In this document: in pieces, positions 1-64,000 of the stretch
How the letters are laid out: each line of letters begins with the position of its first letter
Position numbering within the stretch: the stretch's first letter is position 1
Source of the DNA: Maritimibacter sp. HL-12
Lineage (GTDB): Bacteria; Pseudomonadota; Alphaproteobacteria; Rhodobacterales; Rhodobacteraceae
Length of the DNA: 64,000 nt
Direction of reading: 5' to 3'
Assembly (NCBI RefSeq): GCF_900177545.1
Contig: NZ_FXBQ01000001.1
Span: 2,752,688 to 2,816,687 of the forward strand
Notes under the pieces: model-generated
What the model was told of the DNA's origin: nothing
Database searches by the model: none
Seen by the model: the letters and a program-made list of their open reading frames with translations, nothing else
Program-made: the position numbers and the translations under genes

Positions 1-255
1 CTCGGCGTGGTGCCGCAGGTGGCGCCGAACTGGCTGAGCTATGCGCTGCTGCGTTTCGAGATCAATATCCGCGCCTCCGCCATTCTCGGCTTCGTCGGCT
101 CCGGCGGGATCGGCTACGATCTGAAGAACGCCTTCAGCTGGGGGCAGGGACGCTACGACGAGGTCGCCGCGATCTTCATCCTGCTGTTCCTCACCATCGT
201 GTTCTTCGACCAGCTTTCCAGCCATTACCGAAACAAGCTCGTGGGAAAGGTCTGA
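1..255 (+). CDS. phnE: Phosphonate ABC transporter permease PhnE, C-terminal fragment
   Basis: This is the 3' end of an inner-membrane permease whose start lies left of the window; the frame is open from base 1. The visible 84 residues hold the EAA-like loop and last membrane segment of the PhnE family: a stretch around FEINIRASAILGFVGSGGIG, then a hydrophobic segment ending in the cytoplasmic tail. It would form the channel of the PhnCDE phosphonate importer. The stop is 3 bp before the ATG of a second phnE, so the two are co-transcribed and probably form a heterodimer. phnC and phnD are expected just upstream but cannot be seen. Confidence 0.88.
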   Translation, partial: LGVVPQVAPNWLSYALLRFEINIRASAILGFVGSGGIGYDLKNAFSWGQGRYDEVAAIFILLFLTIVFFDQLSSHYRNKLVGKV

Positions 256-258
256 ACC

Positions 259-1599
259 ATGACCGCCATCGCCGACATGCCGCAGACCGAAAACCTGCAT
301 GACACCGCCACCCGGCTGATCGGCCGCAAGCGCCTGCTGGCCTTTGCCGTGCCGGGGGTGATCCTCGCCTATTTCGTCTACCTGTTCTTCGCCTTTGACA
401 TCCCCGGCCTGATGGACCGGGCGCGGATGGACAACGCCGCGATCCTCGTCGCCGACAGCTACAGCTACAAGACCCACGTCACCCACGACAACCGGGTCGG
501 CGGACTCGGGTTCGCCGTCGAGGGCGAGGCCAAGGGCACCTACCCCGAGGGCATGGTGCCGGAGTTCGTGACGATGAGCGGCGACGATGCCGCCCGGATC
601 GAGCTGAAAGCCGGCGAGGCGGCCGAGATCGACGGCTCGACCTTGCGCTACACCGTGCCGGATTACGGCACCGTGGTGGTCACGCTGGAGGGCCGCGAGA
701 TCCTGCTCGAAACCCCCGATGGCGAAGTGCCCGACTGGATCAGCGCCAGTTCCTCGCGGGTCAACATCACCGGCGCGGGTGGCCGCGCCAGCGTGACCCG
801 CGCGCGCACCGAGGTGTTTCGCTACGCCTTCGGCTGGGAGCTGTTCTGGTTCACGCTCGACAGCCAGTTCTACGGCAAGACGCCCGCCGAACTGGCCGGG
901 CTGGTGCTCTCGGGGGACCGCGTGGTGGACGGCAAGAGCAACCTTGCCGCGATCGCCCACGATGTCTGGTACAACAAGATGTGGCGTCACGGCGACGTGC
1001 TCTGGGCGATCTTCGAGACCATCCTGATGGCCTTCCTCGGCACCATGGGCGCGGCCCTGGTGGCGCTGCCGATGGCCTTCCTCGCGGCGAAGAACTTCAG
1101 CCGCCTGATGAGCATCCGCTTCGCCATGCGCCGGCTGTTCGACTTCGTGCGCGGGGTCGACGGGCTGATCTGGACGATCATCCTCAGCCGCGCCTTCGGC
1201 CCCGGCCCGATGACCGGCGCGCTGGCGATCCTGATCACCGACACCGGCTCTTTCGGCAAGATGTTCTCGGAAGCGCTGGAGAATGTCGACGACAGGCAGA
1301 TCGAGGGCGTCGCCTCGACCGGGGCCAAGACGCTGCACCGTTACCGCTTCGGGGTGATCCCGCAGATCACGCCGGTGCTGCTCAGCCAGGTGCTCTACTA
1401 CCTCGAATCCAACACCCGCTCGGCAACAATCATCGGCGCGATCACCGGCGGCGGCATCGGCCTTTTGCTGACCCAGGCGATGATCACCCAGAAGGATTGG
1501 GAAGAGGTGAGCTACTACATCGTGCTGATCGTGCTGATGGTGATGGCGATGGACACGATCTCGGGCTGGCTGCGGCGCAGGCTGATCAAGGGCGCTTGA
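259..1599 (+). CDS. phnE: Phosphonate ABC transporter permease PhnE (second, long form)
   Basis: This inner-membrane permease of a phosphonate importer has 446 residues. One membrane segment at about residues 27-50 is followed by a roughly 180-residue hydrophilic region, probably periplasmic. The usual permease core starts near residue 240, with the conserved EAA-type loop near residues 350-370 and a C-terminal signature NTRSATIIGAITGGGIG. Classical PhnE is about 260-280 residues, so the extra domain is an insertion between the first helix and the core. The start ATG follows the previous phnE stop by 3 bp. The stop overlaps the next ATG (ATGA). Family membership is clear; the substrate (phosphonate, phosphite or phosphate ester) is inferred from the neighbouring C-P lyase genes. 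Confidence 0.88.
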   Translation: MTAIADMPQTENLHDTATRLIGRKRLLAFAVPGVILAYFVYLFFAFDIPGLMDRARMDNAAILVADSYSYKTHVTHDNRVGGLGFAVEGEAKGTYPEGMVPEFVTMSGDDAARIELKAGEAAEIDGSTLRYTVPDYGTVVVTLEGREILLETPDGEVPDWISASSSRVNITGAGGRASVTRARTEVFRYAFGWELFWFTLDSQFYGKTPAELAGLVLSGDRVVDGKSNLAAIAHDVWYNKMWRHGDVLWAIFETILMAFLGTMGAALVALPMAFLAAKNFSRLMSIRFAMRRLFDFVRGVDGLIWTIILSRAFGPGPMTGALAILITDTGSFGKMFSEALENVDDRQIEGVASTGAKTLHRYRFGVIPQITPVLLSQVLYYLESNTRSATIIGAITGGGIGLLLTQAMITQKDWEEVSYYIVLIVLMVMAMDTISGWLRRRLIKGA

Positions 1600-2237
1600 T
1601 GCGGCTCCTGGTGACGGGGGCGAACCGCGGCATCGGCGCGGCGCTGGTGACGGCGGCGCGGGCGGACGGCCACGAGGTCATCGCGGCAACGCGGCCGGGG
1701 CAGGGCGGTGACGTGCTCTTCGATGTCACCGACCACGCCGCGCTCGCCGGTGCGGCGGCCGACCTCGGCCCGCTCGACGTGCTGATCAACAACGCCGGTA
1801 TCATCGGCCCGGCGCGGCAATCGCCGCTCGACATGGATTTCGACGGGTTCCGCGAGGTGCTCGAGGTCAACACCCTTGCGCCGCTCGCGGTGGCGCAGGC
1901 CTTCCTGCCCAACCTGCGCCGCGGCACCCGCCCGCGCATCTTGTCGATCTCGTCGCAGATGGCATGGATGGGCTACGCCAAGTCCGACCGGATCGCCTAC
2001 CGGGCCTCGAAAGTGGCGCTCAACAAGGTGATGCAGGGGCTTGCGACCGACCTTGCCCCCGAGGGCATCGCCGTCGGCGTCGTCGATCCGGGCTGGGTGC
2101 GCACCGAGATGGGCGGGCCGGAGGCCGAGGAAGACCCTGCCACGGTGGCCGCTGGCATTCTCGCGCTGATCGACGGGCTCTCGCCGGAGCGCAGCGGGCT
2201 GTTCTGGTCGTGGCGGGGGCAGGTGCGCGAATATTGA
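1599..2237 (+). CDS. Short-chain dehydrogenase/reductase
   Basis: This is a cytosolic NAD(P)-dependent oxidoreductase of the SDR superfamily, 212 aa. The N-terminal Rossmann motif TGANRGIG is at residues 6-13, the NNAG motif lies near residue 70, the catalytic Ser is in the SISSQ segment, and the Tyr-x3-Lys pair is in AYRASK. The ATG overlaps the phnE stop, so it is translationally coupled to the transporter. The length is at the short end for the family, with no substrate-specific tail. Similar small SDRs occur beside phn and lipid genes, but the substrate cannot be read from the sequence. It may act in the following lipid block or be an unrelated passenger. Confidence 0.85.
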   Translation: MRLLVTGANRGIGAALVTAARADGHEVIAATRPGQGGDVLFDVTDHAALAGAAADLGPLDVLINNAGIIGPARQSPLDMDFDGFREVLEVNTLAPLAVAQAFLPNLRRGTRPRILSISSQMAWMGYAKSDRIAYRASKVALNKVMQGLATDLAPEGIAVGVVDPGWVRTEMGGPEAEEDPATVAAGILALIDGLSPERSGLFWSWRGQVREY

Positions 2238-2240
2238 CCT

Positions 2241-2269
2241 TGTCACGCGCCTGTGACCAGATCGTCATG
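2241..2269 (+). promoter_or_regulatory. Candidate triple Pho box upstream of plcP
   Basis: Three 7-bp units lie at an exact 11-bp pitch in the 85-bp gap before the metallophosphoesterase gene: TTGTCAC (2241-2247), CTGTGAC (2252-2258) and TCGTCAT (2263-2269). PhoB binds 7-bp CTGTCAT-like direct repeats separated by 4 bp. Each unit differs from that consensus at two positions. The spacing and location are right for activation under phosphate starvation; binding itself is inferred. Confidence 0.6.
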
Positions 2270-2322
2270 ATACGGCAACAGCTTGCGGAGAAAACCATGG
2301 CGAGACATCACGGAGCCGCCCG

Positions 2323-3132
2323 ATGCCAACGCGCTTTCGCAGCCTGTTTCTTTCCGATCTTCACCTCGGCGCGCGGGCTTGCCAGCCGCGCGCGGTGCTC
2401 GATTTCCTTCAGGCGCACGAAGCCGACGCGATCTACCTGGTGGGCGATATTCTCGATCTGTGGCACGGAGGCCAGGTGCATTGGTCGCCGGTGCACGACG
2501 CCGTGATGAGCGAGCTGGAGCGGCGCGCGCTGAACGGCGCCCGGGTGGTCTATCTTGCCGGCAACCACGATGCCGCCCTGCGCCAGCCGGGGGCCGCGCG
2601 GCTGCCGGACGCCTGGGAACTGCGCGAGGCGCTGGTGCATCGGGCGGGCGACGGGCGGGCTTATCTCGTGCTGCACGGCGACCAGGCCGACAGCCGGATT
2701 CTGCGTCTGCACGCCATGACCCGGATCGGCAGCCGCGCCGATGCGCTGATGCGCGGGCTCGATGCCTGGCTCGGCCGCCGGCTCGACGCCTGGGCCCGCA
2801 AGGGCGACGACAGCCCGATCCGCGCCGCGATCCGCGCCTTCAACAGCCTGTTCGTGATGGGCGGGCGCTTCGAGCGCCGGCTGGTTGCCCTCGCCGGAGC
2901 GGCGGGGCTTCAGGGCGTGATCTGCGGCCATTCCCACAAGCCGGGGCTGCGCGAAATCGACGGTCTGCGCTATGCCAACTGCGGCGACTGGGTCGACAGC
3001 TTCACCGCGCTGGTGGAAGACGAGAGCGGTGCGCTCAAGCTGGTCGACTGGTCGGCAGAGGCTGCGGCCCGGCCCGGTCCGGTTCAAGGTATCCCGGCGG
3101 AGGCCCCGGCGATGGCCCGGAGCGCGGGCTGA
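2323..3132 (+). CDS. plcP: PlcP-type metallophosphoesterase (phospholipase C-like)
   Basis: This calcineurin-like metallophosphoesterase has 269 aa. Metal-binding motifs are visible in order: SDLHLG (residues 11-16), GDILDLW (41-47), GNHD (80-83), HGDQAD near 125, and GHSHKP near 206. Such proteins are often named UDP-2,3-diacylglucosamine hydrolase (LpxH). The next gene is a GT21 glycosyltransferase, however, and that pair is the known plcP-agt arrangement. There PlcP cleaves phospholipid headgroups to diacylglycerol during phosphate starvation, and Agt glycosylates the product. The gene stop overlaps the agt start. The Pho-box-like repeats upstream and the flanking phn genes support PlcP over LpxH. 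No signal peptide is seen, so a cytoplasmic membrane-face location is likely. Confidence 0.8.
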   Translation: MPTRFRSLFLSDLHLGARACQPRAVLDFLQAHEADAIYLVGDILDLWHGGQVHWSPVHDAVMSELERRALNGARVVYLAGNHDAALRQPGAARLPDAWELREALVHRAGDGRAYLVLHGDQADSRILRLHAMTRIGSRADALMRGLDAWLGRRLDAWARKGDDSPIRAAIRAFNSLFVMGGRFERRLVALAGAAGLQGVICGHSHKPGLREIDGLRYANCGDWVDSFTALVEDESGALKLVDWSAEAAARPGPVQGIPAEAPAMARSAG

Positions 3133-4229
3133 TGCTCGTTGCCGTGCTTGCCACCGTCTTCACGGTCACGCTCGCGGTGCACCTGCTCAGCACCGCGCTG
3201 GCCTGGCCCCGTGCCGCCCGTGAGCGCGGACCAGACGCGCCCGCGCGCCCGCCGGTCTCGCTGGTGCGGCCGGTCTGCGGGCTCGACGTCTTCGACGCCG
3301 AAACCCTCGCGTCGTCTTTCGGGCAGGATTATCCCGACCACGAGATCCTGTTCTGCGCCGCCTCGGCAAACGATCCGGCCGTGGCGCTGCTTGAGAAGCT
3401 GATCGCCGACCACCCGGAGGCGCAGGCCCGTATCCTGATCGGGGATGACCGGATCAGCGCCAACCCCAAGCTCAACAACCTGGTGAAGGGCTTTGCCGCC
3501 GCCCGCGGCGACTGGGTGGCGATGACCGATGCCAACCTCTTGCTCACGCCCGACTATCTCAGCCGCCTCGATGCCACCCGGCGAGCCGATACCGGCCTCG
3601 TCTCCTCGCCCCCGGCCGGGATCCGGCCCGGCAACTTCTGGGGTGCATTGGAATGCGCCTTCCTGAACTCCAACCAGGCGCGCTGGCAACTCGCGGCGGA
3701 CGCGCTCGGGATCGGCTTCGCCCACGGCAAGACGCTGTTCTGGAACCGCGACCTGCTGAGCGCGGGGGGTGGCCTTGAGGCGCTGGCCCGCGACCTTGCC
3801 GAAGACGTGGCCTCGACCAAGCTGGTGCGGGGGCAGGGAAAGAAGGTTCGCCTTGCCCGGACGCTCTTCGGCCAGCCGATCGGCAAGCGCGATTTCGACG
3901 AGGTCTGGGGGCGGCAACTGCGTTGGTCGCGGATCCGCCGCGCCGGGTTCCCGGCGATCTTCGGCCTCGAGATCCTGCAAGGCCCGCTGCCGCCGTTGCT
4001 GGCGCTGGCGGCGCTTGTCGGCCACGGCACGGTGCCCGGCCCCGCGCTCGCCGCGTTCGCGGTCCTCTGGTATGGTGTCGAACTCGCGCTCGCGCGGGCC
4101 CACGGCTGGCCCGCCGCCCCGCGCGACATTGCCGCGATGCTGCTGCGCGACGCGCTTCTGCCCGCGCTCTGGATCGTCACCTGGCGCCGTCGCGGGTTCA
4201 CCTGGCGCGGCTCGGTGGTGGGCGCGTGA
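3132..4229 (+). CDS. agt: GT21 family glycosyltransferase (Agt-like glycolipid synthase)
   Basis: This membrane-bound glycosyltransferase of the ceramide-glucosyltransferase type (GT21) has 365 aa. It has an N-terminal hydrophobic anchor (residues 2-24), the PVSLVRPVCG entry to the GT-A fold, a D-containing motif in MTDANLLL, the ED pair in DLAEDVAST and the hallmark RxxRW in RQLRW, then two or three C-terminal membrane segments. In alphaproteobacteria Agt of this family makes glucosyl- or glucuronosyl-diacylglycerol from the DAG released by PlcP, replacing phospholipids when phosphate is short. The start is the ATG overlapping the plcP stop; the longer open frame upstream is only the out-of-frame shadow of plcP. 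The sugar donor cannot be read from the sequence. Confidence 0.78.
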   Translation: MLVAVLATVFTVTLAVHLLSTALAWPRAARERGPDAPARPPVSLVRPVCGLDVFDAETLASSFGQDYPDHEILFCAASANDPAVALLEKLIADHPEAQARILIGDDRISANPKLNNLVKGFAAARGDWVAMTDANLLLTPDYLSRLDATRRADTGLVSSPPAGIRPGNFWGALECAFLNSNQARWQLAADALGIGFAHGKTLFWNRDLLSAGGGLEALARDLAEDVASTKLVRGQGKKVRLARTLFGQPIGKRDFDEVWGRQLRWSRIRRAGFPAIFGLEILQGPLPPLLALAALVGHGTVPGPALAAFAVLWYGVELALARAHGWPAAPRDIAAMLLRDALLPALWIVTWRRRGFTWRGSVVGA

Positions 4230-4810
4230 GTGGGGCCGTGATCGGTCTCGACGCGCTCGCCCTGCTGCTCAGCAAGCACGGGCTCGCGGTGCTGGCCCCG
4301 GCGGCACTCGTCGAAGGCCCGATCGTGACGGTGATCGCGGCGTGGCTCGCAAGCCGGGGATTGTTCGATGTCTGGAGCGTCGCCGCCGTGGTGATCCTGG
4401 CCGACCTGGTGGGCGATTTCGCCTTCTACGGGCTCGGCCGCGGCGGGCTCGCGCGCCTGCCCGCGCGGTGGCGCACCCGGCTCGGGCTCGGCAGCGACCG
4501 CCTCGCGCGTCTGGCAGGGCATTTCGAGACGAAGGGCGGGCGCACCTTGCTCTTTGGCAAGTTGACCCACAGCTTCGGCTTCGCAGTGCTGGTGGCGGCC
4601 GGTGCAGCGCGGATGCCGTTGCTCACCTTCTTCTGGTTCAACCTGCTCGGCACCGTGCCGAAAAGCCTCGCCTTCGTCGGCATTGGCTACGGTTTCGGGG
4701 CGGCCTATGCCCGGATCGACGACTGGATCGCCCGCGCCTCGCTGGTGGTGCTTGCCGTGGCCCTGCTCGCCGGGATGATATGGCTGATCGGGCGGGGGGC
4801 GCGGCGATGA
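4226..4810 (+). CDS. DedA/VTT-domain inner-membrane protein
   Basis: This polytopic membrane protein of the DedA/SNARE-associated (VTT) family has 194 aa. It has a first hydrophobic hairpin containing EGPIVTVIAAWLASRG, a second with ADLVGDFAFYGLGR, and an amphipathic section LLFGKLTHSFG that resembles the conserved G-[KR]-x3 motif before the last helices. DedA proteins affect lipid flipping and envelope integrity. Between a glycolipid synthase and another glycosyltransferase it may move a lipid intermediate or product. The GTG start at 4226 overlaps the agt stop and the stop overlaps the next ATG, so all three are translationally coupled. Confidence 0.75.
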   Translation: MSGAVIGLDALALLLSKHGLAVLAPAALVEGPIVTVIAAWLASRGLFDVWSVAAVVILADLVGDFAFYGLGRGGLARLPARWRTRLGLGSDRLARLAGHFETKGGRTLLFGKLTHSFGFAVLVAAGAARMPLLTFFWFNLLGTVPKSLAFVGIGYGFGAAYARIDDWIARASLVVLAVALLAGMIWLIGRGARR

Positions 4811-5505
4811 GCGGCGCGCCCCGGCTGTCCTGCATCATCCCCGCGTTCAACGAGGCCCCCCGGATCACGGCGGTTCTGGAAACCGTGCTGGCCACCCCGT
4901 GGATCGACGAGGTGATCGTGGTCGATGACGGCTCGACCGATGCCACCGCCGAGATCGCGCGCGGTTTCGCGGCGCGTGACAGGAACCTGACCCTACTCAT
5001 CCAGCCGATGAACGGTGGCAAGACCCGGGCGGTCGCCGCTGGCGTGGCGGCGGCGCGGGGCGCGCTGATCCTGCTCGTCGATGCCGATCTTGAGGGCCTG
5101 ACCCCCGACCATATCGCCAGCTTGGCCGCGCCGGTGCTCGAAGGCCGGGCCGATGCCGCGGTCAGCCTGCGGCGCAATGCGCCCTGGCCCTGGCGGGCGA
5201 TCGGGCTCGATTACATCTCGGGCGAAAGGGTACTGCCCCGCGCCTTGCTCGTGGCACATCTCGACCGGCTCGACACCCTGCCACGCTTCGGGCTGGAGGT
5301 GTTCATGAACCGGCTCTGGATCGCCAACGGGTTGCGGATCGCGGTGGTGCGCTGGCCCGGGGTTTCGAGCCCGCTCAAGGGCGCCAAGCACGGCGCCCGT
5401 GCCGGGATCATCGCCGATCTGCGCATGTTGGGCGACATCTTCCAAACCGTGCGGCCATGGGAGGCGCTGGCACAGATCGCCACCCTGCGGTCGCGGCGTA
5501 TCTGA
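4807..5505 (+). CDS. Family 2 glycosyltransferase
   Basis: This is a GT-A fold enzyme of family GT2, 232 aa. The start MSGAPRLSCIIPAFNE is typical, followed by VIVVDDGSTDAT for the nucleotide, and ILLVDADLEG with the DxD metal site near residue 82. It lacks long membrane segments and so resembles soluble polyprenol- or lipid-linked sugar transferases. Its ATG overlaps the DedA stop. In this setting it may extend or modify the glycolipid made by the GT21 enzyme, or act as a dolichyl-phosphate-type mannosyltransferase homologue. Acceptor and donor are unknown. Confidence 0.8.
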   Translation: MSGAPRLSCIIPAFNEAPRITAVLETVLATPWIDEVIVVDDGSTDATAEIARGFAARDRNLTLLIQPMNGGKTRAVAAGVAAARGALILLVDADLEGLTPDHIASLAAPVLEGRADAAVSLRRNAPWPWRAIGLDYISGERVLPRALLVAHLDRLDTLPRFGLEVFMNRLWIANGLRIAVVRWPGVSSPLKGAKHGARAGIIADLRMLGDIFQTVRPWEALAQIATLRSRRI

Positions 5506-5521
5506 CCTCGAAAGGACCCCC

Positions 5522-6133
5522 ATGCCCCGGCTCGGCGACGATCCCTTCCTGCACGAAGGCTGCGAAATCACGGCCACGACCTTTGGCCGCTTTGTCGAGA
5601 TCGGGGCCGGGTCGCGGCTGCAGTTCTCGACCATCGACGACTATTCCTATTGCGACCGCTACGCCGACATCGCCAATGCCGAGGTTGGCAAGTTCGCCAA
5701 TATTGCCAGTTTCGCGCGGATCGGCCCGACCGATCACCCGATGGCGCAGGCCTCCTTGCACCACTTCCTCTACCGCTCGCCGGATTACTGGGACGATGCC
5801 GATATCGACGCCGGTTTTTTTGCCGAGCGCAAGGCGCGGCGGGCGCGGATCGGGCACGACACCTGGATCGGCCACGGCGCGGTGATCCGTCCGGAGGTGA
5901 CGGTGGGCGATGGCGCGGTGGTTGCCTCGATGGCCGTCGTCACCCGCGACGTGGCCCCCTACAGCATCGTTGCAGGCATCCCCGCGAAGCCGATCCGCGC
6001 GCGCTTTCCCGAGGTGATCGCCGACCGGCTCATCGCGCTGGCGTGGTGGGACTGGAGCCACGATACCCTGCGCGACCGGCTGGAGGATTTTCGCCGCCTG
6101 CCGATCGAGGCCTTCATCGAAAAATACGGCTGA
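5522..6133 (+). CDS. Phosphonate-associated hexapeptide-repeat acetyltransferase
   Basis: This left-handed beta-helix (LbH) acyltransferase has 203 aa. Hexapeptide turns run through the first two thirds (for example VGDGAVVASMAVVTRDV and YSIVAGIPAKPIR), with an inserted loop holding TDHP, typical of CatB/XAT-like acetyltransferases. It matches the kind of acetyltransferase commonly encoded with C-P lyase genes and called phosphonate metabolism protein. It may acetylate aminoalkylphosphonates, as the unrelated PhnO does, but that is inference. The ATG at 5522 has an AAAGGA ribosome site about 6 bp upstream. It ends 1 bp before the convergent phnM stop. Confidence 0.8.
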   Translation: MPRLGDDPFLHEGCEITATTFGRFVEIGAGSRLQFSTIDDYSYCDRYADIANAEVGKFANIASFARIGPTDHPMAQASLHHFLYRSPDYWDDADIDAGFFAERKARRARIGHDTWIGHGAVIRPEVTVGDGAVVASMAVVTRDVAPYSIVAGIPAKPIRARFPEVIADRLIALAWWDWSHDTLRDRLEDFRRLPIEAFIEKYG

Positions 6134-7312
6134 TCACTCCGCCGCCATCCCGAACGCCCGGCGCGCGTCGAGCAGACGCAGCGCCGCTTCGCCGGACAGG
6201 TGGGCAATCCGGCCTGCCGAGATCGTCGCCTCGATGCTGCGGTCGGCCTCGTTGACGAGCACGAAATCGGCCCGTTTGCCGGCAGCGATCTCGCCGCGGT
6301 CTTCGAGCCGCAGCAGCCGGGCGGGCACCGTCGAGATCATCGCCCAGGCGCGGGGCAGGCTGCGGACCCCGAGGTCGGCCAGGGTCCAGGCCGCTTCGGC
6401 AAGGCTGCGGTAGTGGTAATCGGAAACCAGCGCGTCGCACTGGCCCTTGGAAATCAGCGAAAGTGCCGGGATACGGCCCGCCTGTGAGCCGCCGCGCACA
6501 ACGTTGGGCGCGCCCATGATCACCGCGTCGCCGGTTGCCTTGGCGACGGCGGCGGCGCTGTAGGCGGCGGGAAACTCGGCGATATGCGCGCCAAGGATGC
6601 GGAACCGCTCGCGGGTGTCGCCGTCGGGGTCGTCATGGCTGCCATAGGTGATCCCCTGCCGGTCGAAGGCTTCGACCAGCCGCAACAGGTTGCGCGGCAC
6701 CAGCGCCTCGGCGGCGCGCGCACGTTCGAGGCCCTGGTGCAGCGCTTCGAGCGGGCGGCCCTCGCGCTCGGCCCAGGCGGCGAGCTTGTGCGGCGCGCGG
6801 GCGGCCATGGTGAGCGTTTCGGGCAGGTGGTTGTTGAACACGACGTAGTCGATCTGGTGGCGCAGCAGGGCCGCGATCAAACGGTCGCGGGTTTCCGGCA
6901 TATGGGTTTCCAGCCGGATCTGGAGCCGCATGTCGATCAGCGCGCCGGGCCGGAACGTGTCGAGCTCGAACATCAGCGCTTCGGCGAAATCGGGGCTGCG
7001 CATGCCGCCTTCCCAGCTCCAGCCCTGCGCGAGCCAGGCGGTGGTCACGCCGTGGGCGGCGGCGTCGCGCTGGGTGGCGCGCAAGCCGCTTTCGATCGGG
7101 AAGGGTGCGCTCGGGCGCGGGGCGATGTGGCGCTCGAAAGCGTCGCCGTGCAGATCGACGATCCCGGGCAGGAGCAGGTAGCCGGAAAAATCGCACTCCG
7201 GTGCCGGCGCGTCGGAGAAGACACCATTGGCGACCGTCACCGCGTCGCGCTGGAGCGCACCGTCACGAAGCAGGGTTGCGCCGGTGAGGCGCAAAGGGGG
7301 AAGCGTGGCCAT
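6134..7312 (-). CDS. phnM: PhnM-type amidohydrolase (RPnTP diphosphatase), first paralogue
   Basis: This is an amidohydrolase-superfamily enzyme of the PhnM clade, 392 aa. PhnM removes diphosphate from alpha-D-ribose 1-methylphosphonate 5-triphosphate before C-P cleavage. Visible landmarks are LPGIVDLHGDAFERH (metal site), YGSHDD near residue 226, the MGAPNVVRGGS motif near 268 and VSDYHY near 291. It differs from the second copy at 15593, which has HTDNLERH and lacks much of the middle segment VFNNHLPE. It lies 67 bp downstream of phnF on the same strand, so the two are probably co-transcribed. Either copy could be the true RPnTP hydrolase; this one may act on a related triphosphate. Confidence 0.85.
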   Translation of the reverse strand: MATLPPLRLTGATLLRDGALQRDAVTVANGVFSDAPAPECDFSGYLLLPGIVDLHGDAFERHIAPRPSAPFPIESGLRATQRDAAAHGVTTAWLAQGWSWEGGMRSPDFAEALMFELDTFRPGALIDMRLQIRLETHMPETRDRLIAALLRHQIDYVVFNNHLPETLTMAARAPHKLAAWAEREGRPLEALHQGLERARAAEALVPRNLLRLVEAFDRQGITYGSHDDPDGDTRERFRILGAHIAEFPAAYSAAAVAKATGDAVIMGAPNVVRGGSQAGRIPALSLISKGQCDALVSDYHYRSLAEAAWTLADLGVRSLPRAWAMISTVPARLLRLEDRGEIAAGKRADFVLVNEADRSIEATISAGRIAHLSGEAALRLLDARRAFGMAAE

Positions 7313-7379
7313 GATGAAACCTGCGGTTGTCTTTTTCCAACCTTATAGCCGAATAATGTGTCGGGTTCGTGACTCTGGA

Positions 7380-8087
7380 TCAGTCGTTTGCGAGACTGAG
7401 CGTTACCCGGTCGCCGGCGAACCACGTCAACCCGCGCTCGATCCGCAGCCCCTCGGGGGTGACATTGAGCGCCTCGGTGCGCAGCAGCGGATCGCCCTCG
7501 CGGACGCCGAGGTGCAGCGCCTGGGTCGGGCTGGCGCGTTCGGCGCTGACCCGGGTTTCGGCGCGCAGGTAGTCATCGACACCGCACCGCCGCAGCGCCT
7601 CGGTGACGGATGTCACTTCTGCCAGCGCGGCGGCGAGGCCGGGCAGGTGTTCGGCCGGAAAGGTGCTCACGAAATGCCCGAGCGCGGTGCCGTTGGCCAG
7701 CGACAGGCCCTCGTAGACCACCACCGCGGCGCCGGGCGCGAGGCCGAGTGCGGCGGCCTCCAGCGGATCGGCGGGGCGGGTCTCGACCCGGAGCACGCGC
7801 TTTTCCGGCAAGCGCCCGGAGGCGCGGATATTCTGGTGGAAGCGCACCCGGCGGCCGATCGGATAGTCCGTAGGCGTGGCGGTGACGAAAACCCCGGCAC
7901 CCCGGCGTGCCCGCACCAACCCGCGTTCGGCCATGTCGGAGAGCGCGCGGCGGACGGTATGGCGGTTCACCCCGAAACGCGCGGCGAGGGCGGCCTCGGT
8001 GGGCAGCTTGTCGCCGGGGCGATAATGCCCCGCGCCGATCTCGCCCTGGAGCGTCGTCGCGATCGAAGTCCAGACCGGGGTGCCCAT
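7380..8087 (-). CDS. phnF: PhnF, GntR/HutC-family phosphonate regulator
   Basis: This DNA-binding repressor has 235 aa. It has an N-terminal winged helix of the GntR type (residues 7-72, with LPTEAALAARFGVNRHTVRRAL) and a C-terminal UTRA ligand domain (about 90-230). It is divergent from phnG, separated by 105 bp that hold a Pho-box-like repeat and a GTnTAG-type motif. PhnF proteins repress phn genes and respond to phosphonates or phosphate-related ligands. It is probably co-transcribed with the downstream phnM and controls its own promoter. Confidence 0.88.
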   Translation of the reverse strand: MGTPVWTSIATTLQGEIGAGHYRPGDKLPTEAALAARFGVNRHTVRRALSDMAERGLVRARRGAGVFVTATPTDYPIGRRVRFHQNIRASGRLPEKRVLRVETRPADPLEAAALGLAPGAAVVVYEGLSLANGTALGHFVSTFPAEHLPGLAAALAEVTSVTEALRRCGVDDYLRAETRVSAERASPTQALHLGVREGDPLLRTEALNVTPEGLRIERGLTWFAGDRVTLSLAND

Positions 8088-8100
8088 GATCGGTTTCCTG

Positions 8101-8118
8101 GTGTCACCAAAATTTCAC
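8101..8118 (+). promoter_or_regulatory. Candidate Pho box in the phnF-phnG intergenic region
   Basis: Two 7-bp units GTGTCAC (8101-8107) and ATTTCAC (8112-8118) are separated by 4 bp, the PhoB-box geometry. The first matches the CTGTCAT consensus at five of seven positions, the second at four. It lies about 75-90 bp before phnG and just upstream of phnF, so it could serve either direction. Confidence 0.5.
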
Positions 8119-8149
8119 AAGACTCTGCGGCACGAATCTGCCAAAGATT

Positions 8150-8166
8150 TGTCTAGTTGTATAGGC
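8150..8166. promoter_or_regulatory. Candidate PhnF operator
   Basis: The sequence TGTCTAGTTGTATAGGC contains two direct GTnTAG half-motifs (GTCTAG at 8151 and GTATAG at 8159) and weak dyad symmetry CTA...TAG. HutC-subfamily regulators recognise GT-x-TA-x-AC-like sites, and a mycobacterial PhnF site contains GGTATAGAC. It sits 26 bp before the phnG start, a good place for repression. Binding is inferred only. Confidence 0.4.
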
Positions 8167-8192
8167 TGACCGAAATATCCACAAGGTATCGA

Positions 8193-8648
8193 ATGACCGG
8201 GACGACATTGGACATCGAGGCACGCAAGGGCTGGATGAGCCTGCTTGCGAAGGCCCCGCCCGCGCGGCTCGCCAGCCTTTTCGAGGAGGCCGGGGCAAGG
8301 CCTGGTTTCACCTGGCTTCGGCCTCCCGAGGTGGGGGGCGTCATGCTGCGCGGGCGTATGGGGGGCACCGGCGCGCCCTTCAACATGGGCGAGATGACCG
8401 TGACCCGCTGCGCGCTCAAGCTGGCGACCGGCGAGGTCGGGCATGGCTACGTGCAGGGTCGCGACAGGGCCCACGCCGAGCGCGCCGCGCTGGTGGATGC
8501 GCTGATGCAGACCGGCCGCGCCGACGAGCTGCGCGCCACGGTGCTCGCCCCGCTCGAAGCCGAGGCGCTGGTCGCCAGAACCTCGCGCGCGGCCAAGGCG
8601 GCGGCAACGCGGGTCGATTTCTTCACCATGGTTCGGGGAGAGGATTGA
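8193..8648 (+). CDS. phnG: C-P lyase core subunit PhnG
   Basis: This small subunit of the carbon-phosphorus lyase core complex has 151 aa. PhnG with PhnH, PhnI and PhnJ forms the (GHIJ)2 assembly, and with PhnI and PhnL it installs the ribose triphosphate on the phosphonate. The start MTGTTLDIEARKGWMSLLAKA fits the family N-terminus, and the C-terminal segment TRVDFFTMVRGED is characteristic. The ATG at 8193 is chosen over a TTG 36 bp upstream because it matches the conserved N-terminus. It is the first gene of the main C-P lyase operon; its TGA overlaps the phnH ATG. Confidence 0.92.
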   Translation: MTGTTLDIEARKGWMSLLAKAPPARLASLFEEAGARPGFTWLRPPEVGGVMLRGRMGGTGAPFNMGEMTVTRCALKLATGEVGHGYVQGRDRAHAERAALVDALMQTGRADELRATVLAPLEAEALVARTSRAAKAAATRVDFFTMVRGED

Positions 8649-9217
8649 TGCGGGACGATGTGCTCACCGGCGGATTTTCCGACGCCCCGGTTCAGTCCGC
8701 CCGGGCCTTTCGCGCAGCCCTCGATGCGCTGGCGCGGCCCGGCCGGATCGTGACGCTTTCGGGCGGTGCCGCGCCCGCGCCGCTGTCGACCGCCGCCGCA
8801 ACCCTGCTGCTCACGCTCTGCGATGGCGAGACGCCGCTATACCTTGCCCCCGGCCACGACGCGCCACAGGTGCGCGACTGGGTGGCCTTCCATATCGGTG
8901 CGCCGATTGTCGGCCCCGGCGAGGCGATGTTCGCGCTGGGCCGCTGGGCGGCGCTTGGCCGGCTCGACCACTACCCGGTCGGCACGCCGGACTACCCCGA
9001 CCGCTCGGCCACGCTGATCGTCGAGCTTGACCGCCTCGCGGCGGACGGTGCGCGTCTTACCGGCCCGGGGATCGCGACCGAGGCCCGGCTCTCGCTGCCC
9101 GAAACCGCGGCCTTCGAGGTCAACCGCACACGGTTCCCGCTGGGGCTCGATTTTTTCTTCACCGCGGGAACCGCGCTTGCCGCGCTGCCCCGCACCACGC
9201 GCGTGGAGGCTGGCTGA
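8648..9217 (+). CDS. phnH: C-P lyase core subunit PhnH
   Basis: This structural subunit of the C-P lyase core complex has 189 aa. It begins MRDDVLTGGFSDAPVQSARA and shows the PhnH pattern ALARPGR near residue 30 and the Gly/Pro-rich tail with FPLGLDFFF. PhnH resembles PLP-transferase folds but has no known cofactor; it scaffolds PhnG, PhnI and PhnJ. The ATG at 8648 overlaps the phnG stop and is preferred over an in-frame TTG one codon earlier. The stop overlaps the phnI ATG. Confidence 0.9.
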   Translation: MRDDVLTGGFSDAPVQSARAFRAALDALARPGRIVTLSGGAAPAPLSTAAATLLLTLCDGETPLYLAPGHDAPQVRDWVAFHIGAPIVGPGEAMFALGRWAALGRLDHYPVGTPDYPDRSATLIVELDRLAADGARLTGPGIATEARLSLPETAAFEVNRTRFPLGLDFFFTAGTALAALPRTTRVEAG

Positions 9218-10338
9218 TGTATGTCGCCGTCAAGGGTGGCGAGCGCGCCATCGACAATGCCCATGCCTGGCTTGCCGAGGAGCGCCGGGGCGATCCCGGC
9301 GTCGGCGAGCTTACGGTGCCGCAGATCCGCGAGCAGCTTTCTCTGGCGGTGAACCGGGTGATGGCGGAGGGCTCGCTCTACGACCCCGACCTGGCCGCGC
9401 TGGCGATCAAGCAGGCGCGCGGCGACATGATCGAGGCGATCTTTCTGATCCGGGCCTATCGCACCACGCTGCCGCGCATCGGCCACGCCAAGCCCGTCGA
9501 CACCGGCGCGATGGCCTGCGACAGGCGGATCAGCGCCACCTTCAAGGATGTGCCGGGCGGGCAGGTTCTGGGCCCGACTTTCGACTACACCCACCGGCTG
9601 ATCGACTTCGCCTTGGCCGCCGAGGGCGAGGCCCCGCGCTCCGAACAGGCAGACCCGTTGCCGGGCACGATGCCGCGTGTCACCGAGTATCTCAACCTCG
9701 ACGGGCTGATCCAGCCCGAGGCACCCTCTGATGACACACCGCCTGACATGACCCGCCAGCCGATGGAGTTTCCCGCCGGGCGGTCCTTGCGGTTGCAGGC
9801 GCTGACCCGGGGCGACGAGGGCTTCGTGCTCGGGATGGCCTATTCGACCCAGCGCGGCTACGCAAAGAACCACCCCTTCGTTGGCGAATTGCGGATTGGC
9901 ACGGTGGCGGTGGAGATCGACATCCCCGAGCTTGGCTTCGCGGTCGAGATCGGGGAAGTGGTGCTCACCGAGTGTGAAACCGTCAACCAGTTCACCGGCT
10001 CGAAGACCGAACCGGCGCAGTTCACCCGCGGCTATGGCCTCGTCTTCGGCCAATCGGAACGCAAGGCGATCTCGATGGCGCTGGTGGACCGCGCGTTGCG
10101 CTGGGCAGAGCTTGGCGAGGACAATCTCGGTGCCCCGGCGCAGGACGAGGAGTTCGTGTTGTCCCACGCCGACAACATCCAGGCGACGGGTTTTCTCGAA
10201 CACATCAAGCTGCCGCACTACGTTGATTTCCAATCCGAGCTGGAACTGGTGCGCCGGCTCAGGGCCGAGGCGCAGCAGGCCGGAACGTCCGCCGAGAGCG
10301 GCGGCACCGCTCCCCAAAGCGTGGAGGCGGCAGAATGA
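9217..10338 (+). CDS. phnI: C-P lyase core subunit PhnI
   Basis: PhnI has 373 aa and is the nucleosidase-like subunit. With PhnG, PhnH and PhnL it displaces adenine of ATP by the phosphonate to give ribose 1-phosphonate 5-triphosphate. The N-terminal MYVAVKGGERAIDNA is a family hallmark, and SGTs such as GYAKNHPFVGELRIG and VLSHADNIQATGFLEH are typical. The length matches the family (about 355-370). It overlaps phnH by 1 bp and the following HAD gene by 4 bp. The C-terminal 30 residues after about 345 are low-complexity and specific to this lineage. Confidence 0.93.
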   Translation: MYVAVKGGERAIDNAHAWLAEERRGDPGVGELTVPQIREQLSLAVNRVMAEGSLYDPDLAALAIKQARGDMIEAIFLIRAYRTTLPRIGHAKPVDTGAMACDRRISATFKDVPGGQVLGPTFDYTHRLIDFALAAEGEAPRSEQADPLPGTMPRVTEYLNLDGLIQPEAPSDDTPPDMTRQPMEFPAGRSLRLQALTRGDEGFVLGMAYSTQRGYAKNHPFVGELRIGTVAVEIDIPELGFAVEIGEVVLTECETVNQFTGSKTEPAQFTRGYGLVFGQSERKAISMALVDRALRWAELGEDNLGAPAQDEEFVLSHADNIQATGFLEHIKLPHYVDFQSELELVRRLRAEAQQAGTSAESGGTAPQSVEAAE

Positions 10339-10937
10339 AACCCTCGGCGGTGGTATTCGACATCGGCGGCGTGCTGGTAGACTGGGAGCCGGTGCGCGCC
10401 TTCGAGCCGGCTCTGGGCAGCCGCGCGGCGGCTGAGGCGTTCATGGCGCGGATCGGCTTTCGCGATCTCAACGTCAAGGCCGACGCGGGCGCGCGATTCA
10501 TCGATCTGGCTGGCGGGATCGAGGATGAAGCCGACCGCAAGGCCCTCGAAGGCTACGTTGACCATTTCGCGCGCAGCGTGGAGGTGGCAATCGAGGGAAC
10601 CTGGGCGCTGGTCGAGCGGCTGCGCGCAAGCGGCGTGCCGCTGCATGCGATCACCAACTGGTCGGCGGAGACATGGCCCGAGGGGCTGAAGGCGCATCCC
10701 CGGCTTGGCACCAGCTTCGGGGTGACGGTGGTTTCCGGTCAGGAAGGCGTGGCAAAACCCGACCCCCGCATCTTCGCGCTGCTCTGCGCGCGCGCGAACG
10801 TGGAACCCGACGCGTGCCTGTTCATCGACGATGGCCCGCACAACGTCGCCGCCGCACGCGCCTTTGGTATGGACGCGGTGCAGTTCTCCGATCCGGGCAG
10901 GCTGGCCACGGATCTTGCCGAAAGGGGCCTGCTGTGA
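10335..10937 (+). CDS. HAD-family hydrolase embedded in the C-P lyase operon
   Basis: This haloacid-dehalogenase-like phosphatase has 200 aa. Motif I is VFDIGGVLVDWEP with catalytic Asp10, motif II is in HAITNWS, the motif III Lys is in GVAKPDPRIF and motif IV is FIDDGPHNV. It resembles the YihX/2-haloacid dehalogenase subgroup, in which the second Asp of DxD is replaced by Gly. It overlaps phnI by 4 bp and phnJ by 4 bp, so it is fully integrated in the operon. A role in dephosphorylating a ribose phosphate or sugar intermediate of the pathway is plausible but not shown. Classical E. coli phn operons do not have a gene here. Confidence 0.85.
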   Translation: MKPSAVVFDIGGVLVDWEPVRAFEPALGSRAAAEAFMARIGFRDLNVKADAGARFIDLAGGIEDEADRKALEGYVDHFARSVEVAIEGTWALVERLRASGVPLHAITNWSAETWPEGLKAHPRLGTSFGVTVVSGQEGVAKPDPRIFALLCARANVEPDACLFIDDGPHNVAAARAFGMDAVQFSDPGRLATDLAERGLL

Positions 10938-11794
10938 GCGCCTACAACTTCGCCTATCTCGACGAACAAACCAAGCGGATGATCCGCCGCGCCCTGCTCA
11001 AGGCCATCGCCATTCCCGGCTACCAGGTGCCGTTTGCCAGCCGCGAAATGCCGATGCCCTACGGCTGGGGCACCGGCGGGGTGCAGGTCACCGCCGCCTG
11101 CCTCACCCCCGAGGACCGGCTCAAGGTGATCGACCAGGGCGCGGACGATACCACCAACGCGATCTCGATCCGCAAGTTCTTCGAAACCACCGCCGGGGTA
11201 GAGACCACCGAGCGCACCGGCGAGGCGACGGTGATCCAGACCCGCCACCGGATTCCCGAAGCGCCGCTGGGGGACGACCAGATCCTCGTCTACCAGGTGC
11301 CGATCCCGGAGCCCCTGCGCTTTCTGGAGCCGCGCGAGACCGAGACCCGGCGGATGCATGCGCTCGAGGAATACGGGCTGATGCACGTCAAGCTCTACGA
11401 AGACATCGCCCGCCACGGCGCGATCGCCACCTCCTATGCCTACCCGGTGAAGGTGGAAGGGCGCTACGTGATGGACCCGTCGCCGATCCCGAAATTCGAC
11501 AACCCCAAGCTCGAAAGCGCTGCGATCCAGTTGTTCGGCGCGGGGCGTGAGCAACGGATCTACGCGATCCCGCCGCATACCAGGGTGGTCAGCCTCGATT
11601 TCGAGGATCACCCCTTCGTCGCCTCCAAGGCCGATCACGCCTGCGATCTCTGCGGGGCCGAGCAAAGCTACCTCGACGAGGTGATCGTCGACGACGCGGG
11701 CGGGCGGATGTTCGTCTGCTCCGACACCGATTTCTGCGCCACGCGGCAGGCCGAGGGCCATCGCGGACGCTTCAGCCCGGAGGCGGCGGAATGA
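10934..11794 (+). CDS. phnJ: Carbon-phosphorus lyase PhnJ (radical SAM)
   Basis: This is the catalytic C-P lyase subunit, 286 aa. It cleaves ribose 1-phosphonate 5-phosphate to the cyclic ribose phosphate plus alkane, using SAM and a 4Fe-4S cluster. The unusual cluster motif is intact: Cys237-x2-Cys240-x21-Cys262, followed by x5-Cys268. The glycyl-radical Gly is in AIPGYQVPF (Gly29, equivalent to E. coli Gly32). The sequence is close to E. coli PhnJ throughout, including MPMPYGWGTGG. It starts at GTG 10934, overlapping the HAD stop. A pair of hairpins follows before phnK. Confidence 0.96.
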   Translation: MSAYNFAYLDEQTKRMIRRALLKAIAIPGYQVPFASREMPMPYGWGTGGVQVTAACLTPEDRLKVIDQGADDTTNAISIRKFFETTAGVETTERTGEATVIQTRHRIPEAPLGDDQILVYQVPIPEPLRFLEPRETETRRMHALEEYGLMHVKLYEDIARHGAIATSYAYPVKVEGRYVMDPSPIPKFDNPKLESAAIQLFGAGREQRIYAIPPHTRVVSLDFEDHPFVASKADHACDLCGAEQSYLDEVIVDDAGGRMFVCSDTDFCATRQAEGHRGRFSPEAAE

Positions 11795-11799
11795 ACGGC

Positions 11800-11847
11800 G
11801 CAAATTTCTGCGAAGAAATTTGCCAGGAATTTTCGAAAATTCCTGGC
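11800..11847. repeat. Two adjacent perfect hairpins between phnJ and phnK
   Basis: The first inverted repeat spans 11800-11823 with 10-bp perfect arms (GCAAATTTCT and its complement) and a 4-nt GCGA loop. The second spans 11822-11847, a perfect 26-bp palindrome centred on TTTTCGAAAA with arms starting GCCAGGAATTTTC. They fill the only sizeable gap inside the phnG-N operon, and phnK's ribosome site (GAGGAGG) follows directly. No T-run follows, so they look like RNA-processing or stability hairpins, or a REP-like repeat, and not a terminator. Confidence 0.75.
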
Positions 11848-11864
11848 CGCGAGGAGGCAAGGTC

Positions 11865-12635
11865 ATGACCCCGCTGCTGTCGGTACGCGATATCGCGAAA
11901 TTCTACGGGCCCCGGGTGGGCTGCGAGGGGGTGAGCTTCGATCTCTACCCCGGCGAGGTGATGGGGATCGTCGGGGAATCCGGCTCCGGCAAGTCGACGC
12001 TGCTGAACGTGCTCGCCGGGCACCTGCCCGCCGATCGCGGCGAGGTTCTGTTCGACACCCGCGCCGAGGGACTCAAGGACACGCTCACCATGAGCGAACC
12101 CGAGCGGCGGATGCTCTCGCGCACCGATTGGGCCTTCGTGCACCAGAACCCGCGCGACGGGCTTCGGATGGGGGTGAGCGCCGGTGGCAACGTCGGCGAG
12201 CGGCTGATGGCGGTGGGGGCGCGGCACTACGGCGAGATCCGCGACACTGCGCTCGACTGGCTCGGCCGGGTCGAGATCGAGGCGGGCCGGATCGATGACC
12301 GTCCGAATGCGTTTTCCGGCGGGATGCAGCAGCGCCTCCAGATCGCGCGCAACCTCGTGACCGGCCCGCGGCTGGTGTTCATGGACGAGCCAACCGGCGG
12401 GCTCGACGTGAGCGTGCAGGCGCGCCTGCTCGACCTGTTGCGCGGTCTGGTGCGCGAGATGGGGCTTTCGGTGCTCATCGTCACCCATGATCTCGCGGTC
12501 GTGCGGTTGCTTGCCGACCGGCTGATGGTGATGAAATCGGGCCGCGTGGTGGAGGCCGGGCTCACCGACCAGGTGCTCGACGATCCGCAGCATCCCTATA
12601 CCCAGCTTCTCGTTTCCTCCGTGTTGCAGGTCTAG
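11865..12635 (+). CDS. phnK: C-P lyase ABC-type ATPase PhnK
   Basis: This ABC-family ATPase binds the PhnJ dimer of the C-P lyase core and is not a transporter component; 256 aa. Walker A is GESGSGKST (about residues 37-45), the signature is [14 protein letters not shown], Walker B is [12 protein letters not shown] and the H-loop is VTHDLAV. The dipeptide-transporter-like C-terminus includes [14 protein letters not shown]. The ATG at 11865 has GAGGAGG about 7 bp upstream; an in-frame ATG 45 bp earlier falls inside the upstream hairpin and would give a non-homologous N-terminus. It sits 9 bp before the CorA-like gene. Confidence 0.93.
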
Positions 12636-12644
12636 GCGAACGCC

Positions 12645-13604
12645 ATGTTGCAGGCCTACAGGATATCCGCCGGTCGCCTCACCCGCCTTGCCGAGGACGA
12701 GGCTCTGGCCCGCGCCGTATGGATCGACCTCTGCGCGCCCGACCCGGGGCAGGTGGCCGAGGTCGAGGCGCTGGGGGTCGCGGTGCCGACGCGCGACGAC
12801 ATGGAGGCGATCGAGCTTTCGGCGCGGCTCTACCGCGAGGCCGGAGTCGATTACATGACCGTCGTGTTGCCGGGCATGACGCCGGAAGGCGTGCCGGTTC
12901 TGGCACCGGTCACCTTCATCCTCGACGGCACCCGGCTGGTGACGGTCCGCCATCACGCGCCGCGGCCCTTCGAGGCCTTCCCCGCGCGCACCGGGCGCGG
13001 ACCGCTGGAAACCGCCGATGCCGCCGGGGTCTTTCTTGGCCTTGCCGAGCAGATCATCGCCCGCTTCGCCGATATTCTCGAAGAGATCGGCTCGGCGCTC
13101 GATGCGCTCTCCGCGCGGGTTTTCACGGATGGTCACGCCGCCGCCCGGGGCAGCCTGCGCGGCGCGCTGACCACGATCGGCCGGGTCGGCGATCGGGTCG
13201 GTCGGGTCCGGCTCGGGCTGCTGACGATGGAGCGGGCGCTTTCGTTCTACGGACAGACGCTGCACGAGGGCGCGGGGGACGCGCCGCGCGCCTCGGTCGT
13301 CGCGGCCTTGCAGCGCGACATCGCGGCGCTCGCCGAACACGCAGATTTCGTCTACGCCCGTATCGGCCTCGTCGACGATGCGACGCTGGGCATGATCGGG
13401 CTCGAACAGAACGCCGCGCTGCGGATCTTCTCGGTGGTGGCGGTGTTGTTCATGCCGCCCACGCTGGTGGCCTCGGTCTACGGCATGAATTTTGCCGCCA
13501 TGCCCGAGCTCGGCCAGCCCTGGGGCTACCCCGTGGCGCTCGCGCTCATGCTCGCCTCGGCGGCGCTCACATACCTGATCTTCAAATGGAAAAAATGGCT
13601 CTAG
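12645..13604 (+). CDS. CorA-family divalent cation channel in the phn operon
   Basis: This CorA/ZntB-type magnesium or metal channel has 319 aa. It has a large cytoplasmic N-domain with a long helix (about residues 125-260) and two C-terminal membrane segments at about 262-281 and 296-314. The first ends in the pore signature YGMNF (Gly280-Met-Asn). The ATG at 12645 follows phnK by 9 bp and the stop precedes phnL by 8 bp, so it is part of the operon. C-P lyase uses ATP and metal ions, and Mg uptake could support growth when phosphate, the main Mg counter-ion, is limiting; that link is inference. Confidence 0.87.
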
Positions 13605-13612
13605 GGGGCATC

Positions 13613-14304
<692 letters not shown>

Positions 14305-14308
<4 letters not shown>

Positions 14309-14844
14309 GCGGCATCTTCGCCATCGTCGGGCCTTCGGGCGTTGGCAAGGACAGCCTGATGCGCGCGGCGGCGCAGCGGCTGCCCGGGCTGCACCTCGTG
14401 CGCCGGGTGATCACCCGCGATCCCGACGCCGGTGGCGAAGACTTCGACGCCGTGAGCCGGGAAGAATTTCAACGCCTGCACGCCGCCGGGGCCTTCGCGC
14501 TCGACTGGGAGGCGCACGGGCTGCGCTATGGCATTCCCGCCGAGGTGACCCGGCGTCTCGCGCGCGGCGAAACCGTGCTGTTCAACGGCTCGCGGGCGAT
14601 GCTGGGGCAGGCGGCGCAAGTGTTCCCGGCGCTGCGGGTGATCCACGTCACCGCCCGCCCGGAGGTGCTGGCGGCGCGGCTTGCGGCGCGCGGGCGGGAA
14701 ACCCCCGCCGAGATATCGGCCCGGTTGGAGCGGGCCCGGCTGGCCTTGCCGGCGGGGCTCGACGTGGTCGAGATCGACAATTCCGGCGCGCTGGAAACGG
14801 CGACGGACGCGCTCGTTGCACTGCTTCACCCGGCCAGCGTGTAG
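14305..14844 (+). CDS. phnN: Ribose 1,5-bisphosphate phosphokinase PhnN
   Basis: PhnN phosphorylates ribose 1,5-bisphosphate to PRPP, the last step of the C-P lyase route; 179 aa, cytosolic. It has the guanylate-kinase-like P-loop [10 protein letters not shown] at residues 9-18, [15 protein letters not shown] and a lid rich in Arg ([18 protein letters not shown]). The GTG at 14305 overlaps the phnL stop. It converges with the DUF1045 gene, the two coding ends overlapping by 19 bp. Confidence 0.92.
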
Positions 14845-15512
14845 CGGTTGAGAAGATGGAACATGCCGTCCTCGTCCTCGCCGAACAGGCACAGATCCTT
14901 GATCCGGAACGGGCGTGGCAGGAGCGGCGCGAGCACGGGGTCGAGCGCGCGCGCGCTCTGGTCGAGGGCGGCCTCGGAGAGCTTGCCGGTGAGCGTAAGA
15001 TGGAAACGGAAATCGTCCATCACGTATGGATAGCCCCACGTGGCGAGATTGGCCTGCTGTCGCGGCGTGAGATCAGCGGCCCGGCGCCGGCGGTCAAGCT
15101 CGGCTTGGGTGGGCGGCTGGCGGTGCCGGTCCAGCCCCTGGACAACCTCCGCCGCGAGGGCCGCGAGCGGTGCGGTGTCGCCCTCGGGCGTCAGGGCGAG
15201 AAAGCCGCCAAGCCGGTGAAGCGCAAGACCGTCGAGGGTGACCGGGGCGAGATGGGCACAAAGAACGGCGAGATCGGCTTCGAGCGCGCCGGGGCTGGTG
15301 GCGAGGCCGAAGGGTGGCTTGATCGTGCCGTGAAAGCCGTATTTGCGCGGCGTTGCGGTGATCTCGTTGGCGGGCATCGGCAGGCCGGGCAGGGCGAGCG
15401 GCCCGGCCGAGCGCCCCCGCGCAGCGTCCCACCCGAGCCATTCGGCCGCGAAATCGGCGAACGCCCCGGCTTCGGGCGCGTAGTAGACGGCGAAACGAGA
15501 ATATTTTTTCAT
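14826..15512 (-). CDS. DUF1045 protein, putative 2H phosphoesterase of the phn cluster
   Basis: This 228-aa protein belongs to the family called phosphonate metabolism protein (DUF1045). Two H-x-T motifs 110 residues apart, FHGTIKP (His61, Thr63) and FHLTLTG (His171, Thr173), are the signature of 2H phosphoesterases, which open cyclic phosphates or hydrolyse 2',3' linkages. No phnP (cyclic ribose phosphate phosphodiesterase) is seen in the window, so this protein may take that step. It lies opposite to and overlaps the end of phnN, and is divergent from the second phnM across 80 bp carrying a Pho-box-like repeat. Confidence 0.85.
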   Translation of the reverse strand: MKKYSRFAVYYAPEAGAFADFAAEWLGWDAARGRSAGPLALPGLPMPANEITATPRKYGFHGTIKPPFGLATSPGALEADLAVLCAHLAPVTLDGLALHRLGGFLALTPEGDTAPLAALAAEVVQGLDRHRQPPTQAELDRRRRAADLTPRQQANLATWGYPYVMDDFRFHLTLTGKLSEAALDQSARALDPVLAPLLPRPFRIKDLCLFGEDEDGMFHLLNRYTLAG

Positions 15513-15533
15513 GCACCCGGACCTAGCCGCATT

Positions 15534-15551
15534 TTGTCACAATTCGGTGAC
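15534..15551 (+). promoter_or_regulatory. Candidate Pho box between DUF1045 and phnM
   Basis: The units TTGTCAC (15534-15540) and CGGTGAC (15545-15551) are separated by AATT, again 7-4-7 geometry, and a weaker third unit CGGTGGC follows at 15556 at the same 11-bp pitch. The first unit is identical to the first unit before plcP. It lies about 42 bp before phnM. Confidence 0.42.
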
Positions 15552-15592
15552 GGGGCGGTGGCAGTCAAGCGCGGTGAACAACGGAGAGCGAT

Positions 15593-16732
15593 ATGACCGA
15601 CCAGATCCTGACCAACGCGCGGATCGTGCTGGAAGACGAGGTGATCACCGGCAGCCTGACGCTGCGCGATGGCCGTATCGCGGCGATCGACAGCGGCACC
15701 ACCCGCGCTTCGGGTGCGGTCGATCTCGCGGGCGACATGCTGATCCCCGGCCTTGTCGAGCTGCATACCGACAACCTCGAACGCCACATCGAGCCGCGCC
15801 CGAAGGTCGACTGGCCGCATGCCGCCGCGATCCTGGCCCACGATGGCGAACTGGCCAGTGTCGGGATCACCACGGTGTTCGACGCGATGCGGGTGGGGTC
15901 GATCCCGCAGGGCAAGGCGCGCTTCGTGAAATACGCGCGCAACCTCGCCAGCGAGCTTTGGGGCCTGCGCGAGGCGGGCGCGCTCAGGATCAACCACTAT
16001 CTGCACCTGCGCGCCGAGGTTTGCTCGGAAACGCTGGTCGAGGAACTCGATGAATTCGGCGCCGAGGACCGGGTGGGAATCGTGAGCCTGATGGATCACA
16101 CCCCCGGCCAGCGCCAGTTTCGCGATGTGTCCAAGCTCAGGCATTACGTGCAGGGCAAGCTCGGCCTCACCGATCCCGAGTTCGACGCCCACGTGGCCGA
16201 ACTCAAGGCGCTGCGCGACAGCCATGGCGACCGCCACGAGGCCGAGGCGGTGGCCGCCGCGCGACGCTACGGCGCGGTGCTGGCGAGCCACGACGATACC
16301 ACCCGCGAACAGGTGGCGGTGAGCGCGGCGCATGGCATCCGCCTGGCCGAGTTTCCCACCACGGCGGAGGCCGCCGGGGCCTGCCACGAGCACGGAATCG
16401 CGGTGATGATGGGGGCACCGAACCTGATCCGGGGCGGATCGCACTCCGGTAACGTTGCCGCGAAGGATCTGGCCGAGGCGGGGCTCCTCGATATCCTGTC
16501 GTCGGATTATGTGCCCTCGGCGCTGATGACCGCTGCCTTCGGGCTTGCCGATCTCTGGGAAGACACCCCGCGCGCCATCGCCACCGTCACCGCCAACCCC
16601 GCCCGCGCCGCCGGGCTCGACGACCGCGGCCGCATCGCGCCGGGGCTGCACGGCGATCTCGTGCGGGTTGCGCGGGTGCAGGATACCCCGGTTGTGCGCG
16701 GTGTGTGGTGCCATGGGCGCCAGGTGGGATGA
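15593..16732 (+). CDS. phnM: PhnM, ribose 1-methylphosphonate 5-triphosphate diphosphatase, second paralogue
   Basis: This amidohydrolase of the canonical PhnM type has 379 aa. Metal-binding and family motifs are LIPGLVELHTDNLERH (about residues 49-64), MDHTPGQRQF near 168, SHDDTT near 229, FPTTAEAA, MGAPNLIRGGSHSGN near 270 and LSSDYVPSALM near 300. These match E. coli PhnM closely, so this is the better candidate for the RPnTP hydrolase of the C-P lyase route. It has its own promoter region divergent from DUF1045. The ATG has CGGAGAG about 5 bp upstream. It ends convergent with the secretion operon. Confidence 0.93.
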   Translation: MTDQILTNARIVLEDEVITGSLTLRDGRIAAIDSGTTRASGAVDLAGDMLIPGLVELHTDNLERHIEPRPKVDWPHAAAILAHDGELASVGITTVFDAMRVGSIPQGKARFVKYARNLASELWGLREAGALRINHYLHLRAEVCSETLVEELDEFGAEDRVGIVSLMDHTPGQRQFRDVSKLRHYVQGKLGLTDPEFDAHVAELKALRDSHGDRHEAEAVAAARRYGAVLASHDDTTREQVAVSAAHGIRLAEFPTTAEAAGACHEHGIAVMMGAPNLIRGGSHSGNVAAKDLAEAGLLDILSSDYVPSALMTAAFGLADLWEDTPRAIATVTANPARAAGLDDRGRIAPGLHGDLVRVARVQDTPVVRGVWCHGRQVG

Positions 16733-16864
16733 GGTTGTCGCCGGCAGGTGCCGCCGACCTGGCATGAATGCCCGCACAAGGCGCGCGGCGGGGTGTTTCG
16801 GCATGGTCCTTCGCGAAAGCGGGGTCGGGCCGGCGTCCTTGTCCCATGAGGCCAGGCGTCTCGC

Positions 16865-18211
16865 CTATTGTTCCCGAAATGCGCGCGACATCGAGTCGGT
16901 GATCGGCTTGGTCAGGTATTGAAAGAAGGTGCGTTCCGTCTGCTGGATCATCACCTCGGCGGGCATGCCGGGGGTTGGCGAAAAACCACTGATCCGCGAG
17001 AATTCCTCGGGCGGGAGCCGGACCCGGGCCAGATAGAACTCTTGCGGCATGACCTTGGACTCGTCCGGCAGCGCATCGGCCGAGACATAATAGAGCGTGC
17101 CGTAGAGCACCGGGGTGGTGCGTTGGTTCAACGCCACGAGCCGGACGGTGGCCGATTGTCCGATCTTCACGCTGTCGATGTCGGTGCGCGGCAGCTTGGT
17201 TTCGATGATCAGTGGCGCATCGGCGGGCAGGATCTCCGCGATCGTCTTGCCGCTCTCGATCACGCCGCCGGGCGTGTTGTAGTTCATCCGCACCACGGTG
17301 CCGGCGACAGGTGAAAGGATCGCCGAGCGCCCATGCACTTCAAGCGCGCGGTTGTAGTTCTCGCGCACGGTATCGAGCTCGTTCTCGGCGGCTTGCAGCT
17401 CATCCAGAGCCGCCTTTCTGTGCTCGACGTAGACCTGCTCGATCTGCCGCTGGTGCTTGTCCATGAGCGCCTCGATCTCCTGTTTTTCGGCCACAAGCTG
17501 GCCGATCTGGCCGAGGCCATCGGCCTGTGCCCGGAACAGGGAATTGATCTGGGATCTCTGTGTCAGGCCCTTTTCGAGCAGCGTGCTCTGCGCGGTGATA
17601 TCTTCGTCGAGCAGGTCGATCTGGCGTTCCAGCGAGGTTTTCTTCGCCAGCATCCCGGTCTCGCGGCTTTTCAGCGCGAGAATGTTGCTTTCCAGCAGGC
17701 CGACATCCTTGGCGATCTTGGCTCGGGAGGACTCGAAAATGAGCCGCTGGTTGACGATGATCTGGTTCAAGGCAGGATCATCCGCGCTCCCATCGAGGAA
17801 GGCAGGCACGGCAAAGTCTTCGTCCCCGTTGTATTCGGCCAGAAGTCGGGCGGCGACGGTCTCAAGCCGGGCGCGACGCAGGTAGAGCTCGCGCAGTTTT
17901 GCCTGCGCAGCGGTCTTGTCGAGCTGGATGATGGGCTGCCCCTTTTTCACGCGGTCTCCCTCGGAAACCAGGATATCGCTGATGATTCCCCCTTCCAGGT
18001 GCTGGATCATCTGGTTGTTGCCGGTCGCCACGAAGGAGCCTTGCGTAATCACCGCTGCGGCCAGCGGTGCCATGAAAGCCCAGGCCCCGAAGCCGCCGAA
18101 GGAAATCAGCATCACGGTGATGCCGACAAAGGTCAGGCGCTTGATCGAGCGGGGCACCTCGGAAAACCAGCGAGCTTCGGCAGGGGGTTCGTGATAGGTG
18201 ACTACGGTCAC
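16865..18211 (-). CDS. HlyD-family type I secretion adaptor
   Basis: This membrane-fusion protein of a type I secretion system has 448 aa and links the inner-membrane ABC exporter to a TolC-type outer channel. It has a short cytoplasmic N-tail and one membrane segment at about residues 26-50. A lipoyl/beta-barrel half follows (HLEGGIISDILVSEGDRVKKG), then a long alpha-helical coiled-coil at about 100-290 and the returning lipoyl half (AILSPVAGTVVRM). The C-terminus PGMPAEVMIQQTERTFFQYLTKPI is a hallmark of the PrtE/HlyD subgroup. It starts 23 bp after the ABC gene stop, so both are one operon. The outer-membrane protein is not adjacent. Confidence 0.93.
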   Translation of the reverse strand: MTVVTYHEPPAEARWFSEVPRSIKRLTFVGITVMLISFGGFGAWAFMAPLAAAVITQGSFVATGNNQMIQHLEGGIISDILVSEGDRVKKGQPIIQLDKTAAQAKLRELYLRRARLETVAARLLAEYNGDEDFAVPAFLDGSADDPALNQIIVNQRLIFESSRAKIAKDVGLLESNILALKSRETGMLAKKTSLERQIDLLDEDITAQSTLLEKGLTQRSQINSLFRAQADGLGQIGQLVAEKQEIEALMDKHQRQIEQVYVEHRKAALDELQAAENELDTVRENYNRALEVHGRSAILSPVAGTVVRMNYNTPGGVIESGKTIAEILPADAPLIIETKLPRTDIDSVKIGQSATVRLVALNQRTTPVLYGTLYYVSADALPDESKVMPQEFYLARVRLPPEEFSRISGFSPTPGMPAEVMIQQTERTFFQYLTKPITDSMSRAFREQ

Positions 18212-18234
18212 GGGTGGTTCCTCCGATCAGTGGG

Positions 18235-20277
18235 TCAGGTCCGGTTGTCGGTGATGCTGCCGCCGCCTTGCCCCCGCTTGTCGCCGGACAGCGACTTGAG
18301 CACATCTTCGCGGGCCCCGATCATCGCGACGGAGCCGTTGGCAAGCAGCAAGATCTTATCGACATGTCCCAGCAACGAGGGCTTCTGGGTCACGGCGACA
18401 ACGGTAATGCCCTGGTCCTTGGCGTGTTGCAGCGCGCGGGCCAGCGCTTGGTCGCCGGCCACGTCGAGGTTCGAGTTGGGTTCATCCAGCACCAGCAGCC
18501 GCGGCGAGCCGAAAAAGGCGCGCGCCAGCGCGATGCGCTGTTTTTGCCCGCCCGACAAGGGCGCGCCATCGGCGGCAACGATGGTTTCGTAGCCGTGTGG
18601 CAGGTTCGCGATCATTTCATGGACATCCGCCAGCTTGGCGGCCTGATAGATCTCTTCATCGGTCGCATCGCTTCGCATCCGCGCGATGTTGTCCTTGATC
18701 GTGCCGGGGAAGAGTTGCACGTCCTGCGGCAGGTAGCCGATGTTCTCGCCGAACTGGCGCTGATCCCAGTTGCGCAGATCCATGAGGTCGAGCCGGACGC
18801 AGCCCGAGGTGGGCAGGATGGCCCCGACCAGCATCTTGCCCAGCGTGGTCTTGCCCGCACCGGAATTGCCGATCACCGCAAGCGATGTGCCGGGGGCAAG
18901 GCTGAAGCTGACGCCGTTCAACACCACGCTCTTGGTGCCCTGCGGGACATAGAGCAGGCGCTCCACATCGAGCCGGCCTTCGGGGCTTGGCAAGAGCAGC
19001 CGTTCGTGATTGAGCGGCGATGCCTTCAGCAGATCCGAGATCCGCCCATAGGAGGCGCGGGACAAAATGAACTGGTTCCAGCCTTCGATGGCCCCTTCGA
19101 TCGGCGCCAGTGCGCGGCCGGCGATGATCGAGGCGGCGATGACCATGCCGCCGGTGATCTGCCCTTCGATTGCCAGGAACGCACCCCACCCCAACATGCT
19201 CACCTGCGTCAGCAAGCGCACGCCGCGAGAAAACGCGGCCGAAGTGATGTTGCGGTCCTGCGCCCGGACCTGTGCGGTCAGTGACGCCGCGGTATCGCGC
19301 CCCCAGATCGAGACCGCCTCGGGGATCATCGCCAGAGCATTGATGATCTGGCTGTTTCGCGACATCGAATCGAGGTGCATGTTGGCCATGCTCTGATGCC
19401 GGTTGGCGACGGTGAATGGCCCGGAGGTCATGCGCTGGTTGATCAACGCGATAACCAGCAGCAGCAGGGCCGTGGCCACCACGATGAGCCCGAGTTGAAA
19501 ATGGATCAGGAAGATCGCCAGCACAAAGAGCGGGGCGAAGGGCGCATCGAGAAACGCCAGGAGCGTGCCCGACACCAGAAAGCTGCGCAATTGCTGCAAA
19601 TCGCCCAAGGTCTGGTATTCGCGCCCGTTGCTGGCGAGCGCGGCGCGGGCAGCGGCGCTCAGGATCGAAGAGCCCAGCCGCGCCGCCAGTTCCACCGCGG
19701 TGCGCATCAGCACGAACCGGCGCATCGCGTCGAAGAACGCCTGCAAGACGACCGCGCCGACGATGACGGCGGTGAGCATGATCAGCGTGTCGACCGACCG
19801 GCTGGTCAGAACCCGGTCGGAAATCTGGAACAGGTAGATCGGGATCGCGAGGATCAGGATGTTGGTCGCGCAGCTGAACAGCATCACGATGGAAAGGTTT
19901 CTGCGTACCGCGGCAAGCCCGGCCTTGAGATCGCCCGAGAAATCGACCGGGCCGGTCCGGCGGTGAAAATGTGCGCCACCGCCGCCACCGCCGCCGCCCT
20001 TGCCGCCGCCGCCTCCGGCGGGGGGCTGGTTGCCCGAGTCCGGCCGTGCGATGGGGGCGGTTGGCACCTCCTTGGCGTCAATCACCTTCGCATCCGAGAT
20101 CCGGGGCGTGTCGGGGGCCGGTTTGGTTCGCGCCGCCGGCTTCTCCGGCCTGGACCGGCCGTCACCGTCGAGGCGCTGATGGGGCTGCAGGGTCAGAATG
20201 CCCGGCCTGCGCCGCTTGGCGCTGTGGTTTGTGGCGGCGGGATCCCCCGGTTCGGCCAGTTTGGTCTGCTTGTTCAT
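18235..20277 (-). CDS. Type I secretion ABC exporter with Gly-rich N-terminal extension and altered H-loop
   Basis: This PrtD/HlyB-type exporter has 680 aa. A disordered, Pro- and Gly-rich cytoplasmic region of about 115 residues (with a run of Gly around 88-101) precedes a six-helix membrane domain (about 128-400) and an ATPase domain. Walker A GNSGAGKT is at 470-477; LSGGQKQR and LLVLDEPNSNLD follow. The H-loop, normally THR or AHR, reads VAVTQKPSLL, so the switch His is Gln631. The Walker B Glu is present. There is no C39 peptidase domain, so substrates are probably not cleaved at a double-Gly site. It lies 31 bp downstream of the 639-aa repeat protein. Confidence 0.92.
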   Translation of the reverse strand: MNKQTKLAEPGDPAATNHSAKRRRPGILTLQPHQRLDGDGRSRPEKPAARTKPAPDTPRISDAKVIDAKEVPTAPIARPDSGNQPPAGGGGGKGGGGGGGGAHFHRRTGPVDFSGDLKAGLAAVRRNLSIVMLFSCATNILILAIPIYLFQISDRVLTSRSVDTLIMLTAVIVGAVVLQAFFDAMRRFVLMRTAVELAARLGSSILSAAARAALASNGREYQTLGDLQQLRSFLVSGTLLAFLDAPFAPLFVLAIFLIHFQLGLIVVATALLLLVIALINQRMTSGPFTVANRHQSMANMHLDSMSRNSQIINALAMIPEAVSIWGRDTAASLTAQVRAQDRNITSAAFSRGVRLLTQVSMLGWGAFLAIEGQITGGMVIAASIIAGRALAPIEGAIEGWNQFILSRASYGRISDLLKASPLNHERLLLPSPEGRLDVERLLYVPQGTKSVVLNGVSFSLAPGTSLAVIGNSGAGKTTLGKMLVGAILPTSGCVRLDLMDLRNWDQRQFGENIGYLPQDVQLFPGTIKDNIARMRSDATDEEIYQAAKLADVHEMIANLPHGYETIVAADGAPLSGGQKQRIALARAFFGSPRLLVLDEPNSNLDVAGDQALARALQHAKDQGITVVAVTQKPSLLGHVDKILLLANGSVAMIGAREDVLKSLSGDKRGQGGGSITDNRT

Positions 20278-20308
20278 AGTACCGCTGCCAGTGAGTTTGT
20301 GGTTTCAA

Positions 20309-22228
20309 TCAGGCGACCATGCCGCCCATCGGATCATTGCCCAGTTCGTCGTCGCTGACGTAGCCGGTGTAGCCCTCGCTGTTGTCACCGGGCTGCATTT
20401 CGCTGCCATCCATGAGAAAGGCCACGGCTTCACTCACGAGGCCGCCTTCGCCGCCGGCGAGGAGATCGCTGTCTTCGGTCACGATCAAACCGGCCTGGTG
20501 CATCAGCGCGTCGGAATAGGCCTCGCCGTTGACGTGGATCTCGGAGTCGACGCCGAATTCGGAAATGGCCGCGATATTGATGAGCGCGTTCGCCCCCGCA
20601 ATCAGGCCCGCCCCGCCACCGCCGCCGGCCAGGAACACCTGATCGGAGTCGGAAACGATATTGACCTGATCTATGATCTGAAGGTTGATCAGATCGCCGT
20701 CGATGTAGAGCACGCTCAGGACGTCGTCGCCGGCGAATGCCTCATGCGCGCGGATGCTTTCGGGCACCGCGTCGGAGCCTTCGGCGAGGCTGGTGACGAA
20801 GGCATCGAAGTCCGATGACATCTGGTGGTAACTGTCGACGCCGATCGAGGTTATGCTGGCCTGGTTCCAGAGCACGTTGTCATTGCCGGAAACCGACCAC
20901 GCGTCATCGTCGGGGTAGGTGATGAAATCGTCGTCCAGCAGCACGTTCATCTGGTTGATCATGCTGACGTTGATGATGCCGCCGCCGACCACGATCAGAT
21001 CGTATTGAAAGCTCATCGCCAGAAGGCTGGCGGCATTGACCGCCAGGTTGCCGCCGCTCTCGATGAACGTCCCGTGTGACGAAAGCTCCAGGCTCACCAT
21101 GTCGTTGTCGTTGACCAGGTTCTGTTGCAGCAGGTAGTTGAAGTTGACCACGTTGCCATCCAGGCGCACCACGGATGCGAAGGATGGAATGCCGGGAAGG
21201 TCGCCGCCAGCCGCTTCCGGATCATCTGACGAGGCGGCGAGGCTCAGGATCGAGGCGATACTGCTGATCGTGTTGCCCTCCGCCCCCGGGCCGTTCAGCG
21301 CACCGTTGATCATGTCGAGGTCGCTGATCACGTTGGTCTGGCTGATGCTCGACAACGACAGGCTGTCACCCATCACCGCGATCACCGGCGCGTCGGCCAG
21401 GGAATAGGAGACATGGGCCTGATTGACGATGGTGTTGCCGCCGGTGATCACGTCGTGGGCCGGGCCGACATCATCGTCTTCCTCGGGCAGTTCGGGCAGG
21501 GCGGCTTCAAGATCGGGGACGATATCCGTGGCTTCGCCATCGACATGGGTGCCGACGGCCTGGTCGCCGGTCAGAACGACCACCTTGGCCGAGGGCGGGC
21601 TTGCCGCGGCTTCATAGCTGGTGACCGCGTCGAAAATCTCGTGGGCTGTCGTGGCCATCGCGTCGCCGCTTTCCGGCACATCGGGAACCATTGGGCCGGC
21701 CAGGTTGCCGGACGCTCCCACCAACCATTCAAGTGCCAGTGACTGTGCAACCGGCGACACAAGCTCACCGGGTGTCATCCCGATGAGTATATCGGAATCC
21801 AGGAGCAGGTTCTGTTGCACGACAACCGCCGCGAAGGACGACGGCGGCGGCGGTGGTTGAATGATGAATTTGACAGAATACCCGGATGGCAGCGCCGCAT
21901 AGGGCTCGACCGGGCCGATCGGAAAATCGCCATTCCAGATATACGGCACTGACGGGTCGAATTTTGATTTCAGCAAAACGGATGTCGGCATGAACCGATC
22001 AGGCAAGGGCAGGAGTGGTAATTTGTAGGAAATACCCGGATCGAAACTCACCAAGTTCAATGGTGCCGATACGTGAATATTTATGTTTGGAAGTCCGACG
22101 CCCTCGTCGTATTCGGGGCCCTCGCGTTCAAACGGATCGTGATCGGTGCGCAGCCGGGCTTGCTCGGTAACCTGATTGAATGAACCAATAAAATGGGCAA
22201 TTGCTTCAGTTGTGAGATCAAAGGCCAT
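20309..22228 (-). CDS. Large repeat protein, candidate type I secretion substrate
   Basis: I do not recognise a named family for this acidic 639-aa protein. Five copies of a strict Q-x-N-x3-D-x-D motif are visible at residues 138, 297, 368, 426 and 521, with a degenerate one at 578. Four fuller repeats (about 280-330, 353-405, 409-465, 505-562) read hydrophobic strand, Gly-Asp turn, QxN motif, Asp pair, then G-x-N-x-h-N-x-A. This alternation suggests a beta-rich, possibly calcium-binding fold. There is no Sec signal peptide. It sits directly before the exporter genes and after the 556-aa Gly-rich protein with which it shares a module, so export by this system is likely but inferred. The C-terminus is acidic and Gly/Met-rich. 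Confidence 0.75.
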   Translation of the reverse strand: MAFDLTTEAIAHFIGSFNQVTEQARLRTDHDPFEREGPEYDEGVGLPNINIHVSAPLNLVSFDPGISYKLPLLPLPDRFMPTSVLLKSKFDPSVPYIWNGDFPIGPVEPYAALPSGYSVKFIIQPPPPPSSFAAVVVQQNLLLDSDILIGMTPGELVSPVAQSLALEWLVGASGNLAGPMVPDVPESGDAMATTAHEIFDAVTSYEAAASPPSAKVVVLTGDQAVGTHVDGEATDIVPDLEAALPELPEEDDDVGPAHDVITGGNTIVNQAHVSYSLADAPVIAVMGDSLSLSSISQTNVISDLDMINGALNGPGAEGNTISSIASILSLAASSDDPEAAGGDLPGIPSFASVVRLDGNVVNFNYLLQQNLVNDNDMVSLELSSHGTFIESGGNLAVNAASLLAMSFQYDLIVVGGGIINVSMINQMNVLLDDDFITYPDDDAWSVSGNDNVLWNQASITSIGVDSYHQMSSDFDAFVTSLAEGSDAVPESIRAHEAFAGDDVLSVLYIDGDLINLQIIDQVNIVSDSDQVFLAGGGGGAGLIAGANALINIAAISEFGVDSEIHVNGEAYSDALMHQAGLIVTEDSDLLAGGEGGLVSEAVAFLMDGSEMQPGDNSEGYTGYVSDDELGNDPMGGMVA

Positions 22229-22286
22229 CTGATTGCCCCACCCGGTGGACAGTTAAATACACGTGATTGTTTTTGGTTTGACGGTG

Positions 22287-22312
22287 GCCTGCGCGACCAA
22301 GGTCGCGCAGGC
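22287..22312 (+). terminator. Strong hairpin with T-run on the plus strand between the two candidate substrates
   Basis: A perfect 12-bp inverted repeat (GCCTGCGCGACC, 2-nt centre, complement) is followed on the plus strand by GGCTTTTTCTT. As a Rho-independent terminator it faces right, against the direction of the flanking minus-strand genes. On the minus strand it has no T-run and would act only as an intercistronic RNA hairpin between the 556-aa and 639-aa genes. Confidence 0.6.
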
Positions 22313-22335
22313 TTTTTCTTCATTCGGACAATGAC

Positions 22336-24006
22336 TTACGTCATGTCGTCTTCGCCCACCAAGGTCGAGGAGAGCGAGCCGCCGACAACGGTCATGTCAA
22401 CCGTGTTGCCCAGGATGTTGGCACCCTGCACGATATCCATGTTGAAGGCCGAGGTATCGACAACGGCGGATGCCTGGGCTTCCGACAGGCCGTTGACGTA
22501 GCCGTCATCGCCGTTGTGGGAGCCCCACATCCCGCCGTGGCCGGCTGCACCGCCATCGCCGGAGGTGGCATTGCCGGCTGATCCGCCGCTACCACCAACC
22601 GCAAGGGCTTTGCCGCCCATGGCCATGCCGCCACCGGCCATGCCACCGTCGCCGCCCATGGCAAAGGCTTTGCCGCCATGGCCGCCGTCGCCGCCTTCGC
22701 CGTAGCCGCCGCCGACACCGATGCCGTGGCCGGCACCAAAGCCGAGGCCTTCGCCACCGGTGGCGTTACCGGTATTGCCGCTGTTGCCGCCGTCGCCGCC
22801 AGATCCGGCACCTCCGGCCGCGCCGGCACCGCCTGCGCCACCATCACCGGCATCGCCAGCCGCCGCGTCCGCCGCGGCATCTGCTGCGGCGTCAGCCGCA
22901 AATCCGGCCAGGCCGCCGCCGCCGGCTGCAGCGGCCGCTGCAGCACCGTGGGCCGCCGCAGCTCCGCTTCCGCCGGTCGCGCCGGGCGCGCCGTCGCCGC
23001 CTTCGGCACCATCACCGCCATCGCCGGTACCACCGGTACCCGTGGAGCTGTGGTTGTTGCCCTCTGCGCCAACGCCGACGCCGACACCCAGGCCGCCAAG
23101 GCCTACGCCGGTGCCGCTCCCGGCGCCGCCGTCGTCGCCGTCGCCGCCTTTGGCCATCGTGTGGCCGCCATTGGCACCGTGTCCACCGCCTGCAACGGCA
23201 CCGCCGGCGAAGGCCGCGGTATGACCGCCATTGCCGCCGTTGGTGGAGGCACCACCGCCACCTTCACCACCTTCCGGCTGGGCTTCGATGCCCTCGTCGG
23301 ACGTCGCGGTGCCGCCATGGGCACTGCCCTGCTGCTGGAAGTTGGAATTGTTGTGGACCTGCGGGTTGCTGAGCTCGTCATTGTCGTGCAGCGTCGCCGA
23401 CTGGGCAATGACCGTTCCGGCATCGTTGCCGCTACCGTTCAGCGCACCTTCGAGAACATCCTTCAGGCTGATGTCGTTTCCGGCACCGTTCGAGTAGTTC
23501 ACCGAACCACCCTTCTGGGCCATCAGGATATCGCCGGTCGAGCTGCCCCCGGACAGATCGAAATCGGCGAAATCGTCGTCAGAAGGCAGCCCATCGAGGC
23601 CAACACCCACGTCCACTTTCACGTCAGTTTTCACGTCAGTTTTCACGTCAGTGTCGTTGACGTTTTTCGCGTAATTGTACGCATCATTGTCCGCAGTGTT
23701 GTACGCATCATTGTCCGCAGTGTTGTGCGCATCATTGTCCGCAGTGTTGTGCGCATCATTGTCCGCAGTGTTGTGCGCATCGTTGTCGGCGGTGTTGAGC
23801 GCATCATTGTCCGCGGTGTTGTTTGCGGTGTTGTCGTTGTCAATGTCGTTGTCAATTTCGTTGTCAATGTCGTTGTCATTGACGTTGTCATTGTCATTGT
23901 CATTCTTGTTGACGTTTTTGGAACCCTTGCCGCCACTGACGTTGGGACCGACGCCGACAACGTTGCCGGCACCGAAAAGGATATTGTTGTTTTTGAACAC
24001 ACTCAT
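22336..24006 (-). CDS. Asn/Asp-repeat and glycine-rich protein, candidate type I secretion substrate
   Basis: This 556-aa low-complexity protein is of no named family known to me. It has a short start (MSVFKNNNILFGAGNVVGVG), an Asn/Asp-rich stretch (31-62), six tandem NTADNDAx units (63-110) and TDVK repeats (119-131). A middle module holds Q202-S-A-x3-D-N-D, matching the 639-aa protein. A Gly/Ala-rich PGRS-like region covers about 246-505, and the C-terminus ends in AFNMDIVQGANILGNT and an acidic tail. There is no Sec signal. GGAG lies about 8 bp before the ATG. It is the first gene of the putative secretion operon, divergent from the LuxR-type regulator. A surface or biofilm matrix role is a guess. 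Confidence 0.75.
   Translation of the reverse strand: MSVFKNNNILFGAGNVVGVGPNVSGGKGSKNVNKNDNDNDNVNDNDIDNEIDNDIDNDNTANNTADNDALNTADNDAHNTADNDAHNTADNDAHNTADNDAYNTADNDAYNYAKNVNDTDVKTDVKTDVKVDVGVGLDGLPSDDDFADFDLSGGSSTGDILMAQKGGSVNYSNGAGNDISLKDVLEGALNGSGNDAGTVIAQSATLHDNDELSNPQVHNNSNFQQQGSAHGGTATSDEGIEAQPEGGEGGGGASTNGGNGGHTAAFAGGAVAGGGHGANGGHTMAKGGDGDDGGAGSGTGVGLGGLGVGVGVGAEGNNHSSTGTGGTGDGGDGAEGGDGAPGATGGSGAAAAHGAAAAAAAGGGGLAGFAADAAADAAADAAAGDAGDGGAGGAGAAGGAGSGGDGGNSGNTGNATGGEGLGFGAGHGIGVGGGYGEGGDGGHGGKAFAMGGDGGMAGGGMAMGGKALAVGGSGGSAGNATSGDGGAAGHGGMWGSHNGDDGYVNGLSEAQASAVVDTSAFNMDIVQGANILGNTVDMTVVGGSLSSTLVGEDDMT
23677..23820 (-). repeat. 24-bp tandem repeat array encoding NTADNDAx
   Basis: Six consecutive 24-bp units encode NTADNDA followed by L, H, H, H, Y and Y. 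Units 2-6 are nearly identical at the DNA level (core CATTGTCCGCAGTGTTG on the plus strand), so the array can expand or contract by slippage without shifting frame. It is flanked by a shorter 12-bp repeat (ACGTCAGTTTTC type) at about 23610-23650 encoding KTDV. Confidence 0.9.
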
Positions 24007-24690
24007 TGGATTTTCTCCATGTGAGGCATCCGATCGTCACCGCTCTGTTACAAGTGACATGGTTTCGGATGCGATTGGTTTCCAGTTGTTTTCGTGATCG
24101 GGCCTCGATGACGAAAACTCGGTCATCGCAAAGCCCGTTGTCTCAAGATGAATCGTCCCTGGTTGCTCCCTTTCCTTTCTCGGGGGCAGGAGCATCCGAA
24201 GAGCGTGGTGCTTCAGGCAGGAGCCGGCGGTTTCCAGTTGAGAAATCCGGCAAGGCCCAGCGCGATCCCTTCGGCAATTGCTGTCCCCCGTTTGGGTCTG
24301 CACAACTTCGTGCACCTCAAAGGATGAGAGGGAATCAGGCCGCGAAAATAGCCAACACTTCGGAATAGATATGAAAGTGAGGAGAAAGATTATTAATTCC
24401 ATGAGATTAAATGGGAGCGATTCGTACCTTCGTACTATGCGCTCTGAACCTCAGGAATACCTGGACTAGCCAGATTGGAGGGGGCAGGGACGTACCCAAA
24501 AGGATTAGATATACAACTTCCGGATGAATTATATCGATCAATTGGTTAAAAAAACGACGGCGGAAGCCGTTCAATCGTTGTTATGAACCTGCTTCAATGC
24601 TACGATCCTCGTTCTCTACCAGATCAATATCGAGATTGATTTCGGCAAAACCCATCGAGCGGTGCAGAGTTTTGTTTGGGGGGCATTGCA
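24007..24690. other. 684-bp divergent control region of the secretion locus
   Basis: No convincing gene is seen here; the short open frames overlap on both strands and lack family features. The region is AT-richer than its surroundings, mainly at 24340-24560. A 12-bp direct repeat GGTTTCCAGTTG occurs at 24077-24088 and 24229-24240. A short TCGTAC repeat with 2-bp spacing lies near 24420. It must contain promoters for the minus-strand secretion operon and for the plus-strand LuxR-type gene. Confidence 0.6.
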
Positions 24691-25452
24691 ATGGGTCAGT
24701 TGGATGACGCGTGGGGTCATTCCTCCACCGAGTATCTAAGCGTGGGCCGTTCATCACGGGGCGTCATAGCGCTGGTTTCCGGCAACCAGACGTTTTCGGA
24801 GCGGCTTTGCCGCGTGACCGAAGCGGAAGTCGACAAGGTCGAGGTCAGTCGTCACGACTCCGTCGACCAGGTGATCGAAACCTTGCCGATGTGGCGTGAA
24901 CGATTGCGCCTGGTCGTACTTGACGAAACCGCGGCCGGAAAACTCGACACCGCTGTTTCGAGCTGGGTGCAAGACCAGTCCGCCGCAAGGATTGCCTGCG
25001 CCTATTGCGACGTCGACCGGGTCCGGCAAGTGTTTGCCAACGGCTGTTACCCGGCCGCGATTTCGAGCTTCTTTCCGCTCAACCTGAGTTTCGATGCCTG
25101 GATCTCGATGCTGAAGCTGTGCCTTTCGCGGCATACCTACGTGGCGACCGAACTGATCGAGGCGCTCTCCACGCTGCCGGGACTCCAGGGCGCACCGCCG
25201 AACCGGGCCAAGGCGTTCGCGAATGCAGAATCCGCATCCTGGCCGTCTTCGGGAAACAACCTGAACCGGCTGACACAGCGCGAGATCGAGGTTCTGAAAC
25301 ATGTGGCGGAAGGCTATCAGAACAAGGTGATCGCGGCCAAGCTGGGGCTTTCGGAGAACACGGTGAAACTGCACATGCACCACGTCATTACCAAGCTGGG
25401 TGTGCACAACCGGACGGAAGCTGCAATGATCTATGCCACCGCGAAAACCTGA
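24691..25452 (+). CDS. LuxR-type response-regulator-like transcription factor
   Basis: This 253-aa DNA-binding regulator has a C-terminal LuxR/GerE helix-turn-helix at about residues 193-250 (LTQREIEVLKHVAEGYQNKVIAAKLG in two parts, then SENTVKLHMHHVITKLG). The N-terminal half (24-150) looks like a degenerate receiver domain, with hydrophobic strands VIALVSG and LRLVVLDE where Asp78 could be the phosphoacceptor. The usual acidic pair and Lys are not obvious. The ATG at 24691 is preferred over a TTG 15 bp upstream. It is divergent from the secretion operon and overlaps the next gene by 20 bp, so it is the likely local regulator. Confidence 0.85.
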   Translation: MGQLDDAWGHSSTEYLSVGRSSRGVIALVSGNQTFSERLCRVTEAEVDKVEVSRHDSVDQVIETLPMWRERLRLVVLDETAAGKLDTAVSSWVQDQSAARIACAYCDVDRVRQVFANGCYPAAISSFFPLNLSFDAWISMLKLCLSRHTYVATELIEALSTLPGLQGAPPNRAKAFANAESASWPSSGNNLNRLTQREIEVLKHVAEGYQNKVIAAKLGLSENTVKLHMHHVITKLGVHNRTEAAMIYATAKT

Positions 25453-25954
25453 AACCCCGCCGCAAGGCAAGGAAGCGGCCCTGCGGGAAATGTTTCTGCG
25501 CGTGGGGCAACTGAACTTCAACTGGACCAATACCGAAAGCCTGTTCATCCACCTGATCGCCGGACTTGCGGACGTCGACAAGGACGTGGCGATTGTCATC
25601 TTCCTCACCCTGAACACCACGAGCGCCCGGCTCGACCTGGTTGACCGGCTGGCCAAGTTGTCACGCACACCGCAGGCGCAACGCGACGCAATCCTCGAAC
25701 TGACAACGCGCTTTCGCAAGGAATCCTCGCTGCGCAACAAGTACAATCACTGTATCTATTCCTTCGATCCCGAAGGTGGCCAGCTGAACACCATCATGAT
25801 GCGGATCGCCGACCGCAAGAACCGCATCCTGGTCGGCAAGCAGGAAGTGGCGGATGCGCAAGAGGTCGCCAACATCGACGCGACGATCGAACGCCTGAAG
25901 CAACTCAACCTCGATATCTGGCAAACGGTCGCCCGTTTCGGATACCCGATCTGA
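25433..25954 (+). CDS. Small protein with HEPN-like R-N-x3-H motif
   Basis: This 173-aa, mostly alpha-helical, soluble protein is of no family I can name. Residues 101-106 read RNKYNH, matching the R-x4-H (RNxxxH) motif of HEPN-domain ribonucleases; it follows a helix with FRKESS, as in many HEPN proteins. An N-terminal helix NWTNTESLFIHLIAGL and a C-terminal helix rich in Leu/Glu complete a possible four-helix bundle. The ATG lies inside the end of the LuxR-type gene (20-bp overlap), so the two are translationally coupled. Function could be RNA cleavage or simply a structural HEPN-like bundle; similarity is by motif only. Confidence 0.65.
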   Translation: MPPRKPETPPQGKEAALREMFLRVGQLNFNWTNTESLFIHLIAGLADVDKDVAIVIFLTLNTTSARLDLVDRLAKLSRTPQAQRDAILELTTRFRKESSLRNKYNHCIYSFDPEGGQLNTIMMRIADRKNRILVGKQEVADAQEVANIDATIERLKQLNLDIWQTVARFGYPI

Positions 25955-26205
25955 CCCGCAGAGGCCCCGAGCGCTGCCGGCAATCAGGGGTTCAGCCGGC
26001 TCGTGGCGCTTGGCCGAACATGCCCGCGCCACCAGCTTTGCACCGCTTGCCGGGCAGCGAGGCCACGCCACGACGCGACCCGCGAAACCGGCGCGTATCG
26101 GACCGCCCTCCGGGTGGGAACAGGGGAACGCCCTGCCAAACGCGAATGCGATGAAACCTGGCCCGCGCCCTCGTCGCGGTCTCGGTTCTGAATGCTTGGT
26201 GGAAA

Positions 26206-26279
26206 TGGAGGCGAGTACCGGAATCGAACCGGTGTGCACGGATTTGCAATCCGCTGCGTAACCACTCCGCCAACTCGCC
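26206..26279 (-). tRNA. tRNA-Cys (GCA)
   Basis: Read on the minus strand, the sequence folds as a complete tRNA. It has a 7-bp acceptor stem GGCGAGT/ACTCGCC, a D-arm, an anticodon loop GATTGCAAAT with anticodon GCA, the T-loop GGTTCGATTCC, discriminator T and an encoded CCA (26206-26208). A single gene is seen with no neighbouring tRNAs. The adjacent open frames on both strands are shadows. Confidence 0.96.
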
Positions 26280-26443
26280 GAAGTTGGCGCGGATGTAGCC
26301 CAAGCGTGGCGGCTTCGCAAGAGCCGTGATCTGTCGCCGGGATGCCTCGGTACCAGGCGCAGGCGACAGGGCGTGTTGCGGGCGGCCCGGAATCGTGGCA
26401 AGACAACGTCATCCGCGTCAAAGGCAATCCGGCAGGTTCCGAC

Positions 26444-27097
26444 ATGAGCGATTTCCAGGCCCTTCGAACCATGATGGTCGATACTCAGGTGAGGCCTTCG
26501 GATGTGACCAGATACCCCGTGATCGGGGCGATGCTGGCGGTGCCTCGCGAGGCTTTTGTGCCGGATGGACTGCGCGCTGCGGCCTATGCCGATACGGCGG
26601 TCGATCTTGGTGCCGGCCGTGCCATGCTCGAACCCCGCACCTTCGCCAAGATGCTCGACGCGCTCGAAATCGGCTCCGGGGAACTGGTTCTCGATCTGGG
26701 CTGCGGACTTGGCTATTCGGCGGCGGTGATCGCGCGCATGGTGGATTTCGTTGTCGCGCTGGAACAGGACGAGGCGATGGCTGCCGAGGCCGAAACCCGC
26801 CTCGGGGCGCAAGGTGTTGACAATGTGGCTGTCATTTCGGGCCGCCTTCGCGATGGCGACGCAAAGCACGGGCCCTATGATGCGATCGTCGTCGAGGGCG
26901 GTGTGGAGAGGCTGCCCGCGGGACTCGTCGATCAGCTCAAGGACGGAGGCCGGATCGCGGCGATCTTTGCCGACAACCGGGCCGGCGCATTGCGGATCGG
27001 GCAGAAATGGGGCGACCATGTCGATTGGCGCTTTGCCTTCAACGCGACCGCCCCGGTGTTGCCCGGTTTTGAAAAAGTGACGGAATTTGCGCTGTAG
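26444..27097 (+). CDS. pcm: Protein-L-isoaspartate O-methyltransferase family protein
   Basis: This cytosolic SAM-dependent methyltransferase has 217 aa. PCMT-family methyltransferases repair isoaspartyl residues. The N-terminus MSDFQALRTMMVDTQVRPSDVT is the alphaproteobacterial form, the SAM motif I is LVLDLGCGLGYSAAV, and YDAIVVEGGVERLP is the later motif. It directly precedes tolC, an order conserved in Rhodobacterales. The ATG at 26444 is chosen because the 34 residues further upstream are unlike the family. Members of this subgroup lack some canonical PCMT substrate residues, so the exact activity is less certain than the fold. Confidence 0.85.
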   Translation: MSDFQALRTMMVDTQVRPSDVTRYPVIGAMLAVPREAFVPDGLRAAAYADTAVDLGAGRAMLEPRTFAKMLDALEIGSGELVLDLGCGLGYSAAVIARMVDFVVALEQDEAMAAEAETRLGAQGVDNVAVISGRLRDGDAKHGPYDAIVVEGGVERLPAGLVDQLKDGGRIAAIFADNRAGALRIGQKWGDHVDWRFAFNATAPVLPGFEKVTEFAL

Positions 27098-27147
27098 CGC
27101 GTTAAGCATCGCGTGCGATCAATGCCGGTGCCTGAGGGACGTTTGGA

Positions 27148-28554
27148 ATGCGAAAGACATTGAGACGGATTGCTGCCGCGGCGCTGACATCGGCGCTGCT
27201 CCTCGCCCCGGTGGCTTCAAGCGCCGAAAGCCTGTCTGACGCGCTGGTTTCGGCCTACCGCAACTCCGGCCTGCTCGACCAGCAACGCGCGCTCCTGCGG
27301 GTGCGCGACGAAGACGTGGCGGTGGCCGTGGCCGCCACCCGCCCGGTGCTGAATTACGCGCTGAGTTCGACCTGGAACCTGAACAACAGCGGGGGCGTGG
27401 TGACGACCTCGCTCACCAACAGCCTCACGCTGTCGTCCAGCCTCACGATCTACGATTTCGGCCGTAGCCAGATGCGCATCGACCTCGCGCGTGAAAACGT
27501 GCTGATGACGCGCGATGCGCTGGTCGGGGTCGAGCAGAACGTGCTGCTGCGCGCCGTTCGCGCCTTCCTCGATGTGCGCTCGGCGCACGAAACCGCGTTG
27601 CTTCAGGCCAACAACGTGCGGCTGATCACCCAGGAACTGCGCGCGGCGCGGGATCGGTTCGAAGTCGGCGAGATCACCCAGACCGACGTGTCGCTGGCCG
27701 AAGCCGCCCTGGCGGCGGCAAAAAGCGCCGAGGCGTCGGCCCGCGGCCAACTGATGGTCGCGCGCGAGGAATACAAGGCTGCGATCGGCCATTATCCAGA
27801 CGGGTTGCAGGTGCCGCCGGCTGCGCCGCTCGCCGCGCGCAGCCTCGACGAAGCCAAGGCGATGGCCCGCAGCCGTCATCCCGATGTGCTCTCGGCCCGC
27901 CGTTCGGTCACCGTGGCGGAAATGTCGACCGAGCTTGCCCGCCGCGCGATGCTGCCCACCCTGTCGGCCGAAGCAAGGCTTGGCGCCAGCATCACCGATC
28001 CGTTGAACATACCCGGCACGACCGCGTCGCGGACCGCGCAGGCGGGAGTGACCCTGTCGGGGCCGATCTACCAGGGTGGCAAGCTGTCTGCGCTTTTCCG
28101 CCAGGCGAAGGCGCAGACCGAGGCTTCCAGGGCCGCGCTGCACATCGCGGCGCAGGGCGTTGAACAGGAGGTTGCCAATGCCTGGGCGCAGCTTGCGGTG
28201 GCGCAAGCCAGTCTGCAAGCCTCCGATCAGCAGATCCGCGCCAACCAGGTTGCGCTGCGCGGGGCGCGCGAGGAGCAATCGCTTGGCACCCGCACCACGC
28301 TCGACGTTCTGAACTACGAACAGGATCTTCTTGACGCGCAAGCGGCAAGGATCCGCTCTCAGGCCGACCAGTATCTCTCGGTTTACAGCCTGCTCGCGGC
28401 AATGGGGATGCTGACCGCCGATCACCTCAAGCTCGGGATCGCCACCTATGATCCGGAGGCATATTTCCGCGCGGTGAAAGATGCGCCGGTGTTCGAGGTG
28501 AGCCCGCAGGGCGAGCGTCTCGATTCCGTGCTGGAGGCGCTCGGGCGCAAATAA
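27148..28554 (+). CDS. tolC: TolC-family outer-membrane efflux protein
   Basis: This trimeric outer-membrane channel of type I secretion and efflux systems has 468 aa. A signal peptide (1-26, cleaved near SSAES) precedes two tandem OEP repeats of long helices and beta-strands. Typical pieces are DALVSAYRNSGLLDQQRALLRVRDED, split by helices, and LGTRTTLDVLNYEQDLLDA near residue 390. It lies about 9 kb from the type I ABC and HlyD genes and is the only TolC seen, so it is the likely partner of that system as well as of general efflux. The ATG follows pcm by 50 bp. Confidence 0.92.
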   Translation: MRKTLRRIAAAALTSALLLAPVASSAESLSDALVSAYRNSGLLDQQRALLRVRDEDVAVAVAATRPVLNYALSSTWNLNNSGGVVTTSLTNSLTLSSSLTIYDFGRSQMRIDLARENVLMTRDALVGVEQNVLLRAVRAFLDVRSAHETALLQANNVRLITQELRAARDRFEVGEITQTDVSLAEAALAAAKSAEASARGQLMVAREEYKAAIGHYPDGLQVPPAAPLAARSLDEAKAMARSRHPDVLSARRSVTVAEMSTELARRAMLPTLSAEARLGASITDPLNIPGTTASRTAQAGVTLSGPIYQGGKLSALFRQAKAQTEASRAALHIAAQGVEQEVANAWAQLAVAQASLQASDQQIRANQVALRGAREEQSLGTRTTLDVLNYEQDLLDAQAARIRSQADQYLSVYSLLAAMGMLTADHLKLGIATYDPEAYFRAVKDAPVFEVSPQGERLDSVLEALGRK

Positions 28555-28654
28555 TCCCGGGTTTTCGATACTTGTTAAGGGTTTGTTTGCCAAACCGTTG
28601 TGTGATGGCGGGGCTCTGGCTATTGTGCCTGACAAGGTAAACAAGGAATCTGCG

Positions 28655-29692
28655 ATGTCCGAACCCGTCTCTAATGCTGAAATCGAGGATGTCCTGTCGT
28701 CGATCCGCCGCCTCGTTTCGGAGAATGCCGGGGCGGCGCGGCGGGAAGCGTCCGGGCAGGATGCACCTGAAAAGCTCGTGCTGACGCCGGCGTTCCGCGT
28801 TGACGAAGGCGAAGAAGAAGACAAGCCCGGGGAAGCGCCCCAGCGTGACGCCGACGTGGTGACCTTCGATGGCCACGGCTGGAGCGATGGCGGCCCTGAG
28901 GCGGTGGAAGAAATGGTTGCCGCCGTTGTCGAGGATGGCCCCGGCATTCAATTTGAAGACATGGCGCAAGAGGTGGATGATTTGGCGGATGCTTCCGAAC
29001 AGGCCGGTCCGGCGCCCGCGGGCCCCGAGACGGCAGACACCAGCGTCAAGTCGGAGCTCGAACGCCGGATCGCCGAGCTTGAAGCGGTGATCGCGCGCAG
29101 TGCGACCGAGTTCGAACCCGATGGCGGAGAAGATGCGCCCGGGCCCGAAGCCGTGATGTTCCAGCACAATATGAGCCCGAAAGAAGATCCCGTTGCGGTG
29201 GATGCGGATGACGCCGGTTCTGGCGCAGACACGCCGGCCGAGGTGTCTGCCGAGCCCGAGGTGTCTGCCGAGCCCGAAGCGACGGCCGCGCCGGAAGCAT
29301 CGGCAGAGGAGGCGGCACCCCGCGAAGAGGAAGTGCCGGACGCTGCCTGGGCGGCGAAAGCCCCGATCGAGACGGCGGTGTCCCCGGAGGCCGAACCCCC
29401 CGCGGACGAACCGATCGACATCGCCGAACCCGCCGTTGCGATGGCCTTCGATGATGCGGCAGACATGGCGGACCCGGCCGATGCCTGGGAGGATGTCGGG
29501 ACCGATGAGATCGACGCCGATGACGGCGGAGACGAAGAGGCCTTGATTGACGAAGAAGCCTTGCGTGAAATGGTTGCCCGCATGGTGCGCGAGGAATTGC
29601 AGGGCTCGGTGGGCGAACGGATCACCCATAACGTGCGCCGCATGGTCCGCCGCGAAATCGCCCGCGCCCTTGCCTTGCAGGACTTCGAGTAA
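28655..29692 (+). CDS. DUF2497/PopZ-like acidic protein
   Basis: This 345-aa protein has a short conserved N-terminal helix (EIEDVLSSIRRLVSE, residues 9-23), then about 270 residues of Pro/Ala/Glu/Asp-rich disordered sequence, then a conserved helical C-terminus (LREMVARMVREELQG and THNVRRMVRREIARAL). This layout is that of DUF2497 proteins, which include PopZ, the polar scaffold of Caulobacter. In Rhodobacterales the gene usually follows tolC and precedes valS; valS is not found here. The ATG at 28655 is preferred because the 24 residues upstream do not fit the family. A polar organising role is inferred. Confidence 0.8.
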   Translation: MSEPVSNAEIEDVLSSIRRLVSENAGAARREASGQDAPEKLVLTPAFRVDEGEEEDKPGEAPQRDADVVTFDGHGWSDGGPEAVEEMVAAVVEDGPGIQFEDMAQEVDDLADASEQAGPAPAGPETADTSVKSELERRIAELEAVIARSATEFEPDGGEDAPGPEAVMFQHNMSPKEDPVAVDADDAGSGADTPAEVSAEPEVSAEPEATAAPEASAEEAAPREEEVPDAAWAAKAPIETAVSPEAEPPADEPIDIAEPAVAMAFDDAADMADPADAWEDVGTDEIDADDGGDEEALIDEEALREMVARMVREELQGSVGERITHNVRRMVRREIARALALQDFE

Positions 29693-29895
29693 ATACGGTC
29701 TGGCGCGGCCGCCGTTCTCATCGCGCAAGCCGCCCGGCCGCGTTCATGGCGGTGGGCACGGGTCAAGCACCGAAGCGCGATCTTGGGCCTCGGGTCAGGT
29801 TTGCCGCACAAGGTTTGAAGGGTGTGCCGGTTGCGCCGCCGCGGCGCGCCCTGCCGGTTCGACCGAGCCGCGCACCTTGCATCCTGCGGCAACTC

Positions 29896-31350
29896 TCAGA
29901 TCTTCCGCGCCAATCCCAGCAGGGCGTCAAGATCGAGATGCGCCTCGAGGTGATCGGCAAGCTCATCGAGCGTGAGATCGAGCGTTTCGGAATAGGCGAA
30001 GTCCGAGGCTCCCGCGCCTAGCCGCGCAAGGAAGGCGCGGCGGAAGGCGTCGGACGCAAAAAGCCCGTGCAGGTATGTGCCCATCACCCGCCCGTTGCTG
30101 CTCGCCGCCCCCTCGATGCGCCCGTCGAACCCGAGCCAGCCGCGCGCCCGGTCCGGCCCGTCGGTCTGGCCCAGATGGATCTCGTAACCTTCGACGATAT
30201 CGCCGGTCGGCAGATAGGTGGCGGTTTTGAGCGCCAGCGTCTTGGCCGGCTCGAGCCGGGTTGCCACATCGAGATGTCCAAGGCCCGGCACATGGCCCGG
30301 CGCGCCCTCGATCCCGTCCGGGTCTGCGATCCCGGAGCCAAGCATCTGGTAGCCGCCACAAACCCCCATAACATGCCCGCCGCGCCGGATATGCGCGGCC
30401 AGGTCGATGTCCCAGCCGTTGCGGCGGAAATCGGCAAGATCTGAGATCGTGCTTTTCGATCCCGGGATCAGCACCAGATCGGCGTCGCCGGGCAGCGGAC
30501 GTCCCGGCTCGATGATGGTCACCTGCACTTCGGGCTCGGCGACCAGCGGGTCGAGGTCGTCGAAATTGGCGATCCGGGCGAGCCGCGGCACCGCCACCTT
30601 GATCGGTCCACCCCGGCGCAGGCTGGCAAGATCCATTACATCTTCCGCCGGCAACCGCCAGGCTTCGGAAAACCACGGCAGAACGCCGAGATCCTGCCAG
30701 CCGGTGCGGCTGACGATCTCGCTGCGCCCATCGTCGAACAGGCTGACGTCGCCGCGAAACTTGTTCACGACGAAGCCGCGAATGCGGTCGCGATCGGTGG
30801 CGGGCAGGATCGCGTTGGTGCCGACAAGCTGGGCAATCACGCCGCCCCGGTCGATGTCGCCGACCAGGACCACGGGCAGATTGGCCGCTGCGGCAAACCC
30901 CATGTTGGCGATGTCACCGTCGCGCAGATTGATTTCGGCGGGGCTTCCCGCCCCCTCGACCAGCACGAGATCGGCGCTTTCGGCGAGCCGGTGGAAGCTC
31001 TCCATCACGCGCGGCATCAACTCGGCCTTGGCCCGGCCATAGTCGCGCGCGCGCATCGTGGCAAAGCGCTTGCCTTGCACGATCACCTGCGCGCCAATCT
31101 CGGTTTCGGGTTTGAGCAGCACCGGGTTCATGTCGATCACCGGGTCACGCCCGGCAGCGCGGGCCTGCAGGGCCTGCGCGCGGCCAATCTCGCCGCCATC
31201 GACGGTGACGGCGGCGTTGTTCGACATGTTCTGCGGCTTGAAGGGAGCCACGCTGATCCCCCGCCGCCGCGCTGCCCGGGCAATGCCGGCGACGAGCAGG
31301 GACTTGCCCACGTTCGAGCCTGCGCCCTGAATCATGATCGACCGTGTCAT
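29896..31350 (-). CDS. cobQ: Cobyric acid synthase CobQ
   Basis: This is a glutamine-dependent amidotransferase that amidates side chains b, d, e and g of adenosylcobyrinic acid diamide in B12 synthesis; 484 aa, cytosolic. The N-terminal dethiobiotin-synthetase-like ATPase starts [22 protein letters not shown] with the P-loop. The C-terminal class I glutaminase carries the nucleophile in [13 protein letters not shown] (Cys near residue 333). The start at 31350 is chosen over a longer frame whose 24 extra residues cross a terminator hairpin. No other cobalamin genes are in the window. Confidence 0.93.
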
Positions 31351-31396
31351 GGCGTCCTCCCGCAGCGAGACTACCCTTGGACCCTGAAAAAGAAAA

Positions 31397-31415
31397 GCGC
31401 GCCACAGTGGCGCGC
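31397..31415 (-). terminator. Rho-independent terminator after the DUF6280 gene
   Basis: The inverted repeat GCGCGCCAC / GTGGCGCGC with a 1-3 nt loop is followed on the minus strand by TTTTCTTTTTC. It lies 32 bp past the stop of the minus-strand gene at 31447 and insulates cobQ, which begins at 31350. Confidence 0.8.
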
Positions 31416-31446
31416 CTTTCAAAATCCTGGTGTCACTCGCGTCGGG

Positions 31447-31767
31447 TCAGGCCGCTTCGGCAGCCTCCGCGGCGTGGCGACGTTCGCTTTCCTCGCGCGA
31501 CAGCGCGACCGAGGTGCGCACACCGTTGGAAACGAAATCCATCAGGCCCTTCACCACACGCTCGTTCGGGTCGATCCCGGCGCAGGAAAGCACCTCGCGG
31601 CCATCGCGCGAACGCGCCCAGCGGGCAATCTGCTCGGGGCCGTTGCCGTACTTCTTGTCATCGGAAATCGCATCATCGAGCGCCGCCAGAACGACGGCGG
31701 CGAAAAGCTTGCGCGCACGGTTGCCCTGTTCGTGGTTGAACGCGGTACCGTCTACAGTGTCAAACAT
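31447..31767 (-). CDS. DUF6280 family small protein
   Basis: This 106-aa cytosolic protein of a conserved alphaproteobacterial family is of unknown function. It begins MFDTVDGTAFNHEQGNRARKLF and contains AAVVLAALDDAISDDKKYGNG and a helical tail with VALSREESERRH. The ATG at 31767 has AAAGGA about 8 bp upstream; an upstream ATG would add 56 residues of unrelated sequence. It is divergent from efp and ends at a strong terminator. It looks like a monocistronic housekeeping gene. Confidence 0.8.
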   Translation of the reverse strand: MFDTVDGTAFNHEQGNRARKLFAAVVLAALDDAISDDKKYGNGPEQIARWARSRDGREVLSCAGIDPNERVVKGLMDFVSNGVRTSVALSREESERRHAAEAAEAA

Positions 31768-31985
31768 TCGGCGTCCTTTGGTTTTCTTGCTCTTGTGCTT
31801 TCGGGCGGTCTGGCCAATATGGCGATTCCTCACCGATTCGATATCCCCTCTGGCGCATGCCTGCCATGCTTTGAGCGCATACCTGACTGGTGAGAAGCAC
31901 CAGATATGGCCTGCTTGCCTCGGGCCAATCGTCAAGATATAGGTGCCGACAACTCAACATCAACCTTTCGACATGGTTTCGTCAC

Positions 31986-32549
31986 ATGCCCAAGATCAAC
32001 GGAAACGAAATACGCCCCGGCAACGTGCTGGAGCATAACGGTGGCCTCTGGGTGGCCGTGAAGGTCGATCACGTCAAGCCCGGCAAGGGTGGCGCCTTCG
32101 CCCAGGTCGAAATGAAGAACCTGCGCAATGGCTCCAAGCTCAACGAACGCTTCCGCTCCGCCGACAAGGTCGAGCGTGTGCGCCTCGAACAGAAAGACAT
32201 GCAGTTTCTCTACGAGACTGACGGCATGCTGGTATTCATGGATACCGAAACCTTCGACCAGGTCGAGCTTGCGGCCGATATTCTCGGCGAACGCCGCCCG
32301 TTCCTGCAAGACGGCATGACGATCCAGGTCGAGTTCCACGAGGCCGAGGCGCTGAGCGCAGCGCTGCCGCAAAAGGTCACCTGCACCATCGTCGAGACCG
32401 AGCCGGTGGTGAAGGGCCAGACCGCGGCCAACAGCTTCAAGCCCGCGCTCCTCGACAACGGCGTGCGCGTGACCGTGCCGCCCTTCGTCGGACCCGGCGA
32501 AGCGATCGTGGTGAACACCGAAACCATGGAATACTCCGAACGCGCCTGA
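31986..32549 (+). CDS. efp: Translation elongation factor P
   Basis: EF-P relieves ribosome stalling at polyproline stretches; 187 aa, three beta-barrel domains. The tip Lys that is modified in many bacteria lies in [10 protein letters not shown] (Lys34), and the C-terminal signature is [19 protein letters not shown]. The start is the ATG at 31986, which gives the usual length. A clear terminator follows about 30 bp after the stop. The candidate lysylation genes (epmA/epmB) are not in the window. Confidence 0.96.
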
Positions 32550-32577
32550 CGGCGCGATCGCAGACAGACCATGAAAG

Positions 32578-32602
32578 CCCCGGCCCCCGCGCCGGGGTTT
32601 TT
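32578..32602 (+). terminator. Rho-independent terminator after efp
   Basis: Stem CCCCGGC / GCCGGGG with a 6-nt loop is followed by TTTTT. It is placed 28 bp after the efp stop, and its T-run ends exactly at the stop of the converging fructosamine kinase gene. Confidence 0.88.
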
Positions 32603-33408
32603 CACATCCGCAGGGCCGCGAGAAAGCGCTCAGCCATCGCATGATAGCCCGCGCCGAACAGCCGGACATGCACCAGCGCGGGAAATAGCGAATAGACCGC
32701 GCGCCGTTTCTGCCATCCCGGCGCAAGCGGTCCGTAGGCCTCGGCAAAGCCCGGGCCGGGGCCGCCGAAAAGGTGCAGCATGGCCAGATCCACCTCGCCG
32801 TCGCCGTGGTAGCAGGCCGGGTCGATCAGGAAAAACCGGCCGCGGGGGCCCGCAAGCAGGTTTCCCGACCACAGATCGCCGTGCAAAAGCGCCGGGGGCG
32901 GGGCTTCGGGCAGGAGGTCGGAAAGCCGCTCCGCCAGCCGCTCGACGCGGATCGCGAGGGCAGGCGGCAGGTGGGGGAGAAAGGGCCGCAGCCTGCGCTC
33001 GGCCCAGAACGTCGGCCAATCGGGCGCGGGCGTATTGGCAATCGCCACCGGGCCGAACGCATAGTCCTCGGGCCAGCCATAGCCTGCGCCGGTGCGGGCG
33101 TGGAGCATGGCAAGGTCGCGTCCGAATGTCGCCCAAGCGTCATCTCTTGGGGCGGTCTCGTCAAGCGCCTCCATCAGCAGCACATCGCCCGCGACGCCCA
33201 AAACCCGTGGGGCCGGCGCGCCGGCCTCGGTGATGGCGGCCAGCATCCGCGCCTCGCGCGCCACCATCGGCCCGGACTTGGCCACCACCTCGCGTCCGTC
33301 GTCGAGGCAAAGGCGCACCACGTCCGACAGATCGCCGCCGTGCAGCTTTTGCCTGGTTGCCGGTGGCGCGCCCAGAACCGCGATGCATGCCGCGCTCAGG
33401 GCGTCCAT
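32602..33408 (-). CDS. Fructosamine kinase family protein
   Basis: This protein of the fructosamine-3-kinase/aminoglycoside phosphotransferase fold has 268 aa. It phosphorylates ketosamine adducts on proteins or small molecules, marking glycation damage for removal. The catalytic loop is LLHGDLWSGNLL (about residues 173-184) and the metal-binding Asp is in FFLIDPACYHGDGEVDLAM. The Lys of the N-lobe is in EVVAKSGP. It overlaps the downstream end of ygfZ by 13 bp on the same strand, so they are co-transcribed. The substrate is unknown. Confidence 0.88.
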   Translation of the reverse strand: MDALSAACIAVLGAPPATRQKLHGGDLSDVVRLCLDDGREVVAKSGPMVAREARMLAAITEAGAPAPRVLGVAGDVLLMEALDETAPRDDAWATFGRDLAMLHARTGAGYGWPEDYAFGPVAIANTPAPDWPTFWAERRLRPFLPHLPPALAIRVERLAERLSDLLPEAPPPALLHGDLWSGNLLAGPRGRFFLIDPACYHGDGEVDLAMLHLFGGPGPGFAEAYGPLAPGWQKRRAVYSLFPALVHVRLFGAGYHAMAERFLAALRM

Positions 33409-34145
33409 GTCACCGTGGAGTCGCCCGCGTGCATCGGCCCCTTGGCGCGGTCGAACCGCAGGTAGGCGATGGCCTTGTCGCCCGCAACCGTGGTGAGTCG
33501 CCCGGCGTCCTTGCCGTCTTCGGTGGTGATCGCGGTGCCGGGCGCGGCGGTTCCGGTGACATCGACGGTGACGAAGCCCTTGCGCAGTTCGGTCTTGTGC
33601 TTCATCCGCGCCGTCACCTCCTGTCCAACGTAGCAGCCCTTGCGGAAATCGACGCCGTGCAGGCGTTCAAACCCGGCTTCAAGGATGAATGTGTCGGGGC
33701 CAAGCTCCGTGCCGGTCTCGGGAATGCAGTGTGCGACCCGGATCGCATCCCAGTCGATCTCGGGGGCATCGCCCGGCGTGTCGGTATAGAGCCGCCAGCC
33801 GAGCGCCGGGTGACGCGGATCACCCCAGGCCCCGGCGGGCTTGTTTTCGATTCCACGAATCACGTATTTCTGAGTTTCTTCGAGGGTCACTTTCGCCCTC
33901 AACTTGTACATATTCAACCTTTTCACCAGATCGGCGGCCAAGCTGGCATCGACGTCGAGCAGCATGGCATCGCCCTCCGGGGCGAGGAAGAAATCGGCGA
34001 TGTACTTGCCCTGCGGCGTCAGCATCGCGGCATAGGTGATCTGGTTGCCGCCCGTCAGATTGTTCGACACCAGCCCTTGCAGGAACGACACGCGATCCTC
34101 GCCGCTGATCCTCAGAACGTTCCGGTTTGCCTGCGTTTCGCCCAT
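33396..34145 (-). CDS. ygfZ: YgfZ/GcvT-like folate-binding protein
   Basis: This tetrahydrofolate-dependent protein aids assembly or repair of iron-sulphur clusters; 249 aa, cytosolic. The family signature KGCYVGQEVTARMKHK is present with its conserved Cys (near residue 168). The N-terminal part VLRISGEDRVSFLQGLVSN is typical. It precedes the fructosamine kinase gene with a 13-bp overlap. Confidence 0.9.
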   Translation of the reverse strand: MGETQANRNVLRISGEDRVSFLQGLVSNNLTGGNQITYAAMLTPQGKYIADFFLAPEGDAMLLDVDASLAADLVKRLNMYKLRAKVTLEETQKYVIRGIENKPAGAWGDPRHPALGWRLYTDTPGDAPEIDWDAIRVAHCIPETGTELGPDTFILEAGFERLHGVDFRKGCYVGQEVTARMKHKTELRKGFVTVDVTGTAAPGTAITTEDGKDAGRLTTVAGDKAIAYLRFDRAKGPMHAGDSTVTWTP

Positions 34146-34265
34146 GGTGGCCTCCTGTTGCGCGTCCCTGACAATATAGGGGCGAGGAGCCGTGAGGGAA
34201 GCCGGGGTGATTGACGCGGGCGGGCCCCGGGCCTAACGCTGTCTGGCCCAGATCAGGAGATTGCG

Positions 34266-35459
34266 ATGACGCTTGCCCACGGCCGCCCCTACCTTGCCAT
34301 TCCCGGCCCGTCGGTGATGCCCGACCGGGTGCTGAACGCGATGCACCAGCCCGCGCCCAACATCTACGAGGGCGCGCTCATCGACATGGTGTCGGCGCTG
34401 GTGCCCGACCTCAAGGCGGTGGCGCGCACGGCCGGTCACGTGGCGATCTACATCGCCAACGGCCACGGCGCCTGGGAGGCGGCGGCGGCCAACGTTGTCC
34501 GGCCCGGCGAAAAGATCCTGCTGCTCGTCACCGGCCGGTTCGGAACCGGCTGGGGGGAGGTCTTCGCCCGGCAGGGCGTCGAGGTGCAGGCGCTCGATTT
34601 CGGTCGGCGCGCAACGGTGGACCTGGCCCAGGTCGAGGCCGCGCTGGCGGCAGATAAATCCCACAAGATCAAGGCGGTGGCGGTGGTGCATGTCGATACC
34701 GCCACCAGCGTCAAGAACGATATCGCCGCGATTCGCGCGGTGCTTGACCGGGCCGACCATCCGGCGCTGCTGATGGTCGATTGCATCGCCTCGCTGGCGG
34801 TTGACCGCTTCGAGATGGACGCCTGGGGCGTCGACGTGATGGTGGCCGCGAGCCAGAAGGGGCTGATGACCCCGCCGGGTCTTGCCTTCGTGTTCTTCAA
34901 CGACAAGGCGGCGGCGCGGCAGGTGCGGCCCGCCAGTCTCTACTGGGATTGGGCCCCGCGCGCGAACCCGGCGCTGTTCTACCAGTATTTCGGAGGCACC
35001 GCGCCGACCCATCACCTGCTCGGTCTGCGCGCCGCGCTCGACATGATCGCCGAGGAGGGCGGGATCGAGGCGGTCTGGGCCCGGCACGAGAAACTCGCCC
35101 GCGCGGCCTGGGCGGCGTTCGAGGCCTGGGGGCGCGAGGGGCCGATGGAGTTGAACATCGCCGACCCCGCGCTGCGCTCTCACGCCGTGACCGCGTTGCG
35201 GATCGGGGGCGACGATGGCGCGCGGTTGCGCGCCTGGGTCGAGCACAAGGCCGGGCTCACCCTCGGGATCGGTCTGGGCATGGCCGAGCCGGGCGATCCG
35301 GCGTTCCACGGGTTCTTCCGCCTCGGTCACATGGGGCACATCAACGCGCACATGATGATGGGGGCGCTCGGTGTGATCGAAGCGGGCTTGGTGGCGCTGG
35401 AAATTGCCCACGGCAAGGGTGCGCTGGAAGCGGCGGCGAAGGTGATCGCGGAGGCTTGA
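34266..35459 (+). CDS. Alanine/serine-glyoxylate-type PLP aminotransferase
   Basis: This is a class V PLP enzyme of 397 aa, of the alanine-glyoxylate/serine-glyoxylate/serine-pyruvate aminotransferase group. The N-terminus PYLAIPGPSVMPDRVLNAM is typical, the PLP-lysine is in VAASQKGLMTPPG (near residue 200), and the Asp that holds the pyridine nitrogen is in LMVDCIASL. It would convert glyoxylate to glycine using an amino acid donor. It is convergent with the hisC-like gene and stands alone. The exact donor cannot be read. Confidence 0.87.
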   Translation: MTLAHGRPYLAIPGPSVMPDRVLNAMHQPAPNIYEGALIDMVSALVPDLKAVARTAGHVAIYIANGHGAWEAAAANVVRPGEKILLLVTGRFGTGWGEVFARQGVEVQALDFGRRATVDLAQVEAALAADKSHKIKAVAVVHVDTATSVKNDIAAIRAVLDRADHPALLMVDCIASLAVDRFEMDAWGVDVMVAASQKGLMTPPGLAFVFFNDKAAARQVRPASLYWDWAPRANPALFYQYFGGTAPTHHLLGLRAALDMIAEEGGIEAVWARHEKLARAAWAAFEAWGREGPMELNIADPALRSHAVTALRIGGDDGARLRAWVEHKAGLTLGIGLGMAEPGDPAFHGFFRLGHMGHINAHMMMGALGVIEAGLVALEIAHGKGALEAAAKVIAEA

Positions 35460-35492
35460 GACCCCGTCCTTGATTCACTTTTCGAACAACTT

Positions 35493-35516
35493 GGCCTGAA
35501 ACTGTTGGATCAGGCC
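35493..35516. terminator. Possible shared terminator between two aminotransferase genes
   Basis: Inverted repeat GGCCTGA / TCAGGCC with a 10-nt loop lies in the 70-bp convergent gap. AATATTCTTT follows on the plus strand, and AAGTTGTTCG on the minus strand. It is weak but well placed. Confidence 0.4.
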
Positions 35517-35529
35517 CAATATTCTTTCA

Positions 35530-36648
35530 CTAATCCTGCTTTTCCCGCGCTGCCGCCAACGCCTTCGGAAGCGCCGCTTCGAACAGGTCGAGCATCACCG
35601 GCGTTCCGGCAGACACGCGAATGCAGCGATCGAGCGGGGCCACCCCGGGCATCCGCACGAAAACGTCGCGCTCGGCCAGTTCCGCGAGCACCCGGCGGGC
35701 CAGCGCGCCATCGCCACCGCAATCGAGTGCGACGAAGTTGGTCGCCGACGGCAGCGGCTTGAGGCCACAGGCGGCGGCGATCTCGGCAATCCGCCCGCGC
35801 GCGACCGACACCTTGGCACGCACCTCCGAGAGCCAGCTCTCGTCGGCCAGCGCCGCCAGCGCCCCGGCCTGGCTTACCCGCGACAGGCCAAAATGGTTGC
35901 GCACCTTGTCGAAGGCCGCGATCAACTCCGGTGCGCCCACCGCGTACCCCACCCGCGCCCCGGCGAGGCCATGGGCCTTGGAGAAGGTGCGCAACCGGAT
36001 CACCCTCGCGTCGTCGGGGTCGATCTCGGGCGCTGTGCCGTTGGGCGCGAACTCGATATAGGCCTCGTCGAGCACAAGCAGCGTGCCCTCGGGCAGCGCC
36101 TCGATCATCGCCGCGATCCGCTCCGCGCCGTGCCAGGTGCCCATCGGATTGTCGGGGTTGGCGATATAGACGAGCTTTGCCCCGGTCTCGCGCGCCGCCG
36201 CGATCAGCGCGTCGGGGTCTTCGCGGTCGTCCGCATAGGGCACCGTGACAAGATCGCCGCCAAAGCCGGTGACGTGGTAATTGAAGGTCGGGTAGGCGCC
36301 CAGCGAGGTCACCACCGTGTCGCCCGGGGCGACGGTGAGCCGCACGAGGTTGCCCAGGAGCCCGTCAATCCCCTCGCCGATGGTCAGGTGTTGCGGGCCG
36401 ACGCCGAGCCGCGACGACAGCGCCGCCTTCAGCTCGAAGCTCTCCGAATCGCCGTATTTCCAAGTCTCGCCCGCGGCTTCGCGCATCGCCGCCACGGACC
36501 GGGGGGAGGGGCCGAACACGCTCTCGTTGGCCCCGAGCCGGGCGCGGAACGGATGCCCCCGGGCGCGCTCCAGCGCTTCGGGGCCGACAAAGGGCACGGC
36601 TGCGGGGAGCGAAACGATCAGCGGGGTGAAACGGGGGCCATGGGTCAT
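35530..36648 (-). CDS. HisC-like PLP-dependent aminotransferase
   Basis: This is a fold-type I class I/II aminotransferase of 372 aa resembling histidinol-phosphate aminotransferase. Visible are LGANESVFGPSPR at the N-terminus, YGDSESFELKAAL, IANPDNPMGTW, LVLDEAYIEF, and the PLP-lysine in RTFSKAHGLAGAR. The start at 36648 (MTHGPRFTPLI) is chosen; the open frame continues upstream for another 331 codons over the FadL-like gene but is its shadow. No his genes are nearby, so the substrate may be another amino or keto acid. Confidence 0.87.
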   Translation of the reverse strand: MTHGPRFTPLIVSLPAAVPFVGPEALERARGHPFRARLGANESVFGPSPRSVAAMREAAGETWKYGDSESFELKAALSSRLGVGPQHLTIGEGIDGLLGNLVRLTVAPGDTVVTSLGAYPTFNYHVTGFGGDLVTVPYADDREDPDALIAAARETGAKLVYIANPDNPMGTWHGAERIAAMIEALPEGTLLVLDEAYIEFAPNGTAPEIDPDDARVIRLRTFSKAHGLAGARVGYAVGAPELIAAFDKVRNHFGLSRVSQAGALAALADESWLSEVRAKVSVARGRIAEIAAACGLKPLPSATNFVALDCGGDGALARRVLAELAERDVFVRMPGVAPLDRCIRVSAGTPVMLDLFEAALPKALAAAREKQD

Positions 36649-36756
36649 GTCCGCATTTCGCCAGAAAGCGGGGCGGGGAGCAAGGGGCGCAATGCTTGCC
36701 GGCGAGCCGCGTGACGTTCTATTCTGGCAAAAAGGCATCGGGGCGGGGCAGCGGAT

Positions 36757-37887
36757 ATGAAGGCGATGGCAATCGGGCGTCTTGCCTTGGCGGCGCTGGT
36801 CTCCTTTGCTGCCGCCGGTGCGGGCGCACAGGGCCGCAGCTTCAGCGCCGAGGGCTCCGACACGATCATGGGCCTTGGCGCGCGTCACATCGCCATGGGC
36901 GGCACCGGCACCGCCACCGCCAATGATCCTCACGCGGTGTTCTACAATCCCGCGCGGCTCGCGGGCGTGGACGAGGTGATCGTCACCGGCACCCGCCAGC
37001 TCGACGCCACGCTCCGGCCTTACAGTTTCATCGGGGCGACCCTGCCGGTCTCGATGTTTTCCGACGCGGGCCTCGATCTCACCTTCGGTGTCGCGCGCTA
37101 CAACCGGGTGCATGCCCGCTCCAGCGGCGCTTTCGGTGCCGACGAATTCGAGAGCATCTTCCTGCGCCTGCTGCTGCCCGGGATCTCCGGCACCTTCGAC
37201 GGCGATATCGATTCCAAAACCCTGGTGAACCGCTTTGCCGTCGGCCTCCGCCACGAATCGGTTCCGGGCCTCAGCATCGGTGCCAATATCGACTGGATCG
37301 ACTGCAAGACCGAAACCTGCGGCGTGCACGGCACCTCGAACGGCTATGAGAGCCGGTCGGTGCACGCCACCGCGCTCAGTTTCGGGCTGAGCGCAAGCTA
37401 CGCAGTGTCCGACCGTCTGACGATTGCCGCCTCGATGACGGATATCAACACCACGCTGGACGTCACCACCATCGTGACCGATGCCGCCGGCACCCGTCCG
37501 GGCGGATTTCGGGCCAAGTTGCCGCGCAAGCTGAACGTCGAGGCGGCCTACGCGATGTCCGACCGGCTGCTCTTCGCGGCGGGCTACCAGAAATTCTGGG
37601 GCAGCTACGGGGATTACGCGCTCAACTTCGAGACCGCCCACGCCGGGGTGGAATGGGCGCGCAGCGAAGCGCAGACATGGCGGGCCGGGTTCTGGGCGCC
37701 GCTAGAGCTTTCGGCGACCAACGGGCTGAATGTCACCCCGCCGTTCCCGGTGGCGCCGACGCTGGGTATGGGCTGGCGCTGGGGCAATCTCACTGCCGAT
37801 GCCGCGCTCTATGCCCACCCGATCATGACGATGCACCGCGACGCTCCGGCGGTTTCGGCCGACCTCACGCTGAGTTACCGGTTCTGA
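36757..37887 (+). CDS. OmpP1/FadL-like outer-membrane protein
   Basis: This 376-aa beta-barrel protein has a signal peptide (1-24, cleaved after AGAGA). The N-terminal plug region reads FSAEGSDTIMGLGARHIAMGGTGTA in pieces, and AVFYNPARLAG is the FadL-family NPA motif. The C-terminus ends in an aromatic strand (LTLSYRF), as outer-membrane barrels do. FadL proteins take up hydrophobic compounds such as long-chain fatty acids. It is shorter than E. coli FadL (about 420). It appears to be a single gene upstream of the lol genes. Confidence 0.85.
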   Translation: MKAMAIGRLALAALVSFAAAGAGAQGRSFSAEGSDTIMGLGARHIAMGGTGTATANDPHAVFYNPARLAGVDEVIVTGTRQLDATLRPYSFIGATLPVSMFSDAGLDLTFGVARYNRVHARSSGAFGADEFESIFLRLLLPGISGTFDGDIDSKTLVNRFAVGLRHESVPGLSIGANIDWIDCKTETCGVHGTSNGYESRSVHATALSFGLSASYAVSDRLTIAASMTDINTTLDVTTIVTDAAGTRPGGFRAKLPRKLNVEAAYAMSDRLLFAAGYQKFWGSYGDYALNFETAHAGVEWARSEAQTWRAGFWAPLELSATNGLNVTPPFPVAPTLGMGWRWGNLTADAALYAHPIMTMHRDAPAVSADLTLSYRF

Positions 37888-37996
37888 ATGCGCGAAAACC
37901 TGTTTCGGGAACGCCGGAGGCCTGCCGATCGGTGTCCGCCCGCTTGACCTTCGCGCGCCCACGCCGCAGGTTGCCGCAAACCTGAAAGGCACGACC

Positions 37997-39283
37997 TTGG
38001 CCAAGAGCACCGCCCCGTTTTCGCGTTTTGAATGGATGATCGCCTGGCGCTACCTGCGCGCGCGCCGCGCCGAGGGCGGCGTGAGCGTGATGACATGGAT
38101 CAGCCTTGTCGGCATCACCCTCGCGGTGGCCGCGCTGATCATCACGCTTGCGGTGCGCACCGGGTTTCGCGAGGAATTCGTCGATACCATCCTCGGCGCC
38201 AACGCCCATGTAACCGTCTATTCGCGGATGCACATCAACGAGACCGGACAGGCGAGCCGGGGGGTAGAGGATTACGACCTCTGGGCCGAACGGATCGCCG
38301 GCGTGCCCGGGGTGACCCGGGCCGCGCCCCTGGTCAAGGGCCAGGTCATGGCCAACAAGGGTGCCACCAACGCGGGCGTTCAGATCTTCGGCATCCGCCC
38401 TGCCGACCTCGCCACGATCCCGCGTATCGCCAACCCGGACGACAGTATCGGCAGCCTCGACGATTTCGGCCGGGGCATCGCGATCGGCTCGGGCGTGGCG
38501 CGCGAACTGGGCGTGAGCCTTGGCGACCGAATCCGGCTGATCTCGCCTGACGGGGTGAAAACCGCCTTCGGGACGACACCCCGGGTGAATGCCTACGAGG
38601 TGGTCTATATCTTCACCGCCGGGCGATGGGACATCGACCAGACGCGGGTTTACCTGCCCTTTGACGAGGCGCAGAGCTTCTTCAACAAGGAGGGGCTGGC
38701 CGACGAGATCGAGGTGATGGTGTCCGAGCCTGAGGAGATCGACCGGCTGACCGGCCCGATCGTCGCGGCCGTGGGGCAGACCGCGGCAATCTGGACATGG
38801 CAGGATTCTGCCGGGTCGTTCCTGCGCGCGCTCGAAATGGAGGACAACGTGATGTTCGTCATCCTCAGCGTGCTGGTGCTGATCGCCTCGATGAACATCA
38901 TCTCGGGGCTGGTGATGCTGGTGAAGAACAAGGGCCGCGATATCGGCATCCTGCGCACCATGGGACTGACCGAAGGCTCGGTCTTGCGGGTGTTCTTCCT
39001 GGTCGGGGCCTCGACCGGGCTGGTCGGCACCGCCTTCGGGGTGGTGCTGGGGGTGCTCTTCGCCGTCTACATCGACCCGATCTTCGCGGTCGTCGATTTC
39101 TTCTCGGGCGGCGGGGTCTGGGATCCGTCGGTGCGCGGCATCTACAACCTGCCCGCCAAGGTGGAACTGGCCGACGTGGGTTCGGCGGTGGCGCTCTCGC
39201 TCACGCTCTCCTTCCTCGTGACGCTGTTTCCCGCCCGCCGGGCGGCGCGGATGAACCCGGTGGAGGCGCTGCGCTATGAGTGA
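37997..39283 (+). CDS. lolC: LolC/LolE lipoprotein-releasing permease
   Basis: This inner-membrane subunit of the LolCDE complex hands outer-membrane lipoproteins to LolA; 428 aa. It has a first membrane helix (about residues 36-60, [20 protein letters not shown] in pieces), a periplasmic MacB-like domain and three C-terminal helices with [25 protein letters not shown] start at 37997 with AAAGG upstream gives the usual N-terminus [15 protein letters not shown]; an ATG inside that segment is less likely. Alphaproteobacteria often have one fused-type LolC/E gene. It overlaps lolD by 8 bp. Confidence 0.9.
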
Positions 39284-39959
39284 GGCGGTGCTGGTGCTCG
39301 AGGACGTCGAGAAGGTCTACAACCGGGGCAAGCCCGGCGAGGTCAACGTGCTGCGGGGCGCCTCGCTCAGTCTCGAACCCGGCGAGGTGGTGGCGCTGGT
39401 GGCACCCTCGGGGGCGGGCAAGTCGACGCTCCTGCACATCGCCGGCCTGCTCGACACGCCCAATGCCGGCCGGGTGCGGATTGCCGGAGACGACATGACC
39501 GACGCCTCCGACCGCGCTCGAACCCGGGTGCGGCGCGAGAAAGTGGGGTTCATCTACCAGTTCCACCACTTGCTCCCGGAGTTCAGCGCGCTCGAAAACG
39601 TGGTGTTGCCGCAGCTTGCCAATGGCGCGGGCACCGGCACGGCACGGGCGCGCGGCGAGTTGCTGCTCGATCGCGTCGGCGTCGGTCCGCGTGCCGCGCA
39701 TCGACCGGCCGAACTTTCGGGTGGCGAACAGCAGCGGGTGGCGTTCTGCCGGGCGCTCGCCAATGCGCCGCGCCTTCTTCTGGCCGACGAACCCACCGGC
39801 AACCTCGATCCCGAAACCTCCGAGACGGTGTTCGCCGCGCTGATGGATCTGGTGCGCGAAACCGGGCTGGCGGCGCTGATCGCCACCCACAATCTCGAAC
39901 TGGCCGCGCGGATGGATCGGGTGCTGCGGCTCGGCAACGGTGCGATCACCACGGCGTGA
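39276..39959 (+). CDS. lolD: Lipoprotein-releasing ATPase LolD
   Basis: This ABC ATPase powers lipoprotein release; 227 aa. Walker [13 protein letters not shown] is preceded by VVALV, the LolD motif [14 protein letters not shown] is present, the signature is [14 protein letters not shown] and Walker B is [12 protein letters not shown]. The ATG overlaps the permease stop. Confidence 0.94.
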
Positions 39960-40032
39960 CGCGCGCCAAATCCGGTTGATCTTCCGATATTTGCCCCTAA
40001 GCATGAGGCGGGGATATTGGGATGTCTGTAAG

Positions 40033-40515
40033 ATGAAGTTTGTTGCCAGCCGAATTGTATCTACCGCCCGCCTTGGAATTCTGACCGTCGCGGCGCTCGC
40101 CGCCTTCGCCACCGCCGTTCCGGCGAGCGAACGCCTCTCGACCTCGAACCGCTCGAACCAGATCGTGATCCGCGTCGATGTGTCCGACCAGGAGATGACC
40201 GTGATGCAGGCCGGGCGACGGCTTTATTCATGGCCGGTGTCGACCGCCAAGCGGGGCAAGATCACGCCATCGGGCACCTACCAGCCGCAATGGTTTTCGC
40301 GAAATCATCGCTCTTCGCTCTATGACGACGCGCCGATGCCCTTCGCGATCTTCTACGATGGCAATTATGCCATTCACGGCACCTATTCCACCGGCCAGCT
40401 CGGCCGCCCGGCCTCGAACGGCTGCGTGCGCCTGCACCCGGAGAACGCGCGCACGCTCTACGAGATGGTTTATGCGCTGGGCAAGGAAAACACATATGTC
40501 GTGGTGCAGGAGTAG
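40033..40515 (+). CDS. L,D-transpeptidase (YkuD family), exported
   Basis: This periplasmic transpeptidase has 160 aa. YkuD enzymes form 3-3 crosslinks in peptidoglycan or attach proteins to it. A signal peptide lies at about residues 1-32 and the catalytic motif is HGTYSTG followed by ASNGCVRLHPENA with the nucleophile Cys. The ATG at 40033 follows a short A-rich stretch. A paralogous lipoprotein enzyme lies 137 bp downstream on the same strand. Confidence 0.88.
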   Translation: MKFVASRIVSTARLGILTVAALAAFATAVPASERLSTSNRSNQIVIRVDVSDQEMTVMQAGRRLYSWPVSTAKRGKITPSGTYQPQWFSRNHRSSLYDDAPMPFAIFYDGNYAIHGTYSTGQLGRPASNGCVRLHPENARTLYEMVYALGKENTYVVVQE

Positions 40516-40652
40516 GCCGCGGGCGTGACGTGGTCATGGGCATCGATGCGCTGCCCGTGATCGCCGCCAACGCCTGCCGGGCAGGTCTTGCGGCAGGGGT
40601 GTGAATTGGATCGGACGAGTGTGGTGTCGTTGCAGGCACAGGGAGCAACGGA

Positions 40653-41207
40653 ATGACTTTTTTGCATAAAATGGCCGTATTCGCGCTGACCCTTGGCCTG
40701 CTCGCCGGTTGTGACGTGCCGCCGGAGGCCTCCACCGATGCGGGCGAGACGACCACCAGCACGTCTGGCAGCGGCCAGACGCTGCCGCCGCCACCGGTCG
40801 CCGAGCGGGTGCAGCCCTTGCCGTCGCCGGGGCCCGACAAGGTGCTCGCCGTGGTCGATATATCCGAGCAGCGGGTGACCGCGGTGCGCGGCTATGGCGA
40901 TGGTCGCCCGCCGGAAACCCACCATTGGGTGGCCTCCACCGGGATCGACCGCAAGCCCACGCCGCTCGGGGCCTATTACCCCGATTTCCTTTCGCCCAAA
41001 CACGTCTCGTCAATCTACCACGTGCCGATGCCGTGGTCGGTTTTCTTCAACGGCAATATCGCCATTCACGGCGACCCCGACACCCGGATGCTCGGCGAGC
41101 GGGCTTCGAACGGCTGCGTGCGGCTGCACCCGGATCAGGCGGAGGTATTCTACCGTATGGTGGAAGAGGTGGGGCTGAGGAACACGTCGATCATCGTGCG
41201 GGAATGA
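40653..41207 (+). CDS. L,D-transpeptidase lipoprotein (YkuD family)
   Basis: This lipid-anchored periplasmic L,D-transpeptidase has 184 aa. A lipobox LLAGC places the lipidated Cys at residue 20, followed by a Ser/Thr/Pro-rich linker (22-60). The catalytic domain shows HGDPDTR then ASNGCVRLHPDQA, like its upstream neighbour. The two genes look like a duplication with one copy becoming membrane-anchored. Confidence 0.88.
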   Translation: MTFLHKMAVFALTLGLLAGCDVPPEASTDAGETTTSTSGSGQTLPPPPVAERVQPLPSPGPDKVLAVVDISEQRVTAVRGYGDGRPPETHHWVASTGIDRKPTPLGAYYPDFLSPKHVSSIYHVPMPWSVFFNGNIAIHGDPDTRMLGERASNGCVRLHPDQAEVFYRMVEEVGLRNTSIIVRE

Positions 41208-41248
41208 CGCAGCGGGCCGGTCGGGCGTGACCGCCGCGCGGACACCGG

Positions 41249-41653
41249 TCAGGGCACCGCGAAGGTGGCCGTCGCGGTGGCCACTTCCTTGCCGGAGGGT
41301 TCGGCGGTGAGCACGGCGCGGGCGAAGATCAGCGCCTTGCCCGCACGCACGAGGGTGGCGGTGCACTCCACCCGCTCCCCGCTCGCCGGTCGCAGGAACT
41401 GCACGTCGAGGTTGGTGGTCGCGACCGGGCGGAATTCGCGGAAATGCCCGCAGCAGGCGATCACCATGGCGGTGTCGGCCAGCGTGGCCAGCGCCTGACC
41501 CGAGACGATGCCACCGACCCGGGCGATCGCCGGGGTGATCGGGATCGTCAGCACCGCGCCGGTGCAGGCCATGCGCTCGACGCGCGGCTCCAGCGCACGT
41601 ACCCAGTCGGCAAAGTAGGTTTCAAGCCAGCTATTGGCGATTTCGGGATCCAT
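41249..41653 (-). CDS. PaaI-family thioesterase
   Basis: This hot-dog fold acyl-CoA thioesterase has 134 aa. It shows the segment GGIVSGQALATLADTAMVIA (family position of the catalytic HGG/xxD region) and TTNLDVQFLRPA. The canonical His of HGG is replaced by GG-I-V, so the active site resembles the PaaI-like subgroup with a conserved Asp. The substrate is unknown. It is convergent with the L,D-transpeptidase gene. Confidence 0.8.
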   Translation of the reverse strand: MDPEIANSWLETYFADWVRALEPRVERMACTGAVLTIPITPAIARVGGIVSGQALATLADTAMVIACCGHFREFRPVATTNLDVQFLRPASGERVECTATLVRAGKALIFARAVLTAEPSGKEVATATATFAVP

Positions 41654-41764
41654 GCATCGAGCCTGCGCCGTGGCGCGCCTGCGCGCAAGCCTGTTTGTCG
41701 TCGTCTTGCCCGTGGCGAAGGCCGACCGGATGGGATAGTCTGCGAAAAAACACGAGGTGATGGC

Positions 41765-42148
41765 ATGAAATTGCGAGCGGCATTCCTGGGGCTATTGGTG
41801 CTGGCGGCCTGCGAGGAGGAACCGCTGACCGGGGCGGGGCTCTACGCCGCTTATTGCGCCAGTTGCCACGGGGCCGATGCGCGTGGCGGGTCGGTGCCGA
41901 TCGACGGTGTGCTCGCACCCGACCTCACCGTGCTGGCCAAGAACAACCGCGGCGTCTACCCGGCGGTTTACGTGATGGCCACGATCGACGGCTACGCCCG
42001 CGACGAAACCCACGGCGCGATGCCGGTTTTCGGCGGATTGCTGGAAGAACCGATCGAAACCTGGGTCGATCCCGACGGTGTCCCGACGCCAACGCCGCGG
42101 GCGCTGATCCTGCTCAACGAATACCTGACGGGTCAGCAGGTGGAATGA
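41765..42148 (+). CDS. Class I cytochrome c lipoprotein
   Basis: This small mono-haem cytochrome c has 127 aa. It has a lipobox VLAAC (Cys16), so it is membrane-anchored, and a haem-binding site CASCH (31-35). The likely axial Met is in HGAMPVF near residue 83. The ATG at 41765 is used; upstream codons in the same frame overlap the thioesterase gene and are non-coding. Its partner oxidase or dehydrogenase is not in the neighbourhood. The 3' end overlaps the opposite-strand DUF5765 gene by 35 bp. Confidence 0.83.
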   Translation: MKLRAAFLGLLVLAACEEEPLTGAGLYAAYCASCHGADARGGSVPIDGVLAPDLTVLAKNNRGVYPAVYVMATIDGYARDETHGAMPVFGGLLEEPIETWVDPDGVPTPTPRALILLNEYLTGQQVE

Positions 42149-42857
42149 CGCCCACGCCCGGTGCCACGCTGCGCCGAATCATCGGGCTCAGCGCGATCAC
42201 CACGAGGCCCACCGAGAACAGGCACCAGATTGCCGGCATCTCGTTCGGGTTGTCGGTCAGCAGCCACGCAAGGGCCGGGCCGAACAGCGCATGGAAGATC
42301 ACCAGACGCCAGGCACCGTAGACCAGCGGCAACACGAACACCGCGAGAAGGTAGGTGGGAAACTCGACCAGCCGGGCGAACCCGTCGCCAAGCAATGCGC
42401 CCCAGAGGTCGTTGAGCGGCACCTGCCAGCCAAGGTGCCAGTTGCCCGAGATCGTGCACCATTGCGGGCCGCAAAGCACGTTGCCGGGCTGGCAGGGTCC
42501 GGCCCAGTCGAAGGGAACGAGTTGAAGCAGGATCACCGCGCTGGCGGTGGCGGCGGCAGCATAGACAAAGGCGCGCAGGCGCGGCGAAATTTCGCGCGCC
42601 ACCAGTGCCATGGCAAAGGCGTTGATGAAGATCGGCTGCAACGCGATGTGCAGATAGCTCAGCGCCGTGATCGACTTGTTCGAGGTCAGGCTGCACTCGT
42701 CGATCACCAGGTAGCCGGCCGCCTGAAGCCCCTCCATGACGGTGAAGAAGGCCAGCGTGACCGGGATCGCGGCAGGCTCGCCGCGCCGCAGGGTAACAAA
42801 TGTTGCCGCTGCACCGAGCCCGACCATGGCCAGCGAGGCCCCTTCGCTCCAGCACAT
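42114..42857 (-). CDS. DUF5765 integral membrane protein
   Basis: This polytopic inner-membrane protein has 247 aa and six or seven predicted helices. It starts MCWSEGASLAMVGLGAAATF, with repeated hydrophobic segments and a loop with several Cys (CQPGNVLCGPQWC). Members are annotated only as DUF5765. Conserved Cys and His/Trp residues near the membrane edge suggest metal or haem contact, but this is speculation. The last 35 bp overlap the cytochrome c gene end to end. Confidence 0.78.
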   Translation of the reverse strand: MCWSEGASLAMVGLGAAATFVTLRRGEPAAIPVTLAFFTVMEGLQAAGYLVIDECSLTSNKSITALSYLHIALQPIFINAFAMALVAREISPRLRAFVYAAAATASAVILLQLVPFDWAGPCQPGNVLCGPQWCTISGNWHLGWQVPLNDLWGALLGDGFARLVEFPTYLLAVFVLPLVYGAWRLVIFHALFGPALAWLLTDNPNEMPAIWCLFSVGLVVIALSPMIRRSVAPGVGVIPPADPSGIR

Positions 42858-43164
42858 GCGCCCGGCTCCCGTCTTGTTGTCGCCTGATCACCGAATAGAT
42901 GGTTCGGTGCCGCCGCGAAACCATGGATGTGGTCGAAAACGCCGCAAGCGCCATTTCGGCAGCACAAACGCCGGGGAACAGGCCGGCTTTGCAAAAATTC
43001 GTCCATCCGGACAAAAATTGACGTCTACCCCTTGCCATGCCGCGTGCTAAGCTTTGCCATGGCCGCCGGGGGAATCGCTGCCGCAGGGTTGAGGTTTGCC
43101 TTTGTTCGCGGGTCTTTAACCGGCCACGCCTCACGTCTGGGCGGGGTATGACAAGGAGGGTTAC
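42858..43164 (+). other. Upstream region of the BMP transporter operon
   Basis: No gene and no clear riboswitch fold is seen in these 307 bp. A strong ribosome site AAGGAGG (43153-43159) precedes the first transporter gene. TTGACG at about 43019 resembles a -35 box, but no matching -10 element lies at 16-19 bp. The region must carry the promoters for both flanking divergent genes. Confidence 0.6.
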
Positions 43165-44178
43165 ATGACGTTTCTGACCAAAACCGGGCTTGCCGCTGCG
43201 CTGCTCGTGGGTTCCGTATCGGCCGCCTCGGCGTTCACCGCCTGCCAGGTGACCGATACCGGCGGCATCGACGACGCCGGCTTCAACCAGACCGCCTGGA
43301 AGGGCGTGCAGGATTCGATCGAGGAATATGGCATCGAGGGCCGTTTCCTCGAAAGCCAGGCCGAAGCCGATTACGAGGCGAACCTGAACTCGCTGCTGGG
43401 GTCCTGCGACGTGATCGTCACCGTGGGCTTCCTGATGGGGGATGCCACCGCCGCGGCGGCCGCCGCCAACCCCGACCAGAAATACTCGATCGTCGACTTC
43501 GCCTATGATCCGACGATCCCGAACGTCGTCGGCCAGGTCTACGCCACCGACCAGGCCGCCTTCCTCGCGGGTTACCTCGCGGCCGGGATGACGGAAACCG
43601 GCGTGCTCGGCACCTTCGGCGGCATCAACATCCCGCCGGTGACGATCTTCATGGACGGTTTCGTGCATGGTGCCAACCACTACAACAGCGTGCACGGCAC
43701 CGAGGTGAGCGTTCTGGGCTGGAACCCGGAAAGCAAGGAAGGCCTCTTCACCGGCAACTTCGACAGCCTCGACGATGGCCGCGCCTTCGCGCAGAACCTC
43801 TATGACGAGGGTGCCGACATCGTGCTGCCGGTGGCTGGCCCCGTCGGCCTCGGCTCGGCCTCGCTCGCCAACGAGCTCGGCACCGACGAGTTGAAGATCA
43901 TCGGCGTCGATGCCGACCAGACCCAGACCGACCCCGACCGGGCCCATGTCTACCTCACCTCGGTGCTCAAGCGGATGGACGCGACGGTGCAGGCCGTGAT
44001 CAAGGCGGCGATGGATGACACCTTCGAGGGCGGCCTGATCGTCGGCACGCTGGAGAACGGCGGCGTCGGCCTTGCCCCGTTCGGCGCTTTCGAAGACGCG
44101 GTTCCGGCCGAACTGAAGGCCGAGATCGAGGAAATCCGCGCCGCGATCATCGACGGCTCGCTGACGATCGGCGGCTGA
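43165..44178 (+). CDS. BMP-family ABC substrate-binding protein
   Basis: This periplasmic binding protein of the Bmp/PnrA family has 337 aa. These typically bind purine or other nucleosides. A signal peptide lies at residues 1-22 (ASA cleavage), followed by VTDTGGIDDAGFNQTAWKG, the family motif with the nucleoside-contacting residues, and DPTIPNVVGQVYATDQAAFLAG in the second lobe. It is first in an operon with a double-domain ATPase and two permeases. A stable hairpin follows the stop and may boost its mRNA level. Confidence 0.9.
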   Translation: MTFLTKTGLAAALLVGSVSAASAFTACQVTDTGGIDDAGFNQTAWKGVQDSIEEYGIEGRFLESQAEADYEANLNSLLGSCDVIVTVGFLMGDATAAAAAANPDQKYSIVDFAYDPTIPNVVGQVYATDQAAFLAGYLAAGMTETGVLGTFGGINIPPVTIFMDGFVHGANHYNSVHGTEVSVLGWNPESKEGLFTGNFDSLDDGRAFAQNLYDEGADIVLPVAGPVGLGSASLANELGTDELKIIGVDADQTQTDPDRAHVYLTSVLKRMDATVQAVIKAAMDDTFEGGLIVGTLENGGVGLAPFGAFEDAVPAELKAEIEEIRAAIIDGSLTIGG

Positions 44179-44192
44179 TCCAGCAAAACCTG

Positions 44193-44220
44193 CGCCGCCG
44201 GCCCAACGTGGTCGGCGGCG
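44193..44220 (+). promoter_or_regulatory. Intercistronic hairpin after the BMP binding-protein gene
   Basis: The 8-bp perfect arms CGCCGCCG / CGGCGGCG extend by about three further pairs around a small loop, followed by TTCTTG. It sits 14 bp past the stop and 29 bp before the ATPase gene. Such hairpins stabilise the upstream binding-protein mRNA or attenuate read-through. Confidence 0.65.
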
Positions 44221-44248
44221 TTCTTGTCCGAGTGGGGAGGGCAGTGCC

Positions 44249-45768
<1,520 letters not shown>

Positions 45769-45772
<4 letters not shown>

Positions 45773-46917
45773 CCGACGGCAAGGATCTCCAGAAGGTCAA
45801 CGAAGACATGCGCAAACTGCTTGCGCGCGCCGCCTTCGGACGCGGCAACTTCGAAGATCTCTTCGTCGTGCCGGTTTTCGCCGTGGTGGCCGCGCTGGTG
45901 CTCGGGGCACTGATCATGCTGGCCACGGGCGTCGACCTGCCGACCATCGGCCGCAGCTTCGTGGCGCTCGCGGTGGGCTCGGCGGGCTCGCTCAACGCGG
46001 TCTCGGAAACGCTCACGGCGGCGATTCCGCTGGTGCTCGCGGGCCTCGGCCTCGGGCTTGGCTTTCGCGCGGGGCTGTTCAACATCGGTGCCGAGGGCCA
46101 GCTTCTGCTCGGCGGCACCGCGGCGGTGGTGTTCACCTTCAGCTTCCCCAGCCTGCCGTTCCCGATCCTGATGCTGTTCGGGTTGCTCACCGGCGCGCTC
46201 GTGGGCGCGGCCTATGCCTCGATCGCGGGCATCCTCAAGGCCACCACTGGGGCGCACGAGGTGATCACCACGATCATGCTCAACCTGATCAGCATCCGCC
46301 TGCTCGAATACATCCTGCGCCAGCCCTACATCCAACGCGAGGGCCGCGCCGACCCGGTGTCGAAGTCGGTGCCCGACGCGGGCCAGTTGCCGCGCCTGCT
46401 CGACTGGCTCGACCCCAACCTCAGGCTGCACGCCGGTGTTTTCCTGATGCTGCTGGCGGTGGCCTTCGTCTGGTGGCTGCTGTTTCGCTCCAAGATCGGC
46501 TTTGCCTTCCGCGCCTCGGGGGCCAACCCCGATGCCGCGCGCTATGCGGGGATGCGCTCGGGGCTCGTGATCGTCGCCGCGATGGCCACGGCGGGCGCGC
46601 TTGCCGGGCTTGCCGGGGCGGCGCAGGTACAGGGCGTTCTGGGCCGTGCCTCGCCCGGCTTCTCGGCGCAGATGGGGTTCGATGCCATCGCGCTGGCGCT
46701 GCTTGGCCGTTCGCATCCTGTCGGCATCCTGTTCGCGGGCATCCTGTTTGGCGGACTGGAGGCCGGCGGGCGTCAGATGCAGGTGGATGCCGGAGTGTCG
46801 ATCGACCTGATCAGCATCATCCAGGCCCTGATCATCGTGTTCATCGCGGCCCCTCTGCTGGTGCGCGCGATCTTCCCGTGGGGCTTTCGCAAGATCACAA
46901 AAGGGGGCAAGGCATGA
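45769..46917 (+). CDS. Nucleoside ABC permease (YufP-like)
   Basis: This inner-membrane permease has 382 aa and about ten helices. Typical motifs are GLGLGFRAGLFNIGAEGQLLLGG, in pieces, and FRASGANPDAARYAGM in the central cytoplasmic loop. Together with the next gene it forms the heterodimeric pore of the BMP-family importer. It overlaps neighbours by 4 bp at both ends. Confidence 0.92.
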
Positions 46918-48176
46918 GCGCCGTGACGACCGACACAAGCGCCGAGAAGATTGCCAGCGCCAAGGCCCGCCAGGCCCGGATCACCGGTGCCGTCCTGATC
47001 GGCCTTTCGCTCGTCGTGCTGTTCCTGCTCGACGTGGCGGCGGGCCAGGTGGCCACCTTCAAGCTCTCGCGCCCGCGTGATGTCTGGGTCGCGCCCGATC
47101 TCGTGGTGCCAGGTGCCTTCAACACCGTCGCCGCGGCGCTGCTCGCCTTCCTCGGCGTGCGCCAGTTCCTGCGCGGTGGCGGGCGGTGGACGTCGCTCTC
47201 CCTCGGGATTGGCATTGCCCTCGTGATCGTGGCTTTCCTGGTATGGGCCACCGCGGGCAAGAGCTTTTCGCTCTCCGGCATGTTGCAGGCCACCATGGTG
47301 CGCGCGGTGCCGATTGCTCTGGGCGGGCTTGCGGGCGTGCTCTCCGAACGGGTGGCCGTGGTCAATATCGCGATCGAGGGCATGCTGCTTGCCGGGGCCT
47401 TCACCGGGGCCCTGATGGGCTCGCTGCTCGGCGGCTGGGGCGGGCTGGTGATGGCGGTTCTGGTGGGCGGCATGTTCGGCATGATGCTCGCCGCCCTCGT
47501 GGTGACCTTCCGAATGGACCAGATCATTGCCGGCGTGGTGATCAATCTGTTCGTTCTGGGGTTGACCAGTTATGTCACCAGCCAGGTTTTCGCCCATAAC
47601 CGGCACCTCAACAATGCCGAGATCTTCCGCTCTTGGAAGATCCCGATCCTGGGCGACATTCCGGTGATCGGCCCGATGCTGTTCAACCAGAACCTCTTTG
47701 TCTACGGCGCGCTGATACTGGTCGGGGTGACAACCTATTACCTGTTCCACACCAAGGGCGGGCTGCGGGCGCGTGCGGTGGGCGAGCATCCGCGCGCGGC
47801 CGACACCCTCGGGATCGATGTCTATTTCACCCGCTACTTGCACGTCACCCTGGCCGGGATGGTCGCGGGCTTCGGCGGGGCCTGGTTCACGCTCGGTTCG
47901 GTCGGGCGCTTCGATGAGAACATGACCGGGGGGCGGGGCTTCATCGGCCTTGCGGCGATGATCTTCGGTCGTTGGCATCCGGTCGGCGCATTGTCGGCGG
48001 CGCTGATTTTCGGTTTTGCGGATTCGCTGCAACAGAAGCTCGCGCTGCTCAACACACCGATCCCGTCGGAGTTCCTCGCCATGGCGCCCTATATCGCCAC
48101 GATCATCGTGGTCGCCGGGCTGATTGGCAGGGCGCGCCCGCCCGCGGCGGACGGCAAGCCCTACGTCAAGGAATAG
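46914..48176 (+). CDS. Nucleoside ABC permease (YufQ-like)
   Basis: This second inner-membrane permease of the importer has 420 aa. An extra N-terminal region of about 110 residues with two or three helices precedes the core starting near MVRAVPIALGGLAGVLSERV; NIAIEGMLLAGA and RAVGEHPRAADTLGIDV are family motifs. The ATG at 46914 overlaps the previous stop; the longer frame upstream is a shadow. It ends the transporter operon. Confidence 0.92.
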   Translation: MSAVTTDTSAEKIASAKARQARITGAVLIGLSLVVLFLLDVAAGQVATFKLSRPRDVWVAPDLVVPGAFNTVAAALLAFLGVRQFLRGGGRWTSLSLGIGIALVIVAFLVWATAGKSFSLSGMLQATMVRAVPIALGGLAGVLSERVAVVNIAIEGMLLAGAFTGALMGSLLGGWGGLVMAVLVGGMFGMMLAALVVTFRMDQIIAGVVINLFVLGLTSYVTSQVFAHNRHLNNAEIFRSWKIPILGDIPVIGPMLFNQNLFVYGALILVGVTTYYLFHTKGGLRARAVGEHPRAADTLGIDVYFTRYLHVTLAGMVAGFGGAWFTLGSVGRFDENMTGGRGFIGLAAMIFGRWHPVGALSAALIFGFADSLQQKLALLNTPIPSEFLAMAPYIATIIVVAGLIGRARPPAADGKPYVKE

Positions 48177-48304
48177 AGGCTCACGGGGCGGTGTGTTTAC
48201 ACCGCACGCCGCCCCGGCCATGCGTCGGCACATAACCGCACCTGCGGCCGGCGCACGCGGTGCGAGGCGGCGAGGCCAGGCCAATCACGGGGCGCAGAAC
48301 AGCC

Positions 48305-49558
48305 ATGACCGACGCAGACCGCCGCTTTCTCACCACCCTGTTCGAGGCCGCCGTGGCCAGTGCCGACCCGGTGCGCGCGCTCGCGCCGCACATGCCGGCG
48401 CGGCCCGGCGGGCGCACCGTGGTGATCGGCGCGGGCAAGGGCGCGGCCCAGCTTGCAGCGGCTTTCGAGACGCATTGGGGCAGCCCCGTGGAGGGCGTTG
48501 TTGTCACCCGCTACGGCTACGCCTGTGCGACGCACAACATCCGGGTTATCGAAGCTGCCCACCCGGTGCCGGACGAGAACGGCCTTGCCGCCGCACGGGC
48601 CCTGCTCGACGCGGTGGCCGACCTGACCGCCGAGGATCTCGTCGTCGCGCTTGTCACCGGCGGCGGCTCGGCGCTGCTGCCTGCGCCGCCAGAGGGTTTC
48701 GGGCTTGCCGACGAACAGGCCCTGAACGCGGCGCTGCTTGCCTCCGGCGCGCCGATCTCCGCGATGAACGCGATCCGCAAACAGTTTTCCCGCATCAAGG
48801 GTGGCCGCCTCGCCGCCGCCGCGTATCCCGCCCGCGTCGTCACCCTGATCGTGTCGGACGTGCCGGGCGACGATCCGGCGCAGGTTGCTTCCGGCCCGAC
48901 GGTGCCCGACGCCTCCGGCCCGCGCGAGGCGCTGGCGGCAATCGAGGCCCATGGCATTGCACTGCCCGACCGGGTCCGCGCCCATATCGCGGAGACCATG
49001 CCGCCCGCGCCGGACGATCCGCGCTTCGCCGCCAACAGCACCACCGTGATCGCCTCCGCCGCGCAGGCCCTGGACGCGGCGGCCCGCGTCGCCGAGGCGC
49101 AGGGGGTGACGCCCGCGATCCTGTCGGATGCGATCGAAGGCGAGGCGCGCGAGGTTGGCAAGGTCATGGCCGCGCTCGCCCGCGAGGTGGCGACGCGAGA
49201 CCGCCCCCTTACCCGGCCCGTGGTGCTGCTTTCGGGCGGTGAAACCACGGTGACGCTGAAAGGGCAGGGCAAGGGCGGGCGCAACAGCGAGTTCCTGCTT
49301 TCTCTCGCACGCGGGATCGAGGGGCTCGCGGTCTCGGCCCTCGCCGCCGATACCGACGGCATCGACGGCAGCGAAGACAACGCCGGTGCCTTTGCCGATG
49401 GCACCAGCGCCGCCCGGCTGCGTGCGGCGGGCCTCGACCCGGCCGCGCTCCTCGCCGACAACGATGCCTGGAGCGCCTTTCACGCGCTGGGCGATCTGTT
49501 CACGCCGGGGCCGACCGGCACCAACGTGAACGATTTTCGCGCGATCCTCATGCGCTGA
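48305..49558 (+). CDS. Glycerate 2-kinase (GckA/MOFRL family)
   Basis: This glycerate kinase type 2 has 417 aa. The N-terminal DUF4147 domain carries [17 protein letters not shown] and [19 protein letters not shown]. The C-terminal MOFRL domain has [26 protein letters not shown] and the last motif [11 protein letters not shown]. It phosphorylates D-glycerate, feeding glyoxylate- or hydroxypyruvate-derived carbon to glycolysis. The ATG at 48305 fits the family start; it lies 128 bp after the permease gene and converges with the next operon with only 5 bp between stops. Confidence 0.9.
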
Positions 49559-49563
49559 GCGCG

Positions 49564-50331
49564 TTACTGCGCCGGCCGTTCGGCCCAGCCCGCGAAGATT
49601 TTCTCCAGCGCGACCACCACGTAGTAGAGCAGGATGCCGAGCACCGCGAGGGCGATCAGAACGGCGAACATCAGCGGGTAGTCCGAGTTGGTCTTGCCGG
49701 AATCGAACAGCGCGCCGAGGCCGCGGCCGTGGGGGCTGACGATCTCCATCAGGTTGGTGCCGATGAAGGCCAGCGTCACCGCCACCTTCATCGCCCCGAA
49801 GAACTCCGGCAGGGTCTTGGGCAGGGCGATCTTCCAGAAGATCGTCGATTGCGAGGCACCGAGCGAGCGCAGGATATCGCGGTATTCGGGCTCCAGCGTC
49901 GAAAGCCCGATCGAGACCGAAACCGCGATCGGGAAGAACGAGATCATGAAGGCGATCAGCACGGTGTTGAAATCATGCGCGCCCACGAACATCAGCGCCA
50001 CGATCGGCACGACGGTGGCCTTGGGGATCGCGTTGAAACCCACCAGCAGCGGATAAAGCGCATCGCGCATCACCCGGCTGAACCCCATGATCATCCCGAA
50101 CCCGGTGCCCACCACCACCGCGAGCAAGAGCCCGACCACGGTGCGCCAGAGGGTTTGCCAGCTCATGGTGACGAACAAATCCCAATGCTTGATGTAGGCA
50201 GGCAGCAGATCGGAGGGTGCGGCCATCTTGTATTTCGGCCAGCCCGCGGCCCAGACCACGGCCTCCCAGATCAAAAGGAAGATGATCATCGCAGCGGTTG
50301 GCACCATGACTTTGCCGAGGTTCTGGTTCAT
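49564..50331 (-). CDS. SsuC/TauC/ThiX-type ABC permease
   Basis: This inner-membrane permease has 255 aa and six helices. It has the EAA loop near ILRSLGASQSTIFWKIALPKTLPEF, in pieces, and shows the family start LLIWEAVVWAAGWPKY. It belongs to importers for sulphonates, nitrate, or thiamine precursors and similar compounds. The 3-gene order is binding protein, ATPase, permease; its start overlaps the ATPase stop by 1 bp. The solute cannot be fixed from the permease. Confidence 0.88.
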   Translation of the reverse strand: MNQNLGKVMVPTAAMIIFLLIWEAVVWAAGWPKYKMAAPSDLLPAYIKHWDLFVTMSWQTLWRTVVGLLLAVVVGTGFGMIMGFSRVMRDALYPLLVGFNAIPKATVVPIVALMFVGAHDFNTVLIAFMISFFPIAVSVSIGLSTLEPEYRDILRSLGASQSTIFWKIALPKTLPEFFGAMKVAVTLAFIGTNLMEIVSPHGRGLGALFDSGKTNSDYPLMFAVLIALAVLGILLYYVVVALEKIFAGWAERPAQ

Positions 50332-51128
50332 CAGGCGGCCTCCCCCTCGGCGGGCGCGCGGCCCTGGGCGATCTCGATCTGGTGGCGCAGGATGGCAAGC
50401 ATTTCGGCGGCTTCCGGCGTGTAGAGATGTTCGAGGTCGCGCGGGCCAGTGTCCGGCACATCAAGCAGGTATTGCGTGCGGGCAGGCCGGCCCGAGAGCA
50501 CCACCACCTGGTCGGCGAGAAAGATCGCCTCGCGCAGATCATGGGTGATCAGCACCCCGGTGAAGGGCTCGTTTTCCTTCACCTTGTGCATGGTCTGCCA
50601 GAGGTCTTCGCGGGTGAAAGCATCGAGCGCGCCGAACGGCTCGTCGAGGATCAGCACCTCGGGCTTGTGCACCAGCGCCCGGCACAGCGAGGCGCGCTGG
50701 CGCATGCCGCCGGAGAGTTCCGAGGGCCGCTTGTCCTCGAAGCCTTCGAGGCCGACGAGGTGCAACAGGTAGCGCGCGCGGTCCTCGCACTCGGCCTTCG
50801 ACAGCGTGTTGGGCACGATTTCGAGCGGCAGGATCACGTTTTGCAGGATCGAGCGCCATTCGAGCAGAACCGGGTTCTGGAATGCCATGCCCACGGTGGC
50901 GCGCGGGCCGGTGACGACCTCGCCATGCAGCATCACCTTGCCCTCGTCGGGCTTCATCAGCCCCGAGATCAGCCGGGTGAGGGTGGACTTGCCACAGCCC
51001 GAGGGGCCGACAACGGCGCTGAAGCCGCCCTCGTCGAGCGACATTTCCAGCCCGTCGAGCACCGGGAGCGGGCCCGAGGGTGTCTTGTAGGCGTGGCGCA
51101 CGCCTTCGATCCTGATCATCGGAAACAT
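50331..51128 (-). CDS. SsuB/TauB-type ABC ATPase
   Basis: This importer ATPase has 265 aa. Walker A is GPSGCGKSTLTRL, the signature is LSGGMRQRASLCRA, Walker B is VLILDEPFGALD and the H-loop is LITHDLREA. It is typical of the nitrate/sulphonate/taurine class. The ATG at 51128 has GGGGAT upstream; an in-frame ATG 9 bp later would also fit the family. It is followed without a gap by the permease. Confidence 0.9.
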   Translation of the reverse strand: MFPMIRIEGVRHAYKTPSGPLPVLDGLEMSLDEGGFSAVVGPSGCGKSTLTRLISGLMKPDEGKVMLHGEVVTGPRATVGMAFQNPVLLEWRSILQNVILPLEIVPNTLSKAECEDRARYLLHLVGLEGFEDKRPSELSGGMRQRASLCRALVHKPEVLILDEPFGALDAFTREDLWQTMHKVKENEPFTGVLITHDLREAIFLADQVVVLSGRPARTQYLLDVPDTGPRDLEHLYTPEAAEMLAILRHQIEIAQGRAPAEGEAA

Positions 51129-51159
51129 CTGCTCATCCCCGCCTGTCGTTTGTTGAACA

Positions 51160-51189
51160 GGCCGCGCCGGGTTTGGCCCCGGCGCGGCC
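51160..51189 (-). promoter_or_regulatory. Intercistronic hairpin after the NMT1-type binding-protein gene
   Basis: The 12-bp perfect arms GGCCGCGCCGGG / CCCGGCGCGGCC enclose a 6-nt loop, 9 bp past the stop of the minus-strand binding-protein gene and about 30 bp before the ATPase gene. No long T-run follows, so partial attenuation or mRNA protection is more likely than full termination. Confidence 0.7.
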
Positions 51190-51197
51190 CAGATTGG

Positions 51198-52205
51198 TCA
51201 CTTCAGCGCAAAGCCGCCTTCGGGCAGGTAGGCGTCGGAGAAGTAGAGGTCCGCGTCGGGCTCGGTCTGGAACTCGTAGGTGAGCTTGATCTGTTCCAGC
51301 GAATTGGCGAAGCGGGCATCGTCGATCCCGCCGAAGCCGTTTTCGAGCGTCCAGTCGGTGACGACGTTGGCATCGAGGGACAGTTCAAGGCGGCGCAGCT
51401 CCAGGTCCGCGTCGGCGGCGGGGTTGCGTTCGATCAGGCTCGGGATCGTCGCCGCCGGGTCGGCCGCCGCGTCGGCCCAGCCCTTGGCGATCGCGGCGAG
51501 GAAGCCTTCGATCAGCTCGGGATTCTCGGTGGCGAAATCGGTGTTGACGATGATCGCGTTGCCGTAGAGGTCGACGCCGTAATCGGCCATCAGCAGGGTC
51601 ACCAGATCATCCTCCGGCACGCCGAGGCGGGCGGCGTTGAGGTAGGAGGTGAACGAAAAGCCGGTGATCGCGGCGACGTTGCCTTCGGCCAGCATCGGTT
51701 CGCGGGTCGGAAAGCCCACCGGCTCGACCGTGATCGCGTCGACGTCGAGATCATTCTCGGCCGCGAAGATGGGGAATTGCGCCCAGGCCCCGTCGGGCGG
51801 CGGGGCACCGAGCACACGGCCTTCGAGGTCGGCCGGGGTCTCGATGCCGAGCGACTTGCGCCCGATCACCGCGAAGGGCGGCTTGTCGTAGATCATCATC
51901 ACGGCGGTCACCGGCGCGCCGGGGTTCTGGTCGAGGAACTTGATCAGCGAGTTGATGTCGGCAAAGCCGACCGGGAACGAGCCGGTGGCCACCTTCGGGA
52001 TCGCGTCGAGCGAGCCGGAGCCCGCGGCGATTTCCACTTCGAGCCCGGCATCGGCGAAATAGCCCTTGTCGATGGCGACGAAATAGGGCGCGGCGGGGCC
52101 TTCGAATTTCCAGTCGAGGGCAAAGGGCATGGCGGTTTGGGCCGCGGCGGCGGTGGCGAGGCTGGCAGCCAGAACGCCGGCGAGGGCAAAGGATTTATAG
52201 GCCAA
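51198..52205 (-). CDS. NMT1/THI5-like ABC substrate-binding protein
   Basis: This periplasmic binding protein has 335 aa. Its signal peptide is residues 1-22 (AAAQT cleavage) and the mature start TAMPFALDWKFEGPAAPYFVA is typical of the NMT1/THI5-like family that binds pyrimidine precursors, riboflavin or other aromatics. The motif GYFADAGLEVEIAAGSGS is present. No thiamine riboswitch is visible upstream, so a thiamine-precursor role is not supported. It is the first gene of the operon. Confidence 0.88.
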   Translation of the reverse strand: MAYKSFALAGVLAASLATAAAAQTAMPFALDWKFEGPAAPYFVAIDKGYFADAGLEVEIAAGSGSLDAIPKVATGSFPVGFADINSLIKFLDQNPGAPVTAVMMIYDKPPFAVIGRKSLGIETPADLEGRVLGAPPPDGAWAQFPIFAAENDLDVDAITVEPVGFPTREPMLAEGNVAAITGFSFTSYLNAARLGVPEDDLVTLLMADYGVDLYGNAIIVNTDFATENPELIEGFLAAIAKGWADAAADPAATIPSLIERNPAADADLELRRLELSLDANVVTDWTLENGFGGIDDARFANSLEQIKLTYEFQTEPDADLYFSDAYLPEGGFALK

Positions 52206-52356
52206 GATGGATCTCCTTGTTTTGACTTAGTCCGGCGGAGTTAAGCATGGGGCACGCGTCTGCGCCAAGCCCCTGCGTATCCCGGCCGGTCAAATGGCAT
52301 CGGTGCCGTGGTCTTGGGCAGGCGGCGGGTGCGCTGCCTGTTTCTTGCGCGATCCG

Positions 52357-53655
52357 CTACAAGAGCCCCGGCAGGAACAGCACCAGCGCAGGCACCGCGA
52401 TCACCAGCGCGACGACGAAAATGTCGGCGATGATGAACGGAACCACGCCCTTGAACACCTGCACCGTGGTGACGTGGGCCGCCGCCACGTTTCGGATCAC
52501 GAAGACGTTCAACCCCACCGGCGGGGTGATCATGCCCACCTCCAGGAGCTTCACCACCAGTACCCCGAACCAGACCAGCGAGATATCCTGCGCGCCCAGC
52601 ACCGGCAGAAAGACCGGCAGGGTGATCAGCATCGCGCCGAACGGCTCCATGAAGGTGCCGAGGATCAGGTAGATCGCCACGATGATCAGCATCAGCATCA
52701 CATAGCTCAGATCGGCCCCGGCCACCGCCTGTCCAATGAAGCCCTGAAGCCCAGAGAGGCCGAGGAAGCGCGTGAACATGGTGGCGCCGATACCGATGAT
52801 CAGGAGCGAACCGGTCGTGGTGACGGTTTCGATCAGCGCGCGCGACACCGCCCTGCGGGTGAGCGTGCCGGTCAGCGCGGCGATCACGATGGTGCCGAGG
52901 GCACCGACGGCCCCGGCCTCGGTTGCGGTGAACAGGCCCGAGAACAGCCCGCCGAAGACCAGCAGCACCAGTGCGGAAACCGGCAGCAGCTTGACGAACA
53001 CGCGCGCGCCGCCGCCGCGTTCCACCTCGGCGCGGCGCGGGATCAGGTCGGGCCGGGCGAAGCTGATGATGAGCACGACGATGGCATAGGAAACCGCGGT
53101 GAGAATGCCGATGGACAGCCCGCCGAGAAACACCTTGGTGACGGATGTTTCGGCGATAATGCCGTAGATGATCATCAGGATCGACGGCGGGATCAGGGCC
53201 CCGATGGTGCCGCCCGCCGCGATCGAGCCGGCCGCGATCGAGGGCCGGTAGCCCGCGCGCACCATCTCGGGAATGGCGATCCGCCCCATCGCGGCGGCGG
53301 TGGCCACCGAGGAGCCGGAGACCGAGGCAAAGGCCGAGCAGGCGAAGATCGACGAGATCGCGAGCCCGCCGGGCAGCCGCGCGAGCAGCACCTTGGCGGC
53401 GTCGAAGAGCCCGCCGGTCATCCCGCTGTGGAAGGCCACGAAACCCATCAGCAGGAACATCGGCACCGCGCTCATCGTCCAGCTTGCAACGAAGGAATAG
53501 GGGGTGTTCTGCAGGATGCCCATCGCGGGTTTCAGCCCGATCATCGCCCAGATGCCGGAGAACGACACGATGATGAGGGCCAGCGCCACAGGCAGGCGCA
53601 GCACCAGCAGCAGTCCAAGGGCCGCGACGCCCCACAGCCCGATCTCAACGCTCAT
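52357..53655 (-). CDS. dctM: TRAP transporter large permease DctM
   Basis: This large membrane subunit of a tripartite ATP-independent periplasmic transporter has 432 aa and about twelve helices. Family motifs include PMFLLMGFVAFHSGM, CSAFASVSGSSVATAAAMG and GTIGALIPPSILMIIYG. It couples sodium entry to uptake of organic acids. It overlaps the small permease gene by 11 bp and is last in the six-gene operon that includes crotonase, MarR and amidohydrolase genes. Confidence 0.93.
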   Translation of the reverse strand: MSVEIGLWGVAALGLLLVLRLPVALALIIVSFSGIWAMIGLKPAMGILQNTPYSFVASWTMSAVPMFLLMGFVAFHSGMTGGLFDAAKVLLARLPGGLAISSIFACSAFASVSGSSVATAAAMGRIAIPEMVRAGYRPSIAAGSIAAGGTIGALIPPSILMIIYGIIAETSVTKVFLGGLSIGILTAVSYAIVVLIISFARPDLIPRRAEVERGGGARVFVKLLPVSALVLLVFGGLFSGLFTATEAGAVGALGTIVIAALTGTLTRRAVSRALIETVTTTGSLLIIGIGATMFTRFLGLSGLQGFIGQAVAGADLSYVMLMLIIVAIYLILGTFMEPFGAMLITLPVFLPVLGAQDISLVWFGVLVVKLLEVGMITPPVGLNVFVIRNVAAAHVTTVQVFKGVVPFIIADIFVVALVIAVPALVLFLPGLL

Positions 53656-54169
53656 GAATGGCCTCCTCGATCGGCGTGCCTATGGCGGGAAACATGCGTC
53701 CGAGCGCGAGCAGGACGCAGGCGAAAGCGGCGAGGGTGAAGCCGACGGGGGCGAAGTAGAACGAATGCCACACCGCCATCTTGTAATCCGCGATCTCGAC
53801 GAGGGTGCCGACCCGGGTTTCGCGCATCGCCTTGCCCCAGTTGGTCCAGGCCAGCAGCCCGTAGACCACCGAGGCGAGCAGCATCACGCCAACGTCGGAA
53901 ACGCGCTTGGCGCGCGACGAAAGCGCGAAGTCGAGCAGTTCCACCGAGATCATGTCGCGCCGCATCTCGAGCCATGCCAGCGGCAGGAAGGCAAGCGCGG
54001 TCATGTAGTAGCGCGCGACGATCTCGGGAACGGTGTTCATCGAGAGACGAAACGCGTTGCGCAGGATCACGTCGAGGCTGATGTGCAGCATCATCGCGAC
54101 CACGGCGAGTGCGCCGATATAGCCGAGCGCCTTGGCCACGAGGGCGGCGAGCTTGACGAGGCGTTGCAT
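53645..54169 (-). CDS. dctQ: TRAP transporter small permease DctQ
   Basis: This four-helix membrane subunit of the TRAP transporter has 174 aa. The first helices contain LGYIGALAVVAMMLHISLDVILRNAF in pieces, and the loop WLEMRRDMISVELL is typical. It lies between dctP and dctM; a hairpin separates it from dctP. Confidence 0.88.
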   Translation of the reverse strand: MQRLVKLAALVAKALGYIGALAVVAMMLHISLDVILRNAFRLSMNTVPEIVARYYMTALAFLPLAWLEMRRDMISVELLDFALSSRAKRVSDVGVMLLASVVYGLLAWTNWGKAMRETRVGTLVEIADYKMAVWHSFYFAPVGFTLAAFACVLLALGRMFPAIGTPIEEAIHER

Positions 54170-54191
54170 TGGAATGTCCCGAAAGGATGAA

Positions 54192-54219
54192 CCCGGCCCG
54201 CCGATGAGGGTGGGCCGGG
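54192..54219 (-). promoter_or_regulatory. Intercistronic hairpin after dctP
   Basis: The 8-bp arms CCCGGCCC / GGGCCGGG extend inward by two or three pairs and lie 11 bp past the dctP stop, before dctQ. It is the third example in this window of a hairpin just after a solute-binding-protein gene. Confidence 0.65.
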
Positions 54220-54229
54220 GTGAGGCAGC

Positions 54230-55330
54230 TTACTGCCCGTAGGTGGCGAGATCGACCTTGGCCCAGATCTCGTCCCAGGCGCGGGCGGCAAGGGCTTCCG
54301 GGTCTTCACCCACTTCTTCGACGATCGCTTCCCACTTCTCGACCAGTGCCGCAAACTCCGCCGAGAGCGGGTTTTCGGCGGCCTTGGCGGCCACGTCGGC
54401 CGCGGCGAAAGCTTCGGACGCGGCGAGGAAATCGGCCTCGGGCGTGATCACCTCGATATCGCTGTTGGCCTCGACCGCGGCGCGCGCCTCGGCCGGAAGC
54501 TGGAAGGCCCAGCGGTCGGTGAGTTGCGGGTCGCCCCGGTTGGCGGCTTTCACGAACTGGGTGCGCTGCTCCATCGACATGTCGTTCCAGGTGTCGAGCG
54601 CGGTGGTGAAGTTCGAGGTCACGTGGTAGGTGCCGAGCGGCACGTCGGTGACGTATTTCGCCACGTCGACCAGGCGGTAGGAGAGCATGTCGACGATCGA
54701 GGCCATGGTGCCGTCGATCGTGCCCTGGCTCATCGCCTCGAAGGTGTCGCCCACCGGCAGGTTCACCGGGGTGGCACCGAAGTTCTCGGCCCAGCGCGAG
54801 TAGGGCGCGCCGCCTGAACGAAGGCGCAGGCCGCGCAGGTCGTCCGCATTGCGCACCGGCTTGGTGGTGAGCAGAACGTAGACGTCCGACGAACCGGCCC
54901 CGAGGAACACCGCGCCGAATTCCTTGAACTCTTCCTGGCAGGGTGCGCAGGTGACGCCGAACTCGGTCATCGCCCAGGCCATCGCGTGCGGGCTGCGGCC
55001 GAGCAGTGCGAGGTCGCCTGCCACGCCGGTTTGCGGGAAATCGGCGGCGAAGTAGAGCGGCAGGGCGTTGCCGACGTTGGCGAGCCCGCTCTGCAGCGCG
55101 TCCTTCATCTGCGGCAGCGAGACCACCTCCGGGCCGAGCACCGTGCCGGTCATCGCGCCGCCGGATTCCTCTTCGAGGAAAGTGGCGAACTTCTGGTACA
55201 TGTAGTTGGCCGGGTGTGGCCCCGGCGCGGCCGGTGCCAGCAGCAGGTCTTGTGCCTGCGCGGCCCCGGAGATCGAGAGCGAGGCCGCAACCGCGAGTCC
55301 CGCGAGTTTGAACATTCGTGTCATTTTCAA
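54230..55330 (-). CDS. dctP: TRAP transporter solute-binding protein DctP
   Basis: This periplasmic solute receptor of the TRAP system has 366 aa. A signal peptide lies at 1-26 (AQA cleavage); the DctP-type Arg that binds the carboxylate is in LRGLRLRSGGAP (near residue 150). The context of feruloyl-CoA synthase and a crotonase suggests an aromatic acid such as ferulate or coumarate. The solute is inferred only. It is fourth in the operon, 20 bp after the amidohydrolase stop. Confidence 0.9.
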   Translation of the reverse strand: MKMTRMFKLAGLAVAASLSISGAAQAQDLLLAPAAPGPHPANYMYQKFATFLEEESGGAMTGTVLGPEVVSLPQMKDALQSGLANVGNALPLYFAADFPQTGVAGDLALLGRSPHAMAWAMTEFGVTCAPCQEEFKEFGAVFLGAGSSDVYVLLTTKPVRNADDLRGLRLRSGGAPYSRWAENFGATPVNLPVGDTFEAMSQGTIDGTMASIVDMLSYRLVDVAKYVTDVPLGTYHVTSNFTTALDTWNDMSMEQRTQFVKAANRGDPQLTDRWAFQLPAEARAAVEANSDIEVITPEADFLAASEAFAAADVAAKAAENPLSAEFAALVEKWEAIVEEVGEDPEALAARAWDEIWAKVDLATYGQ

Positions 55331-55350
55331 TCCTCCCTTGTTATCGCCCC

Positions 55351-56232
55351 TCAGAGACCGAACAGCCTCCGAGCGTTTTCTTTCAGGATGAGCGGGCGCA
55401 CCTCATCCCGAAACGGTGCGGTTTCGAAATCGGCCAGCCAGCGGTCGGGGGTGATCGCCGGCCAGTCGGACCCGAACAACATCTTCTTCTTCAGCAGTGA
55501 ATTCGCGTATTTGACCAGGATCTCGGGGAAATACTTCGGGCTCCAGCCCGAGAGGTCGATATAGACGTTGGGCTTGTGCTGGGCCACGCTCAGCGCCTCC
55601 TCCTGCCAGGGGAAGGCGGGGTGGGCCATGATGATCCGCAGGTCGGGAAAATCGACGGCGATATCGTCGATGTTCATCGGGTTGGAATACTTCAGCCGCA
55701 TCCCCATGCCGCCGCGCATCCCCGAACCCACGCCGGTTTGCCCGGTGTGGAACAGCGCCACCACGCCCTCCTCCTCGAGCACTTCGTAGAACGGGTAGGC
55801 CATCGGGTCGTTCGGCCAGAAGCCCTGGAACGTCGGGTGAAACTTGAAGCCGCGCACGCCGAAATCGCGGATCAGCCGGCGCGCCTCGCGGGCCGCCATC
55901 TTGCCTTTCCACGGGTCGATCGAGGCGAAGGGAATGAGGATATCGTCGTTCGCGGCGCAGATCTCGGCGACTTCCTCGTTGGAATAGCGCCGAAATCCGG
56001 TTTCGCGCTCGGCATCGACCGGGAAGATCACCGCGCCGATCCGCCGCTCGCGGTAATAGGCGGCCGTCTCCTGCACCGTGGGCAGCATCCCCTCGGCCCC
56101 GGCGGGATTGCGAAAATAGGCCGCCATGCCCTCCTGGAACTCGTTGTAGCCGTCGTCGCGGGCGTGGTTGCAGGGCTCCTCGGCGTGGGTGTGCACGTCG
56201 ATGGCGATCAGGTTGTCGATGTCGAGGCTCAT
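55351..56232 (-). CDS. Amidohydrolase-family protein (ACMSD-like TIM barrel)
   Basis: This 293-aa TIM-barrel hydrolase or decarboxylase has HTHAEEPC in its first strand (residues 14-16 H-T-H, metal ligands), FKFHPTFQG in the middle, IIMAHPAFPW, and GSDWPA near residue 258 with the catalytic Asp. This is the amidohydrolase-related (ACMSD/gamma-resorcylate) group, which acts on aromatic or muconic acids. It overlaps the marR stop by 4 bp and precedes dctP. It may process an aromatic acid product or hydrolyse an intermediate of the ferulate route. Confidence 0.82.
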   Translation of the reverse strand: MSLDIDNLIAIDVHTHAEEPCNHARDDGYNEFQEGMAAYFRNPAGAEGMLPTVQETAAYYRERRIGAVIFPVDAERETGFRRYSNEEVAEICAANDDILIPFASIDPWKGKMAAREARRLIRDFGVRGFKFHPTFQGFWPNDPMAYPFYEVLEEEGVVALFHTGQTGVGSGMRGGMGMRLKYSNPMNIDDIAVDFPDLRIIMAHPAFPWQEEALSVAQHKPNVYIDLSGWSPKYFPEILVKYANSLLKKKMLFGSDWPAITPDRWLADFETAPFRDEVRPLILKENARRLFGL

Positions 56233-56702
56233 GGCCGTGCCTCCGTTATGCCGGTGAATTTGCGCAGGAGCACCGCGAATTGCTCGAACTCGTCGTCGTC
56301 GAGCCGCGACCGCTCCGCCTTGTGAAAGTTGATCAACTCGTCGCGGTTTCTTTGCACGAAGGCCTTGCCGCTGCTGGTGAGCATCAGTCGCACCGAGCGG
56401 CGGTCGTCGGTCGGGGTGATCCGGCTGACGTATCCTGCGGCCACCAGCCGGGCGACGAGCTTGGTCATGTGCGCCGGCTTGATGTGCAAGGCCCGCGCGA
56501 TGGTGCCCTGCCTCAGCCCGGGGTTGAGATGGATCACCCAGAGCACGGTGAACTCTCCCGGCTTCATGTCATGCGCCGACAGGGCTTCGTAGAACTCCTC
56601 AAACACCTGCACCTGCGCGATCCGCAACAAGAAACCGAGCGAGCCGGCCATTTCGCCAAGCTCGATGCGGTCGTCGTCGATCGCGGCGGCGGTCTGGGTC
56701 AT
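56229..56702 (-). CDS. MarR-family regulator of the hydroxycinnamate operon
   Basis: This winged-helix dimeric repressor has 157 aa, with the MarR core at about residues 45-125 (LRQGTIARALHIKPAHMTKLVARL and the wing TPTDDRRSVRLMLT). It resembles regulators such as FerR and CouR that release DNA on binding hydroxycinnamoyl-CoA. The start at 56702 overlaps the crotonase stop. A 9-bp inverted repeat 830 bp away, in the divergent promoter, is the likely target. It is the second gene of the operon it probably controls. Confidence 0.87.
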   Translation of the reverse strand: MTQTAAAIDDDRIELGEMAGSLGFLLRIAQVQVFEEFYEALSAHDMKPGEFTVLWVIHLNPGLRQGTIARALHIKPAHMTKLVARLVAAGYVSRITPTDDRRSVRLMLTSSGKAFVQRNRDELINFHKAERSRLDDDEFEQFAVLLRKFTGITEARP

Positions 56703-57478
56703 GCTTCGCTCCCGGGGCGGGTGACCTTGCCGGCCTTCTTCTGCAAAAAGGCGTTGAGCCGTTCTTCGGCTTCCGGGCTGGTGGCGGTGAAGGAGGCGAT
56801 GAAACTTTCCACGAACAGCCCGTCGTCGGTGCCCATGTCCTGGATCCGGGGCAGGGCGTTGATGATCGCGTAGTTCGAGATTTCGGCGTTGGTGGCGGCG
56901 CGCGCGGCCAGTTCCACCGCGCGTTCCAGCGCCATGCCCTCGGGCACGACATATTGCACCAGGTTCCAGCGCTCGGCGGTCTCCACGTCGATCGCGCGTC
57001 CGGTCAGCATCATGTCGGTCATCCGCGCCAGCCCCATCAGCCGGGCCGAGCGCACCGAAGCACCGCCGCCCACGAAGATGCCGCGCTGGCCTTCGGGCAA
57101 GGCGAAAAACGCGGTGCTGTCGGCCACCCGCACCTGCAGCGAGGAGGCCAGTTCCAGCCCGCCGCCCACCACCGCGCCGTGCAGCGCGCCGAACCATGGC
57201 AGCTTGCCGCGATGCAGCCAGCCAAACACCTCGTGCCAGCGGCGCGAGCCGTGCACGCCCTCGAAAGGGGTTTTCTTCACATGTTCGGCAAGGTCGAGCC
57301 CGGCGCAGAAATGCGGACCATGGCCATGAATCACCCCGGCCTTGGCCTCTGCCTCGGCGCGGCGGATCGCACCGGCAAGCTCCTCGATGAAGGCATCCGA
57401 GATCGCGTTGCGTTTCTCGGGGCGGTTCAGCCCGAGCACAGCGACATCGCCTATGAGTTCATAGGTCAGGTAATCCAT
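56699..57478 (-). CDS. Crotonase/enoyl-CoA hydratase family protein
   Basis: This cytosolic CoA enzyme has 259 aa and the crotonase fold. It starts VAVLGLNRPEKRNAIS, and the oxyanion-hole segments are GPHFCAGLDLAEHV (near residue 53) and LPEGQRGIFVGGGAS (near 127). Paired across a shared promoter with a feruloyl-CoA synthase gene, it could be the hydratase/lyase that turns feruloyl-CoA into vanillin and acetyl-CoA, but key lyase residues cannot be judged by eye. It is the first gene of the minus-strand operon. Confidence 0.85.
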   Translation of the reverse strand: MDYLTYELIGDVAVLGLNRPEKRNAISDAFIEELAGAIRRAEAEAKAGVIHGHGPHFCAGLDLAEHVKKTPFEGVHGSRRWHEVFGWLHRGKLPWFGALHGAVVGGGLELASSLQVRVADSTAFFALPEGQRGIFVGGGASVRSARLMGLARMTDMMLTGRAIDVETAERWNLVQYVVPEGMALERAVELAARAATNAEISNYAIINALPRIQDMGTDDGLFVESFIASFTATSPEAEERLNAFLQKKAGKVTRPGSEA

Positions 57479-57533
57479 CAGCTTCCTCCCGCGCGACTTC
57501 TGTGAGTCGCTCTCCTGTTTTCACTATCTCGGG

Positions 57534-57557
57534 AAATAGTTTCCGCGTAAACTATTT
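57534..57557. promoter_or_regulatory. Inverted-repeat operator in the crotonase / feruloyl-CoA synthase promoter
   Basis: The 9-bp perfect arms AAATAGTTT (57534-57542) and AAACTATTT (57549-57557) are separated by 6 bp. It is AT-rich in a GC-rich region and lies midway in the 119-bp divergent gap, ideal for a MarR dimer regulating both directions. A second, overlapping ACTAT/ATAGT pair lies to its left. Confidence 0.78.
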
Positions 57558-57597
57558 TCTGCAAGAGAGTCGGCCGCAGAGCCGAAAGGGAGGATCC

Positions 57598-59430
57598 ATG
57601 ACCAAGCCGAGATTGCGGCCCGTAACACTGTGGAACGCCGAGATCCTGTGGGAAACCCGGCCCGACGGGGCGATGGAGGTGCGCCAGGCGGCCCCGCTGG
57701 GCGATCATCCGGCGACGATGTCGGAGCGGATCGAGCACTGGGCGCGCGAGCGGCCCGAGACCACCTGGATGGCCGAACGCGGCCCCGGCGGGGGCGACTG
57801 GCAGCGGGTGAGCTACGCCGAACTGCTCGCCGATGTCCGCGCCATCGGCCAGGCGCTGCTCGATCTGGATCTGTCGGTCGACCGCCCGCTGGTCATTCTC
57901 TCGGGCAACTCGATCCCGCATGCGCTGGTGGCGCTGGGCGCGCAATACGTGGGCATTCCCTCCGCCGCGCTGGCACCGGCCTATTCGCTGCTGTCCAAAG
58001 ACCACGGCAAGCTCAAGAGCATCCGCGACCAGATCACCCCGGGCGCGGTCTTCGCCGACGATCTCGACAATTTCGCGTCCGCCATCGACGCGGTCTTTGC
58101 CGATCTGCCCCGCCTCGGGGTGAGCGGGCCGGGGGCCGACTGGCCGGGCCTGCTCGCCACGCCCGTGACCGGGGCCGTGGCCGCCGCCCGCGCCGCCACC
58201 GGGCCCGATACCGTGGCCAAGTTCATGTTCACCTCCGGCACCACCGGCAACCCCAAGGCGGTGATCCAGACCCAGCGCATGCTCACCGCCAACATGGAGC
58301 AGGTCACCGATTGCTATGCCTACCTGCGCGACGAACCGCCGGTGATCCTCGACTGGGCACCATGGAACCACGTCGCCGCCGGCAACCTGATCTTCAACGT
58401 GGCGATCTACAACGGCGGCACGTTCCATATCGACGGCGGCCGCCCCACGCCCGACGGCATGAAGGAGACCATTCGCAATCTGCGCGAGATCGCCACCAAC
58501 TGGTATTGGAACGTGCCCGCGGGCTTCGACATGCTGCTCGAAGCCATGGCCGCCGACCGCGCGCTGGCCGCGCACTTCTTCCGCGATCTCAAGATCATGT
58601 ATTACGCCGGCGCGGCGATGGCCCAGCACACCTGGGACGCGCTCAAACAGGCCGCGATCGACACCACCGGCGAAGAGATCCTGCTCGCCACCGGGCTCGG
58701 TGCGACCGAGACCGCGCCGTTTGCGCTGTTCCAGACCGAGCCGCAGGCCAGCCCCGGCAACATCGGCATTCCGGCCAAGGGGTTGACGCTCAAGCTCGTG
58801 CCCAACGACGGCAAGTGGGAGGCGCGGATCAAGGGACCGAACGTCACGCCGGGGTACTGGCGCGACGAAAAGCTGACGGCGGAGGCCTTCGACGAGGAGG
58901 GCTACTACAAGCTCGGCGATGCGCTGCGCTTCGCGGTCGAGGGCGATCCCTCGAAGGGTTTCTTCTTCGATGGCCGGGTGGCGGAAAACTTCAAGATGTC
59001 GACCGGCACATGGGTGGCCGTGGGGGCGCTGCGCGCCAAGCTCACCGACGCGCTCGGCGGGCTCGCGCGCGACGCGGTGATCGTCGGCGAGGGCGAAGAT
59101 CACCTCGGCGCGCTTCTGGTGCCGTTCCGCCCCGCCTGCGAGCGCGTCGTGCCCGGGGGCGAGGCGATGGACGACGCCACGCTCTTCGCCCACCCCGATC
59201 TGCGCGCCGAGATCGCGCAGCGGCTAGCGGCGTATAACGCCACCGCAACGGGGTCGTCGCTGCGCATCCCGCGGGTGATCGTGATGGTCGAGCCGCTCGA
59301 TCTCGACCGCGGCGAGGTGACCGACAAGGGATCGGTCAACCAGCGCGCGGTGCGCAGCCACCGCCCGCACCTGGTGGCGATGCTCTACGCGGGCGATCCG
59401 CGCGTGATCCGGGAGCAGCGGCCGGGTTGA
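57598..59430 (+). CDS. fcs: Feruloyl-CoA synthase
   Basis: This AMP-forming acyl-CoA ligase has 610 aa. The P-loop-like motif MFTSGTTGNPKAV is near residue 211, then LDWAPWNHVAAGN, GLGATETAP and a C-terminal catalytic subdomain. The N-terminus ILWETRPDGAMEVRQAAPLGDHPATM, in pieces, and the length fit feruloyl-CoA synthases and not 4-coumarate ligases. It activates ferulate or related hydroxycinnamates for side-chain removal. The ATG at 57598 has GGGAGGATCC just upstream; upstream in-frame codons cross the operator and are not coding. Confidence 0.87.
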   Translation: MTKPRLRPVTLWNAEILWETRPDGAMEVRQAAPLGDHPATMSERIEHWARERPETTWMAERGPGGGDWQRVSYAELLADVRAIGQALLDLDLSVDRPLVILSGNSIPHALVALGAQYVGIPSAALAPAYSLLSKDHGKLKSIRDQITPGAVFADDLDNFASAIDAVFADLPRLGVSGPGADWPGLLATPVTGAVAAARAATGPDTVAKFMFTSGTTGNPKAVIQTQRMLTANMEQVTDCYAYLRDEPPVILDWAPWNHVAAGNLIFNVAIYNGGTFHIDGGRPTPDGMKETIRNLREIATNWYWNVPAGFDMLLEAMAADRALAAHFFRDLKIMYYAGAAMAQHTWDALKQAAIDTTGEEILLATGLGATETAPFALFQTEPQASPGNIGIPAKGLTLKLVPNDGKWEARIKGPNVTPGYWRDEKLTAEAFDEEGYYKLGDALRFAVEGDPSKGFFFDGRVAENFKMSTGTWVAVGALRAKLTDALGGLARDAVIVGEGEDHLGALLVPFRPACERVVPGGEAMDDATLFAHPDLRAEIAQRLAAYNATATGSSLRIPRVIVMVEPLDLDRGEVTDKGSVNQRAVRSHRPHLVAMLYAGDPRVIREQRPG

Positions 59431-59675
59431 TCCGCCCTTTCCGGTTTGCAATGGCTGCCGGTTTCGGTCGCGGTTTCGCGGGAGTGACATCCCCTTCGCT
59501 CGCCTGTTGGGTCTCCCTGTGCCCGCATGGGCCGCCAAGCGCCAAAGCGCGAATGAGCCTTAGCCACAAACGCGACATAATGTCGCCGCTTTCATTGACA
59601 ACGCGTCAAGATTCGGTGTTGGGTGGGGCAGGATGGAGCACGAACGCTTCTGCCTTGACGCAGGAGGATTTTTTT

Positions 59676-60425
59676 ATGTCATCAAACACGCCCTTATTTT
59701 ACAGATCGGTCGTTCCGCTTGACGTGAATCGCCACAAGGCCCTGCGGATTTCGCGACCGGACAGCCCGCTTGAGTTTGCCCGCACCGCGAACGTGATCCC
59801 GGCGCTGGTCGATGAATTCGAGCTTGCCCTTGCCGAACTGCCAATCGCCTTCCTGCCGGGTGCCGAGCAGCCGTCGGCGGTTTTTGTCACCGGGGCCGCA
59901 CCGGGGACCAACGCGTTCATCTCGGAAGACGGGCTTTGGAAGGGTGCCTATGTGCCCGCCTATCTGCGGCGCTACCCGTTCATCATCGGCGATGTGAACG
60001 AGGGCGAATCCATCCTTTGCATCGACGAGTCCTACGAGGGCCTTGGCGAGGAGGCGGGAGAACGGTTGTTCTCCGACACCGGGAGCCAGGAAGAACCCCT
60101 GGCGCAGGCCCTGACCCTCGCGCAAAGCTATCGCGATGCCGCGGCAAAGACCGAAACCTTCTGCGCGATGCTCCACGACTACGACCTTCTCCAACCCGCC
60201 ACGCTCGACACCACTGCCCCTGACGGGTCGAAGTCGGTCGTCTATGGTCTCCTGATCATCAACGAGGACGCCCTCGCAGCGCTGTCCGGAGATCAGCTTC
60301 AGGCCCTGAACGAGGCTGGATTTCTCAAGGCAATCTATACCCAGATTGCAAGCCTGCGGTCAGTCGAAAAACTGAACCCGGCGGCCCCCGTCGAAGAAGC
60401 CGCCAAGGGCAAGAAATCTGCCTGA
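59676..60425 (+). CDS. SapC-family protein
   Basis: This 249-aa protein of the SapC family is found in alphaproteobacteria and other Gram-negatives. The start FYRSVVPLDVNRHKALRI is typical, and LWKGAYVPAYLRRYPFI and ESILCIDESYEGLGEE are conserved pieces. SapC proteins are linked to surface layers or peptide transport only by neighbourhood; the function is unknown. A good ribosome site AGGAGG lies about 9 bp before the ATG at 59676. It precedes a small secreted protein and a giant adhesin gene, and may serve their surface assembly. Confidence 0.82.
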   Translation: MSSNTPLFYRSVVPLDVNRHKALRISRPDSPLEFARTANVIPALVDEFELALAELPIAFLPGAEQPSAVFVTGAAPGTNAFISEDGLWKGAYVPAYLRRYPFIIGDVNEGESILCIDESYEGLGEEAGERLFSDTGSQEEPLAQALTLAQSYRDAAAKTETFCAMLHDYDLLQPATLDTTAPDGSKSVVYGLLIINEDALAALSGDQLQALNEAGFLKAIYTQIASLRSVEKLNPAAPVEEAAKGKKSA

Positions 60426-60513
60426 CGTTTGATCGGGTTATCCGTTTTTCGAGTGATCGGTTTTTCTGTGCGTTTTAAGTGACCAATTTTTCAAACTTAA
60501 TCTGGAGTTTCAG

Positions 60514-61185
60514 ATGCCTGCTGCCAATTTTTTTCGTGCAATTCTTGCCATTTCTCTGACCGCCGTGATCGGGGTTTTTGCTCCGGTTTCTGCGGTGATG
60601 GCCCAGGCCTCTGCAACGCTCGATGCAACCGAAACCGCCGAAGCCGAACTCAAGGGGTTCCGCTCGGCAAGGTTCGGCATGGACGAGGAAGCGGTGCTCG
60701 AAGCGATCAAGGCCGATTTCGGACTTGAAGGCGAGGCGGTGAACATCGGTTCCAACACGGTCGAGCGCACCAGGGTCATCACCATTTCAGTGCCCGACAT
60801 CCTGCCCGACGGCGGCACCGCGCAGGTTTCCTACATATTCGGCTACAAGAGCAAGACTCTGATCCAGGTCGGTATCCTCTGGTCGGCGGCCACCGACGAG
60901 ACGATCACCGACGCCACGCTTTATGCGAACGGCGACCTCCTGCGCTCCTACCTCGCTTCCGCGGGCTACCGTTCCGACACGATCACGCGCGATGTCGTGC
61001 TCGACAATGGCGTGTTGCTGTTCCGTGGTTCGGATGCCTCGGGGCACACCGCGATCCTGCTCCTTCAGGGGCGGTTCGAGGGGGATGACAGCAATCTGAC
61101 ATTGCTGCCCGAAGCCCTGACTCTGCTCTACGCCGTGAATCCGGATGATCCGGATATTCTCACGATATCACCGGGGGATTTCTGA
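60514..61185 (+). CDS. Secreted protein of unknown function upstream of an adhesin
   Basis: This 223-aa protein has a signal peptide (residues 1-31, AVMAQ cleavage) and I recognise no family. The mature part starts with a helix (DATETAEAELKGFRSARFGMDEEAVLEAI in pieces), then alternating strands. The element FRSARFGMDEEAVLEAI resembles short repeats used by peptidoglycan- or periplasm-located proteins. The stop overlaps the next ATG by 1 bp, so it is coupled to the adhesin and may be its periplasmic chaperone or an export aid. Confidence 0.7.
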   Translation: MPAANFFRAILAISLTAVIGVFAPVSAVMAQASATLDATETAEAELKGFRSARFGMDEEAVLEAIKADFGLEGEAVNIGSNTVERTRVITISVPDILPDGGTAQVSYIFGYKSKTLIQVGILWSAATDETITDATLYANGDLLRSYLASAGYRSDTITRDVVLDNGVLLFRGSDASGHTAILLLQGRFEGDDSNLTLLPEALTLLYAVNPDDPDILTISPGDF

Positions 61186-64000
61186 TGGGCAAGCACAGCA
61201 GTCTTCTTCATGTCGAATACCTCCGTCACGAAAGGGCGCGCCAGAGGCGCGCCTTCTTCAATCAATTCGTTCTCAAGGCGAGCCCGCTCGTGCTGGGTGC
61301 GCTCGTCAACGCAGGATTGCCCGAAAAGGCCGAAGCCCAGGCGGTAAACCTCAACCCCTCGTCCAATAACATCATTGCCGACGGGCGGACGCGCACCAAG
61401 ATCACAACCTCCGGGACGCACTCCAAGATTTCCACCGATACCGTTTCCAAGGGTGTGGGATTCAACAGTTTTTCCGATTTCCAGCAGGCGGCTGGCACGC
61501 GGGTTGATCTGATGGTTCCCGATGCAGCGGGCAGCCTTGTCAACATGGTTTCGAACGGTGCCGTGGTCATCAACGGCGAGTTGAATGCCTTCAAGGATGG
61601 CTCGATCGGGGGAAACATCTTCTTTTCCTCACCCGACGGGTTCATCGTTGGCCAGAACGGGCGGGTCAACGTTGGTTCGCTGACGGTGAACACCCCGACA
61701 AACGAGTTCCTCGACCGCGTCATCGGGGCCGACGGCACCGTCAACGACTCCGTTGCCCGCCAGTTGATGCGCGGCGAGATCCCGGTTTCGCCCAATGGCC
61801 ACATCGCGATCCAGGGCAAGGTCAATGCGAAAGGGTCGATCACCCTTCAGGGCCAGACCGTGGCGATCACTGGCGACAGCGGGCCGATTACCGGCGAAGA
61901 TTTCGGCCATCGCAAGATGTTCGAATCCTCCGTCAACATGCAAGGCATGGTCGAGGGCGGCGCCCTCGTCTCCTCCGGCGGGCGGATCGCCATCGTCGCC
62001 AAGGGCGGCTCGCGGATCAATGGCCGGGTGGACGCCAGCGCGCCGACAGCGGCCAGCAAGGGCGGCGAGGTCTCGATCACCGGTGGCGACATCGCCGTGG
62101 GCAGCGATGCAACCGTTTCCGCCGATGGCGATGCGGGCGGCGAGATCGTCGTATTCGCTGATGGCACTCTCGTGGCCCAGGATGGCGCGACGTTCAGCGC
62201 CGCCGGCCTCGGCGCGGGCGACGGCGGCTTTATTGAGCTTTCGGGCCGTGACGCGCATATCGGCTCGGTGAATCTCGATCTTTCCTCGGTTTCGGGCCGC
62301 GCGGGCACCTTCCTTGTCGATCCGTACAACCTCTATGTCGGCGGCGTTTCCGACGATTCTGGAACATCCGACGACGCCAGCATCTCCACCAATATCGTCT
62401 CCAATGGCGCGAGCATTCGGCTTGAGGCCGACAATTCGATCACCATCGTCTCTGGCGGTAAACTGGACTCGCGCGAGCTGGATGGGGCTGGGGATTCGAT
62501 CGGAGATTCCGGCGACATCACGCTGGAAGCGCCCCAGATCACGCTGGAAGACGGTTCCAAGGTGCTGGCCGGGGTTACCACCGGGTCGGCCTTCACCGGC
62601 GGCGACGTTCTTCTCGAAGCGATCCGCACCGATGGCGGAGAGACGCTGATCACCATCGGCAACGGCGGGACGGCGGGGCCCGAACTGACCGGGCGCGACA
62701 TCACGCTGACGGCAAGCTCCACGGTGAACCAGGCCAGCCTTGGGCTGGCGCTGCCGACCGCCACCGCGCGGATCATCGCAAACAGCGGGACGATCGAGGC
62801 CTCCGGCACCTTCACCGCCACGGCCACCGCCACCGGCAATGGCGGGACGTCGCTGCTGCCGCTTGGCGTGGTTGTCACCAACGTGACCTCCGAGGTCGAT
62901 ATCAAGGGCAGCACCGATCTGACCGCCGCGGCGGTCGATCTCGACGCGACCTCCTCGGTGGAATCCTCCATCCTGACCCAATCGCTTGCCCCGGCCAATT
63001 CCTCCGCCGATGGCGCGGTTGCCGTGTCGACCATCAACAGCACCGCCATTGCCCGCGTCGGCGGGTCGGCCACGCTCGACGTCACGGGCGACACCGAGAT
63101 CAACGCCAGCAACACGGTGAAATCCACCTCCGATGCAACCCCGCAGGCCGCGGCCTTCGGCGCAAGCGTCGGCGTCAGCATCATCAACGCCGTCACCACT
63201 GCCGAGATCGTCGGCGACGCGGATGTGTCGACCGGCACGCTTGCCATGGACGCCACCACCAGCACCGAGACGACCGTGAAGGCGGTTGCCGGTGCGGGCG
63301 GGGCAACCACGCCTTCCCCGGGCAGCGAGGCCACCACTTACCTGAGCGACCCGAATTACGGCGGACAGGCCACGACCGGCGACGGCGGCGTTTCGGTCGC
63401 CGGGGCATTGGCGATCTCCGATCTGAACTCGACCACCAATGCGCGGATCAACTCGAGCAAGACGACAATCGTCACCGGCGACCTCAGCGTATCGACGAAT
63501 TCCGGCAACAAGGCCAATGTGACCGCCGACGCCTCGACCGTCGACTCGGAAACGGGCGTGGGCGTTGCGCTCGGGATCAACATCGCCAAGGTGGTGAACG
63601 ACGCGGTGATCTCCAGCGCGGTCGACGCGGGCAGCGCGACGCTGTCCGCCACGCGCCCGACCGCTGGCAATGTCTTCACCACCTCGGCAACGTCCGGCGC
63701 GGGCGCCTCGAACGTCGGGGTTGCCGGGTCCTTCGCGCTCAACCTCATCGACACGCAGTCCGTCGCCCGCCTGGGCGGAGCCTCCGTCGTGACGATCTCC
63801 GGTAGTGGCGCGGTTTCCCTCACCTCCGACAACGCAACCGATTCCACCGCCAACGCGCTTCCGACCGATACCGCCGCAACCGGCGATACCGTTGGTGTTG
63901 GCGCAGGCATTGCCATGAACATCGTGGCCAACCGCTCCTATGCGGATGTGGCGAACGGCGGCACTCTGACCGGCGCGGACGATCTCACGCTCTCGGCCTC
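61185..64000 (+). CDS. Giant LktA/filamentous-haemagglutinin-type adhesin, N-terminal part
   Basis: The frame is open for 938 codons to the right edge. A basic N-terminal stretch and a weak hydrophobic segment end near AEAQA (about residue 52). The two-partner-secretion domain follows at about 55-200: IIADGRTRTKITTSGTHSKI in pieces, VSNGAVVINGELNAF, and SPDGFIVGQNGRVNVGS, the NPDG-like motif. After about residue 380 there are Ser/Thr/Ala-rich beta-helix repeats with recurring G-D-hydrophobic pattern. It is a surface adhesin or leukotoxin-like protein. Its TpsB-type exporter is not in the window and may follow to the right. Confidence 0.85.
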   Translation, partial: MGKHSSLLHVEYLRHERARQRRAFFNQFVLKASPLVLGALVNAGLPEKAEAQAVNLNPSSNNIIADGRTRTKITTSGTHSKISTDTVSKGVGFNSFSDFQQAAGTRVDLMVPDAAGSLVNMVSNGAVVINGELNAFKDGSIGGNIFFSSPDGFIVGQNGRVNVGSLTVNTPTNEFLDRVIGADGTVNDSVARQLMRGEIPVSPNGHIAIQGKVNAKGSITLQGQTVAITGDSGPITGEDFGHRKMFESSVNMQGMVEGGALVSSGGRIAIVAKGGSRINGRVDASAPTAASKGGEVSITGGDIAVGSDATVSADGDAGGEIVVFADGTLVAQDGATFSAAGLGAGDGGFIELSGRDAHIGSVNLDLSSVSGRAGTFLVDPYNLYVGGVSDDSGTSDDASISTNIVSNGASIRLEADNSITIVSGGKLDSRELDGAGDSIGDSGDITLEAPQITLEDGSKVLAGVTTGSAFTGGDVLLEAIRTDGGETLITIGNGGTAGPELTGRDITLTASSTVNQASLGLALPTATARIIANSGTIEASGTFTATATATGNGGTSLLPLGVVVTNVTSEVDIKGSTDLTAAAVDLDATSSVESSILTQSLAPANSSADGAVAVSTINSTAIARVGGSATLDVTGDTEINASNTVKSTSDATPQAAAFGASVGVSIINAVTTAEIVGDADVSTGTLAMDATTSTETTVKAVAGAGGATTPSPGSEATTYLSDPNYGGQATTGDGGVSVAGALAISDLNSTTNARINSSKTTIVTGDLSVSTNSGNKANVTADASTVDSETGVGVALGINIAKVVNDAVISSAVDAGSATLSATRPTAGNVFTTSATSGAGASNVGVAGSFALNLIDTQSVARLGGASVVTISGSGAVSLTSDNATDSTANALPTDTAATGDTVGVGAGIAMNIVANRSYADVANGGTLTGADDLTLSA
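61235..61253 (+). repeat. Hairpin within the adhesin leader codons
   Basis: Two copies of the palindromic octamer GGCGCGCC (61235-61242 and 61246-61253) are separated by AGA and followed by TTCTTC. It could form an 8-10 bp hairpin in the mRNA 50 bp after the adhesin start. It resembles a terminator but lies inside the coding frame, so it may tune translation or attenuate transcription. Confidence 0.55.

Follow-up and report, generated by a model that had tools for sequence, protein, structure and literature searches.

A likely dedicated type I secretion module of alphaproteobacteria with two new families of probably secreted acidic proteins and probable control at the RNA level

The question raised by this locus of Maritimibacter sp. 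HL-12 is what its type I exporter carries and how the supply of that cargo is controlled. We have analysed a window of 64,000 nucleotides (contig NZ_FXBQ01000001.1) in which a preliminary description had placed six genes at 16865-25954, and all six were found there. It had also proposed that this is a distinctive type I secretion locus with its own control, a view that our analysis supports; the block is conserved in 80 related loci. No description of the locus, or of a link between HEPN proteins and type I secretion, was found in the open-licence literature. The block adjoins tRNA-Cys, where a genome of the same genus has an apparent P-type ATPase gene (read by eye); we do not claim that it entered there as an island.

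On the minus strand, 18235-20277 encodes a PrtD-type ABC exporter of 680 aa (TIGR01842, 694.9 bits against a cut-off of 510.15) and 16865-18211 a HlyD-family adaptor of 448 aa (TIGR01843, 378.4 bits, cut-off 208.65), so that both the ABC exporter and the HlyD-type adaptor of a type I secretion system are present. The match to TIGR01842 begins at residue 121 of the ABC protein, which has a Gly-rich N-terminal extension of ~120 aa. The conserved block itself contains no outer-membrane channel gene. A TolC-family outer-membrane protein (PF02321), the likely third component of the exporter, is encoded at 27148-28554 (plus strand); its gene adjoins PIMT in 11 of 11 compared relatives' loci (L103-L113) and is found in none of the 80 block loci, and by gene neighbourhood it appears to be a housekeeping neighbour outside the conserved block. 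In 12 of the 80 loci the block has a member of an outer-membrane efflux protein family beside it (PF02321 in the one tested). The exporter genes RL0072/RL0071 (toaDE) of R. leguminosarum, which have no known substrates nearby according to the accessible part of the source (PMC2275737), may or may not correspond to this exporter.

Two large proteins encoded on the minus strand are the candidate substrates, S639 (639 aa, 20309-22228) and S556 (556 aa, 22336-24006). Both had been called low-complexity proteins, which holds for S556 and fails for S639, where we found diverged repeats of ~60 aa (four clear and one partial) with Q-x-N-x3-D-x-D motifs, besides a conserved N-terminal segment. Residues 560-610 were considered as a further repeat and not counted (probability at most 41%). 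S639 is Cys-free, has a pI of 4.05 and ends in D-P-M-G-G-M-V-A. Its search returned 90 matches at E<=0.001, itself included; the homologues have a median pI of 4.05, and 45 of 81 lack Cys while 36 of 81 contain it. The Gly/Asn-rich S556 consists of a variable N/Q-rich start, a conserved core, a Gly-rich middle and a conserved C-terminus of 60 aa; it is Cys-free, as are 77 of the 78 S556 proteins (median pI 4.05). A single phmmer query with S556 gave one distant match only, probably because many words come from its low-complexity parts, and its relatives were therefore gathered from the loci around S639. For a common origin of the S556 modules and the repeats of S639, hhalign gave a probability of 42% at most, and we do not claim it. 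Both proteins are acidic, have conserved C-termini and are poor in Cys, Lys and Arg. Neither belongs to a named family, as had been noted before (no Pfam model at E<=1), and a PDB sequence search with the S639 alignment gave nothing below E 0.1. The annotation of some S556 and S639 relatives says no more than type I secretion protein, or even gives ATPase. RTX proteins, too, are repeat-bearing type I substrates that are acidic and rich in Gly and Asp. S556 and S639 resemble them in this general character, but not in the RTX repeat itself: none of the genome's 44 RTX-repeat matches falls in either protein and PF00353 (Ca-binding nonapeptide repeats) matches neither, which agrees with the earlier observation and places both outside the RTX proteins.

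The 80 related loci are those kept from the S639 scan. S639 is present in 80 of them, the ABC gene in 79, HlyD in 78, S556 in 78 (by phmmer), the HEPN-like gene in 70 and the LuxR-type gene in 55. A 79th locus with S556 (L058) was found through the RNA hairpin described below, and in the last one (L085) the contig is cut at this point. All absences are at contig ends, including the two of HlyD and the ten of the HEPN-like gene, with the exception of those of the LuxR-type gene. The HEPN-like gene is the most constant accessory gene, more so than the LuxR-type one. Conservation of the whole neighbourhood, which the preliminary description had suggested as a check, was confirmed for the exporter, S639, S556 and the HEPN-like gene and is less complete for the regulator. 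The surroundings are not shared: of six flanking genes of the window, five occur in 0 of the 80 loci and one in 1. Pairwise distances of S639 correlate with those of the HEPN-like protein (r 0.88), ABC (0.82) and HlyD (0.89), with 0 of 999 permutations reaching them, values that common descent alone can yield. The module is patchily distributed and also plasmid-borne, the 32 plasmid records with S639 being the same 32 that carry a close ABC relative. The six genes are one conserved block in marine and soil alphaproteobacteria.

We infer export of S556 and S639 from adjacency, acidity, scarcity of Cys and C-termini that are acidic and then hydrophobic. Type I substrates carry their export signal at the C-terminus and have none at the N-terminus; of this, conserved C-termini are seen in the two families. 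Homologues of the large proteins lying away from any exporter would have spoken against it; the ABC gene adjoins S639 in 79 of the 80 loci, the exception being a contig end, and ABC is followed by HlyD in 78 of 80. This constancy of order, the co-occurrence with one exporter clade on plasmids, and the acidic character of both proteins with their low content of Cys, Lys and Arg make it improbable that the two proteins are intracellular or membrane-associated and that the exporter carries something else, even if the Cys-containing S639 proteins, the conserved N-terminal segment of S639 and the predicted nature of the export would suit such an arrangement.

Control at the RNA level is suggested by the leader of S556. 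A hairpin at 24026-24072 (minus strand; model match 24012-24082) is placed against the likely ribosome-binding site of S556 (GGAG, 24015-24018, minus strand), with a loop of 13-14 nt rich in A and G, and exists as a single clear copy in its own genome. The hairpin model matched 59 sources, once each, at E<=0.003; among the 70 loci with the leader in hand, 56 have such a match and nine have none at all. Of 62 matches examined, 59 end close to the assumed start codon of S556, from 20 nt past it to 18 nt ahead of it. In 31 leaders, 94 cells show changes on both sides against 37.9 after shuffling, with a covariation of 0.568 against 0.258 (0 of 500). These 31 hairpins were selected by eye, which inflates their statistics, and for this reason the 28 matches unused in the model were counted apart: 84.0% of their cells are paired against 65.1% in shuffled ones, with 74 double changes against 23.5 (0 of 500). 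Three of the 28 (L040, L043 and L059) were among the hairpins first selected by eye and were then omitted since their folds looked different. The Rfam search gave no family for the hairpin, with only tRNA at gathering score and one chance-level lncRNA match (E 1.9) outside it. As far as covariation among the aligned leaders can show, the hairpin is a real RNA structure, new to Rfam. A hairpin at the ribosome site as a general feature (29 of 55, against 28% expected) is noted here in passing only.

The position of the hairpin at the end of the divergent intergenic region, beside the LuxR-type gene, would also fit a DNA operator (a dyad) for this regulator rather than an RNA structure. We consider this very improbable. 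The arms vary and the loop is kept, the opposite of what an operator shows, and the inner helix has 35 G-U cells against one A-C cell, indicating that pairing is selected on the S556 strand. Besides, the hairpin adjoins the ribosome-binding site and also occurs in loci without a LuxR match (for example L027, L034, L041, L056, L065, L084, L089 and L095). A GC-rich stem-loop of 11 bp at 22287-22312 (minus strand) lies between S556 and S639; stems of at least 10 bp are present in 65 of 78 such gaps, against 1.7% of mononucleotide shuffles. This stem-loop would likely make S556 more abundant than S639, while the leader hairpin, set against the ribosome-binding site, would regulate the amount of S556.

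On the plus strand, a divergent LuxR-type regulator overlapping a HEPN-motif gene had been reported, and both are there, with an overlap of 20 nt. The regulator (LuxR/NarL type, 24676-25452) matches PF00196 and has a receiver-like N-terminal region without the usual K before the conserved P (columns 133-134). Its true start may be codon 6, an ATG (24691), with which the script-chosen starts of its relatives align. The region between the divergent operons (24007-24690) is AT-rich and likely regulatory: its G+C is 0.495 (24007-24675) against 0.661 for the window, and its length is similar in many relatives. The regulator, with its degenerate receiver region, likely controls the divergent promoters located here.

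HEPN proteins are mostly known as toxins and as defence and CRISPR nucleases. The HEPN-like protein (173 aa, 25433-25954, plus strand) carries R-N-x3-H as RNKYNH at residues 101-106, and across 70 aligned rows the first position is R in 66 and K in four, with N and H in all 70; the motif is real as a motif and fits Rx4-6H with a polar residue after R. The structure model is helical (mean pLDDT 81.3), with the motif at a helix end and a low-confidence beta stretch after it. In fold comparison HEPN chains appeared among generic bundles, not above unrelated ones. No HEPN profile matched the window protein in Pfam at E<=1, the 23 families that the 70 members matched between them at E<=0.1 include no HEPN family, and a PDB sequence search with the alignment gave nothing below E 0.1. 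A search of 61 genomes from the order for HepT (PF01934), meant to seed a profile comparison, gave one sub-threshold match, and the comparison was dropped.

Toxin-antitoxin and defence systems often include HEPN proteins (PMC4621449 for part of this), so a hitchhiking toxin or phage-defence gene has to be weighed. It is extremely improbable here: PADLOC matched none of three family members, and the window has no nucleotidyltransferase antitoxin beside the gene (the neighbours are the LuxR-type and PCMT genes), which places it outside the HEPN-MNT systems. Along the same lines, among 296 genomes of the family the gene occurs in 29, namely all 28 with S639 (own genome included), always on the same contig at a distance of up to about 7 kb. 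The remaining genome is G261, where the contig stops 284 nt beyond the gene.

Taken together, these results describe what is likely a dedicated module for type I secretion, with two new families of acidic proteins that are poor in Cys and probably exported, and with probable control at the level of RNA. The reading that we favour, with confidence somewhat short of even, is that the exporter of this conserved module likely secretes S556 and S639 and that the HEPN-like protein sets the amount of S556 by binding or cutting the leader hairpin. Its parts are not equally firm. Very probably S556 and S639 would be exported by ABC-HlyD together with a channel of the TolC type, for which the housekeeping protein encoded at 27148-28554 is the probable choice, and outside the cell they would, with slightly better than even chances, assemble into fibrous or adhesive extracellular material. 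Motif and conservation make the HEPN-like protein the strongest candidate for acting on the A/G-rich-loop hairpin, a step that we put forward tentatively. The same module could work with the HEPN-like protein as a non-catalytic cytosolic helper (a chaperone or adaptor of the unfolded substrates or of the regulator) and the hairpin read by some other factor, be it the ribosome, the temperature, a small RNA or an RNA-binding protein of general function. Residue 101 varies to K, no HEPN family matches, the gene is located after HlyD, on its strand, in several genomes but after LuxR in others, and several loci have the gene and no model-detectable hairpin, all of which would suit a helper; the invariant N102 and H106 together with R or K at 101 are the pattern of a catalytic HEPN site, and no other dedicated candidate for RNA handling was seen in the block. 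We regard the helper as possible, if doubtful. The most specific version of the favoured reading, a secretion-dedicated HEPN ribonuclease that cuts or clamps a purpose-made leader hairpin and so matches synthesis of an extracellular polymer to its own exporter, is rather unlikely as a whole.

Curli control by CsgD involves a LuxR-family regulator with an atypical receiver and a long divergent intergenic region in a matrix system. These traits, and RNA-level control of matrix, recall the present locus; the exporter and substrates differ, and the hairpin here is on a substrate gene, not on the regulator gene. The csgD leader is under control by small RNA (PMC3465796). BapA of Paracoccus denitrificans (2,211 aa, 891 Asp-Ala repeats), needed for biofilm, is likewise a very acidic simple-repeat protein directly upstream of type I exporter genes in an alphaproteobacterium (compared by description), but the outer-membrane gene bapD adjoins there, and the portion of the account available mentions neither a partner resembling S639 nor a HEPN-like gene nor a hairpin in the leader (PMC5588039). 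PrsDE of rhizobia also exports adhesion and matrix proteins (Rap, Ply and NodO among its substrates; PMC2275737, PMC9298526 and PMC5061743); it serves at least thirteen proteins from diverse genome regions (PMC2275737), in contrast to two adjacent non-RTX families with one exporter clade here. The Shewanella HEPN toxin SO_3166 (HepT) has R, N and H residues that are important for its toxicity, and the R-N-x3-H at a helix end (RNIAVH there, RNKYNH here) appears alike in our model; SO_3166 has an antitoxin partner and toxicity, whereas our protein has a secretion module, no adjoining nucleotidyltransferase and the low-confidence beta stretch after the motif (PMC4621449, as far as available).

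That a HEPN-like protein is passed on together with a protein exporter suggests a function in everyday gene control, and the covarying leader hairpin offers a concrete target, reducing the question to one protein and one RNA of 71 nt. If the ribonuclease reading is true, this would be the first HEPN protein in protein secretion and the first case of a type I substrate whose leader RNA has a reader of its own, together with two new exported matrix protein families spread as one cassette across two bacterial orders. Each candidate substrate stands for a protein family of Rhodobacterales and rhizobia that has no name so far, and with this module bacteria from marine and plant habitats likely have a surface or matrix system that has been overlooked.

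The six genes described from the sequence alone as an uncharacterised type I secretion locus were all found in their places (the window lies at C2:2752688-2816687 of the 3.6-Mb genome). On the minus strand the order is S556 (22336-24006), S639 (20309-22228), ABC (18235-20277) and HlyD (16865-18211), and divergently on the plus strand a LuxR-type gene (24676-25452) is followed by a HEPN-like gene (25433-25954), with an overlap of 20 nt. Curated models identified the ABC protein as PrtD-type and HlyD as a type I adaptor, and judged from sequence the block has the exporter of a type I secretion system. In the eight ABC proteins compared, a variable Gly-rich N-terminal extension precedes the exporter domain. 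The same genome encodes one more PrtD-type exporter that passes the cut-off (G000:C2:1161844-1163457). S556 and S639 (556 and 639 aa), the candidate secreted proteins, are indeed devoid of RTX repeats (44 matches elsewhere in the genome, none in these two), which sets them apart from RTX substrates, and of any named family, as neither matches a Pfam model at E<=1 or has a meaningful match in NCBIfam.

The six genes form one conserved block. With phmmer we found 90 S639 proteins at E<=0.001 (S639 itself counted), several of them named type I secretion protein by NCBI; the named ones come from genera of Rhodobacterales and Hyphomicrobiales (the order was shown for Sulfitobacter and Sinorhizobium, and we take the other genera to belong to these two orders). 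A contig scan of genomes gave 361 pattern matches, 253 of which were S639 relatives, and among the best 80 loci of these 253 an HMM rescan detected S639 in 80, ABC in 79, HlyD in 78, the HEPN-like gene in 70 and the LuxR-type gene in 55. S556 was present in 78, and a 79th (L058) was exposed later by the RNA model described below. The expected conservation of all six genes thus held for the exporter, S639, S556 and the HEPN-like gene, whose misses are contig ends, but not for the LuxR-type gene. L085 begins about 300 nt before S639 and has no S556; ABC (L046) and HlyD (L046 and L074) are missing where contigs end; and where the HEPN-like gene is lacking (ten loci: L019, L025, L052, L070, L074, L075, L076, L081, L085 and L094) the contig always starts within S556, under 500 nt upstream of it or, in L085, past it. 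No S639 homologue away from a type I exporter appeared among the 80 loci, the lone one without ABC being the contig end of L046, in line with the secretion role first proposed. The LuxR-type gene varies more, without a match in 15 of the 70 loci that have the HEPN-like gene (L028 and L033 among them are cut upstream), and in L031 its sole match is weak and elsewhere. The HEPN-like gene lies after HlyD instead in seven loci (L027, L028, L031, L033, L034, L082 and L089), and likewise in Sinorhizobium meliloti Ak57 (L099).

The surroundings are far less constant. When six flanking genes of the window were sought in the 80 loci, five appeared in none and PIMT in one. Among other neighbours, a generic ABC ATPase cluster recurred in 23 loci, scattered in position, an outer-membrane protein in 12 (PF02321 in the member tested) and an acetyltransferase-TPR protein in 7 (one member tested), the remaining ones occurring in at most five. 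A tRNA-Cys gene (26206-26279, minus strand) directly adjoins the block, and in G004, a genome of the same genus without an S639 match, an apparent P-type ATPase gene, read by eye, is on the tRNA-Cys side instead. Beyond the tRNA gene the window has a PCMT gene and then a TolC-family gene (26342-28554, plus strand), which also lie side by side in all 11 loci of relatives that were compared.

The features of S639 and S556 fit those of type I substrates, and both would be exported and have an extracellular role. Certain Q, N, D and G residues of S639 are invariant across the alignment, and its segments 250-340, 346-405, 406-470 and 500-560 align mutually (hhalign probability 67.5 to 98.8%), with a partial repeat at 120-200 (51 to 94%). 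Segment 560-610 hardly aligns (at most 41%) and was rejected as a repeat. The motif QxNxxxDxD (third place N or Q) occurs 3.27 times per protein vs 0.025 when shuffled. Most S639 proteins end with a D and then hydrophobic residues, as in DVMQTMLA; the serralysins exported by PrtD systems also end in acidic plus hydrophobic residues. S556 has a variable N/Q-rich start, a conserved core (DDDFAD plus a segment bearing Q...DND), a Gly-rich middle that differs greatly in length and is mostly missing in Devosia (L058), and an end whose 60 aa are conserved. The two proteins share a median pI of 4.05, and 77 of 78 S556 and 45 of 81 S639 proteins are Cys-free. In the Ak57 pSymB (L099:7307-7903) the S556 open frame has just 199 aa. 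In working principle, the known systems nearest to the module are BapA-BapBCD (PMC5588039) and PrsDE (PMC2275737).

An RNA hairpin precedes S556 (24026-24072, minus strand; model match 24012-24082), at the conserved S556 end, in close relatives, of an AT-rich gap of about 670 nt that separates this gene from the LuxR-type gene. In the leaders of other loci the arms differ between species yet stay complementary. We picked 34 hairpins by eye and aligned 31, excluding L040, L043 and L059, whose folds looked different. RNAalifold found the inner stem, with double changes in 4 of 5 pairs. Over the 11-pair structure, 81.1% of cells were paired vs 62.1% in shuffles, with 94 double-change cells vs 37.9 and a covariation of 0.568 vs 0.258; none of the 500 shuffles came as high, and slid controls dropped to 29-47%. 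Because these rows had been selected for complementarity, matches found later weigh more. A model searched over 92 sources (1.76 Mb) matched once in each of 59 at E<=0.003, with 8 further matches at 0.04 to 1. The 28 of the 59 not used to build it (many are close relatives of used ones; L040, L043 and L059 are included), aligned to the model and so biased towards it, had 84.0% of cells paired vs 65.1% and 74 double changes vs 23.5 (0 of 500 as high). When 67 matches (65 distinct) were taken as aligned by the model itself, covariation was 0.547 vs 0.246, and the loop, A- and G-rich, measured 13-14 nt in 60 of 65. G-U cells outnumbered A-C cells by 35 to 1 in the inner helix and 69 to 23 in all helices (107 to 71 when shuffled): pairing is selected on the S556 strand as RNA, and not as DNA symmetry.

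Of the 70 loci with a leader (the other ten are cut contigs), 56 matched the hairpin model at E<=0.003, 5 at 0.06-0.98 and 9 gave no match. We examined 62 matches from the 80 loci. The end of the match falls no more than 20 nt after or 18 nt before the assumed S556 start codon in 59 of them, and the choice of this codon favoured closeness to the match; the exceptions are L058 (S556 read by eye), L022 and L029 (a weak second match). L022 (6531-9870) has two tandem S556-type genes, with the hairpin before the second copy only. A ribosome-site-like tetramer lies 4-16 nt before the start in 55 of 59 leaders (a count without chance control). In the genome itself a single match reached E 1.9e-9, followed by one at 0.14. 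Of 296 family genomes, one per genus, 39 had a match at E<=0.01; it lay in the S639 module in 19 of them and elsewhere in 20, of which one, G145, also has S639. All of the ten best matches (E<=2.2e-5) fall within the module, although some share their score with loci used for the model and could come from the same strains. Every outside match is 4.3e-5 or weaker and, with E-values this rough, probably due to chance. No Rfam family was found for the hairpin, and L099, L101 and L129-L135 gave no match to the hairpin model. A separate GC-rich stem of at least 10 pairs occupies 65 of 78 gaps between S556 and S639 vs 1.7% of shuffles, and 0 of 31 measured S639-ABC gaps.

For the HEPN-like protein, 2,097 homologues were found at E<=0.001, and none of the 120 listed carries a Pfam domain. 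Its motif RNKYNH is kept in the 70 rows (R in 66 or K in 4, N and H in 70), together with N33, E35, R66, R72 and K75. The structure model (mean pLDDT 81.3) is a helix bundle in which the motif closes helix 81-105; then come a beta stretch of low confidence and the final helix, 142-169. The HEPN toxin SO_3166 has RNIAVH at a helix end, and its R, N and H are described as critical (PMC4621449). Since structure comparison was not decisive, we call the protein HEPN-like rather than HEPN. The block cannot be classed as toxin-antitoxin. The protein may act on the leader RNA, as both accompany the module. The gene occurs without a hairpin match in L099, L101, L129-L132, L134, L135 and 9 of the 80 loci, so either the two are not strictly paired or the RNA has diverged. 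The regulator carries its LuxR HTH at the C-terminus. Its receiver-like region keeps one P in 55 of 55 sequences, and the residue before this P is L, F, I or V, not K; set against receiver families, the region is probably no normal phosphorylated receiver. It would regulate the module.

In the family sample S639 occurred in 28 of 296 genomes (own genome counted) and the HEPN-like gene in 29, namely these 28 and G261, whose contig ends 284 nt past the gene; the two matches share one contig within about 7 kb in 28 of 28. S639 is rare in wider samples: a phylum sample of 397 genomes had it in 14 (all of the same class) and a class sample of 387 in 4, own genome counted in both. It was absent from phage records. 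It was found in 32 plasmid records, the same 32 (accession lists compared by eye) that a Sulfitobacter ABC protein matched at >=60% identity among the matches listed. The next match listed is Bradyrhizobium sp. 195 (50%), whose plasmid (L126:4107-11081) has a related ABC-HlyD pair; the 3.8-kb gene upstream of it differs and may represent another class of substrate. The S639 homologue of a plasmid from Sulfitobacter faviae (L100:7083-9191) bears the misleading name type I secretion protein ATPase, and sugar-nucleotide and glycosyltransferase genes adjoin the block. The versions in G003 and G005, genomes of the same genus, are only 29-36% identical and belong to full blocks; the block has therefore either moved horizontally or is old and has been patchily lost.
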